From the NCBI GenBank assembly GCA_017506865.1, contig JAFCMP010000543.1, positions 124,001 through 188,000 of the forward strand: 64,000 nt of DNA, read 5' to 3'. Of this stretch, positions 1-64,000 are shown in pieces. The notes under the pieces were generated by a model. That model had not been told where the DNA came from. It made no database searches and saw only the letters and a list, made by a program, of their open reading frames with translations. The translations under genes were made by a program, and so were the position numbers. The stretch's first letter is position 1; every line of letters begins with the position of its first letter. The DNA is from Tribonema minus (lineage: Eukaryota; Sar; Xanthophyceae; Tribonematales; Tribonemataceae).

Positions 1-2492
1 TGACTTCTACGCTTTGCGACCGCTCCACTCGCACCAGCCTGTGCTGCCGTTACTCCCGCCTGAGCTGCTGTTGACATCACCTCTGCCTGAGGCAAGTGTT
101 GCTGAGGTGCGCCCAATGCAGGTTCGCACAGTGTCGTCGGCGAAGATGATGTACCCGAGCCCTGAGCACTGCCATCGACACCCTTGGTCAACAGCAGAGG
201 CGCACTGACACCAACGTTACTGATTGCGTGTGGGTTCCGTGCATCGCTGCTACGTTCACAAGCAGCACCTGTGCACCCGGAAGGGCAATGACCACTGCTG
301 GCATCATGTTCGAACAGCGCTGAAGCAGGCACGCAATGTTCAGAGCCAGTAGCCCGCTCTGACTCACATGCACCACCGCCCACTAGTGTTCTGTCTTCCC
401 AACGCCCCCTGCTGCTGCCATCAGCTACTTGTGGTACCGGCAGCCCAGTAAGGATGATGCCCTCTCCAATGGCAATATGGCTGAGATACTGCAGCTCAGC
501 AGCGTCACTACCTGACACTGATGTTGATGCTGATGCAGCATTGAGCAAGCCGTCGCGAGTTGCTGCAGACCTTGCAGTGGCAGCCAGGCGTTCTGCAGCC
601 GACTGAGTACCTGATGACATCTCTCCTCCAGCAGATTCCATCCTTCCGACCCCGTGCTCCGCAACAGCCTCCATTGCATCTGCTTGTGCTGCAGCTGCAC
701 CCGCTTGCACTGTGGCTGGAACACATGCCGGCGCCTGCGTTCTGGCCGAAACACGCGTCTCTGCTGCCGCTGGAGCAGTTGTCGTTGGAGCACTCGTTCG
801 CCTCGCGTCAGCAACGCGATCATCGCCATCGACATGCAACTGAGCGCCGCCCCCACCGATGCTGAGCGTACTCGCTTGTGCGCCGCTGTCCGCGTCACCG
901 CCAATGACTGTTGAGGCCATGTCGCAGTTGCGGGTGGTAGGCGTGGTACCTCTGTTGGCACTGCCGCCCTGACGAGCCACCGCTGTCGATAAAGCACCGC
1001 CAGTGATTGCACGTGCATGATCGCCATCTGCACGCCGCCTTACGTGCGCGCTGGAGTCACCTGGCCCAGAGCAAACCTGGACCGCCGAGCACATCGGCAT
1101 CCGCAGAGACTTGCTGGTTGCGCCATCCACTACACTGCTGCACTGACTGCGCGTCTCACCGCCTGGCACAGCCGGCGCATAGCCTGCACACGAGCTGCGC
1201 TGGAGCACTGAGGGCTGCATTTGAAACCCTTGAAGGCCATTCTTGGGGCGGTGCGAGGAAACCCGGTAACCAACAGAGCTCAACCACGCGCGCAGTGGAC
1301 TGGACGTATTGCACGTATATGCACAGTCCAGCAAGGAGGGAGAGGACGCGTACACCAGCGGCCTAGCCCACTCCTCGACATCTGTTGGGGCCATCACGTA
1401 TGAGTCCGTCAGCGCCCGGTCAGGAGGTAGGGTGCAGAAGGAAGATACACTGCGCCCCAGTGGCTGTAGCTTATGCCACGCAAGCATGACTGTTGGCTGT
1501 CTTTCGCCTTTGATGATGGGACGTACAAGTACTCCGCCATAACCATCACGAATGTCTCGCAGACGAGCCTGGCCATCAAACGAGCATTCCACCTCCACCA
1601 GCATCGTAATATCGCCGGTGGTGACCCCCGGAAGTCCACAGCGTGCCAGCAGACGAGTGTTACGAGGCAACCAACAAGGCGCTAGCTGCCAAGCCGGTTT
1701 CTCCACTTCCCTGCCGAGCCGAGGGTGCCAGATACGCACCATATCAGTCACCTTCGAGAACGGATGTGACACTGGCTGTGCATGACCTGTGACCTGCGCG
1801 ATAGAGGGCATGGCCTTCTTGTCTGCGTAACTGCTGCTGTAGTACAGGACAACCTCACCAACCTGAGGCGCCCATGGACTGACCTCGCCAGTTACCCATG
1901 TCTCCTTCCAATCCGCCGCCTCGAAGTCCTTGTTGGGACGGATCTCACCATTAGGACCTGCGCCGCCGCCACAGACCAGCGTGACTCGACCGGAGTCAGG
2001 ATGAACCCCAGCCACCGTCCACACGACCCGCTCGTATGCCGTGCATAGGACCTCGTCATCGTCGGTGAAGGACGCGCAGCAGTCTAGCTCGTCTCGGGGC
2101 TCCCACGTTGACACCATACAACCGCTGATGACCGAGGCCGGCGGCACCAACCGATAATCCGGCGCGTCCGTTGGGTGCGGATGCTCCGAGACGAACGAAC
2201 TATACACCTGATTGAAGTCCCTGAGCTCCTTCGCAAGAGCGTCAGGCTGGTGTGCTGCTGCTGTGGCTGCCGTCCAGCGTGGTTGCTCACATGCACCTGA
2301 CCCATCCAGCTCGACTGCACCGCGCGTAGAACTGAGGCACGGCAAAGCAGCTTCGACGGCATCTGTACGTGATGTTGTCATCGGTGGCCTCAAGTTTTTC
2401 GACACGTTACTGAGCATGCCGAAGTTCCACCACGACTGTACATCATCTTCCCTCGGTCTCACCGAAGCTGGCATGTCATGCGCTCTCAACAT
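1..2492 (-). CDS. Long unrecognised open reading frame, incomplete at the window edge
   Basis: Reading the minus strand from the ATG at 2492-2490 gives an unbroken frame to base 1, at least 830 codons, with an in-frame TGA just upstream at 2510-2508. The protein starts MLRAHDMPASVRPREDDVQ. Residues about 1-380 look globular and are rich in Trp and charged residues, for example VGEVVLYYSSSYADKK followed by MVRIWHPRLGREVEKP. From about residue 480 on it is Ala/Ser/Thr/Gly-rich and probably disordered. I do not recognise a family. The first part could be a small beta-barrel (chromo/Tudor/BAH-like) fold, but that is only an impression. The length without a stop and the change of composition argue for real coding. 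The neighbourhood is repeat-rich, so an ORF of a mobile element is as likely as a host gene. The C-terminus lies outside the window. Confidence 0.6.
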   Translation of the reverse strand, partial: MLRAHDMPASVRPREDDVQSWWNFGMLSNVSKNLRPPMTTSRTDAVEAALPCLSSTRGAVELDGSGACEQPRWTAATAAAHQPDALAKELRDFNQVYSSFVSEHPHPTDAPDYRLVPPASVISGCMVSTWEPRDELDCCASFTDDDEVLCTAYERVVWTVAGVHPDSGRVTLVCGGGAGPNGEIRPNKDFEAADWKETWVTGEVSPWAPQVGEVVLYYSSSYADKKAMPSIAQVTGHAQPVSHPFSKVTDMVRIWHPRLGREVEKPAWQLAPCWLPRNTRLLARCGLPGVTTGDITMLVEVECSFDGQARLRDIRDGYGGVLVRPIIKGERQPTVMLAWHKLQPLGRSVSSFCTLPPDRALTDSYVMAPTDVEEWARPLVYASSPSLLDCAYTCNTSSPLRAWLSSVGYRVSSHRPKNGLQGFQMQPSVLQRSSCAGYAPAVPGGETRSQCSSVVDGATSKSLRMPMCSAVQVCSGPGDSSAHVRRRADGDHARAITGGALSTAVARQGGSANRGTTPTTRNCDMASTVIGGDADSGAQASTLSIGGGGAQLHVDGDDRVADARRTSAPTTTAPAAAETRVSARTQAPACVPATVQAGAAAAQADAMEAVAEHGVGRMESAGGEMSSGTQSAAERLAATARSAATRDGLLNAASASTSVSGSDAAELQYLSHIAIGEGIILTGLPVPQVADGSSRGRWEDRTLVGGGACESERATGSEHCVPASALFEHDASSGHCPSGCTGAACERSSDARNPHAISNVGVSAPLLLTKGVDGSAQGSGTSSSPTTLCEPALGAPQQHLPQAEVMSTAAQAGVTAAQAGASGAVAKRRS

Positions 2493-3219
2493 CGTTGCCG
2501 AATGAGCTCACCATGATTGTCTTGATCATCCGATGATCACTGAGCTCAATAGACGAGCGTCAAGCAAGCTGATACGCCGTTGCCGAGCCAGTTTGTATGC
2601 CAAGTTTCTGCACCAGACGTCTGCAGCACCCCCCCCCCCAGCGCCGAAGGCGGTGCAGAGCTGCAGTACGTGTGACTTCTATGCCAGTGACACCAATGAG
2701 CACGCGCAATGTAGCCCACCCGACGGTGTTGTGCCCGAGGCAGGGTGTGGCAGCGCTGCCTCGCAAGAAAAAGTGGCTGTCGAAAATCGATTCCGCACGC
2801 CACGAATTCCACCAGGCCGTAGGACACCGTGCTCTGAAGTAGGCAATATCGCAATGCTGTAGAACTAGCAGTTTGCCAGAGCACGCAACCGTGCGACCTC
2901 GGCAAACACGCAGAAGACGCCTCGAAAACTAGCAACGAAGCGAAAACTGCAACATGAGGCCACAGAAGTACGCTGCGATCGTGCGAGCAGGCCAGCTACG
3001 ACAATCGAGAAGCAGGCAAGATGACGTACCGATGTACTGCGCCGCTGCCTCAATGCCACGCCAGCGCTGCTCGCAATCGCTCCTCAGCGCCAACCAATTA
3101 ACCCGGTTCTCCTGTTTTTCCACCAAGCGCCAACCCCACTGCTCACCCAAGCGCCAAAGCCGCCCAGATGACCCGCAAGGCTCCCACCAGCTCCAAAGCA
3201 CCGCACGCCAATCCCCCAG
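2493..3219. other. Upstream region of the edge ORF, no gene recognised
   Basis: Only short overlapping frames are open here. The stretch has a run of about 11 C near 2629-2639 and several copies of a short GCGCCAA motif between about 3088 and 3160. It presumably contains the 5' UTR and promoter of the minus-strand ORF that starts at 2492, but no core promoter element can be named. Confidence 0.4.
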
Positions 3220-3515
3220 TCCTGTGCGCACACACCGCCCTGCAAAACTCTGCGCGTTCGACGTGTAACTGCCATCGGAAGTTGAACTGTGTGCGAGAAA
3301 TGGCGACGTAGGCGTGATGCGAGCCCACGAATGCCTGTAGAAGAAGGTTGCTACGCTAATCCTTCAAATCCTGTGCGTACGCCACACACCGCCCTGCAAA
3401 ACTCTGCGCGTTCGATGTGTAACTGCCCACCGGAAAAGTTGAACTGCGTGCGATGGCGATGCGTAGGCTGCGGCGAAGCCCACGGATTCCTGTAGAAAGT
3501 TTGCCGTTGCCCAAT
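3220..3515. repeat. Two tandem copies of a 149-bp unit
   Basis: The segment starting at 3220 is repeated from 3369. Shared blocks include CCGCCCTGCAAAACTCTGCG, then GTGTAACTGCC, AAGTTGAACTG and GCCTGTAGAA/TTCCTGTAGAA near the end of each unit. The copies differ by several substitutions and small indels, so the duplication is not very recent. It lies about 0.7 kb upstream of the ORF at 2492-1. Tandem upstream monomers are known in some retrotransposons, but two copies are not enough to claim that here. Confidence 0.75.
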
Positions 3516-3617
3516 GAACCAAACTACCACGTAGGCTGTCAGCAGCCCTTAAACTGGCGGTCTGGCGGGCTGGGGTCCTCCCCAGTACCGTTTGGCTGAC
3601 GATACGATCGCAAACAC

Positions 3618-4165
3618 CTCAAAAAGAAGTGCGTGCGCCAGAAAGCAGACCTCGGTGCGCCGAGGCTGACAGGAAGAAGGTCCGAACGGTCCTGGATGCC
3701 GTTCTGTCCCTGCCACTTGTGAAGTCCGGGCCCCTGTCAGCAGGGAACACCCGAGGAACCTTTGTCTGCGGGCGGGGCGTGCCCCAGGACGTAGCGTCCA
3801 GATCCGCAAACTCCGGTCACCAAATGTGGCCTTGGGCCCAAGAAGTGTGCTGTCAAGTCATGACAGCGATCCAAGAAAGCTCCGTGGCTGAACAAGAAGA
3901 AGTCTTCATTCCATGATTTTGGGTTTTCAGTGATTATTGTCCAGATGACATGCATGCAGCATTGCTCAGCGCGGCCCGCTGAGCATCCACTCCAGATCAG
4001 TCTCAACCTTAACTGGGAGTGTGTTGAACATGAACAACCTCAACTTCTTAAACACTTTTCAAACTTCAACATCAACTTGAAGTTCAATGTTAACTTCAAC
4101 TGTTGCCACAGTGCTCAACATGCATTTTTGCACACTTCAGCCTACCGCTGCCACAATGGCATAAC
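3618..4165 (+). repeat. Left arm of a long inverted repeat
   Basis: Two blocks here recur in reverse complement near 7.0-7.5 kb. Block 1, about 3618-3768, includes AAAGAAGTGCGTGCGCCAG and CACTTGTGAAGTCCGGGCCC and is more than about 90% identical by eye. Block 2, about 3940-4165, includes AGATGACATGCATGCAGC and GTGTGTTGAACAT and is more diverged, with repeated GTTGAAGTT/AACTTCAAC words. The sequence between the blocks differs between the two arms. No transposase is recognisable. The pair could be ends of one element or two insertions of the same repeat in opposite orientation. Confidence 0.7.
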
Positions 4166-5599
4166 TATATGCTACTGTTTTCTGCATGGGTGATCTTGCA
4201 CCGACACTGCACTAATGCAATGTGGTCGACCGACGCATTGTGACTTGAGAGCCCTGGAAAGTAAGGTTATATGACCAACGCAGATATTCAGTGGCATGAA
4301 ATGGATAATCTAAGTCCAGCATTTCCCTAAACACATTTATGCGCAATGCCAGCGAAAAGCTAGTTGGTTTGGTGAGTTGGTCAGCGCTCCATTGCTACGT
4401 GCAGATGAGTGAAAATGCTGCAGAAAGCTATACGAACCATGTCTTAATTCATCAATGAGGAAAGAAGTTGAGTGAAGCACGGGCTTTGGATGCAGTTGCA
4501 TGCAGCAACCGCACAACCGCAGTTGTAGTGCAGTGCAGTCTGTAGCCCCACGCAAGGGATTTGAAAATGGCAACTCAAGCAATACCCACAGTGAACATTG
4601 CCCATTCAGGCGAGACACATAGATCGTATCATATTATTGTATCACAGCGTAGTGTGGCTTCATGACGTCCATGGAAGTTTTGCGCGTACCGTCAAATTAT
4701 TAATGAATTCAATGTGCCACAACGACTTGCGCTGCCAACGTTCATGATGCAATATTGTTCACAACGCACACTATATATTCACGCAACAGCAGGTACATGG
4801 GTGCTTTGTCACCACAGCAACAAATGTCAGACTATGGCGAGCTAGTGACGGTGCTGCTGTCAAACAGGCACCTGTGCATAGCTCAAAGAGGCCATCATAT
4901 TTCAAGCATGGTCTCACACCACGCTCTGACAGCCGACTGACCGGTGTCTCAAATAGTTATAATTTGCAAGGAAATCAATGACAAAGTGGCTTTGGCAAGT
5001 TTCCTACACCGAAGTATTCACAACCAGTGAACATGCTCGGAATTAGTGACATGGATGCAGAGCTTGTTGTTGGGTTGTTTGAACAGTAATAATAACCGGC
5101 AACTACTATCGTGGGCAACATCAGTCACACGTCCGAAGCTGGAAGCGCCTCTGTTGGTGCGACATCATTGGTGTTTCAGCACCACGCATTGAACGCTAAT
5201 ATACATGAAGAGCACACGTGCACGATCTTTTGCTTTGGCAGGTGCTGGACAAGGAATTACGCATATCGTATGCAGTATGATCATTTTGTAATCGGTTGTA
5301 GGCGATGATAGCATATCGCAACAGCTGTATGACACAGACATGATAAAGGTGGCTGGATGATTGAAGCCACATGCTTAGGATACTACTGTCTCACCAGCCT
5401 TAACATTGTATTCTGTGACTATACCTGATATATGAGATATGCAGGCCATCGTTGTATGTCAAGGCCATGTGGTGACAACGCAAAAAACAAAGTAGCTGGG
5501 TGCGATGATTTTGTGCTGGTCGGTATTGTGGCAGCGGTGCATGCAGAGGTGCAAGTGCGACAGCACATGTGTAGCGGTCAATGAGACGCACAACTCTGC
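4166..5599. other. Non-coding stretch inside the repeat region
   Basis: No frame here is convincing and no RNA gene or terminal repeat is visible. The DNA is AT-richer than the gene regions. Confidence 0.4.
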
Positions 5600-5720
5600 A
5601 TTCATTTGTTGAAGTTGTAAGTTCAACTTCAAGTTGAGGTTGATGTTCAGCTTGAAGTTGAAGTAGGGTTGCTCTGCATGCTGGTTTAGGGTTAGCGTCA
5701 TGCGCTGAGCAATGCTGCGC
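5600..5720 (-). repeat. Third, diverged copy of block 2 of the inverted repeat
   Basis: This stretch has the GTTGAAGTT-rich segment followed by GCGCTGAGCAATGCTGCG, in the same orientation as the arm near 7.1-7.25 kb and opposite to the one near 4.0 kb. It is more degenerate than either. It shows that the repeat is dispersed and not only a pair of element ends. Confidence 0.55.
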
Positions 5721-5834
5721 TGCTTGCAACTGCTAATAAAATCACTGGACACCTTGAAACAAGCTGGAAGCTTACCTCTCATGGATCTGGTCATTGTTTA
5801 TATGGCGAACGCTGTGGAATGAGTAGCGTTTAGA

Positions 5835-6060
5835 CTAGGGTTGCAAAAAAACGTATTTGGCCACACAAATACGGCGTATTTGGGACGTATTTGGCAACCA
5901 GGAATAGGTCGTGAGCAAACTTCAACATGATAGTATGCTGCGTGAAGGCGTATTTGTGGGGCATGCGGTGAGTCTGCTCATTTTCGAGCATACAGTCTGC
6001 CACAAACGGGGCACTTGAACTCCGAAATAAACTTCAAAATTCGCTTTTTTGCAATCCTAG
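5835..6060 (+). mobile_element. Possible 226-bp MITE with 18-bp terminal inverted repeats
   Basis: The left end CTAGGGTTGCAAAAAAAC (5835-5852) and the reverse complement of the right end, CTAGGATTGCAAAAAAGC (6043-6060), agree at 16 of 18 positions. A partial copy of the left part is found inverted at about 29908-30045, which supports the left end as an element terminus. No clear target-site duplication flanks it. The right end overlaps a segment (5978-6110, minus) with weak similarity to 3811-3870, so the boundary on that side is less certain. The terminal sequence resembles hAT-type ends. Confidence 0.45.
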
Positions 6061-7019
6061 AAACTTTAGACACATCAAGGCCGCTAGGCCACATCTGGTG
6101 ACCGGAGTGGCATGTACCCCTTAATGTGTGCGGCTCGAAACGCAGTAGCGAGCCACATGGACTTGGTGCAGGCCACAATTGTATGGATTTTAAAAGAGTG
6201 GAATTCGTGAAACCGTCTTTCTGCATCATGCTCGGAAAAGGAAAATGTGACTCTCCGCGCACAGTGGAAGAACAGTAAGTAAGTCGCCAGACACCACCAG
6301 CACCAGCGCGGCGCTGATACAGCGACAGGTGCGCACCTCGCTGAGGTCATAGATTGCGGACGGTGGTGTCGCCCACTGTCTTTGTGCAATACGGTGTGGT
6401 GCAGTGTTTGCCGCTACAGTAATTGTTCTCGTGATGGCTGCAGTGTCTGATGATGGCTGCAGTGCCGGACGGATTATCCCTCGCTCGCTTCAAGTGTGGA
6501 TGTCGCCATGCTCGCGCTTCCGCATAGCATCGCATCATTGTATCGCATCGCCAGTGCAGCATTCAGCATCGCTTTCGCATCGTATCCGATGGGATTCACG
6601 GACTCTGTGACGAGTGACATGGTATATCTTGAATGTGACAATTTCCACTTAGCCCCAGCAGCACATGTTACAAAACTTTCCAGCACATCCACTTGGACGC
6701 ATGACCAAACCATCTGCGCCGCAAAATGTGCCCACGCCATCAGTCACAGCCTAGCCTGTCTATGTATTGTCTCATCCGCAGGTGCAGCAATTGAATATTA
6801 TGGCGGACCTGGTCGAGAGGCTCATGATGACAACAGGTTCGGGCACGCGGCCGTGAAAAGTGCCGAGGGGCAAGAGCCCTCTCACACACACAGGCTGCAC
6901 GATACTCTGTTGCTAACCTTCGAGCGAAGGCAAGGCATGCGACGAAGGCGTGAAGTGAAGCTCAGGAACAAGACGGTATCTTGCAGCCTTGCGAAGGTCC
7001 TGCATCGGCACCCTAGCCT
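6061..7019. other. Non-coding stretch with a trace of repeat-derived sequence
   Basis: About 6075-6110, read on the minus strand, matches 3811-3840 (CTCCGGTCACCAGATGTGGCC against CTCCGGTCACCAAATGTGGCC). Both translate to SGHQMWP in one frame. The open frame at 6496-7041 on the plus strand has no family features and is not called as a gene. Confidence 0.4.
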
Positions 7020-7490
7020 CACTGTGGCAGCAATAGGCTGAAGTGTGCACAAATGCATGATGTTGAGCACTGTAGCAACAGCTGCAGTCGAACTCATCAT
7101 GGAGTTGAAGTTAAAGTTTGACAAGGTTGATGTTGTGCAATGTCCAACACACTCCAGTTGAGGTTGTCCCAGTTGAGGTTTAGACTGACCTGAGTGAATG
7201 CTCAGGCCACGCGCTGAGCAATGCTGCATGCATGTCATCTGGTATGTCGTTCTTTGACCCGGTGAGGTGATGGAGATGGAGGGCACGGTGCAAGGTGTAC
7301 CTGACCACCCAGGATATGTAACATCACTGAACACCTAGGCAGACAAAAGGTTCCTTGGGTGTTCCCTGCTGTCAGGGGCCCGGACTTCACAAGTGACAGG
7401 GACAGAACGGCATCGAGGTCCGTTCGGACCTTCCTCCTGTCAGCCTCGGCGCATCGGGGTCTGCTAACTGGCGCACGCACTTCTTTTTGG
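7020..7490 (-). repeat. Right arm of the long inverted repeat
   Basis: This is the reverse complement of the arm at 3618-4165. Block 2 is at about 7020-7245 and block 1 at about 7335-7490, in mirror order. The linking sequence between the blocks, about 7246-7334, is unrelated to that of the left arm apart from a short TTCAGTGAT word. Substitutions are spread throughout, so the two arms have been separate for some time. Confidence 0.7.
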
Positions 7491-7516
7491 GCGGGTCCTC
7501 GATGCTTAGGGACAGA

Positions 7517-7596
7517 TTTACGCAAGCCCATTGGTCAAATCTGGCTCGATGAAACCGGTCCAATGGGCTTGCGTAATATTTACGCAAGCCCATTGG
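7517..7596. repeat. Palindrome with 17-bp arms plus a third copy of the arm
   Basis: CCAATGGGCTTGCGTAA (7560-7576) and its exact reverse complement (7580-7596) are separated by TAT, giving a potential strong hairpin. The same 17 bases occur again in the second orientation at 7518-7534. It sits immediately beyond the outer end of the right inverted-repeat arm. It is too far from any gene to be called a terminator. Confidence 0.85.
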
Positions 7597-9540
7597 ACAG
7601 CAGGCCCTCTGTGCGCACGCCTGTTGGCGGTGGCGCATCGCGCGCGGTTCGAACTGCACCTTTGAAGTTGATGTGCAGTCGTGTGTATGCTGCCCCTGCC
7701 TGCTGCACAAGGGCTGTCAGCTGTGTGAGCAGTGGAATTGATCTTGAAGCAGACAACTGGCTGCGGCATGCAGGAACAGCCGCACAAAGGGCGTCCAGCT
7801 GGCGGAGGTTTGGCGAGTTCTACAGGGAGCACGCGGTGGAGTGCCGGTTGCGTAGCAGCCGCGAGCTGACACACCAGCCCACACGTGAGTTTCATAGCCT
7901 TTGCGGCCGGGGCGCCAAGATTCTGATACCACTGAGCCTGGACTGTGTGAGCGCCATCGAAAACGGACATGTCCTGCGCTGGCGAGACGCCGTGCAAATC
8001 CAATGCTCTTGCGCTCCAATACACCACCATTGCTCTATATTGACATGCGGTAGTGAGCAGAGGATCAGAGCCCTACAGAGTTCAAAGCCAGTTCCACTGC
8101 AAATTGAATCACGGGCTGACAAATCATCCGCTGCTTGTGCAGCAACCCAAATTGCCTTCCGCAGATAGATGATTCAAATCAGGCATCTGTAGGATGATTG
8201 CAGTGCAGCTGAGCACGGTTGTGTTTGTGAAAGCAACGGCACTGAAGCTGCACTTGCATCGCAAGCAGTGACGCCTCCATTGGTGCACATGGGCCATGAA
8301 AATGTGAGCTACGAGGGCAGCATGTGAGCCGGGGTCCTGGCAGGGGCACTCCTGTTGTTAAACGCGCATGCAATGGCAACGTGTGATGCCGGCACGTGCG
8401 GCGACGCCGGCGCATCAGACGTGTTTTCACAGCGAGCTGCCGCAGCGCTTTTGTGCGTGCACACGTACGGCAATGATGCGCACGGCAGTGGACCATCATC
8501 TATCGGTGCTGGCGATGTCAACGCGCACGGGCACTTAAGCCGTGCTCTCGTCAGTGGTAGCAGTGCTTTCATGTTGGCGCACGCGCAACGTGCACGACAT
8601 ATGCAGCACGCTCCTGCGCTAGTGTGGGGACGCTTGGCATGCCTGCCTGGGCAGAGGTGTACGTGGATGAAGCGGAGTGTGGGTCTTGTTATGAGGGGGC
8701 AATCGGTATGGGACCTTTGCAGTTTTTTCTTTGTTTCCTGCGTTAAGTGGATGGTACTCAGTGATTCCTGTGCTTCTGCCCATGGGTCGGTTTCCCTGAG
8801 TTGTATTGACAGCCAATTCTTACTCTTTGGCACCTGCACATATGACATGCATGAACACATGTCTTCTCGGGATGTGCAACTGTGTGGGACTGGGTGATCT
8901 TGACGACAACACCTTGAGTGCAAGGCACCAACAATCATTTAAAATCTTGGATTACGTTGTGCGTGGATTGCATGCCGCAGTATAGAGTAACAAGACATTG
9001 TCATCAACAGATGATATGGGCATGATAATGCATTGCCATGGCCTCGAATCCAAGAAGTATCGTACATGTTTTGTGCTGTGAGGCTCTCGGACCACGGACA
9101 CATTGTGTACAGGCTGTACCATATGCTAAATTAGTGGGGGGCGCCTACATGCTTGGCTGCAGCACATGTGGATACATCCGCAAGCACACCAGCTTGTGCT
9201 ACAATCATTATTTGTGCATGCTCAAAGCAAAATACAGCGAGAAGGACATAACAGAGCTCATTGTGTGCTAGAGTCCCCTACGTGCAAGTTGCCTGGCCTC
9301 TAACTACGTGTCACGGCTTGTAGTTGAACCCCCGCTGGTAACACGCGGCAGCCAACAGCCATATCACTCAATAGATGGTGAGCTGACTGTACACATCAGC
9401 TATTAGTGTGTGATCTGTAATCAACAATGTGCCAAGCTTTTACGGCAAGCTGTATGAACATCATCCTATGGTTTATGCTTTCTGATGATTGTATTTGGTG
9501 GCTTAAAACGTCGCAGGAACACGGTTTCAGCTACTACAAC
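7597..9540. other. Gene-poor stretch with one coding-like fragment
   Basis: Plus-strand residues encoded at about 7740-8030 (DNWLRHAGTAAQRASSWRRF and on) look like real protein and faintly resemble the N-terminal binding domain of tyrosine recombinases. The surrounding frame has no further support, so it is not called as a gene. From 8170 to 9540 nothing is recognisable. Confidence 0.3.
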
Positions 9541-9560
9541 GGCGCGCGCGCGCGCGCGCA
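9541..9560. repeat. Short GC dinucleotide run
   Basis: An alternating CG run of about 18 bases (GCGCGCGC...). Such runs can adopt Z-DNA; nothing nearby suggests a function. Confidence 0.8.
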
Positions 9561-11839
9561 CAGACCCTCGCTGCGCTCGATTTAATTCAAGCTCTATCCA
9601 TAAGCATTAAAATTCGCCGCAGTTTGGCCTCAGAGCCACAGCAGCGCCAAGAGCTAGCTGTTTTCACTTGGACTTTTAAAACTTGTCCTGCACAGCCAGT
9701 TTTGCGCTGTGAATGCACACGTGAAATCTGCACAGCGCGCTCTAGTTTCACACACACGGCCAACGCGACGTCACTCGCAGCGCTAGCGACCAGTGCAGGC
9801 ACAGCTCTTCAGCATACTGCTCATTACGCAGGCACACGGCAGCTCGGAGACTAGTAGTCATGGCGCTGCACGGCCACTCACCATTCTACTGCATGTTAGG
9901 AGATGCCTGGCATGCCACATCATCACAAGTTCAGCGTGGTCTTCTTGGCGTAGTCCAATTTGTTCACTTCAGTGTTCTTCACAGCCCTCCAAGGGGCGCT
10001 GCGAAGTCATCTGAAGTGTGCTACTGTCTTGACGTGTTTTTCACGCAGGATCACGCAAAAAGCTCCTACGCAGCGCGGCCCTAAGCCTTGACTGAATTCT
10101 CACTGTGAAAGTGGTCTTCTCAGCACGCTACCTGCGGCGCCACTGCTTTTCATGGATTCATCGATCTGAATGCGCATGTAAGCTGGCACACTCGATCAAT
10201 AAAGACTACGCAATTGTTGAAGCAACAGGATCGTGACTGACAATTTGCAGTCACCCCCAAAGTGAGAGGGACGCAAACAAACTCAGCATTCATGCAAAAT
10301 GGAAGTTGAAGTGCCATTCCAATAACGTTCAAAGCACTTTTATGGGCAGAGGACTTGTGAATAGCTGTGTGCAAGTTACTACAGTAGTATTTGACAACCG
10401 CGCAGTGACACTTCAAAGTATGCACAACTGTGCAGCTGCCTTGGGTCACGTGCCAGCAAAAGTCCACTAGTGAACCACCACAGAGACTGAGGTCCCTGAC
10501 ACTGGATGAGTAGCCTTGTCAGAACTTGAAGTAAGCCACCTGTGCACCACAACTGATGCTGCATGATGCCGCAGTGCCTCCGCGTGCTGAATGTTGGGAC
10601 CTTGATTACTGCATGATGCTGTCAGAGGGGTGTGCCAACAGCAGAATGCAGCACGGACCAAGCAGAAAGACTCTCAGCTGAGAACTATCGAAGTACAGCC
10701 AAGTATGAGCACATATGCCGGAAGGACCACCAGTTGTGCAGGAAATGCCAGTTTGCAGCATGAAATGCATCTAGAATGCATGAACTCAGCTGTGTGCCAG
10801 AGCAATAGTAGTACGGTCTCAAGTGCAGTGCAATGGAGTCCAAGCAGCAATGCAAGCCAGCTGAGCTACAATATCTGAAACCCACACCTGTGTGGGGCCG
10901 CTCCCATTCAAGTAGAACTGCAGCGGCAGCCATCAGGACTTTATGAGTGCGTTGCACCAGGCGCACACTTCATATATGAGATGAGCCAGCTGGCAGTGCA
11001 CCATTGGTGCTGGCCTTCGCTGTCTCTCAGCTCTCAATTGCAAAAACCTGCAGCCGGAGATTTGAACAACGAGCAGCCAAAGATGAAACAACGAGCAGGT
11101 CAGTCTCACAAGAGCAGGTTCATGTACTGATTTTCAAAGGTACCACTAATGCAGACATCCTGTCGGCTCACTTTGAACTCAACCATACTTCAAGTATGAC
11201 ACACCAAACACAGTGCTGCCAACCGATGTGCTGAGCCGCACGCACATAGGGCGACCAGACACAGAGAGTAGTAACATTAGGCCTGCAGAACACCATGCCT
11301 GCTCATGGCGTTGGCAACATCAGCATACCAGGGCTGCACATGACGTGACTTACGAAGGAGCATCAGGAAGCAAAACAGCAGACGTGTGGCACAACCAATG
11401 TGCAAAGGTACTCACTTGTGCGTTGAAAGCTGGAGCGAACTGGCTTGACCAAGAAGAGTGAAGAACAATGATCCATCGCCCACAGCCACGATGTCTCTCT
11501 TGCCCCTCATGGCACCGTGGGAGGTACGCGGGTGGCAATGACACAGGATGAGCACAACCGCTGTGAGGATTGGCATGTCATGACGCATGTCGAGTCCTCA
11601 CAGCATACTGCTCCATGTCACATGCACAAAGTGATTTGCATTTGCATGGTGCTGTGAGCACCAGAGCACTGCCATGAACTACCGCTACAATCTTGAGATG
11701 ACTGCAATATTCATGCTGTGTTGCATGTCGAGCAGAGAGAAGGTCGAAGAGCCAGATCCCTGTGTACAGCCCTTTGACATCCCACAACACGGCACCGCAC
11801 CAACCGTTCTTGCAAAACGTGACTTCCTGTGATAACAGC
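9561..11839. other. Intergenic DNA, nothing recognised
   Basis: Only short, mutually overlapping frames with no family features are present. One imperfect palindrome of the ATACTT...AAGTAT type occurs near 11189. Confidence 0.4.
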
Positions 11840-12080
11840 ACACGTCATTGCTCACAACCCGCGCCGGCGACGCGACACGGCCAGAAAAATGTACGGCCCG
11901 GCGCTGCATGAACGGTCATGAGCTCAGGATTGTGATGCTTTGACCGTGCATGCAGCACTCAGAGCACGTAGACATTGACAATTGCCCGATTGCAGCCACT
12001 CTCACCACTCGGATTAAAATGGCAGTGTGGACAGCCGCAGCCTCTGAGAGGGCGACCCTTTACTACCCACGGGGTGTGCT
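11840..12080 (+). repeat. Direct repeat, copy A (period about 431 bp)
   Basis: Shared with 12269-12510. Common blocks include ACACGTCATTGCTCACAA, TTGCCCGATTGCAGCCACTC, ATGGCAGTGTGGACAGCCGC and GAGGGCGACCCT. Spacing differs by only a base or two across the copies, so this is a segmental tandem duplication with a unique spacer between the copies. Confidence 0.75.
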
Positions 12081-12268
12081 GTGTATCTCAGTCCACCACG
12101 CACTGCAAGAATGCTGAATTGTCTATTTTGATTACTTTTGCAAAATATGCGCTCTTCCAAATGTCAACTAAGAAAAGCATTAATAATCCTTCCAATCGTG
12201 ACTCTTGCCGTGTCGCGTGCTATGCTAAAGTTGGCGAGGGAGCTAGCAACAGATGCTCCTGTAGCACA

Positions 12269-12510
12269 CACGTCATTGCTCACAAGCCGAGGCGGCGACA
12301 CGACACGAAACAACAAACGGCACTGCCCGCACAATGCCAAAGCTCAGCGTGCCCATGGGCAACTGAGGCCTCGGCACTGCATGGAGTGCTCATAGCTCGT
12401 GGACGTTCACAGTTGCCCGATTGCAGCCACTCTCGCTTCTCGGCTTACAATGGCAGTGTGGACAGCCGCAGCCTCTGTGAGGGCGACCCTCTACGACCCA
12501 CGGATTGTGT
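12269..12510 (+). repeat. Direct repeat, copy B (period about 431 bp)
   Basis: Second copy of the block at 11840-12080, with many scattered substitutions. A 224-residue plus-strand frame spans both copies but has no domain features and is probably fortuitous. Confidence 0.75.
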
Positions 12511-13658
12511 GCTCCAGAGACTTCCTGCCACCGCCTCGCCATTTACAGATACTGGAGTCACTTTTCTCTGCACAAACTGCCTGTTGCCTGTTTGTGAAAA
12601 TCGGTCATTCTCGCGGCCATGTCTGGTTGGGAACCTGAGCGCGTACTGATGTGAAACATGGCTGAAACAGATCGTTGTTAGCAAACTGGCTGCTTGCCTG
12701 CAAGGTCACTCAGCGTCCGGCAAGATCGCAGACCGCGCTGTCCTCCAATGACCTCCTTCGAGTGGCATGTTCGGAGAGCCCTGGGGTGGCAAGCAAGCTG
12801 CGTATACGTATCGCCACCAGGCTGCATCCGTCGGGCTCCTGGTGCTGGCAATTGTGCTTGCAATGCTTCGCTCTCCTCTCGTTCTCCTGGGTCCTGGAGT
12901 TGCTTTGAGTGTGTCACTCAGATTGTCGGTTGCAGGTGAAGTTTGCAAATGTGAAGGGGCGCACTATGTAGGCACCGAAGAGGTAAGGGGCAGAACAGCA
13001 AGACCGAAGGCTCTCCTCATGTTGTGACCCCGCCATCTAAGGCTAGTGCTAGTGCTACGGCAGCAGGCGCACATACACACTGGTGCCTGTTGCACCTTTC
13101 GACCGTTTTTTTTTGTAACTGTCGATCTAACCGGTGAGGTGAGCTCACACGCAGGCTCTCTTTGTTGACACAACGGATCACACGGTACCTGACCGCTGAT
13201 CATTAAGGCGTGCCTACCATGGAGTGGCCCGTGGCGGGATGCAGCTATATCGATGCGGAGGAGCCGGGTGAGCCGGTTTGTTTGAGATGAGCACACAAAC
13301 GTCCAGTCCAACTGTCAAGCTGCACGAGCTCAGTCTTTCGTGGATGTGCACGTACATCTGTGTGCGCCGTCTCGCTCGCTCCTGTGCAGAACGCACACTT
13401 TGTGTGTGTGTGTGTTGCACCAGGCAAGCAATAGCGGAAGGTGCTGATGAAGTGAATTACCGTGTACTCTTGATGTCATGTATGTAGGGGCGACTGGGAA
13501 TTGTTTACGCTGACATGCAAGTGCGCGAGCTGCAGCTGTTGGGCCATGAAGCACCTCGACTTCAGCATCGAGACGGAAGAGCTGGTTGCTATCAAGTAAG
13601 TCATGCGAGCAAGGCGCGATGCACCGGTCTGCGGCCTGCAGCCACGAAGCCTGTTGTT
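12511..13658. other. Intergenic DNA upstream of the LINE insertion
   Basis: No gene is recognised. A TG dinucleotide run of 14 bases lies near 13401. The bases just before 13659 are the original target-site flank of the LINE. Confidence 0.4.
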
Positions 13659-13671
13659 GTACCGAGAGAGT
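13659..13671 (+). repeat. Target-site duplication, left copy
   Basis: GTACCGAGAGAGT is repeated exactly at 15841-15853, on either side of the LINE. This fixes both ends of the insertion. Confidence 0.9.
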
Positions 13672-15762
13672 CAGGGCTTTACGTCGGTCGGGGTACCGGT
13701 AGGGCACCCAGCCTATGTGCATGCTGCCATGAGCAAGCATCTTGTTGACGCAGGGACATGGCGATTGTCGTGGCAGCTAGCTGGAATGGCGCGGCATCAC
13801 CTACAGGCAGCACAGTTCATTCTGCGCAGGTCACTGACGAAGCGCATGGGCTTCTTAGCTCGGGTCGTTGACACGGCTTTGAGTGAGACATGGCTGCACG
13901 CATTTGACGGGTTCTGTGCATGGACGCTTGAACGCATGCTGCACCTGCACGGCTGCGCAACCGCGGCAGTCATGAAGTCACACCTGCTGGCCGCCTGCAC
14001 TGCTGGTGACAATGAGGAAGCCAGCAGTGGCAGCGTGCTGGTATTGCCGCGCTTGGGCCCGCCAGAACTCACGGACATCGCAGTGCCACTGCGGGCGTCA
14101 CGGTTGCCGGAGCGACGAGGCGGTCTGGGCATGCCGCGTTTGGGGCTACTGGCACCAGCCGCATACACGGCCCAGGCATGCACAACACTGCGGCCTGCAA
14201 TAATTCATGCCACTGTGGCAGCAGGGGCCCTGAGGCTCGGCACTGACGAACACGGCGCAGTCACCTGGTTCGCGCAGCACTCATGCGCAATACGCGAGGA
14301 CCAGGGACTGCCGCCAATCATCGAGGCCGTGCGACGCTCTACGCGAGCGCTGACAGCTGATGGCGGCGAAAAATCACGCACAGCTGTGGCCGAGCAGCTC
14401 CCAGCATCGTTGCTACGGTGGGCAGCAGATACGACGGCCGCAGCGTCGACGCTCCCCACTGCGGTGCAAGCGATCTACGCCGCAACTGCCGTCACGGAGA
14501 CGGGGACCACTGAGCCAGCCCCACACACCCACGGCATTGTGCCTGGCGCCGAGGCGGCCGCTGCGGCGGCGACCGTACCTGGCCCTCAAGCCGCTGCCGC
14601 GGCTGCCTCTTCCACGCCCGCTAAAACACAAACTAGCGCGGAAGAAAGCAGCTGCAGCGGCGGGCAGGAGGACGACGACGACGACTGGGAGGCCTATGCT
14701 GACGAGATCTGCAGGAAGGTAGTGCCCCGCCGCCGGCGCGGTCACTTCACGCACGGACTACAAGCCGGCCTTTCTGTTGTTCTTCGACGTCAATACGAGG
14801 ACTGCCTGGTGGAGGACCTAGAGGCTGCCTCGGCTGGTGCCGTGGGCAAGCCGACGCAGGCTACACTTATTGATGACTCGCGTGACACCAGCCGCCGCCG
14901 CCAACAGGCTAGCGCGCGGGTCCTGGCGCAGCTGCGCAGCCAGCGTGCGTCCGGGGCAATGGCGTGGATGAGCGTGCCACCCGCTGCCAATGACCGCCCG
15001 GGTGCGGCGCCCATGTCCAGTATGGCAGCAGCCACGATGATTTTGGTTGCGATCTTTATAGACGGGTGGGGCATACAGGGCGAGGTGTGCCCATGGCGGT
15101 GCAGTGACGTGAGCCCCACCTCCACGCATGCGATCAGCTGCCCCAGCCAGCACATACGGGGGCACAACGCGACACACACTGCCCAAAAGCGGTGCCTACA
15201 GCGCATCTTGAGACAGCACCATGTCTCTATTGTCCGCAATGAGGACGCTAGCGTCTTCAAGGTACCGGGGTATCGGGCGGACACAGTCATTGACCCAGGG
15301 TGTCTGCACTTTAGCAGTGCATACCGTAACAAGGGAATAGTGCTAGACACAAGTGTGCGCGCGCCCACAGCGAGCTTGTACCTGACAGGCAAAACAAATG
15401 CCTCGAACACGGACGGCTATGCTGCTGGGGTGGGGGAGGACGCGAAGGTCAAGCACCACACCGGCACCTTGACGTCATCTTGGGCTTTTGTGCCATTCGT
15501 GCAGGAGTCGTACGGACGGCTGGGCAAGCAGACAAGCCTTTTTGTTAAGGAGTTGGCAATGCACTCAGCACTGTGCTCAGGGGGGGGGAAGGCAGATGTG
15601 TTACGCAAGGCCGGGTTAGCTAAGCGTCAGATCCACATTGAGCTGAGCATATCGCTGGCGCGGGAGTTGGCGGAGCGCGTCATGGCATACACACGTGGAG
15701 CGCGAATGCTGGGCTGTATTGCGGCGCCGGTATCCAAACTCCTAGGGCACAGCGCAGACTAG
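13672..15762 (+). CDS. LINE polyprotein, C-terminal part: RT tail, CCHC knuckle and restriction-like endonuclease
   Basis: The element-derived frame begins QGFTSVGVPVGHP and is open to TAG at 15760-15762. An ATG at 13603 would add 23 codons of flanking DNA and is not meaningful. VGVPVGHP corresponds to the conserved region just after the RT active site, and LPERRGGLGMPRL is the typical post-RT thumb-region motif. A cysteine-histidine knuckle (C-x3-C-x8-H-x3-C, about 15088-15141) is followed by HNA and then YRADTV and VLDTSV, matching the order CCHC, R-(P)-D, D seen in the endonuclease of R2-like elements. The end contains WAFVPFVQESYGRLGK, common to algal and oomycete members. RT motifs up to the catalytic Asp pair are absent, so this copy cannot make a working RT. 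No stop or frameshift interrupts the remaining part, so the insertion is young. Confidence 0.85.
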   Translation, partial: QGFTSVGVPVGHPAYVHAAMSKHLVDAGTWRLSWQLAGMARHHLQAAQFILRRSLTKRMGFLARVVDTALSETWLHAFDGFCAWTLERMLHLHGCATAAVMKSHLLAACTAGDNEEASSGSVLVLPRLGPPELTDIAVPLRASRLPERRGGLGMPRLGLLAPAAYTAQACTTLRPAIIHATVAAGALRLGTDEHGAVTWFAQHSCAIREDQGLPPIIEAVRRSTRALTADGGEKSRTAVAEQLPASLLRWAADTTAAASTLPTAVQAIYAATAVTETGTTEPAPHTHGIVPGAEAAAAAATVPGPQAAAAAASSTPAKTQTSAEESSCSGGQEDDDDDWEAYADEICRKVVPRRRRGHFTHGLQAGLSVVLRRQYEDCLVEDLEAASAGAVGKPTQATLIDDSRDTSRRRQQASARVLAQLRSQRASGAMAWMSVPPAANDRPGAAPMSSMAAATMILVAIFIDGWGIQGEVCPWRCSDVSPTSTHAISCPSQHIRGHNATHTAQKRCLQRILRQHHVSIVRNEDASVFKVPGYRADTVIDPGCLHFSSAYRNKGIVLDTSVRAPTASLYLTGKTNASNTDGYAAGVGEDAKVKHHTGTLTSSWAFVPFVQESYGRLGKQTSLFVKELAMHSALCSGGGKADVLRKAGLAKRQIHIELSISLARELAERVMAYTRGARMLGCIAAPVSKLLGHSAD

Positions 15763-15840
15763 GCTGCTGCGTCGACGCAAGCTTTTCGATTGCATAGGCA
15801 ACCCGGCCTCCCTTGGGCCTTTATAAATACAAGTCCATAC
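13672..15840 (+). mobile_element. 5'-truncated non-LTR retrotransposon (LINE), restriction-like-endonuclease type
   Basis: The insertion is 2169 bp and is bounded by the 13-bp duplication. It begins inside the open frame, just after the catalytic part of the reverse transcriptase, as expected from incomplete reverse transcription. The 3' UTR after the stop at 15762 is only 78 bp and ends in ATAAATACAAGTCCATAC with no poly(A). The 3' terminus is confirmed by a second copy at 35565-35930 that ends at the same base. The flanks are not ribosomal DNA, so this is not a site-specific R2 insertion. Confidence 0.9.
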
Positions 15841-15853
15841 GTACCGAGAGAGT
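15841..15853 (+). repeat. Target-site duplication, right copy
   Basis: Exact copy of 13659-13671 directly after the LINE 3' end. Confidence 0.9.
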
Positions 15854-16289
15854 TTCCTGGCTACAACTTCATATTTACACCTGCAAGCACAATGTGGTGC
15901 ACTATACGCCTTTCGTCATGCAGAGATGAACAAACTTGTCGGCTTTAGTGAGACTTGAGCGTGGCACACCTGAGCACTGATGCCCTCAGCATTGCCGGTT
16001 TTGAACCTCTTGCAGTGCACACTCAGTCTTTGTTTGACGGCTGTTCTCTTGCTGTGCTATGGTCATGGTGAGTGGTTGCAGGTGTGCTTGCAGGTGTGTA
16101 CAAGTACAGGCCTGCAGTGCGGTCACATGCACGTTCTGCACACACCAGGCCAGTGGAGTCACTGCATCAAGCCATTCAAAGCACTTGTCGATGAGCATAG
16201 TTGTTGCATGCACTGCGTACGTACATGTCCCATGCTCAATGTATGTTCTGCTGCGTTGCCTGTCTTGCTTGGCCAGGCACGCCACAAAT

Positions 16290-16718
16290 ATGACCGGCAT
16301 CAACGACACCAATGCTGCGACGACCATGCTGATGCCGGCAAGTGCGCCCAGGGCAGTTGCCCCCACCGCCACGACCCCCCCACCCCCAGCACCGGCATTT
16401 TTTGCGGTGCCTGCCCGGAAGACCCGGGTCAAGCTTCCAAGGTCGAAGTGCTCAACAGGACGCAAGCCAGTACAGGCAGTTGCCATTCTGAGCGCCATCG
16501 ATGCTATGGACGTGGACGAGGAGAGCGGTACCAAGCCTGGTATGCGTGCGCCAACGCCCTGTTCTGACTCGGGGCCTGTGGCACCTGCTGGCGTGCCACT
16601 GGGCCTCGCCGACAGAATGGCGGGCATTACATTGTCAACCATTGCACCTGTTGCGGTGTGGAACGCACGCAGGAAGGCACGTGGCACCGCACACACAGTG
16701 CCTGGGCGCGCTGGGTGA
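16290..16718 (+). CDS. Possible small coding segment, 142 codons, unrecognised
   Basis: The plus-strand frame from the ATG at 16290 encodes a Pro/Ala/Thr-rich start and then a more protein-like part (AVAILSAIDAMDVDEESGTK). A splice-acceptor-like TTGCTTGGCCAG precedes it. A minus-strand frame over the same bases (16696-15986) is also open and would contain an Ala/Val-rich hydrophobic stretch, so coding status and strand are both unsure. No family is recognised. Confidence 0.25.
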   Translation: MTGINDTNAATTMLMPASAPRAVAPTATTPPPPAPAFFAVPARKTRVKLPRSKCSTGRKPVQAVAILSAIDAMDVDEESGTKPGMRAPTPCSDSGPVAPAGVPLGLADRMAGITLSTIAPVAVWNARRKARGTAHTVPGRAG

Positions 16719-18149
16719 CGGCATGAGTGCAGAAGGCAAGGTGTGCAGCGGCTTTAGGTGTCGTGCATGTCCGCCAGGTTTATTCAAGCTACGGGTGTTT
16801 CTTTCCGCTGCGCCCTGGCCGGAGTGCCTACAGGCTAAGGTTTTGATAGCGTGGCTGTTTTGACCAACAATTACTTCTGAAATGGTTGCTCTCGTGTGCT
16901 GCACACGAGTGCGTGAATATGACGACCTTTGCTACTACACCCGTCTCCCGTGGCACCTCCTTGACGCACTGTATACGCGGATGGTAATCAGCCTGTAGAT
17001 GGTTGCCTCAGCAGCGCCAGCGTGGCATCAGGCATCTCTTCCCCAGTACCCTCTCTGTCAATGCAAAATTATGTGATTCATGTCCTTAAGGGCTCACTTG
17101 TTTCTGAGTCTGCTCGGTGTGCTTGCTCACGCTTGCTCGAATGTGCATGTGCTGTAGTGTGGCACACAGAGCTACAGCAGTCTTGTGCCGTTGCCAGTAG
17201 AACTTGAGGGTATTGTCCAGCAGGTGTGCAAAGCTACAGGCCCGGGCCTGGGTACACTGATGCGTTGAGTTGACCTTGCAATGCGCAACTTGGCACTGCT
17301 GGCTGCTGTGCTAACCCCTTTGCTTAGATAGTTTGCAGGCCCATCCACGAGAAGTATGTGTGCAACGTGAACATAGGCAAGCGATGCCGTTGCTTCAGTT
17401 TGCCTCTGATGACAGGCCGTCGTATGTCAAGTTTGGTGCCATAAGAAAGAGTCAGTACCATTGTGCGGCAACATCTTGATTGTGGACCATGCATGCCCGC
17501 GCTGTTGTAGCCGTTTTTTGCATACTGCTCACACTTTGTGAGAAAACACTCTTTGTATCTGGCGCAAGCTGTGTCTCTGGACACAGCACCAAGGTGCCAG
17601 ACACACACACACACACACACTCACACACAGACAGACTAACAATACAGCACAAGTGTAGCATGCACCAATGCATCATGTATCGCCTAATGCACGCTTGTTC
17701 ATAAGTGCGCGGCATGCAATTTAGCTGTAAATTGCATACTTCGAAGTATATATATCCAATACCATTCCCGCTGTGTGGTACATCACTATGCTTGCGACTG
17801 CGAGATTGGAAGCATTGAGCATCAATACTGTCTTGCAGTGCCAGTCAGACTTCATTGACCCACTGTGATGCATAGTGCATATATTGCTGGGCACACAGTT
17901 CTCCCCCTCTGACTTGTGTGAGTATGAATCCTCCTACATGCTACATGCATGCTACGTGATAGAAGTACTCTTTTCAAGCATCTGCAATTGCCTGCCTGTC
18001 TGCGACACTCAGATACATCACTCTCTCGTGCCAGCCATAGCAATCAGCAATGGCTACCATAGCATCCTCTCGTACAGATCGATCGGCCTATTCGTCTGCA
18101 CTGTGAAGATGTATATCCGTACTTGTGAGCTTGTCAAGCGGGTGGCTAC
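16719..18149. other. Intergenic DNA downstream of the helicase gene
   Basis: It contains an AC dinucleotide run at about 17600-17617 and a perfect ATACTTCGAAGTAT palindrome at 17736-17749. No polyadenylation signal can be named with confidence for the minus-strand gene that ends at 18150. Confidence 0.4.
17736..17749. repeat. Perfect palindrome ATACTTCGAAGTAT
   Basis: A 14-bp palindrome, also present exactly at 20629-20642 and 33033-33046. A 12-bp version is at 30829-30840 and a near-match (ATACTTCAAAGTAT) at 60929-60942. See the findings. Confidence 0.85.
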
Positions 18150-21100
18150 TCAGAGCTGGCGCTCGAGCGCATCGCGTCGTTCCGCATGCAGCAGATCCCC
18201 TGGCTGCCACTGTGCATTACCCTGCACAACAGCGTGATTGTGACCTCCAACGGCTGCCCCACAGTCTGGGCATGCTGACTGCTCCATGGCTCCTCCACAC
18301 TCCCCAATGAAGTAAGGATGTCCCCCGGGACACGTGAACCAATGCCCTGCCCCGGTCCAGCCCGCATTGTTCCCCCCCTCCACACGATCGACCTCTGCCA
18401 CAATTGCTTGCAGCTCCGCAGCCGTGAGTTGCTTGGCCCTCAGTGCCAGTTGCTGTAGTTGCTGTGCCTCCTGGTGCAGCTTCACTACTGGCGCAGCGTT
18501 GTGGTAAAGGATCCAGCGCAACTGTGTCCGAGCTTGACTCACCAGCTCATCTGCCTCGCCGCCACCAACACTATGTGCGCGGGTCACATGCAGGCGTGCA
18601 AGCGTCAGCCGCGCCAAGCCACCGAGGCGCAGGTGGTTGTCCTTATCTGCTTTGGCGATGGCCTCCGTTAACGAGGTGATGCCGGCGGTGTATGTGGTTC
18701 CTGCCTGAGCGTGCACATCTGCAGCTGGCTGCACCTCGGCAAGCCGGCAGCAGAGTTGACCGTGTGCAACAAGAGCCTCCAATAGTGGTGCAGTGGCCGG
18801 TGCCGATACTCTCATCACGTCGACCGCTGTGCATCCTGCGACGATGTGGCAGCATGCCTCACACACTCGCCTTGTAGGTGACTGAGTGCGCACCATCCGC
18901 AGGTGGCACCGGTGCATCGAAAGCAAACCCCCCGCTGTTGTGGCTGCCGTCATGGCGCGAGTTGCAGCATCTCCGCCGCTGTCAAGGAGAGCCTGCAGCT
19001 CCGTTTCCTGCTGCAGCAGTTGACGCAGCTGCGCCTGGCAGTGCAGCAGGAACTTGATGTCAAGGGCCTTGAGCTCGGCTGCCCGCTGCACGCGACCGTA
19101 GCGCATTACGCTGCTGATAGGACACTTGCAAGCTGGGCAGGTCTTGATGGAGCAGGCGCCGTCCATGCAGCTGAGGCCTGTCCAGTGCGTGTGCCCGCTG
19201 CTGTCCACGGAGGAGGTGTACCCGCGCGCCAGCTCGATCCACCCGTCAAGGCTTTCAGCAGTGTACGCATGGCCGCAAGGCAGCGGCACCAGCGCCTGCA
19301 GCGGCTCGTCAAGGTTGATGTCGCTGAGCGGTGCTTGCATGATGAGGTCGACGACGGCATCGCCATGGCAGCCGCACTGCGGGCACCACAGCTCCGGTGC
19401 AGGGCATGGCTCACTGCACAGCGCAGGGCACTGGTGGCCACATGCCATGACGGCGCCGCACCTCTTATCGCATGGCAGGCAGGTGCACGGCGCTCCGCAG
19501 GGCATGGGGCATGCGCCTTGGTGTGGGCAGATCCACGAGCATGGCTCCACACAGGCTGCGCACACCTCTGCACATTTGCTGCCACCTGCACAAAGCAAAT
19601 GTTGCACGTCGTCAGCAAATAGAAATCACACTGCCATGTGAGGGGTCAGGCTCTATACGTCACAACTACTAGTAGTGCGAACGCCGAGGAGGCGGCTTTA
19701 CAGAATGTGACAACATCCTTATTACATGCACATTTGTCTCAACTATTTACAAACGACCTGAAATTTGTTGTGACTATTGATGGAGGTCAACAGTATGGTG
19801 CACTTTGCCTTAAAATATGCTTCAATAATGGTAGAAGAGCTCCGATTTTGTTCTTAATGGGATGGGAAGGAGTAGCGAACATAAACGGCCTGTGCATGTG
19901 CTGGAATGCAAGGCGTGGAATCCCTAGACGATGCACGGTTGCTTGAGGTATATGCACACGAGCAGCTGAAGCTACCGCTTCCAAAACTTTATCATGCATA
20001 GCCATTGTTGAAAACCGCATGAGGTTAGCAACGTCAGCAGCCGCAGCGGACGTTGTTGCTGATGCTCGTGCTGCTATTGGTGCTGTCACTAGCTAGGTTA
20101 AGTGGTCTGAATGTTCTGCGTGGAGCGCGTTGCTTCGCATGCACATGTTCCACATACTTCATGCTGCAGGCAAATAGGTTTCTTAAACCACATCAAAACA
20201 CTGCCAGAAGCCACGCTCTCATTGCTGTAAGTTCTATAATTCAAATGGTGGTTCAGAACATTTAGTACCATGCATTGAGCAGCGGGTCGCACATGAGGGA
20301 GAAATGGCACGAGGAACAAAGCCGCAGGTGCCAGAGTACCTTAATGCCCCTGGGGCCTGCAGATCTGGAAATGTCGCAAAGGTTGATCATACTTTGAAGT
20401 ATTTGTTTCCAAAGCCGAGCAAAGTTTACATGGAGGGCAGGCGATGCTTATACACATTCGCATTTGATGGATCTGGCTAATTTTCACAAAAGCGCTCCAG
20501 ATGGGACATTGACAAGGTGGTGGGCGTATACATGGGCGTTTACGGTATGTGACCACGGCGTTGAGTGCGTTGGCTCCTCACGACATTTTGGTACATTGGA
20601 TTACTGCGCATTGTCTGTAACCATTCCCATACTTCGAAGTATATATATGCAGGGGTTGTCACGACTCCTCGCTCGGAGTCGTCTTTGACTCCGCTCCGAC
20701 TCCGCTCCGGCCGGAGCGGAGTCGGAGTCGTTCGGCATATCTGATTGCTCCGCGGAGTCGGAGTCGGAGTCGGAGTCGCTCGCCGAGCAAGTTGCTCCGG
20801 CCGGAGTCGGAGCGGAGTCGTACAGTTGCTCCGGAGCGAAAGGCCCCGACTCTGGCTGAGCATGCTCAAACACGCATATTTGGTGCAATGCGCGCACGAC
20901 GCAGTGCTGGGCTGTGGCTGCAAGTGGCTCAGAGACTGGAATGCACAGTTTGAGGTGGTGCTGGTTGCAGCAAGGCAGGGTCAGAGTCGAACCGGAGTCG
21001 TCGCGCGACTCCGCTCCGACTCCACTCCGGCCGGAGCGGAGTCGGAGTCGTTTGGGCCGGCTCATTGCTCCCCGGAGTTGGAGTCGGAGTCGTCGAACGA

Positions 21101-24100
21101 TTGGTGCCAGCTCCCCGGAGCGGAGTCGGAGTCGTGGGCCCACGAGTCACTGCTCCCCGGAGCGGAGTCGGAGTCGTCCAGGTTTTGAGGAGTCGTGACA
21201 ACCCCTGTATACATGCAGGTGGATCAGCACTGCACATGCTGGCGGTGCCCTGAATGCGCATGATCGAAACTGTGCATGTGCATGCAAACTTTATCCGAGT
21301 CAAATCTACTTGAAATGGAAGTACATGATTCGAAGTACCATTTGTTTGTATAGCAAGTAGAGTTCAACAACTTAACAGGTACAAACGCTGTATGTAAATG
21401 CCTCAAAGAATTTCTGAAAAAGCTCAGTTATTGACGCTTTGTGAAGGGCTTACATTTGGAGTGAAGGCACTGCATGGTGCATGGCTTGTCGCAGGGCGGG
21501 CAGGGCCGGGGGTCATGGCAGCCAGCACTGCACTCGTGGCCGCACGTCAGCACCCTCTTGCAGATCTTGGCGCATGGGGCGTGTGCAGGGTCCAGCGCTG
21601 CACACCCAGAGCATGTCCCTGTGCAAATGTGCCCGCATTCAAGTGTTGTTTCGCAGGGGTGCTGGCACTTGGCGGTATTGTTGGTGACCTGCACACACTC
21701 CACGTTGCCTTCGTGACCGCAGTCTGGGAACGTGTGCGGCACAATGGTGTTGCACTTGATGGTGTCGGGCGCATCAGCTTGCCAGCAGTATACTTGGCCG
21801 GCAGTGTACCCACCGGGGAGGTCAACGCTGTCGACCGTCTTGAGGCACTTCCCACAGGGCTGGTGGCAGAGGCGTGGGCATGGGTGATCCCTTGGGCATG
21901 ATGCCCGCGCGCATGGCTGCAGGCACCTCGACACCTGTGGAAATTGGTTGTTGAATCACGCGAGCGGCCCACATAGGTAAGCTTGACGTTTTTAACAACA
22001 GATCAGTGGAATATGCAACAATAGAGAGTTGGCAAGGGTCCGCCCAACAGCATGCACAACACCTCAATACAACAAGCACACAGCAGATGTGTGCAAGGAC
22101 TGCATGTGAAAAGAAGGAGTAAACGCATTACACAATTGCACAGCAGATGCATGCAAGTATTGCACATGGGAATTCGTAAGATAACTACATTGTGATCATG
22201 CTTTCTATCAAGGAAAAATGGACCAAGATGTTCGCCTCCACATCAAATTGGCAAGACCACGCACCGAACTTGGTTTACACCGATTTTCCTTAAATTTGCT
22301 GCTACTGCCGTGGACACACATTTTCAAGGGGCTGCCCACTGGCAGGACATGGGACTTTAGTTCAACTGTCGAGGACGGGCGTACGATAGTTCACACCTCA
22401 CTGTATAAGGCTGATCCTCACCTCTGCGCATGGTCTTGGGTGGCAGACAGTCCGCAGGTGTGGCCACACGGCAGACGCTGGCCGCACATGCGGCGGCACC
22501 CACCATCAGGAGTAATCTCAAGGAAGTCCTGCGGTGTGGCCAGTAGTGTAGGCCCATCAGCAGGGTGATTACGGCAGACCACTGGCAGCCCCTGCAGACT
22601 TGCGCCTTGCTCTTGCAGCAGATCCAGCACCTGGCCCCATAGATGGCGACCGCGTGCGCTGCATGCGAGCCACCAATCGCACAAACGTTGGTGTACTAGG
22701 CATGGCTTGCAAGTGCAGTGACTGCCGTCATGACCTGCAATCTCAGGCAGCTGACTGCTGGGCTCGCATGAATGCATTCGTGCACTGGTACGTGTCTGTA
22801 TGTTGTGCATCATCACCTCTACTGAACTGGGAAGAATGGTCTGTTTCTACAATCACGCAGGGACGCCAAACTCATGAACTTCGGAAGTACTTCTGAAACT
22901 GTTCTATGAATTGCTTCTTCTTCAGGCACACACCAATTTCCTTGTTGTTGATGAGTTAACAAAGCTGGATGGTCCGTCACATCTTCTTCTTCAGTGCAAC
23001 ACCCTGCCGGGGATGAGCCACATGCGCGTTGAGATGAGCACGCACACCACACCACATTGGCCGGACTGGTGGCATCAAGTTGCACTAGCACAAAAGATAA
23101 AAATTGTGACCATGAAGGTGGCCATTATGCCCATACACACCTGTCGCACTCTCTGAGTGTCGCATCGTTGCCGATCATGATGAGTCCAAGTCGTGCACGT
23201 GAGAGCAGAACGTTTGCTCGCTCAGGCTCACGCAGAAACCCAATCTTGCCCTGAGCGTTTGAGCGCACGAGCGATGCCACTACTAGGTCTTGCTCCTGCA
23301 GAAACACAACAAAGTGAAAGGTCAGCACATGTGGACTGCTGCAGTATAAGTAGTACTTGCAGCCAGCCAAGCTTGCACCGCCAATTTCGTCTGCCACAGC
23401 CTGCTTCCAGTGGCTAATAAAAAAAAGGACACATGCAACAGTCAAGCTTGCAGTATGCTCATGCCTCATGTTTGCAGACCTTTTGTTGGTATTTATAAAG
23501 AGTTGGATATGCTGAACATCACAGTGTTGATGTCAACAAATGCTTGTCATCATCATTACACCACAGAGCATGACAACGAAGGTGCGTGCATCAATTGACT
23601 AAGGCACCTGCAGTGCACTGCATTGCATTAATGAAATACCACCAGAGATGCTGACTGCGGCTGCTGCAACCACAACATTACATCATTACAGTACTTGTAG
23701 CCATCAAGGAACGCGATCACTGAGACCCTACCAAGAATGGTTGTTTCTTCAAAGTCTAAAGTTGACACTTCATACACCAACAACAGCTTGGTCTATGGCA
23801 CTCACCTCCCCTTGATAATTGTCGACCTGCAGTAGGCCCAACATGCAACGACAAACAACGGCGGTAAGATGAGTATGTGCGCTGGGAGATGCAGTTCATG
23901 TGCATATATGTGGCAGGTTGACAATCAAAGCCTCTCAATCGGCACATACCTCTATTTTTGTTAGAAGTATATTCCCTCTACACAGCTGTCGCCTTACACT
24001 TTTCACGTGCCATTTGAACCTTTGATGCAAGGCAAATGCTAGTGAAAATGTAGCAGTACAAGATCGTTTTCAGCACCTTATGTGCATCCGGAACATGTGT

Positions 24101-27100
24101 GCTGACTATATGACGCTACTACACTCTATTCCATGAGTGTGCTCAATGCTGCTGCATGAATAAAGTTGTGACTTTGCTCACCGTGGCAACCCTGACACCC
24201 CCCTTGACAGCAGGGCCAGCAGCAGCGGCGGTGGCATCACTGTCGTCTCCAATGTCCTCCTGCAGACGCTGCAGTTCCTCCAGGTCCATGTCGCTGATCA
24301 GTGTCGCGATCTCACCCTTGGACAAGGCACGCCTTATCTCCCTCATCTGGCCCAAGTACGGCGTCAGGACCACGACCTGTGATGGGGTATAGCCCTGCAA
24401 GTAGCAAACAAATGTTGCTGAAGCGCTGTTCGTGATTGTGTTCATACGCGTTGTCCTGAGGATACAGTAGATGGCGTTTGAATGCTGCCAATCCACTAAA
24501 ATGCCGTGCTCTGATGTGGAAACTCCTGCATACGGTGCGGCTCACACATGCGCTGGTCTACATTGAGGTTTTTTGAAAACCTCATGCTGCTACAATCTGT
24601 ATGGTTCAATTGTGAGTCAACAGCTACCGTGGCCTTGGCACACAGGTCACCAAACCACCATACATATTGACAGCAATCACAGAAGCATGCAGGGTACATC
24701 ACCACAGAACCATTAACGTCGACAGACAATGAATCACGGAAGTACACTTCGGCGTAGTACTTCATAACATGTCGGTATGTCAGTGTAGCCGTGAGAAAGT
24801 ACACTGCTGTTGCCAGCATCAAAGATTGTATGAAAGCATGTCCAGCCATCAACCTTTGCAAAGGCCTTAGGTGAGGCCAGGCAGGCAAACTCTTGCAACG
24901 GACCTCATTATAATCAAGACCTCATGTATTGATAGTTCAAAGTAATGGGTTAAGCCAGCTGGTAGCTTGATGGTCAGGACGCCTCTGCGTCTCACCTGCA
25001 GCAGCAGGAAGCGCACCACTGCCACTGCCATTTCCACCTCGTAATGATTGAGCTTGGATTGCGGTGCCCCCACAGACTCCGCCCCTCCGCGCTCCCCCCA
25101 CCCGCTATGGCGCCGCTTGCGTCCTGTTCCTGAGGGGACCACCAAGCCTTGCTCAAGTTGGCGATGGGAGATGAAGACAATGCTGCGGTTGCCAAGGCCA
25201 GTCACCAGGGGGCGATTCAGGACACTCGGGTGGTCCTGCAGCTCTGGGTACGTGCACGCACGCACCAGGCTGGAAATCTCGGGGCGCATGCGGTGTTGCA
25301 CCTTCAGAAGGACATGCGGCAGTGGTGTCGTCGCGGTCACCAGCCGTTCAAAGAGAGACCGGTTGAGGGCATACCCGCGGTTGGCTTCCACGGTCAGCCT
25401 GAAAGACTCCACCTTAGGTCGCAGCTGTGGCGGACGGTTTGAGCAGAGCGGGCCAAAAGGAGAACCAGCAATGAGCATGCAAGAACTTAAAACTGAGGTG
25501 CTCGCCATATATGCTCGACACAGGTTCACAATCCAGAGGGTGTTCCAATGTCATATTCCATCGTGTGAGATTGTCCCTTCGTTGATCACACCAGCATCAA
25601 GCATGCGGCAAGAATATACAACGTGACCTGTAGTACTTTTTGTTCACTATCTAAATAATTCTATTTTTTTGAAGAGATCACGCAACAGTCATGGCCGGAG
25701 TCGTGGCTATTGTGTCTGTTGGTCAGGGCTGACTCTGGGTGCGTGAGATACTTGAAGAACTACTAATCTCCAAAAGAACGCAAATGTATACTTCAAGTAG
25801 AGGAGAGCAACTTCTGTCTACGTTAGCACTTGATTCCAGAGTAATGCAGTTGCAGGGAGTGGACATAACCGCATATTCTCGTAATGCGTCATTGCATATT
25901 TTTTTAAACTGCATTCTGGTGTGCAGACGCAATGGAACAAGACTACTCCTATGCTTTTGCAGCATTTTCCAAGTAGCCGATGCAAACATAAGCACAGCCA
26001 CCGGACCCGTAGCCGTGGACGAGCATCTCATTGTGGCACCACGCACACGACTCACAAAACTATCTTGCAACTGCATTTTCCTGGTAGCGCAAGTTATCAG
26101 CTAGGGGACGCATGGGTGTTTACGGGTTGCCTCGTAACACCAATGACGTGTAACGGTCAACAAGCACTAATCAGTCAGAGGCTGTGCCTCCCTTCTGCAT
26201 ATACGGTCATGAGATTTCAGTAGCTAAACACACACAGCAATAGTACTAGTTTATGTCATCATTCAGCAGCGCACCGGTATTACATATGATTTTACGCTTT
26301 GTCGGCGCTTTTGAGTGCTTTGTGAAGCTCACATGTTGACATCTATGGATCTATGGTGCCGTGCAGCTCATCAAGAGTGTGACATCCAGGTGTGGGGCGT
26401 TCGTGCATATGGGGCATATGTCATTATGTGCACAAGATGACATGTATATCACCTGCTTGTGATCACCGATGAGCACCATGTGCTTGGCAGTCTCGCTGAC
26501 AGATGTGAGGATGTGTGCCTCCAGCACCTCGCCGGCTTCTTCGACGATGACCACCTCGGCAGCCAGCTCTTCAAGGAGTGCCCTGCTGTCTGCAGCTCTG
26601 GTCGTTGTTATGCCGAACCCACGCGCTTGCTTCAGAACTGCCACATGCTCCCGCTGCCGCTGCTCCTCGCGTGCAACAGCAATTTTCTGAGCGTCATTGA
26701 TGGCAGTTGTCAGGTCATCCCGCACTGCTGCGCGCAATGCATCCCTCCACACTGCCAGCTGCTGCTGCCTGGCAGCCCTGCATGGCGTACATGAGCGACC
26801 ATTTGATGTCAGGCTACAGAGCACGTCTCAGGAGCGACGCATCTAGTCAACTTACGACGGCAATTGGCGCATAGTCTGGGCGCTGGTCCCACTAATGCAA
26901 TGTACACCACCGTGGAACAGTTGCAAGGGGTGAAGCTGAGAGCTGTACACTTTTGCATGCACGAGTGGCCAGAGCACTTTACATTCTGAGCCTCTCTGAC
27001 TTGATGCACAACAGCTGGGTTGTCATAGCTGATAGACTTCACAACCAGCATGCACCGTCCAGCTTGAGGCTGTCCTGACATGCACGTCCGAGTTCTTGTT

Positions 27101-30100
27101 CAAGGACATGAGGACAGGGGGTATGAGTAGCAGCTGGTATGCTCATGCTTTCAACCTACTTGGTGCTGTGCTATGCAGACCCAAATACAATTGCAGCCTG
27201 ACCACGCATCAAGTGACAAGGTCAGTGAACTGGCGCGAACACCGTAGTCTATATGCCAAGAACAAGTACCTGTCCAGGCGCCACAAAGCGTGATCGCACC
27301 CCATTCCCCTGAGTGGCGGATGCCCTCGGGCCCATTGGTTGAAGAGGGCATCTTGCTTGAGCGCCCGCCCCTTTCGCCCCCCAGCTCTGATGAACCCCTC
27401 AACATCTTCCTCCGGGATGCCAAACGCTTCTGAAGCAGAGACGATGCTAGCCAGAATATCGGGTGACAGGGGCTCAGCTGCGCCGGCTAGGAGCTCTTCC
27501 CATGTCAGCGGCGAGGTGAGCAGAGTGCTCAGGCTCTCAATGCGCTCCTTGACCTCAGTGTGCCTGGGAAGTCGACGTGCATGCAAATTGCGTTCGACAA
27601 TCATGAATGAGTCCATTGACATATGCCATGGGGGCAATGTTGGCTATCGCATGATCACTTGGCGGGCAATTACCAATCGGCGGGCAATGAAACACATCGT
27701 CTGTGCATGTGCGTAAACCATGCGCTGCACATATATGACTGCAACAGCAACAGGCAGGTCGGAGGCGTCAGCCACCCTGATTCCTGAGCAATGTTAACAG
27801 CAATTGTGACATCAATCAAAAAACGCCAACCATGCCACCTCATTCTCCCAGTTCATGATGAATATGATTATTGCAGTTCTGCTAGTGCTGCACCTCATTG
27901 TGATCAGTGCGAGCAAGAAGCATGGCAGGTTTGCCGCAGCTCATTGTGGCAGCCTTTGCAATGATACTTCCATCACAACTGGTGTACTAATCTCCATCGT
28001 GGCTGCAATGAAGAGGGCCTGTCATCAGTTGGTAGACGCTCAGTTCAGACATCATGCCGCCCATGAAATCAGCTGAGGAGTGCATGACACTTCAGGCTGC
28101 AGAGTGCGTGGTTGCTGTCCAGTGACCACCACCACCATTGGCACAGGCGTCCTGATCATGTGGTAGCTCTTGATGTGTGTGTTGATGCCAGGTGTTGCCA
28201 ATTGTCTGCTACTGGACTTTGCACCACACTCACCTGTTCTTGAGATCGAAATGGTATGACGCCTCTCCACCGGAGAACCTCTTGCCTCGCGTCAGTGCTT
28301 GGAGTTTGAAGGGCTCCAGTCGAGGGTTGGTGCAGCGTCCGCCCACGCGCACTATTCGCTTCACACCGCCATCCAACAGGTGCTCCAAGAACTGGTCCAG
28401 CGCATGATTGGTGAAGCACAGGCAGAGCACCTTGCAGGTCGTGTTTGCCAGTATGGTGCGGGCAACGGTGCCACCGATGAACGTCTTGCCAGTGCCAGGA
28501 GGGCCCTGTGGGCAATCATGAAGTTCAAGTCACACGTTTGTCAGTCATGGCTAGACATCATAATAAGGTAAAGATCAAGATTATGCACATGTATAGTCTC
28601 CACTCCAGACACAGCTCAACAGGACCTGGTGAACTCGGAGTCAGTGTTAGAAAATACACTAAATCACATTGCAGATCTTGGTGTGTAAGTCGGTGTGTAA
28701 ACGCAGTTAGCAGCTGCGTCATCTGCGATGGTAAGCCAGCATGGCAATAGCTGCACACCTCCCGCATGGTGTGATGCATGCAGGAACAGGTGTCATGAGC
28801 GACAGCAAAGGGACTGCTGCCCATTTACAAATGATGAGTGGTGCACACACTGTGCCAAGCATGCAAACTTAGAGGTTGTTAGTTCTTCAGCAGCAGCATT
28901 TCCATCAGGCGACGACAAGCTAGCTCTGCCGACCAACAGCTTGCAGTGGGCCTGAAGGGTGACATGTCCACGCAAACTTTTGTTACCACAATTTTTTCTG
29001 AATAGAACCAAGTTTTTTTATTGTGTTTTGATGGCTGGTGCGCATTAGCTGTAGAGTGACATTGAGAGCAGCATTGTGGGCACAAGCACAATTATGCCAG
29101 CCCACTCGCATCACTTGATGGGAACATGGGTCATCAACTTTTTAATTTACCTTCTTCAACTCTTTGAGAGCCTCAGCAACTGCCAAAGCACACGGCCATA
29201 GTCATCTTAACTGCACAGGTGGGCTGTTGCTGATAGTTCACATAGCTAAAGCAGCTGCGCATATTTGTTCTAGCTTGGTATTGCAGTAGTGTGCTGCGCC
29301 GCTCGTCTAGATGCAAAAGCAGGGCAACACAGCTATGCGTCGCTTGCCACAGGCTGTGCCAAACTTTATGCCTTTGTCATTTGGTGTTTTGCGTCAGGAT
29401 TGCCGAAGTTTTAGTATGGGCACCCCAGCACTTCTACGCTTGACTGGGTGGGCATGTAAGAGGTGCTTACAAACAGCAAACTCAAGCGGCCTAGGGTTGG
29501 CCTCCATCATTCAAGCCTGGTGTGAGTGATGGGGACGCGGCATCAGGCGGCCATTTCACTGCCATGAGGTGTTGTTTGTGCTAAAGGTGATGATGCACAG
29601 CGAAGCATCAAGAGTTGCGCACGACGTCACCTCGACAATTATTTTCTGCATCAACGTTTTCAATGTGCTTACAAACGCCAACTTTTGGTGTTCAGCCTGA
29701 ATATGCAGCATGGTATGGGCCTGAACATTTCAAGCCTGATGTGACTAGTAAAGAACCGCTTTCATAGGTCCATATTACCTGTCAAAAGGCACTCTTTTGT
29801 CAGCGAAGGTAAATGGTCAATGTGAAGCAACTTCGCAATCAGATACCGCATTATTTGATTTTCAAGTTCTGATGTGACTATTGAGGCCTGTATGCAGGCC
29901 TTCACATGTTAGATTAACCACATGCCCCACAAAAACGACCTTTGAGTAGCGTGTGATCATGTTGAGGTTTGCTCAAGATGTGTTGCTGGTTGCCAAATAC
30001 GCCGTATTTGTGTGGCCAAATTCTTTTTTGTGCAACCCTTCTGTTAGCTAACAGCTCACAGACACGCAAGAAATGGACAAGACCTGAATACAAGCAGACA

Positions 30101-33100
30101 CAAAATTACAGCTTGTGCGTGTATTGCTAGGGCTGTCGTTGTTGGCGAGCGCGTGAAAGCTGCGAGAGCAGGCACAGCAGCTGCACCCGACCGAAGAAGA
30201 TGCTGAGCTACGCTCTGTCACTGCTGAGGTTAGCTAAAAGCACACAGCGGACATTTGCAAGGGGCTACAGCAGCCCCACATCACACTATGTCCATCCATC
30301 AGCAAGGCTTGGGGTGTGAAGGAAAGTCTAAGTAATTGGCTGCCTTCACACTCCAGGTCTTACATTTCAAGGTACTCTGAAATACATATTTCGGGTAGCA
30401 AAGTAGGCCAGCATCAAGTCAGCGGCTGAGCTCTGCCCGTTCTGCTGCAATGTCAGAAACTCTCGAACCCTGTCACATGCCAATGATGTTGTATGCATCA
30501 TGTACACTTCTGGGGCGTTGCATGGTTGTTATTGTTATATGTGTCCCGACGTCCCGACCGGTTAGCAGCATCTGTTGAGCTTGAAGCCAGATCTCCTTGG
30601 GCCTAAGAGCATGCATCTTGTGCAAAAGTGCCTACAGTACTAGAAAATGGAATTCAGAGCCAGGGTGGCAGGGTTTGGCGAAGCGCTGCGCCAAGATGGC
30701 ATGGATTGGCAAACACCATTTGCATCATCAGTCAACATCAGTACTATTTTTCTCTTTGAAAAAGAAATCGTCAGAACACACCCAGTCTTCAATATTAACC
30801 TCTCTGGAGATGACAAGCATACTAGAAGTACTTCGAAGTATGGTATTGCATAATGCCCTAGATATGCTGCTGATGCGTCCGCCTGGGATTATATTCAGTG
30901 GCTACATTAACCTTCAGTCTACAAGCTGTGTCCATTGTTTTGACATTTTATGAGATGTATTCATCCCCAGTGCAACTGCTCTACATTGAGATGTATTCAT
31001 CCCCAGTGCAACTGCGGTACAGTACAGAAGTAGTCAGCCGAGCAACAAGGTGGCAACAACGCTGAGTGGCATCTTTGTATCCACCTGGATTAGGCACACC
31101 CGAGTGTGAAACGCCTGCTGCAGTGCCTCCACCTGTCGCTCAAGAAACAAACATGTGCAATGCAGGTGAGAGAGCAGCTGACAGCTAATGAAGTTGTGGG
31201 TGAATGTGATGTTGTTTTACTAGAAGTAGTACCTTAAAGTATAGAAGTACATGTATCACTGTTGCGCAGACCTCCTTGTGGCATGCCGCATGGTCAGGTG
31301 CAGTCAGTACAGTGATGCCATGCAACATTGCAATGGTGTCACAGCTGTTCAAATATAGGTGAGTTAATCAGGTGCAGCTTGTCATGTCTCACGTGTGGCT
31401 GACACTGTCAGCACATCTGAGCTCAAATCGTTGAACGATGTGAATCATGTTAGTTGCGTTGAAGCCTTTGCAAGTGGTGACAAGAAGCGAAATCGGTATA
31501 GTGCATGATGGAACTATGGTAATTGCGCGTGAGCCTCTGCGAATAGTAACATGAAAAGAAACTCGGTATGATGCATTTTGATGATATCTCATAGAGAATG
31601 CCTCTATCGATCAACCTACATTGCTGCACGCAAAGCACAATCAAAGCAATGCAAGCCTTCGCATACGAAAAAAGCGCTTGCATACTTGGCGTGCCTCCTT
31701 TGATGCTACAATATTAAACAAAACGGCAGACAACAAGCAACTTAAGTAGCTGCATGAGCACTGCACCTGACTCATGTCCAAAGAAGTCCGCTCCATCAAG
31801 GCCTGCGCATCAAAAGCCTCCCCCCTTTGAATGGTCACAACGTCACCAGTGCAGATCTCTGCCGGCAAGTCCAGGGCAGCAGGCAGGTAGCTGTCGTGCA
31901 GCCCCAGGGCCACTGACTGCCCGTCCAAAAGCTCTGCTGGAAAAGGCACGGCGTGCATGCTCTGGAGGGCCTCCAAAACAGGCCTGCGCACAAAGTAAAT
32001 TCACCAAGTTACATATAGAATGCAATCAGTCATGACTGTGCATCAATGCAGATTGAGCAACAGAAAGCAACCACAAGTGCGACGTAGGGTGCCGTATTGC
32101 AAAGCAGACAAGGCAGCGGCCCTAGTGTGCCCTGTACTGCCGCTGCTGTACAACTGTATCGATGTGCGCTCAGAGCTAGCTGCCTAGGAGTGTGTGTCAG
32201 CACGCCGCCCTCTGACAAGCTAAACACTCAAGTGTACACCTGTGTCATTTTCCAGTACTGGCCAAGCAACCCTCAACAAAACACACGTGGGTCAAAACAT
32301 CTACCTTCAAACGTTTTCAAGCAAAATATCCACTCATTAGCACCAAGGCCAAGACAAAGGGAGCACACACTACAATGCCATCATTGTATAGCAGATTGAC
32401 CAAGTGGTGCAATCCTTGCAGACATTTGTGCAAGACCACAAAGTCTGCTTCCGCTGTACCTGTATGCAAAGTAGCTGGCCGAGACCATGACCAGCTCCAG
32501 TGACGTGTGCTGTACGCCAACCAGCCGAAGCGCAGCGCCGGTATCGCGCCCGAATGCAATGCCGATGGTGGGATCCTGATTGGGTTTGGCGGGGCATAGC
32601 TTGTCCACATCCTTGACTAACACAAGCCCAAAGAGCGTGGTACTCTGGGGGGGGGCAGCACCTTCCTCTGTATTAACCTCCGTTTGCTGCTGCGGGCGCA
32701 AGCAGACCATACTGCCCTTGCTGAAGTATTGCCTGTAATTTAAGGGAGATCACATGACAAATTTACAAGATAACAGTAATCAGCACACCATGAGATGCTG
32801 GTACCAAGCCGCATAACTGTTGGTCATATTTTCGGCTGGAAGTAAAGGCAGAAGGCATGCAGGCAAAGGCGAGGTTACGTTAGTACAGGCTTGTGCGCAG
32901 CAACACGACTATGGCATCATCAAATTTGCGACTCAATGGACGCCATGCCCCCCATCACAACTGTGTCCTACTTCTGAGGTGCTTCCTATATACTTCAAAG
33001 CACAAGTAAAAGTACAAGTTGTACTTTGATATATACTTCGAAGTATGTCATTAGGAACTGCCAGAAAAATGGACAACTCTGCCAGAACAATGGACGACTC

Positions 33101-34929
33101 AGCACCGTATCTATGGTGACCATGGCACAAAGCCGTGATTCGTGCTAGCACTTCTCTCTCTTCACATTGGTGCACTACTATCCCATGTACTGGTTCACAG
33201 CATGATATAGAAGTATATCAGCTTCCTGAAAAGTTGGTGCTGGTGCCGTGACTGCCAGTGAACTGCAAACCTGATAAATTTGGCTGCACTGAGTCGAGTA
33301 CCATGAGCAAAAAAGGTTATATAAGCTCACGCACATGGTCTTCCGGTGCACCAGCTTCTTGACAACGCTTTGGCATGTTATTGTGAGCAAGACCAAACAA
33401 CTCATGCATGTGGTAGCACAGACACACAAACGGCGTGACCCACTCACCCTGTGCTCTCTTTCCACAAGCTCTTGTCCCATCCCGCCTTCTTTGTAAATGC
33501 CACGGCAACACAGGCTGCGCCGCAGGGAAATGGCTCAAACTCCACCCCTACAATGCGAGCACCCTCCAGGCACTTCGTTCTGGCGCCACTGTAGCGGTTT
33601 GTTGCGGCGGCTGTACTGGCTTGCTCTCGCATGGGCGCCACAACGTCTTCCCGTAGCAGCCGAAATTGGGCGCCCAAGACACTGCGTACCTTCTGGTGGA
33701 TGTCTGCTGCTGCATCCATGGTGTCCATCAAGTGCGGTAGAAAGGGCTCCTGGCACAAAAGCTCTGCTGGCGTTGGCAAAAGCTCAATATCACGGAAGTT
33801 GACGTGGTCATTGTCATGACGGCCTCCTGCGTGCTGAGCAGCGTGCGGCTCCCATGCTGGTGCCATGCTCTTTGGGCCTGCCACAAGCGCGCAGTGCGCA
33901 GGGGCGGCAGGTATGCCATCACGCAGGCAGAGGATGCTCAGACGCTCAGTGCCGGAGGTAGAGCGCAGCATCAGCTGCTCCAGGTTTTGAAGCGTCATCG
34001 GCTCTCTCCTTGCACTGGTGATGCAGGATGTCACGAGGCACATGAAGGAGCAGATCGTTGTGCAGGTAGCTGGGCTGCAGCTGGAAGACAGGCTGGCAAG
34101 TTCCTCCAGTAAGAACGGTGTGGTCCATATGTGCAGGAGCAGGTGCATCATGGGCTGCCTTAGCAGCGGCCGCTGCCACTCTGCTGCTGACAGCATTTCG
34201 AAGAGGGGGCCTGTCACCGCACTGAAATGCGCTTCGCCTGCACCCGAGCTCAGAGCCTCCCGAACGCGCATAAATCCGTGCTCCTTGCTGAGGACTAAGC
34301 GCTGCAGGAGCTGCGCCTTGTCGTCATACTCGAGCAGACCTTTGACAAAGCGACTGGCTTTGCTGACTTGCAGCACAGCCTCACCATCCTTCAGCATCTT
34401 GTCAACAAACCTGGTCAAGGCGGGCATGAGGCACGCTGTGCTGTGAACTCAAAGCTGCAAACAGGATGTACAGCACACAGGCTTTAGAGACTCTGTACTG
34501 CAGCAAACAGTTGACACCGGCGGGTGCATGGTGTATCGTGCTGGCAGCGATCCATTGAACTGAATACAAAGCGGACTGAGAGATGCAGCATGCCCTGTAT
34601 CGATTGCTAAGACCACATACTGGTTCGATGTCAAGGTCTGATGGACACGTAAGATGAGCTCTTGTCTTGCCGAGGCCGATGGCAAGCCAGCAGGAGCAGC
34701 GCAGGAGAGGAACCACCACGTCGAAGAATACAAGCAGCAAGCGGCATTGCGCTGTGCGGCAGGGCGTGCACAATGGTCATTTGATGTTGCGCTTTGTACA
34801 TACGACCCTTTTTCTAGGCAGAGCAACAAACCTGCGATTGTTGTTGAGAGGGCCCCTGTTGAGAGGGTCCCGCCCTCCTCCTCCATGACGGCCCCCGCGG
34901 CCTCTGCCGCCACGACCCTGGGCATTCAT
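18150..34929 (-). CDS. ZNFX1: ZNFX1-type SF1 RNA helicase with NFX1 and RZ zinc fingers (15 exons)
   Basis: Exons in transcript order: 34929-34832, 34440-33448, 32732-32460, 31983-31767, 31132-31085, 28505-28234, 27563-27270, 26777-26453, 25424-24996, 24394-24182, 23826-23806, 23295-23141, 22658-22422, 21934-21454, 19585-18150. Reading phases agree at every junction except for one missing base in exon 13. With it restored the product is about 1830 aa, close to human ZNFX1 (1918 aa). The N-terminus is an RGG-rich tail. QFRLLREDVVAPMR in exon 2 is the family signature ahead of the helicase. Known relatives act in RNA silencing and dsRNA sensing: C. elegans ZNFX-1 in germ granules, fission-yeast Hrr1 with the RNA-dependent RNA polymerase complex, and human ZNFX1 as an antiviral dsRNA sensor. 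A silencing role here is inferred. The start is uncertain: an upstream exon, 35466-35090, could join in phase at 34969. Confidence 0.88.
20629..20642. repeat. ATACTTCGAAGTAT palindrome beside the hAT-like element
   Basis: Exact match to the palindromes at 17736 and 33033. It abuts the target-site duplication of the hAT-like element. Confidence 0.85.
20650..21207. mobile_element. 558-bp non-autonomous hAT-like element in the last helicase intron
   Basis: The first 21 bases, beginning CAGGGGTTGTCACG, are the exact reverse complement of the last 21. The flanks are TATATATG (20642-20649) and TATACATG (21208-21215), an 8-bp target-site duplication with one mismatch, as expected for hAT elements. 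The interior is mostly imperfect arrays of GGAGTCGGAGTCG and CCGGAGCGGAGTCG in both orientations, with a unique core near 20840-20990. There is no transposase frame. The element lies in the intron between exons 14 and 15 of the ZNFX1-type gene and leaves the splice sites untouched. Confidence 0.85.
23806..23826 (-). other. 21-nt microexon in the helicase gene
   Basis: The exon encodes seven residues, VDNYQGE, and sits between TACTGCAG and GTGAGT. It joins ...RVAT (exon 10) to EQDLVVASLVRSN (exon 12) in phase, recreating the motif conserved in all ZNFX1 relatives. Without it the helicase would lose part of motif V. Confidence 0.9.
29908..30045 (-). repeat. Partial copy of the 5835-6060 repeat
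   Basis: Read on the minus strand it starts AGGGTTGCACAAAAAAG, then shares TTTGGCCACACAAATACGGC, GTATTTGGCAACCAG, GAGCAAAC and TTGTGGGGCATG with the possible MITE at 5835, at about 75% identity by eye. It lacks a recognisable opposite end. It lies in the intron between exons 5 and 6 of the helicase gene. Confidence 0.6.
31085..31132 (-). other. 48-nt microexon preceding the Walker A exon
   Basis: The 16 codons (VEALQQAFHTRVCLIQ) lie between GCGACAG and GTGGAT. They match the ALQxALTxxxAIIQ segment that precedes GPPGTGKT in the family. Both junctions are phase 0, as required by exons 4 and 6. Confidence 0.9.
33033..33046. repeat. ATACTTCGAAGTAT palindrome in a helicase intron
   Basis: Exact match to the other two 14-bp palindromes. 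It lies in the intron between exons 2 and 3, close to another imperfect palindrome (AAAGTACAAGTTGTACTTT) at about 33009. Confidence 0.8.
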
Positions 34930-36260
34930 TGCCCGCACAAGTGCCTTCAAAAGCGCATGCAGGGTCCGACTGTCACTTGCTCACGGGAACACCTAACCTT
35001 AAGAAGGGAGGGTTTGAAGTGCTGTTCACCGGGGGCTTTCTGTTTACGGGCTGCAGCAGCTTTCACTGGCAAAGACGAACGTTACTTACACCGTTCCTGA
35101 CAGCAGCAGAGTCAACGGCGTAAGCAGACACATATCTGGTGTGGGCGTCATCGGTGGACACGAATCTTTGGCGATACCAGACACAGCGAGGCTGGTGGTT
35201 CGGTTCGCTGGTGGTTTTGACAGAGACTCGGATGGCAAAATGAACTTTGTAGATAGCGTATACCCGGTTCGTAAGCAGAGGCGCACACGGCTGTCATTAA
35301 TTGAGTGGCAGACAACGGCCGTCACGTGGTGTCGAGTAGTACATGCGCGCGCCCGACACCACATAGGAACGGCGCCACCGCCAGATGCGGTTGTACGCAC
35401 CTGATGGCTCGCAAGCGCGTAGAAGCATTCAGGCTGGTGATTTCGCGACGGTAAAAACTGGAGCAACCAAGACTTAGTGCAAGATCATATGCAACATTTC
35501 TGCAGCTGCTAGTACTCGCGCACATGCGAGAATTCATTAAAAGTACTGATTGTAATACTTGTACTCATCTTGGGCTTTTGTGCCATTCGTGCAGGAGTCG
35601 TACGGACGGCTGGGCAAGCAGACAAGCCTTTTTGTTAAGGAGTTGGCAATGCACTCAGCACTGTGCTCAGGGGGGGGGAAGGCAGATGTGTTACGCAAGG
35701 CCGGGTTAGCTAAGCGTCAGATCCACATTGAGCTGAGCATATCGCTGGCGCGGGAGTTGGCGGAGCGCGTCATGGCATACACACGTGGAGCGCGAATGCT
35801 GGGCTGTGTTGCGGCGCCGGTATCCAAACTCCTAGGGCACAGCGCAGACTAGGCTGCTGCGTTGACGCAAGCTTTTCGATTGCATAGGCAACCCGGCCTC
35901 CCTTGGGCCTTTATAAATACAAGTCCATACGTACTAGAAGGCATCCTTATCCTTCTCCTGCTCCGCTGGTCCGGGAGCGCCCGGGGGGCCCGCGCGCCGC
36001 GGGGAACAAAGTTGAACTTTGAAGTTGACAAACGGAAAAGTTCAAGAAGCCCGGCCCCGCCGAGAGAGGGAGGAGGAGAGCTGCTGCTGGATAAAAGCGG
36101 GCCAGACGGAGAAGGTGGCAGGAGATTTTGGGAGCAGGAGCCGCTGGACAAGCCGACGCAGGCGAAGGAGAGCTGAGCTGCTGACGAGTTCATGCAGAAT
36201 AGATCAGCAAATGCTGCCGTCTGCGTAATGTAATGCAGCCTCGCTAGCAGTGGTCAGCTC
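34930..36260. promoter_or_regulatory. Shared divergent promoter region of the helicase and giant genes
   Basis: The ZNFX1-type gene (minus) and the giant surface-protein gene (plus) start about 1.3 kb apart and point away from each other. From about 35941 to 36200 the DNA is GC-rich, with a TATA-like GGATAAAAGC at about 36089-36098, roughly 165 bp before the ATG of the giant gene. The LINE fragment at 35565-35930 occupies the middle. A possible extra 5' exon of the helicase gene (35466-35090) would lie within this region. Confidence 0.5.
35565..35930 (+). mobile_element. 366-bp 3' fragment of the same LINE family
   Basis: It aligns without gaps to 15475-15840 and differs at two positions: one changes Ile to Val in the endonuclease tail (GGGCTGTATTG against GGGCTGTGTTG), the other is in the 3' UTR. 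It ends at the same base, ...AAGTCCATAC, and is followed by GTACT, which also directly precedes it, a 4-5 bp duplication. Severe 5' truncation is normal for LINEs. The near identity shows recent activity of the family. Confidence 0.92.
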
Positions 36261-39200
36261 ATGTTCGGGCTTACTGCAAGCGGGATCAGGCTCGTGCTGC
36301 TGGTGCCACTGCTAGCAGCATCGGACAACTGCAATGATCTCAGCCAGTATACACCCAATGTTGCTGTCAGGAGTGTAGTGGCAGATGTCGGCAACCTGCT
36401 GGCCATTGAGCTGGGTCCGCAGATACCTATCGAGGGAGGGTGTGGTGTGAGCGTTCCGATACGAGTGCCTGACCTGGTGGTCTCTGTCGATGGCAGCGCA
36501 CCAGCTCCTGTGCAAGCAGTCCGCAGCACCACTGTGGATGGCGAATACGGCGCCGGAGATAGCATCAGCATACAAGTCCAGTTCAGCAACACAGTCACAG
36601 TAGTCCAACCCAAGGCAGGTGCCCAGCTGCCCGCCCTAGAACTGCTCACGGGCTGTCACTCGCCTGAGTGTACTGTACCTGAAGTGCAGCAGTTCCAGTG
36701 TAGGGCTAGTGAGGGGTCTTTTTCAGTATCATTTAATGGCCATACCGTTACAAACCTCAATGCTGACTTCAAGCCTGAGACCCTGCGCGACGCGCTGCAG
36801 ATGCTGCCTGGGATCAACTCCGTGGAGGTGCTCTATCAGGCAGGCCAGCAGACGGTGTGCACAGAAACCGGCAATATAGTTACAGTCAAATTTCTGGACC
36901 TCGACTGGCCTACCCTAGACCGGTATTATGGCGATGTGCCACCACTGGAGTTCGATTATCTCAATGCGCCAGTGGACCCACAGACACTGCGGACTTGGGG
37001 TGATGGCTCTCGGCTGTGTCTCGGGTATAGGGAATGTGGATGCATGGCGGAGGACAAGGCGGGCGTGAACTCGACTGCTGGAGCGTATGCAGCTGTTGGG
37101 ATGGATGCAGTCGGTGACCCTTTGTTGTCGGGCGTATTTCTGCCGCACGCAGCGACACAGGTGAGCATAATCAATCAGTTTTTCACTGGTCATGAGCTCA
37201 ACAGTTGCTGAAAAAATGGACAAGAGTGTATGATCAGAATGTTGGCTCGGCTTACTCCATATTTTGCTAGCCGAGCCTGCCGCTCGTGACCAGCCGATCT
37301 GCTCACTTGAGAAGTGAGGCAGACCGCACCGCCTGTTTTTACTTTCAACTGAGCTCAATAAAGACAATTAACTTTCAGCTGACTTTCGATGCTTTGCATA
37401 GTTACTTCTAGACCATAAGTATGTCAGGCACATAAGTGCCGTGCATGATATACGACATTTCAAGCTTTGCAGGTCAAAAAACGCACATTCCACATGTTTT
37501 CAGGGCCTTCAAGAAGGCCAATCTCTCTTTCAGACTTGCGGATAGCATTATTGTATGCTCTGAAGTATACAACAGCCATTTTTGGCATCTGCAATTTCAT
37601 GTGCCAAATCCTATAGACATGGCCTGCAGATAAGATCTTGCTGTCATGCATGTCATGGATTCAGATCTGCATGCCAGTTTCATGTCACAGACAATTCATT
37701 GCTGTCATGTATGTTTTGGATCCAGATCTGCACGCCAGTGACGTGGCTCATGCAATCTGGCATTGAAAATAAACTCTGCCAGTGTGCATGAGCGTTGAAC
37801 AATCAAAGCATTCAAGAACCACCAGATCTGAGGACAACTCTCTGCAGTGCCGCAGCAGGAAGGTGCATGCCTGGTGCACGGGGACTGGTGCCTTGCACAA
37901 TACGACAACGCAAGCAGTGCCAGTTGCGTTTGTGCATGCACTGACTGCATGCACTGCCTGACTATCACACTTTCGCTCGCATGTGCTTACTCCTTGCGCA
38001 CATACACAGGTCGTGAAGGGCTTCCGTCAACGCAACAGCTTTGCCACTTACTTCAACGGTTCAGGAACCTCTATGCTGGACTTCAGATATGAAGTGGCTG
38101 CTGGCGACATGAGCAGCCGCTTGGAGTATGCCAGTACAGGCGCACTCCTGCCGGGAGACTGCAACATAACTGGCGCAAATCTTGCACTGCCCATCCCGGG
38201 TGCTCCAGCATCCTATTACCATGGCACGGGAAGCAGCCTGGGTGTGAACTCCCGGATCAGCATTAATACCCTTGCCCCCGTGGTTGTCATGGTGACATCC
38301 CCAGCCGAGAACCGCAGCTATGGAACAGGCGAGGTCATCGCCATTCAGGTTGTCTTTGACCAACCGGTGGTGGCGGACCTGTCACGAGGGTCGCCAACGC
38401 TGCTGCTGGAGACTGGCGTCTTTGACCACGTTGCTGTACTGGTCAATGTGACGGGCTCAACGCTGACTTTCAAGTACACCGTTGCATTAGGGGACTCCAA
38501 TGCAGACTTGGGCTATCACTCGTCCACCGCGTTGTCCAGCAATGGCGCGCTGGTCTACCGCAAAACGGCCCATCCTACGACTCTGGTCAACCTTGAGCTG
38601 CCACCACCAGGCGCAGCTGGCAGCCTGGCTGCCAGCAAAGACATCACCGTGCGGCCGACCACTGTCAACGCTCTTGACGTTAACACCGACACTGTCGACG
38701 GAACATATGGTGCAGGGCAGCACATTATCATCAATGTGATGTTCGGGTGGTGGCAGGATGAAGAGGTGCCAGTAAGGCTTCTGGGCGGAGATGGCACAGG
38801 GCTGGGCCTGATGATGAGAACTGGCATTGCGGCTGTTGCGACTGTCTACGCTGCCAGCTATGTGTCAGTTGGAGGGGTAAGTCCAGATGTCACACTGGGT
38901 GCCGATTGCGCTTGGCTGGTGTCGTACCCATATGCAAGGTCTGCGCTTGACACAGACAGTAGCTGTGCTACCGGGCATGTAGTTCACACCTTTTTTCTGC
39001 AATGTGGTGCCGATATGGGAATACGATCGGAACGGTCAGCAAAGCACTCATCACTGTGTCGGAATAACCTGGCACTTATATTTTCTATGTACATGCAGCC
39101 AAATGCATATTTACAGCTGTCACTCGTCGTTATCCTTGCAGGTCTGGCGTTGGCAGGTGGTGCTGGAGGAAGGACATCACATGAATGCCACTCATGTGGG

Positions 39201-42200
39201 GCGCACATTCACAGCTGAAGGAGTCAGTCTCACCTTGACTTCTGTGGTGGGTAATGCTGTGAGCTTCAACAACCAATGGATCGGGACTCCAGTGGATATG
39301 GGAGTGCCAATTATTCAGGTAACTTCAGCAGCTGCAAAATGTGTGTTATCTTGCATCTCTACTCGAGAAGCATTTACCAACAAACAAGCAGACATGCACT
39401 TGTGAATTAAAGAAGTGCCAGTGGCAGGTGATCGCACTTGCCTTGCCACCTCAGTCAAAATCTGGCAGGGTAGCACCTTTGTCGTTCAAAGGCGCTCTCG
39501 TCATTGCGCCCTTTTTGAATGTCACCTTCGTCCAGAAAGGGTTGTCTGCTGTGTACCTACAATGCCATCGTGCTGCCTGAATTGCAGTTGGTTGTGGTGC
39601 TGAGATAAATGCAAGATCCAGCAGGACAATATGCAGACAACTCGCACATGAGCTCCATGACCGCCATGTGCTGAGGCTGCATGGCGCGCCCGACTGTAGT
39701 GGTGCGCCATATAACCTCATCAGCCATTGCAAACAGCAAGATACAGGCACATGATGGCATGTGTGCCATGCATACCATGCCTTGGACAAAACCGCGCAGC
39801 CTTTCTATAGAGCCGCTGACTTGACACCCTCTGTTCGCGTTGTTGCGAGTCACTGTAAACCGTAAGTTTGAGGGCGCACCTGCCAATATTCATACAGTGC
39901 ATACGACTTGTACTTGATGAAAATATGGTCTACTCACAATATATCGTCACTCATGGTGATGTTTGCCTTTCCTCCGCAGCTGAAATCAGATGGAACGCAG
40001 ACAGCAAATTATGTGGGAGGCAATGGCACCACAATGCTCTCGTTTCAGTATGTCGTTGAGGAGCTGGATTCTACTCTGGACTTGGACTACAGCAGCACGG
40101 CGTCCCTTGTGCTGCCTGTTAACACCACACTGCACCGTGTTGCAGATGAGGTAGCAGCGGTGAGCTTAAGAAGCACGTTAGACATCTTGATCATTGCGCA
40201 TATCCAACATGCTGGAAGGGCGTGCATTTGAATTGATTACCAATCAGCACGCCATCACAAGGTGCCATGCACTATTCTTAGCTTATTGTATTGCCATACC
40301 TCTACATTACTGGAATACTGAAGAGCGTTTCTGCCGTATTGCGGTCTGTAATATGGACGCTAAGATGTAGTACATGGACAGTTATGCTGAGTGCGCGTGC
40401 GCAGGCAGGGGACATCAATGTCAATGCCCCTGAACTGGCGTGCTGGCATTTAGGGCCGTACAGCTTGTATATCTACAAATGTGCTGTAACGAAACAGGTT
40501 GCACTTCAGCGCGAAGGCCACAGACCATTGAACTGTCACATAGTATTTGCAGAACAAGCCAGAGAGCTCAAAGTTCAAATTAGCTTAAAATACACGCATA
40601 CTGTGTACCTCAGACATTTGTGACCTTAGGTTACACATCATGTGTGTATTTCTTCAGGAGTGGTATATGTGTGTACCTAACATGCAATGTGCGGGCAACT
40701 GTGGATGCCTAGCTGTGCGTGATCACATACCAGTGGAATGTAATTGACTGCTGAAGTGTGGTAGAGATGGATCATGCCAAACACCACAGCCACAGAATCA
40801 CCTCACCGCCAGGATCTACTGACACATGCATTATCCTGCTTATTGCCTTGCCGCACCGCAGGCGATAGACGTTGTTCTGCCACCGCCAGGACAGTGTGTG
40901 GTGTACAAAGGCTGCTCACTAGCGGGCCAGCGCGCCATTGTCATTGACACCACGCCGCCATCTGTGGTGTCTGTCAGCTCTCTCAAGGCCGGCCAGCTCT
41001 ATCCGTACAGCGTAAATGATGTCATTGATATCACAGTGCACTACAACAAGGAAGTGGTTGTGGCTATCCCCAAGGCTTTTGCAGTGGCGCCGCGTCTGCA
41101 TATGAGCACTGGTGGATATGCGCTGTACTACAAGGGCAACGGCACCACGGCGCTCACGTTCCTGTATCAGGTCACCACACCAGATGTGAGCCTTGCCTTG
41201 GAGACATATCAGCACCCCTTAAAATCACCGATGGAGACTTGGAATGCTGGTGTGAATGGGTACATTCGCCGTGCTGCGACTGTGCCAACAACCGATGCAG
41301 ATGACTCGTTCCCGGTGGCAGGAACGACAGGCAGCCTGAGCTCACCTGCGGCTGCACATGTGTTCATTGATACCACTGCGCCACATGTGACAGCAGTGCA
41401 GTTCGTCTCGCCGGTGAGTGAAGCATCCTAGCGTCTGACACATTTGATTCTCTGAGCACGCTGTCTTACATATTTGTGCTCGTGCCCATTGAATCAACGG
41501 CGGCACAAGGATTTCCCTTCCAGAAATATCACTCGTGGATGTGGTGTCAATGATAAGACAAACAACACAATAGGTGATCAGTGAAGTGAGCTTCACCATT
41601 GGTGGGCCCTGTATTTATGATCGGTGATTGGCAAGGTCATACTGTCGACAGCACTCCTGAAGCCACAGCTATTTTGCTGCAAGCAGCAGATACTTGGGCA
41701 TGACTTTAGCAAGCAGGATGGTGTGTGGGCATCGCCCTCACTCTGCGCACATTGCAGTCATGTCGTCTGTGTGCATATACAATCGAAAACACTTTCACAC
41801 AACGCAGCAAACCCTGATGTTCATTGGAAGTCGCAAGTATGTAGCGCCTTGATGATCCAGACAAAAGTTGGGTGTTTGTAGGGATTGTATGCAATGGCCT
41901 TTCATAACAACATTTTTTGACGCACTTCAGAGGTATGGTGAAGTACTTCTCTACTGTGGTAGGTTTTGCCAAGTTATAGGCCTCACATGTGTGTGTGCAC
42001 TTGCCACGATTTGGTGCATTACAGTACATGCAAGACAACGCTCCAACTTTTCATGTTGACCTCGGTAGTAGAGCGTGACTATGGTGAACGGTTGTGAAGA
42101 GGATTTTAGGCAGACAGTCACAAAGCCAATGCAATCACTCTAAACTACTTCAGTCTCACATCAAAGCATCTTGCTTTTTTGATAGAAAGGAGTCTACACC

Positions 42201-45200
42201 TATATTCGCGTGGTCACGCTGCTGGTCATTGTTTGTATATGCCATGACCGGTACTTGTGCGAGGCCCATGAACGCAATTTGCGGGCACCACTGTATGGCA
42301 GTTTTATTCTGAGTCCTTGACTTGATGACAAAATCTGACCCCATATCACTGACTTTTGTGCGCAGGTTGCTGGGCAGTACAGCATAGGTCAGAGCATTGT
42401 GCTGCAAGTGACGTTCAGCGCACCAGTCACTGTTTCTGGGTCCCCCGCAATACGACTCACCTCTGGCGGCAGCGCAACGTACACTGCCAGCCCAACCACA
42501 TCCCAGCTCACATTTCAGCTCGTCGTTGGCATGGCATCTGCTGCTGGCGAGCTTGACATCTACTATGACAGCACCTGGGATCCGCCACTGGCCGCCATTC
42601 GCCCCAATGGGGGCTCCATTTCTCATGCAGTCACAGCAGCCGCAGCAGCTTTGACCCTGCCACCCGGCCTCACGCTGAGCTCTTACGGAATTGTGATCAA
42701 TACCACGCCTCCCAAAATCATCGCCGCTGCGTGTGAGCACGTCAGTGGCAGAGTGGGTGTGGGCGAGATCATATCCCTGACTGTCACTTTTGACCAGCCC
42801 GTGGTGGTGGTCGGGCATCCAACGCTGCCGCTGGACGTTGGTGATACAACAGTTGCGGCAACGTATAATGGCCCGATTGGCGGTGCTGGTCAACTTGAGC
42901 TCGAATTCTCGTACGCGGTCACCAGTGCCACAATCCCTGGCCAGAGCACCAGCGATCTCGACGCAGCAGATCCCGCGGCCTTGGTGCTGTCTGCTGGCGA
43001 TACCATCTACCGCAGCTCTACAACCCCATCACTTGCTGCTGTGTTGGACCTCCCACCTCGAGGCCAACCGGGCTCACTGGGCATGAACTGCGCAGTGTGG
43101 GTGGACACAACGCAGGCTGCGGTCGCATCTGTCTCAACTCGTATGCTCGCTGGCACGTATGGCATCGCTGCTACCCTGCAGACCATTGAGATAGCGGCTG
43201 ATCCGGGTAGTGTTGCCTCGGGCCAATTTGCACTGGGGTACGGAGAGCTGGGGCCATCGCACTGCATAAGCGTGACGACCTTGGATGCAACCACTTTACG
43301 AGATGCCATACGGGCCATCAACACATTGATGGACGTTACTGTCACGTCCACTGTCAGGGTGATGGAGAACACCAAGCGCTATCAGGTCAGCACATGTGGT
43401 CGCGATGCCATGTGCACAACTGCTCAAAACTCATGATTCTTGTAGACATGGGTAACTTGTAGACGCTCGATCTGAGCGTTGAGAGCATGAAATGGACCGC
43501 GGTTTCCTAGGCTAAAGCGTACAGGGTATGCAAGCTTCTTGGTGGGGTCTTAAACTCTCTGTAGTTCAGTTGTACTGATGAGGCATTGCAGTACCTCAAA
43601 GTATAGCTTACAACAATCATCGTCATTCAGTTGGCCACATACACTTGCTGCTAGGCTTGATGGCATCAGTGCTTTGTGATTTTGAAATGCTACATTCAAA
43701 ACTGTCTTCGGATGTATAGATGTGCATACTCTGCCCAGACCGTGAACGCTGGCTCACCTCTTATGTTCTCATTTGTCGTCGCAGGTCTCATTCGCTGCCC
43801 CAACCTCGGGGGTGTTTGAACTCTGGTGGGATGTCAGCGCTGCCTGCAGCCCATTCCTGTGCAATGGCGTGCCATGCACAAACGGCGGAGTCATTGTCAA
43901 TCGCAACATACCGCCACCTCTGCAGCAGGGCCTGGTGGAGGTCGTGGTGGCCATGACAGAGGACGTGGTAGTGGCGGGCGTGCCAACGCTGACACTGCAG
44001 CTCAACACCGCGACTGCGCTGGCAACGTGGCAGCCGGGCTCGATACAGTATGTGGACGTTGGCGTCTCCGCTGCCAACCCTGTGACGTCAGGGTACTTCA
44101 GAGTGCAGTATGCGGGATTCGAGACTGGCTGCATTGATATACGCGCAGCCGACACCGACGCGGGCAGCGAGAGCCTCAGGAGCCGCCTGCTCAGCGTACC
44201 TGCTGCTGCATTGGTGGGCGTGGTGTCCGTTGCTAGTGCACCCGTTGGTAATGGCGTGCGCTTTGCCATCACCTTTGCCTCAGCCCTGGCAGGGAAAGTA
44301 ACCGCTGGAGCATCTGTGTGCCCTTCGTCACTGCCGGCAGGCGCAACAGTGGAAGTGCCTAACACCAATGAGTTGTATTTCGTGTACCAGCTCAGCCCTG
44401 GTGACAAAGCACTGGCAATTGTGGCGTCACAGCTGACGTTACCTGGTGGCGCCACCATCAAACGCGCATCCAGCACACCCACCCAGGACGCCATCATAAC
44501 TCTACCCAGTTCGTTGGAGGCTCGCACGATTCTCGACAGGGCTATTGACTGCTCTGTAGCGCCGCAAGTGACACACATCATGTGCACGGCCTTTGGCGGC
44601 AAATATGGCACAGGGCAGCGCCTGTACCTGGCGGTCACCTTCAATATCCCAGTCGTGGTCTCAGGAAATCCCGTCCTGCACCTGAACTCTGGCACAGCCT
44701 TGGACCCAGCAAAAGCTGAGTTCTACGCGACTGACGGCGCAAACATTGTGACGTTCCGCTACACAGTACTGCAAGGACAATCGACCCCAATCCTCGCGCC
44801 CTACTCCGCTGTTGCTCTCAGCACGCAAGGTGGTGCCATCACCAGCGCAGCGGGGAGGCAGTTTGTGGCAGCCGATCTCACGCTGCCGGCTGGTGCGCTG
44901 TTAGGGGCCGATGGCACGGCCATTGAGATTGACACAGCAGCAGTGCTGGTCCCATTATCGCTGATTGTTGACAAGGCTGCGGGCACCTACAGCACTGGCG
45001 AGGAGGTGATGCTCACAACAACGTTTCCATGGCCAGTTGCAGTGATGGGCACGCCTTACATACAACTGAGCACTAGGGGGCGGGCCAACTATACTCAAGG
45101 GGGGCATGTACAGGTGAGTACATCACAAATGTTCCTGTAGAACAATCAGATAGAGTATTGATAAATGGGCCATGCTACAAGTACTCCAAGATATGCTGTG

Positions 45201-48200
45201 AGCTCTGGACCAGTCCACTAAGGTGTGTGCACAACACTGCTGCAAGGTGCGCTAGCCTTGTCTTTGCTATATATGCAAAGATGCTGCAGGCGTTTGCCGC
45301 ACGCACAGCTAGGCTGACAACTGCTGCTGTTCTTTTCTCCCTTGATGCTGGCAGGTCATCGACATAGTGGCTGCAGATGACCTGGAGGTCTTCACAGCGC
45401 CTGTTGCCGTGACTGCTGGAAGTTTCCGTGTTGCGTATGATGGTCACGTGTCTGAGTGTGTGCCATTCAATGATCCCAGCATACTGCAAGCAGCTCTCGA
45501 AGCGCTACCAGCACTGCAGACGCCCACACCTGTGGGACACCCATATGTCGACACTGTCTCTGTGGCTTCATACCATGGCGGCAGCAGGTGGGTCAATAAG
45601 TCATGTTTGAATGCTTTGCATGTACACTTGGTTACAACAGCTGATCATGCTGTGTGGTGTTGCTTATGCAGGTTCACCATCACATTTGCTGGTGGTACGG
45701 GCAAGTTTCAGCGCTACGCCTCTGCTGTACAGGTGAGTCTGAGTGCATACTGGTCATGCGCAAGTAGCTTTGCAACCGCGCAAACTGTTCATGCGATCTA
45801 TAATTATGCAGTTCGTTCACCTCCTGTGTACCAATCTTGACTCTCATTTAGAGACGATCTCAACTCTCTGTACGATCCTGTTGCCGTGGTGTTGTCGCCA
45901 GATCCCTTGGAACTGGTACGAAGGCTGTGCGGCCATGTTCCCAATGTACGCCAAGCCAGCTCGGGCCGACAGCTCAACTGCCGCTTTCTTGTACACAGTA
46001 AGCAGTGGTGAAGTCGCAAATCCGCTGGGGCTTGGTGCTGCTGCAGCCATCGTCCCATGCTGCGATACAAACAGCTATGTGCGACGCAGCCAGAGCAAAC
46101 CCACGATGGATGCATTTCTGTCTCTGGTCCTGCCGCCCCCGCTGGTGAACGTGGATACGACAGCACCTGCAGTGGTGTCGGTAGCGGAGTATGACTACGG
46201 CAATGGCGCATATGGCTATGGCGATGTCGTCATCTTGCAGGTTACATTTGATCTGCCAGTTGTTGTGGATGACGCGTCACCGCCGCAGCTGGCTCTGGTG
46301 ATAGGGCGCGTCGTTGCTGGCATGCCCTCAATCTCCACTGTGGTGCCCGCTACTTATGCGGCGGCATCATCGCTCGCGGTGCCCAGCAGCTTGCCCCCTG
46401 ACGACACGAGCATCTTCCTGATGTATACAGTTGCGGCTGACGACTTCAGCGCCAGCCTGACGTACCAAGACACCGCGTCTTTGTCTGGCACCATCTGGCG
46501 AGCATCCTCGCATCCCATTACGCCAGCAGACCTGACACTCCCTGCGCCTGGCACTCTGACTGGCATCACAGTCAATGCTGCGTCACAGCCAACGGTGGTG
46601 TACAGCGTGTCGGCAGTACCAAGTAGCGGCTCGTTCAATATTGGCGGCACAGTGAACATTGTGGTACGATTCACGAGGCCGGTGAAGCTCAGTGGCAGTG
46701 GCTCCCTCATGCTCGACTTGGATGTGGGCTCTTCATATCTGATCTATGCCACGGCCAGTTCCGCAGATGCATTCGCCAGCACCATCAGCCTCCAGTATGA
46801 TGTCAAGCCCGGGCATAAGAGCAGTGACCTAGACTACAGGTCTACAGCATCACTGACTACGCCAACCGGCACAGTCGTCGTTGACGCAAGCGGAACAGCT
46901 GTGGACCTGACATTGCCGCCACCAGGCAGCCCTCAGTCACTTGCTGGCACCAGTGACATTGTTGTGGCGGGAACGTCCATGATATGGAGCGTTGATAGCC
47001 TCACCCCGGACGGCACATACTACACCGGCGAGAGCATATTCATCAGGTGTGTACCTTGTGGTAACAAGTTGCTGTGTGCTGAAAAGCACTTGAGAATGTT
47101 TGCTCTGTTGTGCAAGTGGCTGTGAACCAGCTTGTGAATATCAGCATAGCACGAATGCTGGTTTATGCAGTATGTGCTGCTTCACCACCATCTGTACCCC
47201 TGATGACTGGCGCGTACTGATCATCAGTTCTCCGCTGCACATGCATCTCCTTATACAGTAGCTGCGACAAGATCTCACATGTGCACACTTGTGTTGCTTG
47301 CAACGATGGACAGGGTGCGCTATTCAAGCCCGGTGGTGGTGGTTGGCGTGCCTCTCCTGATGATGAAAATCGGCACCGATCCCAACTACCACACGCGCGC
47401 AACCTACGTGTCTGGTTCAGAGACTTCCGATCTGATCTTTGAGTACATTGTGCAGCCTGGCGAGAACACCATTCGGCTGGGTTATGACGGTACAAATGCC
47501 ATATACTACCCAACTACAGTGGAAGCACATGCTGCAATCAAGACAGCAGAGGATCTTGACACTGACGCTGACACAAGCATGCCAGAGACTTGGTCGCTCA
47601 GCCAGCTCAACGACGAGGCCTACATCCAGGTAAGCAAGTCAGCATACCGACTTCTAAAAGTGAGGGACAACAATCGCAATAGTGCATCAATGTGTTGCTG
47701 ACGGTCACTGACTTGCTTACAGATTGAATGTGCGAGGTGCAAAATTGGCCTGCACTCAAGTCCACCGTGGTGTTCATCTGTTGGGTTTTCTTGACCGTCC
47801 AACATGCAGTGCAAGGAGGCACACATGCATAGTCTATACTCGAAGCATATGATTGGACAGATTTTTCAAAGAGAAGCAGGTGACACGTGAAGTCGCCTTC
47901 ACATGTTCTGGGTGGGTGTGTGGTGCCCACATGAGCAAATCACATGTCCTCATGGCGCATGTACATGCTTGCTCAATGGTCAAGCCGCCAAACGGAGGTA
48001 TGTGCACACAGAACAGCTCAGTGACGCAAGACACACCGATTACGAACATGGCGGAGTTGTCAGCAATATGTGAGCACCAGAGCTGTAGTCAGTGCACTGC
48101 CGAGTCTGCGAGTGCTGAGCGGTTCCGCCACACACTATGAATGACGCACACGTACACTGCCTGACCATCCGCACAATTACTGCACTTTGCTGACAACAGG

Positions 48201-51200
48201 TGGACACGGGAATTCCAGTGGTAGTTGACGTCTCCACCGATACGCCGCACGGAGTGTATGGCGTGGGTGAGCATATAGTACTTAATGTCCAGTTCAGCAA
48301 ACGCGTGTATGTCAAGCGCAGCATCAGCCTGCCTTACATGGAGCTTCCGGCCGGGAGCATAGCGCCATACGTTGGGGGCAACAATACCTATACAATGGGC
48401 TTTGAATATGTGGTGCAGCCCGGCGACAGCGTGGCATTGTTTGACTACCGTGATACCCGCACATGGAAGCGCCAGAACTTCAGCTACGCTCTGCAAAAAC
48501 CACCAGTGGCTGAGATCAAGGTGAATGCTCAAGAGGGGAGCAAATGATTATGTGTCGGATGGATGAGCACAAGTGATTGGCAGTGCAGCTGCCGCATATT
48601 GTCGCTGTTGGTGGTCATGGTGCTTCATGTGCTGTGTCTGTGATCTTGCGGTTCAGGCATTCGCCCTTTATCGTTACCTTATACTTCTATGGGTTGCTGC
48701 AAGCCGTTTGCAATTTACGTGGTTCATCTTGCAGCGCTGTGTATGCCACCTGTTTATAGAGGCATGCCACATAGCTCGTAAGTTATTTGCCGATCTGACC
48801 AACATGCAATGCATGCCGTCATTTGACATTGAGCCTACACTTATGTTGTCTGCACATGTGTTCCTGCAGGCGGCATCAGCCAGGCCAACCACGGACGCAG
48901 AGCTCGTGCTGCCATGTCCTGGCCAGCACGGCAGCATCAGCAACAAGACCACCATCACCATAGACACCACGCAGCCGACTGTGCACAGGGTCACCGTCAC
49001 CAGCCCCGATGGCGTCTACTTCACTGACGATGTCATTGAACTGCTAGTGGAGTTTACGCAACCTGTAGTCTTCACAGGGACCAGTGTGTCGCCGTCTCTG
49101 TTGCTAAGGTCGCAGACCAGGGCTGCGGTAGGTGGCGTGCGTGGTGAGCGTCGCGCAAGCTACGTGAGCGGCAATGGCACTGCTCAGCTGCACCTGCAGT
49201 ACGTTGTGCAGCGAGGCGACTATACCCCCTTGCTGGTGAGAGCTTCATGGAGTCTTGTTGGTTTGTGACTGTGTTGACTTGCATGAAATTGTCATTGTGT
49301 TTGCTGATGCAACTGTACATACTGGTTTTGCCACAAAAATCAACGTCATCATCAGCAAGCACTGTTGCGCAGCTAAGCAAACAGGAGCCACCATACACTA
49401 CCCGACATGTGAAAGCATCCTGCTGTAGTGCACTGAGCTGTGCAGTAGCAGCTTTCATAGTCTATGTAGCAACTGCGTTTGCCCGCACGCTGATGAGACT
49501 TGCCAATTGATTGAGCAGCGCAACATGCCATTGGTCTGACGTCTGTGCATGGACACTATTGCACTAGAAACGTCATCATGCTTTCCCTTCCGGTGTTGCT
49601 GCACTCAACAGGACTACCAAGACACTGGCTCCTTAAGCATGTACCCAAGTCAGATAGCCTCGCTGCAGTACCGCGATGGCCGTGCCCGCCGCACTGCCAC
49701 AGACCCTCAGCAAGATGCCAGCTTGGTGCTGCCACAGCCGGGTGCCGCGCTGACTGCAGCAGGGCCTTTCAGCATTGTGGGATCCGGTGACAAAGTGGCC
49801 ATACAGACAAGGAATGTGACAGCCATCAGTGTCAGCAGCCCGCAACCAGACGGCATCTACTGCGCGCAAAGCATCATACTCGTGGATGTCACCTTCACCA
49901 CCCCTGTCCGGGTAACCAACGTCACGTCACAAGGCAAGTCATCCTGTGCCTGCTCGTTTCTGGCTTGTACAGTGCCATTGAATTCTGGTGCTTTTGACTC
50001 ACTGGCTGCCGCTGAGCATGAGCACTGGTTTTCGAGGCTGACATGTGAACATCTTGTGTTTCCCTCCTTGTTATCCTTGCTGCCTCTGCAGTGCTGATGC
50101 TGCAACTGGTGGCACGTGTCGTGGCGGCAGCATACATTAGCGGCAGCGGCACCGACGTGCTTACCTACAGCTACAAGGTCCAAGCCACTGATCACAGCCC
50201 GCACCTGGACGTCATTGCCCCCACACCCACCCACTCTGCATTGCAAGCTTGTTTTGCCTGCATAGTGGAGGCATCGACAGGCGAACCTGTCTACCTCAAC
50301 TCCATCCCAGGCCCTGGCGTGCCTGGCAGCCTTGGTGCCAGCAAGGACATCATTGTAGATGGTGATGCATTGTTGGTGACACAGGTGACCTCCACAACGC
50401 CAGACGGGACCTATGGGGCCGGGGAAAGGATTGAAGTGGCAGTGCACTTGCTACAGCCAATGGTGGTGGTGCCTGCGCTCACTGCAACGCTGAAACTGAA
50501 CGTCAAGGACTCTGCAGGACACAATGTCATCGTGCCACAGCACAGGTGCGCTGTTATTTGCTTGCTCAGCTAAGTGCTTTGACTGGCGCGCATTTTTGTT
50601 CCTTGCTTTTAAGTTAAAACAGAAGACAGGGTTGACCACTCAATGCACTCGCCTTGACATCCAGCACGACTGATCTGGCAAGGACAAGCAAGTTGTGTTG
50701 GTATCTGTCCTGTGATTTGGTGCTCATGAAATTGTGCTGTGTAGTCAATACTGCAGCTCACACACTATTCGCCGTTCTGTACCCGCCTCACAGCTTGAGC
50801 ACAGACAGAATGGAATTGCTCTTTGTCTACACCATCAATGATGGTGACAACCAACCAGCCAGCTTGGTACTTGACTATGCCGACACTGCATCCCTAGGCG
50901 GACAGGTATGCCACTCTCCTATGCGCTGACATGCTTGCACCATCCTCAGTGAACCTTGCAAGCTCATGACAGAGATCATGGCGGCTGGGTTATACATCAG
51001 CAATGTCGTCTTGCGTAACAGGATGACTAGGCTGCATACAAACAATGTTTTGGTGCATGCCCCACACATATTCGTGCCGCATTGCGTGGCCCCACCTACA
51101 TGCGATATTCACCTCACTTGGAGCATTCCTCTGTTGGTGTTTCCTCGTGTGCAATGCAGCTGCGATTCAACAGTACGCTTAACAGTACGCTTCCAACAGC

Positions 51201-54200
51201 AACCATGTCGGTGACACTTCCACCGCCAGGCTCACTGGAAAGCCTGAGTGGCAGCAGCAGCATCATCATCGACACCACGCCTCCCTTTGTGGTATCCGTC
51301 ACTTCACCCATGCCAGACGGCATGTACACCCTGGGTGCGGTCATTGATATTGTGGTCACCTTCTCCGCGCCGGTCACATTTCCTGTGGCGGCTGATGCCA
51401 GCGCGTCGCAGCTCATGATGGACGTCAGCGGTGCAGCGGGCGTGGCTGCTGTGTACAGGGCAGGCAGTGGCAGCTACAGTCTGTTCTTCAGGTACACTGT
51501 GCTTGCGGGGCACGGCACGTCTGATCTTGACGTTGTCAACACCGCCGCGCTGCATGCAGCGGGCTTGATGCGCAGCAGCAGCGCTCCGCAGACCCCCGCT
51601 GTGGTGCTTCTTCCACTCAAAGGCGCAGCTGGCAGCCTTGGGGCGAACAGCGACATCGTGATCAACACGTTGGCTGTGCAAGCCTTGAGTGCTGGCACGC
51701 TGCATGCAGACGGGACTTATGGCGTTGGCGAGATGATCTGGGTGCATGTGGCCTTCTCTGGACCTGTCACTGTACTGGCCTCAGAGGTAAGGCACCAAGT
51801 GCGTGGCAACTTGCAACACACTGTCTGTCATTGTGAGTCATCCAACATGACCATATCCGAACGTCGCTGACGTGTGTACCTGCTGTGTCTGATGTTACAG
51901 GCAGCACCTTACCTGCTGCTAAACTCAGCAGCCGCGGCAAAAGCGGTGTACGCAAGCGGTAGCGGCACCAATACCCTCCGCTTTGTATACACGGTCAGCG
52001 AGGGCGACAGCAGCTTGCAGCTGGATTACCTATCGTCCTATGCGCTACACAGTGGCGCCGCGCTGTACCAGATGGCTGCACCATCCAGTGTGCCGCTTAT
52101 CGTCTACCTGCCACCACCTGGCAGCCATGGCAGCCTTAGTGACACCAGTGCCATAGTGATAGATACATCGCAGCCGACGGTTGAGCGGGTCACCAGCACC
52201 ATTCCAAATGGCATCTACGGTGCCGGAGAGCACATACCCATCCTCACAACATTCTCTGCGCCAGTGAGGCTGGGCGCCGGCAATGTGAAACTCTTTGTGA
52301 GCGTGGGCGAAGCCAATGGGCCAGCACCTTGCACGTATTCATCAGGTAGCGGGACTGACACACTGACATGGATGTACGTTGTGAGAGAGGGCGACTCCTC
52401 CACCGATCTGGCAACAGACTCTGCAGCAGGGCCACCCTTCAGTAATGGCAGCATACTACGATCATCCACACATTCCTCACAGGTAATGAATGAAAATAGC
52501 TGTACAAAGAGGATCTGGCTTGTCAGAGCGCTAGTGAACGTGGAGGAACCGGCTGCAGGCAAAGCATTGGCGGTCAGCGGATACTGTACGGCTAAAGCGT
52601 TTTCAGTAGAGCGTCTATTCGCTGATCGATAGCAAAATCTGTTGATACCTGGCTAGGAGCCAAACCTGATTTGCGATCTGGATGGCCAATTATTTAGCCA
52701 AAGTCCACGGCGTTTACTGCTATACAAATGTTGCTTCATCCTTCTTGGCAGTGTAAATGTTCAATATCCTGCACCCCGCACTTTTACTTCACAGGAGGCT
52801 CTGCTGAGTGTGCCAACAGAAGGCCTGCCAGCAAGCCTGAGCGGCAGCAAGGACATTCGCATAGACACGCGCCAGCCGCATGTGTGGGGTGTTGCCACTC
52901 GGCGTGGAGTGTCACTGGCAGCTGGTCAGATTGCGGACCTGCATGTGCTGTTTGACACGCCGGTGGTGGTCAATGGCACGCCGAGGGTAGCGGTTGGCAT
53001 GGATGATGGCACCATCAGGTAAGAGTGAGGGTCGCTCTGCAAGGAGGCAGTTCGCTTGACAGCCCAGATAACGGCGATGGCTTGCCTTCTAATGTATGTT
53101 GCAGTGTGTTCAGACAGAACAGTTGGAGCTGGTACCAAGCTTCTGCTGTATATGGGGTGCAAAACGACACCCAACAACACTGTCCTGTTCTGGCTCACAT
53201 GAAGAGCGTAGGGTTCTTGTTTTTTGGTTGCTTCATGCTCTGCTTCTCATACATGCATACTGCTGCACAGGTATGCCCTCTACAACCCCAACTTCACCAC
53301 CTTGCTTGGGCCTGGGGAGACCAGTGACCACAACACCACCGCTGTGCCCTTCACGTTCGTGGTTAAGCCTGAGGACAAGGTGAGAGGACATGACATATGA
53401 CCTCTGTTAGCACAAGGAGTACAAATTTGGCAAGGTGCTTTGTTTTGCCTTGCGTTTGGCATCTGTCATGCACCTGCTATTTGAATACTCATTGCCGTGT
53501 GTACCTCAAAACCAACAAAGTCCCGGGGACCATAAACACTGCAAATATGCTTTGAAGTATGACATCTACATCAACAAGTGATCTGCGCAGTCTTGATGGC
53601 TGCTGGCAGTCCTCTTGCTCACCAGTGATAGCACACATTCAGCATCAGTGGCACTGAACTGCATGATCTTGCAGAGTACATTCCATTGCTTTCATGTGCC
53701 GCACCTCAATAATCACGATCACTGCATTGCTACTGTTCGCCATTGCCATTCACTACAGGCCTTGCGGCTGCATCACTATGCCCCGGCATCCCTGGAGCTG
53801 AATGGGGGCACCATCAAACGGCAGGGAGCGAGCCCTGTGACGGATGCCCTGGTGGTGCTCCCTTCACCCACGCAGGCCCTGGCAGAGGGCGGCAGTGGCA
53901 TTCTCAATGCGGTGTATGGCGTCGAGGTATGCAGGGGTGAACACGTACCTGTCTCTGCTGCACCCTGACGTAAGCGTATGATGACGTTTTGTGAGGCACA
54001 CTGACAGTTTTGTGGTTGCAACAAGACCACAGGCGATCAACACATCCAGTCATGTACCTCCACCACCGTTCGCCGACATTGTGAGACGCTTGGCTGTCAC
54101 AAGGGAGTGACTTGATGCAGCATCATTTGAGCTTGGCGAGTCATGTCGTTTGTTGCATGCAGGTTATGTAAATACTCCATCATAGGGAGTCGCAAAGAGA

Positions 54201-57200
54201 GTCGTGCACTCATCAACTGCCACATGCATGCAGCCGCCTCACAACACCTGCACCAGCTGTTGCATCCATTCACCTCTACACGCAATGCTTGTGCTGGTGC
54301 TTTGACCAGGTGACTTTGCATGGCCTCTACCACTCAAGTGTTTTGGACCTTGAGGCAGTGCTCCGTCATGGAGACGATGCAGCCACACTCATCAACGGGA
54401 CAAGTCGGTACCTAGAGATGGGAATACCGCCGATGAGAGAACTACTTCCAGGTACACTTTCCATTGCGTTTGTGTCTGGGTGCTGCTTTCTCTCTTGAGT
54501 ACAAGATGGATTATGTTGGGTGGGTGCACAGTGATGTTACAGTTGCCCTGCTAGCTGTTAGTCAGAATACCATCAGGATGCAATGGACTGACCTTTGCTC
54601 ACATGTGCAGAGTTGCAGGCAAAGTGTAGGCATTTTTTTTTAGGTATGTCATGTCACCTGTTGGGAACGAGGTCCAATGATGGGTAGCAGATGGTGTGTG
54701 GTCATGTGCTCAACGTGTGACATGATATACTAGATACACCTAGCATTGCTCGAAAGGCTCTTGCAGCGGTGCTGCAAGCTTGGTTGCGCATGCGCAGCAA
54801 GTCCAGACATTTCCGGACACTTCATTGTGTGCACCTCTGCAGGTGATGGCTCTGTTGAAGTGCCCGGCGCACTGGAGCAACCGCTGCTGAGCCATGGCGC
54901 AAGCGGCAGGAACTACCCCTTTGCAGGCACTTGCGGTCCCAATCTGGCCATGAAGTCAGGCGCCAATGCACTGCAGAGCAGCACTCAGTATGCAGCAGCT
55001 GCCAGCAAAGCTATCGACGGGAACCGCGACGGCGTGTTCAGCAGCGGTGCCATCATCTTGACACAAGAGGAAGAGTCGCCATGGTGGCAGGTTAGTCTAG
55101 ATGACCCACACCACACCTGGTCACTGCACCTTGTAATTTCATGGTCCAAATCTGTTTTTGTATGGGTTTCAGAGCTGTCTGCTTCGAGATTTGCCCAAGT
55201 TGTTTTGATGCATAATGCCGCATTTTTTGCAAAATCATACTTCTATACGTCAGTATAGCAGTTGATGGACTCTGAAGTATCTGTTCGAAGTGACAGGTAT
55301 GCTACTAGTTTAGCCGCACTGTACAAACACGCACAGCTAATTACGTATGAACTGACTGTTTTGCTTGTCGTTCATGCTGCCAGCTTGCATTGGAACAATG
55401 AGCGCTCACCTGCCCACTGTTCTTGCTGGCTTACGAATTGTAGATGTTGGCGGTCACATTACTGACCGTGCTGCATGACACTCATTGTTGGCATCTGCTG
55501 CAGCAAACGAGTTACTTTGCTTAAGCCGTGTGCCAATGGCCGATACATTGTCTCATTGGTTGCAGGTGCAGTTGGAGGCCCCCAGCACTGTTGGTCACAT
55601 TCGCATCTTTGGGAGCACCCCAGAACTGGGCCAGGCAGAACTGCAGGTACTTTTGGAAAAGCCATCATATTCACAGCCTTGATTGAAAGCCGGTAAAACC
55701 CCAAGCTGTGCGTGTACATAGGGGTCGTGTAACCAATAGGCACAGCACTACATATCTCAATGCTTCATGGGCAGTGCTGCTTGACCCATACGGCAACTGG
55801 TTGCATATGAGCGTTGATGACAGTAAAGTGCAGGTGGCCCATTGCGGACATGCATTTGTCGTCAACAGGTGCACAGTGTCTACATGCTGCTCTGCCATAT
55901 TACTTGTGCTCATATCACCCGGATTGCCACCACCCCAGATCGGTCTGTCCCATCCTTGCACTGACAACGTGACAGAAAGTGAGGCAGGCGCTCAAATGGC
56001 CAATGAACCTTGTTACGCTCGTTTCATCAACAGCTCAATGCAGGGCTCTATGATGCGGCCTCATCTCATTTCGCAAGTGGTGGTGACAACAGGCTGTGCC
56101 ATCATGTGGGCACTGTGTCACTCAAGCTTCAAATGTCGACAGTGACTGTAGATTTATGATCTACACAACATTTTGCTGCAAGCCCTGAGTATCTGTTTTA
56201 CTGGATCCTTTGCTAAATTGCACAAGTAGATCTGCGCAGGTGGTTTGCAGGCTCCTGTTGTTGCGAACTGACATGAACTCTTTGTCAAAGTATCCAGCTC
56301 TGATGTTATCACCTGAACGTGCTCAGCGCATGCACAACGCTTGCACACATCACATGTCCTTAATCACATGTCCTTACCTTTGCTGTGAACAGGCCATCTA
56401 CATTGAGTCATCTCAAGCCCTCTACGGCAGCTTCTACTTGACAGTCCATGACCGGTGGAAGGGCAGCGCTACCACATTGAGCATCAACATTGAGGCACCC
56501 TGCACCACTGCAGAAGAGACAGCATCCACGCTTGGGAAGTCGGTACGTGTCTGAGGTTTGAGTCGGGATCAGGGCAATAAAACCTGCCTAGGTTCATGTA
56601 GGAAGTACCACTCGGTAGATTACTGCATCCCAGAGCGGTGGTCATAATTCATATGTTTCAGAAGAGTTGTCATGAATTGCGCGTGGAGGTGGATGTTTGA
56701 CGTGCATGCGCAATCTTGCCACCACTGTGAGTGTCCCCCATCTAAAGCACATGCCTCATAACCCAGAATGGTACGCGTACACATGAATGGCACGGTGGTA
56801 CATGCGACATATAAGCAGTCAAACTCAACTCATTCAAAACGTGCGAGCATGGATGCTATTGGATGTCACCCACCTGTAGTCGCAGCAGCGCTGTCCAGCA
56901 TACAGCGTGACCCTTGAGAGAGCGACACAGCTGCCCCCAAGTCTACACAACGCCACAATCATATGTATGTTTCTTGACTGCATTTCAGGTGGCGTCGCGC
57001 CTGAGAAGCGCTGCGGCAACACTAGGTGCTGGCATAACGGTGTCCGTGGAGTCATGTGCACCCGCTGCAACCGCGGCCGCTCAGCGAGCATTCATCGTAT
57101 CACTGCAGTCCGACTTTGGTGACATCCTACCAATGACCGTCAATGCTGCGGGAGTGGCATTCATGACACAGGTACATGAGCCACTGCCACACTGATAATA

Positions 57201-60200
57201 CTGGTGAACGTTCATGAAACGGACAATACCTCAACGCATCTGTTTTGTGGCGTGATAGCTAGGGCTAAGAGCAGCTGAGTTGGCGCGTCTGCAGCAGACT
57301 CTTGTCACAGCATCAACAAAAGCCTAATCAAATACAGTAGTTCAATTTGCGTGACATTATGTTTTGCTGAGGTCAACATGAAAAGCTATCATGGGTGCGC
57401 CAGTGTTGTCTGGATTGCTCATGATGATGCAGAGTGCCTGTCCTGGATGAATGTCATCGCTTATGTATCAACGCATTGCAAGTAGATACGCTGCGGAAAG
57501 AGAGCAGAGCAGCATCGAAGGCCGTGCTTGCAAGGCACACCAAAAAATGTGCAAAGTCAGTGCTCATGCTAGATTTCATAGTGTTCTCATGCGCCTCTCA
57601 CGCACTTCACACATGCCTCAAGATAACAGTGGCAGCCTTTACGTTAATCACTGCCCTCCAAGTACTCACCGCCAATACTGTGCACCGGCCACTGCCTGCG
57701 CGCATCAGGCAACCGTCACGACGCTGCGCGAGGGCACAGCACCCGGCACGGTCTACCACGACGGCGCTGTAAGGCACGTGGACCCCAGCCACATGCCCCT
57801 ATGGGTCATGCTCTTTGCAAGCGCCGCCGATGTGTCCGTGGACATGACCCTCGAAGAAGCGAGGGCGGCGGCAGTATGGGTGCGGTACCTGGAGGACAAT
57901 GGGCATGGGCGTGAGGCAAATGTGGCACTCCCTGAGGGCGTCGTTGGCGAGGTGGTGCGGCTGCAGCTGGGGGGGATCGGGCAGGTGAGCAGACCGCACT
58001 ACGTCATTTATCGTAGCAGGTGCTTGCAGGAAGCACCTAGGCTACTGTGCAGATGCAGCCTGCTGTGACACTTTGAGAGTGTCACGTTTAAACAGCATGG
58101 GACTTCTTATAAATACAACTGTCGTGGGCTAACAATTGCGTGCGTCCCACGATAGCATTCCATTACTCCCCCTGGGTTTTAACGAAATGCAGCTTGACAT
58201 GGCGGTAGCATGTCAATGCTTGCTGGTGCTTGCTGGAGTAATGATGCACCACCATGGGTATCACACAGCAGTCAGCCACTTTTGTGACTCTGCATCAAAG
58301 CAGGTAGGCAAACAACCGCTTTCCTACCACCAGGCAGCGTAGCACAGCATGGCCACTTTAGTAGCTATAATGGACACCACCGCATGTACTCATGTTGCCG
58401 AGCTTGTATGAAACATGCTGGTTGCGCAGCTAGCCTCACCCCCTTCCACTGTGTGCCTCTGTGTGTGCTCCTGAATGTGTCAGCTGGCACTGGCAGAAGT
58501 GGAAATATACGAGCAGGCCTTCCCGTCACTCCTGCAGTATGGCGGATCTACCCCTGTGCCCGAAAAGTATGCGTGGGAGCCATTCATGGCAGTCGACAGC
58601 CCATCAGTAGTGTTTGACGGTGCCCCACCGGACGGCACTTGGATGCTGGAGGTTGTGGACAAGAAGGCAGCTACGCTCGACAGGGGCGTCACACGCCACC
58701 AGCACAAGTTCAACAATGGCGACGGCGGATTCGCGGGCTGGTCGCTCACGCTGGTGGACTACTTCGGCAACTCGCGCAGTTTTGCCAACGATGCGTACAT
58801 TACGATTGAGACGCTGCCCACCTATGGCACGCTGTACACATCCAGCGATGCAGCTCCAGGGAGTGATTTGCGGCCGGCAGGCGGGTTTGAGCCGCTGGTG
58901 GGCATTTGTCGTGGCAGCGGCGATGCAGCTGACGCCAGCAAGCCCGTCAGGTTGGTGCTGCCACGCATTTTGTGCGATGAAAATGATTGGTGTCAGGAGT
59001 GTTCGTAATGGCCCTTGGTGTGATGTGGTAGCCAACAATGAGCGCTGTCAGAGCCCCTCTCAGTCACCTCGCCATGATTGGCAGCAGGTCAAAGTGGCCA
59101 TCAAGATTGACTTCGTTGCCCGTTACAGCTCGTGTCGTGATGGCACTTGGCAACAATGCGTTCACAAGCGTTGTGTGGTCAAGCTGATGTGGCGCTTGTA
59201 CTGTCTACCCAGCCGACTCTGTTAATGCGCCCCCCCTCAAAGTATTGGCCTACTTTAATTCATCGCCTCTATGTCATTGCTGACAGTAAAACTGACCAAT
59301 ATTGTGATCATCACTTGTGTGCGCTTGCCTCTGCCATGCAGCTGCGCGTCCACATTTGGAGTGGCGCCAAATCTCTCCACGCGTACGCTCGGCGCAGTAG
59401 CTCAGCGCAACAGACTGCGTCGCACTGCGGATCCCACCAGCAGCCTCAGGGTCTGGTACCAACCCCCCCCTGGTTACCTGGGGCCTGACTCCTTTACCTA
59501 CAGCTCCACTGTGGATGGCAAGAAGTCACCAGCAGCTGCACCAGTGAACGTGAAAGTGCGCCAGTGCCGTCTGCATGAGACAGGGCAGCGCCAGCCACTG
59601 TGTGCGTGCACTGCGCCCGCAGATGCGCAGTCTATGTTGGAGTGCTTTCAGGTGAGCACACGTCCAGCCTGGTGCAGCGCCAATTACCTTGTATTGTATA
59701 CAGGCTGTGTTCATTGCAAGGATCTCCCCCTCACTGTTGTGGTGATTTGAAGTAGCACTGCAACAAAAACCTGCATATGAGTTGTGCAACACAACTGGCG
59801 ACATTAACATAGAGGTAGTGTAGGCACGACTTCGGCCCATCCAGCATTTATGCAGAATGTGAAACTCTGTCGTCCTTCGAAAGCAGTCGTTCGTTATGAT
59901 CACTGCTCTGCTGCAGTGTTGGCGGCAAACAAAATCGCAGCGTGACAAGAGCTTCTATCAGTTGGGAGGGGGGGGGCGGACCATCATGATGCCTGTGCGT
60001 CACATGTGCACACATTGAACTCGTCTTTGACGCCGGCCCTGCCTGAGGATGATCATCGTTGGAGGCGAAACTGATGATGCCCTGCGTGCTATGCCTGCGA
60101 CACTGCGCAGGCTGTTGCGGGCACCTGTGAGGGGGCCATGGCTACGCTACCGTCACAGGTCAGCGCGCGCGCGTGTCAGTCCTGCTCATCGCCCCTTGCT

Positions 60201-60491
60201 ACCTTCAGCCCTGCCAGCTACCGCGATTTCAACGCCGAGTGTCTGCTCGAACTGGCGAAAGTGACCGCCTACATGCGACAACAAGGGTACTGTGCGGACA
60301 CGTATGAGCTCCCCCTCTGCAGGGGTGAGGCCGCGGATAAGCTAGTCGGTGCCAGCATTGGTCTGGAGGTAGATACATCGTATCAATTGAAGAGCATGGG
60401 CGGGTGGCAATCCGACAAGGCGCGGGAACCACCGAGCGCCCAGTGCCAGTGCCTGTACAGGCCGTGGGACTGTGCATGTGCAACTGAATGA
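36261..60491 (+). CDS. Giant secreted modular adhesin-like protein, about 31 exons and 4160 aa
   Basis: Exons: 36261-37160, 38010-38876, 39142-39318, 39980-40159, 40862-41413, 42366-43385, 43785-45113, 45355-45587, 45672-45732, 45812-47046, 47314-47629, 48200-48520, 48870-49235, 49612-49933, 50092-50545, 50800-50905, 51160-51786, 51901-52482, 52795-53018, 53271-53379, 53759-53926, 54310-54451, 54843-55090, 55566-55646, 55939-56076, 56393-56542, 56989-57171, 57709-57984, 58484-58950, 59342-59651, 60159-60491. Phases agree throughout; exons 10, 25 and 28 are the least certain. The N-terminus MFGLTASGIRLVLLVPLLAA is a signal peptide. About 20 Ig-like repeats follow, then F5/8C-type, P-domain-like and cadherin-like modules and a Cys-rich tail. 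No transmembrane segment is seen, so the product is probably secreted or wall-bound. A role in adhesion or matrix is inferred from the domains. Confidence 0.8.
36480..53018 (+). other. Array of about 20 SWM/Ig-like repeats
   Basis: Each unit of about 100-120 residues follows one pattern: V..V.S...DGTYGAGE.I.I.V.F..PV.V.G.P.L.L, then Y.SGSGT..L.F.YTV..GD.S..LDY, then a Leu-Pro-Pro-Pro-Gly...GSL turn and IDTT.P. Clear cores include VDGTYGAGQHIIINVMF (38.70 kb), PHGVYGVGEHIVLNVQFS (48.25 kb), PDGTYGAGERIEVAVHL (50.40 kb) and PNGIYGAGEHIPILTTFS (52.21 kb). The pattern resembles repeats of bacterial giant adhesins (the SWM-repeat type). Related arrays occur in algae and other protists. One exon usually ends near the middle or the end of a unit, mostly in phase 0, which would allow duplication by exon shuffling. 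Confidence 0.75.
49934..50091 (+). other. GC-AG intron in the giant gene
   Basis: The donor is CAAG|GCAAGT and the acceptor CTCTGCAG|TGCTG. The join gives SQVLMLQLVARVVAAAYISG in phase 1, continuing the repeat pattern. All other introns of the gene fit GT-AG. Confidence 0.8.
54843..58520 (+). other. F5/8 type C (discoidin-like) domains
   Basis: Exon 23 encodes ALQSSTQYAAAASKAIDGN and ESPWWQ, and exon 24 continues VQLEAPSTVGHIRIFGS. This is the fucolectin/F5-8C pattern A.QSST...A.KAIDGN...PWW.VDL....I..I.IY. The split after PWWQ is phase 0. A second, more diverged domain seems to end at the exon 28/29 junction, with VRLQLGGIGQ joined to LALAEVEIYEQAF, the typical last strand (V.VQL.G...L.LAEVEV). 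These domains bind carbohydrate or other surface ligands, so a binding role at the C-terminal end is likely. Confidence 0.75.
58484..59651 (+). other. P-domain-like and cadherin-like modules near the C-terminus
   Basis: VVFDGAPPDGTWMLEVVDK followed by GGFAGWSLTLVDYFG resembles the beta-sandwich P domain found after subtilisin-type proteases and in bacterial secreted proteins. No protease domain is present. The next exon has VWYQPPPGYLGPDSFTYSST and then PAAAPVNVKV, the F.Y.P..GY.G.DSFTY...D pattern of cadherin-like modules. Both calls rest on short motifs. Confidence 0.55.
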
Positions 60492-61268
60492 GCGTCACAC
60501 AGGCGTGACCGGCCTTACATAGGCGTTGCCGGTAATATATAGAAGTAACATTTTGATGCTGCGGTGGTCAACAACAACTGCCCTGTACAGACAGGGGATG
60601 AGGTGTGTGCACATTGTCTGCATTGCATCGTTGGCATTGGGACTTGAAGGAGCCGCTTTCATGGTGCCTGGATGCGCATGTGCTGCACCAGCTGCCACAA
60701 CTGCATGCTGCTGACATCTTCTGCGAACTACAGTATATGGTTGAGAACGTGTTTGTGAGTCACGTTGCACCTGACTGCAATTGCTCGAGGCAACAGGAAA
60801 CGAGACTTCATGCCATCTGTTTTGCAGCTTTGCACATGCTGCCAGATCCCACCTATGCTTGCGCAAAGCTGTGGTATGCACAACTGCCAGATATTTATAA
60901 GACGCATACTGCTGCTAAAGACACTCGTATACTTCAAAGTATATATGATGTATTGCGTCAAGTCTGCTGCCTGATCATTGGTGTGGGTCCACGAATCAAC
61001 ATCCGCAGCCACTCATCTGCTGTCCCAGGAAGCTTCAATTGCGATGCAAGCTTTTTGCTAGCACACTCAATGGCATGCACTTCTAAAGAATAGAAGGTTC
61101 AATTGACATAAAAGCTCTGGCAACATATTAATAGGGGCATTCATGGTGCCAATATCTCAGCGTCGAGAAGACTTTTAATAGGGCTGTGAAGTCTCGTCTC
61201 GCACTGCTCAGCTTAGCGAGGTGGATGCCCGAGGTTTTGAATCTAGCTGAGAGCGCCTTCTTGCTACC
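60492..61268. other. Intergenic DNA between the giant gene and TAF12
   Basis: It holds the 3' UTR of the giant gene and the promoter of TAF12; neither can be delimited. A near-perfect palindrome, ATACTTCAAAGTAT, is at 60929-60942, followed by an AT-rich stretch. A plus-strand frame at 60605-61093 has no family features. Confidence 0.4.
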
Positions 61269-61766
61269 ATGGCGCTGCCTCCTGGCATGGGACTGAGTCA
61301 ATACAAGCTTGCCCACTCACCCGCCATTTCTGCGGGAGCTGAGCAGAGTGCAAGCCCTCAACCCTCATTGACACCTGCTGGTGCAGCATTGCCACCCACA
61401 GTGGATGCTCCTGCTGCCGCTGTCGCTACGAATTTGCCTCATGTGCCTGCAGTGCACCCAACATCAGTGGCGCAGGGATATGTCAACACAGTTCACAGAG
61501 GGAAAACGTTGAAGAATTTGCAAAAACCTCCAGACGCAGCTCCTTCTCAACAGCCCACTGCTAGCGCCATCCCCAAAGCCGAACCTACGCTTCATCAGGC
61601 CGCAGCACCATCCTCGTTTGAGCTGCAGCAGCACCAGCACCAACAACCTGCTGCAACGCCACCTCCCGTGGCACAACCGCCTGCCATGCAGCAGTCAGCA
61701 CCAGCAGCAGCGACGATGCGCTTTGCACAACAAGGTTCGACCTTCTCACATCAACAACACTTGCTG

Positions 61767-61837
<71 letters not shown>

Positions 61838-63105
61838 GCCCATCACGGTTGTGGACATGAAGCCAGCAGCAGCGCCACCCGCGGCGTCCCCACCGCCCAT
61901 GCCGATGGTGCAGCAGCAGGGCCTGTCGCCCGCCGTGCTATATCAGCAGCAGCAACAGCAGATGATGACACCGGCGCGCATTGTGGCCCCTGTGGCGCCA
62001 GCACATGTGCCCATACCAATGGCGCCACCTGCGGAGCCGGAGCCGCGGGATGCCCATGTGGCTGGGCCGCAGTATGGGAAGACACTGGATGCGCTGTTGC
62101 GTATGGTCAACCCACACTATGGGTTCGATACAGGTACGAGTCATTTATAAGCTGCCGACATTGTGCGGAAACTAGTGTTCTATTCTGGATATAGTTCACC
62201 CTACACCGTCCTGTCATTGGTTCAGGCAAGCTCTGGATACTACAAAGCTCCGCATAGCATAGACCGTGCGCCATCATATCACATGCGCGTTTGAGTGACT
62301 CTGTAAGGATGCCATCTGTTGATACAGTATATCTGAACCCGCATTTGATTGAAGCATCCCATGTGGTCATGCAACGGACGCAACACCGCAGTTCGAAAGC
62401 TTGGCGCTGTAACATGTACTTGAAGTCCGTGCACCCCATTCCAAGCGCCAGCCGGCGATCTCCCTCTCTAGCATGTTTGCAACCACATTCTCATGAGTGT
62501 GGTCAAACATGCGTAGCCACCTGTTGCTGGAGCTGGTTCACTGCAGCAGCCACGTCAACACCCTTCACCACAGCTACACGGCCTTCTAACTGTCCCCATA
62601 GCCGGCAATCGCTAGCGTGCATTTCGTCAGCCACTGCTGCTGCTCTCACACCCGAAGCACCCACCGCACCGCGCCCCCCACCTCACAAACAGGGGTACAG
62701 GAGCTGATGCTGGAGGTGGCGGACGAGTTTGCCACGCGCGTCGTGGACGGCGCGGCTCAGCTGGCAAAGCACCGCGGCGCAGGCGTCCTGGACGCGACTG
62801 ACATCCAGCTGTTCCTGCGCAAGGCCTACGGCATGCACTGGCTGGGCATAGGGGCGCTGCCGCAGATGGCGTCGCGCGCGCTGCCGGCGCGCGTGCGGCC
62901 AAAGCACACCGCCACCACGGCGCACGTGCTCGGCAAGGCGGCGCGCTCGGAGGCGGCGGCGGCGGGGGCGGCGGCGGCAGGGGAGCCCAGGCCTGCGAAG
63001 GCGAAGCGAAAGGCCAATGGCGCGCCGGGCGAGAAGCTCACAAAGAAGCCCAGGAGCGACACGAAGAAGGGCATGAAGGCAATGGGGGGTGGCGGGGGGT
63101 CATAG
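61269..63105 (+). CDS. TAF12: Transcription initiation factor TFIID subunit 12 (TAF12)
   Basis: Two exons, 61269-62133 and 62693-63105, give 425 aa. The splice (GATACAG|GTACGAG to AAACAG|GGGTAC) is phase 1 and joins NPHYGFDT to GVQELMLEVADEF. Residues about 269-345 form the TAF12 histone fold. KTLDALLRMVNP is the first helix, VQELMLEVADEFATRVVDGA the long second helix, and AQLAKHRGAGVLDATDIQLF the loop and start of the third helix. LRKAYGMHWLGIGALPQ matches the conserved LERNWNMWIPGF end. TAF12 pairs with TAF4 in TFIID and with ADA1 in SAGA. The N-terminal 268 residues are Pro/Ala/Gln-rich and contain a 24-Gln run, and a basic Lys/Ala tail follows the fold. It is larger than human TAF12 (161 aa), nearly all by these low-complexity extensions. 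Copy number elsewhere in the genome is unknown. Confidence 0.92.
61767..61838 (+). repeat. CAG/CAA tract coding for 24 glutamines
   Basis: Mostly CAG with interspersed CAA codons, inside TAF12 exon 1 between LL and PITVV. Further short Gln runs occur on both sides, for example ELQQHQHQQ and YQQQQQQ. Length polymorphism between strains is likely. Confidence 0.95.
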
Positions 63106-64000
63106 GCGAAGGAGTGCCCGGGGGACCTGCTGAACTCAGCTGTGCGCTCCAGAGGTAGAGGGTGTGCAGCGCAGTGCCAACATCGGCACTCGTCTTGAGA
63201 GCATTTGCAGTCTGTCATGGTGTTTCTCCTCAATGCAAAAGATGCGCCATCTACATGTTGCGTGGTGCTCCATACGCAGTGGTGGCAGCACGCGGTTGCG
63301 GCACCGCTAGCATGCATGCTGCAGTGGGCTGCAGAAAACCGCAAGGTGCCAAGGAAGCAACGCAGAAGCACAAAAGTACATGGGCTTTGGCACAGAGAGA
63401 GGGGACGAGTGTGTGCATGTTACACACCTGTGCGCATGCCTGGCCCTCCCTACCCAATTGCCTTCTGAGGCATGCAGTTAGCAACGCTGACCCTGATGCT
63501 GCGCCATACAGTGCCAAAATCAAGGAGCATTCTCGCAACTGTTGGCCAGCCCCTTTGTGAGGTGCCTTATAAATGACACGGATACATGTGGTGGATGCAG
63601 CACTTGCCATGTAGTTGCTGATGGTGTGCTAGTTGCTGTGATGATTAACGACTTATGCTTGTGCTCTTTTTTTTCCAATGCTGTTTCAATGCTATCACAG
63701 TGCTGGCAACTGGGCTGGTGTGATCATCCGCTTACCGCACCGTGTTTGCTGTGCATCCTAAAGTGTGTCCCTCATACTACTGCTGGAGTACATGGGATGT
63801 CCTGCGTGCGATCAAGCAGCACTTGCACACACCCGGCCCGACCGCTGGCGTCGTAACTTGCTGTATATATTTCATAGTACTATACCGCCTATGCGCATGT
63901 GATAGTTGATCAACAAGGCAAGGGATGCCACGCCAACTGTTGGGCATACATGGGGATGGCGACAACGTTGCCAGACATGATTGGGGATGTCCCCTTAACA
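63106..64000. other. 3' flank of TAF12, no gene recognised
   Basis: No convincing frame or RNA gene is present. A run of eight T occurs near 63667-63674. The TAF12 polyadenylation site cannot be placed. Confidence 0.4.

Follow-up and report, generated by a model that had tools for sequence, protein, structure and literature searches.

Gene content of the window

The window, a 64,000-nucleotide stretch of a Tribonema minus contig (JAFCMP010000543.1, positions 124001-188000), contains a large mosaic gene on the plus strand at 36261-60491. Exon chaining predicted 30 exons and 29 introns for this giant gene, with a product of 4083 aa. The first-pass annotation had described one coding chain of about 4160 residues with 30 introns; a coding chain is confirmed, and its counts are amended to those given here. 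Features of the gene and its product are as follows.

36261-37160, 38010-38876, 39157-39318, 39980-40159, 40862-41413, plus strand: exons 1-5 (exons 1-30 from gene finder, donors checked by hand)
42366-43385, 43785-45113, 45355-45587, 45672-45732, 45902-47046, plus strand: exons 6-10
47314-47629, 48200-48520, 48870-49235, 49612-49945, 50092-50545, plus strand: exons 11-15
50794-50905, 51160-51786, 51901-52482, 52795-53018, 53271-53379, plus strand: exons 16-20
53759-53926, 54310-54403, 54843-55090, 55566-55646, 56393-56542, plus strand: exons 21-25
56989-57171, 57709-57984, 58484-58950, 59342-59651, 60111-60491, plus strand: exons 26-30
36261-36323, plus strand: probable signal peptide of about 21 residues (hydropathy 1.87 over residues 1-19; cleavage place by eye)
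36489-53893, plus strand: array of about 20 Ig-like units, residues 77-3343, broken by LP modules (unit profiles)
36702-36962, plus strand: tentative LP module 1, residues 148-234 (LP modules 1-4 by eye and by profiles)
43206-43838, plus strand: tentative LP module 2, spanning an intron, residues 1168-1245
44076-44327, plus strand: tentative LP module 3, residues 1325-1408
45406-45732, plus strand: tentative LP module 4, spanning an intron, residues 1688-1768
54843-55646, plus strand: F5/8C (galactose-binding type) domain at the edge of the cut-off, first part, exons 23-24 (PF22633)
57709-58520, plus strand: stretch with an F5/8C-like ending (by eye only)
58532-58790, plus strand: P-domain-like stretch (PF01483, 15.5 bits, under the cut-off of 21)
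58790-59555, plus strand: cadherin-like or Big_9-like unit spanning an intron (PF17963, 17.9 bits, under the cut-off of 23.6)
59556-60491, plus strand: Cys-rich C-terminal tail, comprising an exon end and the last exon (translated sequence)

Just downstream, at 61857-63105 on the plus strand, a two-exon model carried a TFIID 20-kDa (TAF12-like) histone fold (PF03847, 53.9 bits). On the minus strand, within about 7-34925, a predicted model with AAA_12 (138 bits) and AAA_11 (87 bits) helicase matches probably merges more than one gene. The genome (158 Mb, 554 contigs) yielded 92 exon-level matches to the light-harvesting (LHC) family and is thus that of a photosynthetic eukaryote. For one LHC exon the nearest solved structures were an LHCI polyprotein set (9vfj), followed by ACPI and CAC antennae. 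Phycoerythrin alpha gave no match, with its controls equally silent, and two short RuBisCO matches contained stops and were not recognisable in the reading frames. Eight histone H4 matches lay in open frames of 441-536 aa, which may be fusions or chance long frames (C9:39387, C9:47634, C112:1387884, C181:16513, C223:465082, C223:472417, C223:679519 and C445:1035670). A 24-base string, GGTAAGTGCATCATGGGCCTGACG, had exact copies at nine listed places (e.g. C25:389363, C33:212294 and C47:405067) and, since these are on different contigs, is probably part of an interspersed repeat.

Gene model

The gene finder was a self-made exon-chaining procedure trained on open frames of the region itself. An initial setting scattered 97-132 small exons across the region and was rejected. 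The model is based on the stricter of two settings, with gene starts and stops allowed, and the extra small exons of the looser one (e.g. 41690-41720, 42190-42224 and 56034-56105) were omitted. At the 3′ end the last two chained exons were replaced by the open exon 60111-60491, and exon 29 was extended by hand after a donor check. Chained exons beyond 60491 were dropped because this open exon ends in the Cys-rich tail. All introns are GT-AG by construction, this being the sole type that the finder permitted; 22 of the 29 are in phase 0, and the donor of exon 14 (49612-49945) is weak.

Thirteen introns fall inside repeat units with the reading frame kept, which joins up exons 3 to 6, 10 and 11, and 12 to 21 as three runs. 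The other 16 junctions, including all those after 53926, were placed by the gene finder alone. The model is a prediction. Its certainty is lowest at 54310-58484, a stretch without repeats to guide the finder and the one where small exons are chiefly liable to have been overlooked.

The finder-based junctions leave room for a different reading, in which the model wrongly joined two or more genes, for example one carrying the repeats and another the lectin-like C-terminal part. However, the stricter setting was free to start and stop genes and still chose one gene from 36261, and the Big_9-like stretch spans an intron; we judge a misjoining quite improbable. We regard the giant gene as real, large and mosaic.

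The N-terminus begins with a hydrophobic stretch, in keeping with the signal peptide proposed earlier, and the C-terminus lacks a hydrophobic segment, as expected of a protein described as having no membrane anchor; both observations come from hydropathy only. Residues 1362-1381, within LP module 3, are as hydrophobic as the N-terminus and are probably not a membrane segment.

The Ig-like repeat array and its bacterial relatives

A profile built from 16 units of the giant gene matched all 77 of 77 bacterial loci, which had themselves been found with a hand-edited consensus. Three further comparisons did not use the edited query directly, although the bacteria in the first and third had still been found with it; the second was free of it altogether. 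The first was a bacteria-only profile of 69 units, one per locus, drawn from the 70 loci with a full-length unit among the 77 fetched (locus L026 was excluded as a near copy). It recovered 25 stretches in the giant protein, 20 above 15 bits and five weak, with a best score of 92.8 bits; the best score in 200 shuffled copies of the same protein was 7.3 bits. In the second, three native giant-gene units were compared with plasmid records using tblastn. Matches came from 11 of the 72,556 records; identity was 26-39%, the best E value was 1e-26, and in nine records at least 80% of the query was covered. In the third, a native bacterial unit pair from locus L050 was searched against the 158-Mb genome at E <= 0.1, giving 22 matches, 16 in the giant gene and six on contig C423.

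At the level of sequence, these results establish that the giant-gene units are homologous to a bacterial repeat, and the earlier description of bacterial-type repeats thus holds in both search directions as well as with the bacteria-only profile. At the sensitivity of the L050 search, Ig-like units sit at two places in the genome. No match to the repeat was found in 50,697 phage records. Among viral contigs (IMG/VR) there were two matches to the edited consensus: L121 (4464-6038) and L122 (4137-5696) encode the same repeat, in one and four stretches respectively.

The first-pass annotation had spoken of about 20 SWM/Ig-like units. The count agrees with the 20 stretches above 15 bits, but the SWM label was rejected, as the Pfam model SWM_repeat (PF13753) had no match. 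It was absent from the giant gene at E up to 10 (cut-off 27 bits) and from all 16 units at E up to 1; the sole match in the genome, on contig C552, scored 21.2 bits, under the cut-off. The likeness to SWM_repeat was one of the repeat's wording, whereas the Pfam model itself fails. Big_5 touched three of the 16 units (best E 0.01), and NCBIfam returned nothing for a 1618-aa stretch of the protein. In two bacterial members most of the repeat region was likewise left unnamed by Pfam or NCBIfam; one of them also had fn3 and TIG, along with a Big-like match under its cut-off, in other parts of the protein. Annotated plasmid records name the matched proteins Ig-like, DUF4347 or autotransporter-associated repeat proteins.

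An Ig-like beta-sandwich fold is predicted for the units. Foldseek gave no match at E <= 0.001, and the unit profile had one match among solved structures, at E 0.96. The S-layer protein SbsC (4uic, 4uj6 and 2ra1) counts among the closest known systems, and its structure 2ra1 was among the top rows for a giant-gene unit. One paper (PMC8078820) lists 2ra1_A, with 20.72% identity, as the structural template of SWM_repeat. Since 2ra1 is common to both, a distant relationship between the giant-gene unit and SWM_repeat is possible.

A relative on contig C423 and the LP module

A second mosaic gene, absent from the first-pass annotation, was found on contig C423 at about 122128-155387 (loci L102-L105). 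The 5′ part of its plus-strand model is doubtful because a minus-strand model overlaps it at 122-133 kb. Like the giant gene, it has Ig-like units, with eight stretches scoring over 15 bits in the predicted model, and possibly the LP module. Unlike the giant gene, it has FG-GAP_2 and Calx-beta units. Six of its eight unit stretches lie wholly within a single predicted exon of 2953 bases.

LP is a second short module, also new relative to the earlier description, and was spotted by eye at four places in the giant gene. High scores from a first LP profile were circular, as the profile contained those copies. A profile made from C423 alone ranked the same four places highest in the giant protein, at 13.3, 8.0, 1.5 and 0.6 bits, against a best of 9.5 bits in 200 shuffled copies. 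The reverse test, from the giant gene to C423, reached 4.3 bits at best, and the LP profile had no match in loci L025-L101. We therefore treat LP as a tentative module of the giant protein.

C-terminal domains

Two F5/8C-like domains had been proposed, and one of them stands at the edge of the cut-off. Taken alone, the piece from exons 23-24 scored 28.9 bits against PF22633 (cut-off 27.8); inside a longer 665-aa piece it scored 27.6 bits, and against PF00754 the piece alone reached 24.3 bits (cut-off 28.2). The second was rejected, as the piece at 57709-58520 had no Pfam match at E up to 10. The P-domain-like and cadherin-like units named in the first-pass annotation both fell short of their Pfam cut-offs (listed above). 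The Cys-rich tail was borne out: a count by eye gave 14 Cys between the end of exon 29 and the stop. Pfam had no match for it, a genome search at E up to 1 found no further copy, and the gene's last exon had no match among the viral contigs.

History of the array

The 13 introns inside units occupy 12 different columns of the unit model, only one pair having column and phase in common. This scatter, together with the six C423 stretches in one exon, would fit an arrival of the introns later than the multiplication of the units. Mean identity was 30.4% among giant-gene units (120 pairs), 30.3% between giant-gene and C423 units (112 pairs) and 35.4% between giant-gene and bacterial units (1104 pairs). 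Bacterial units averaged 59.4% among themselves (2346 pairs), a value biased by the way in which they were found. The mutual distance of the giant-gene units suggests that the array is old.

A tree of 92 units over 123 columns had long branches, with 44 of its 89 inner branches open. The giant-gene and C423 units did not separate into groups of their own, and no donor of the repeat could be named from this tree. A fuller history, which we put forward as an unlikely one, would have the alga acquire a bacterial giant-adhesin array long ago. The array would now persist as a two-gene family, one copy largely in a single exon and the other cut by introns at scattered places. Fused to lectin-like and Cys-rich ends, it would form a long extracellular fibre of adhesive or defensive use.

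Interpretation

Bacterial giant adhesins are built to a plan of an extender array and a binding end. We suggest, as the reading we favour, that the giant gene encodes one secreted fibre of about 4080 residues on this plan, with an adhesive or structural role at the cell surface or wall. The signal peptide would route the protein through the ER, and the approximately 20 Ig-like beta-sandwich units would form a long string or rod acting as a spacer. The C-terminal part, with its F5/8C-like, P-domain-like and cadherin-like stretches and Cys-rich tail, may bind surface or matrix polysaccharide or cross-link the chain. Secretion, place, binding and mechanical role are what we infer from these features.

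The closest known systems include bacterial giant 'Ig-like domain-containing' proteins with this repeat. An example of similar length is a protein of Azospirillum sp. B510 (WP_052293836.1, 4142 aa, plasmid pAB510f), which shares the repeat family by native tblastn. It has four stretches by the giant-gene profile as against about 20 in the giant protein, and its gene is uninterrupted and adjoins TolC and HlyD-family genes, whereas the giant gene has 30 predicted exons. The giant protein thus resembles bacterial giant adhesins in anatomy, but its gene is not the uninterrupted bacterial gene of a type I secreted giant adhesin. The earlier view of a protein like these adhesins in its repeats, yet split, is upheld for the homology and the predicted splicing and corrected for the intron number.

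An extender with a lectin-like end would suit recognition as well as structure. The protein could accordingly serve in mating, in catching prey or in warding off grazers, its end domains binding a partner and the repeats giving reach only. A precedent is SwmB, a giant protein of Synechococcus, set beside the giant protein by description only, which is reported to act in motility by swimming and in resistance against predation by protists (PMC9387257). The giant-gene locus gives no hint of any of these three roles, and we consider recognition possible, if somewhat unlikely, and retain the adhesive or structural fibre as our reading.

The first-pass observation is therefore partly confirmed and largely holds, and its interpretation is partly supported, the supported part being a secreted protein that combines bacterial-type repeats and a lectin-like end in one mosaic. 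Among the matches listed in a literature search, the titles and abstract beginnings described no such algal protein.

A repeat of the bacterial adhesin type is present in an algal gene with predicted introns, and the genome contains one relative of that gene. If our reading is correct, a candidate for a long surface fibre of the alga has been identified, and a repeat for which the scans gave no Pfam or NCBIfam model would reside inside a spliced nuclear gene. The scattered introns of this gene and the sister gene, with most of its units in one exon, would then raise the question of whether introns entered after the repeats had multiplied.
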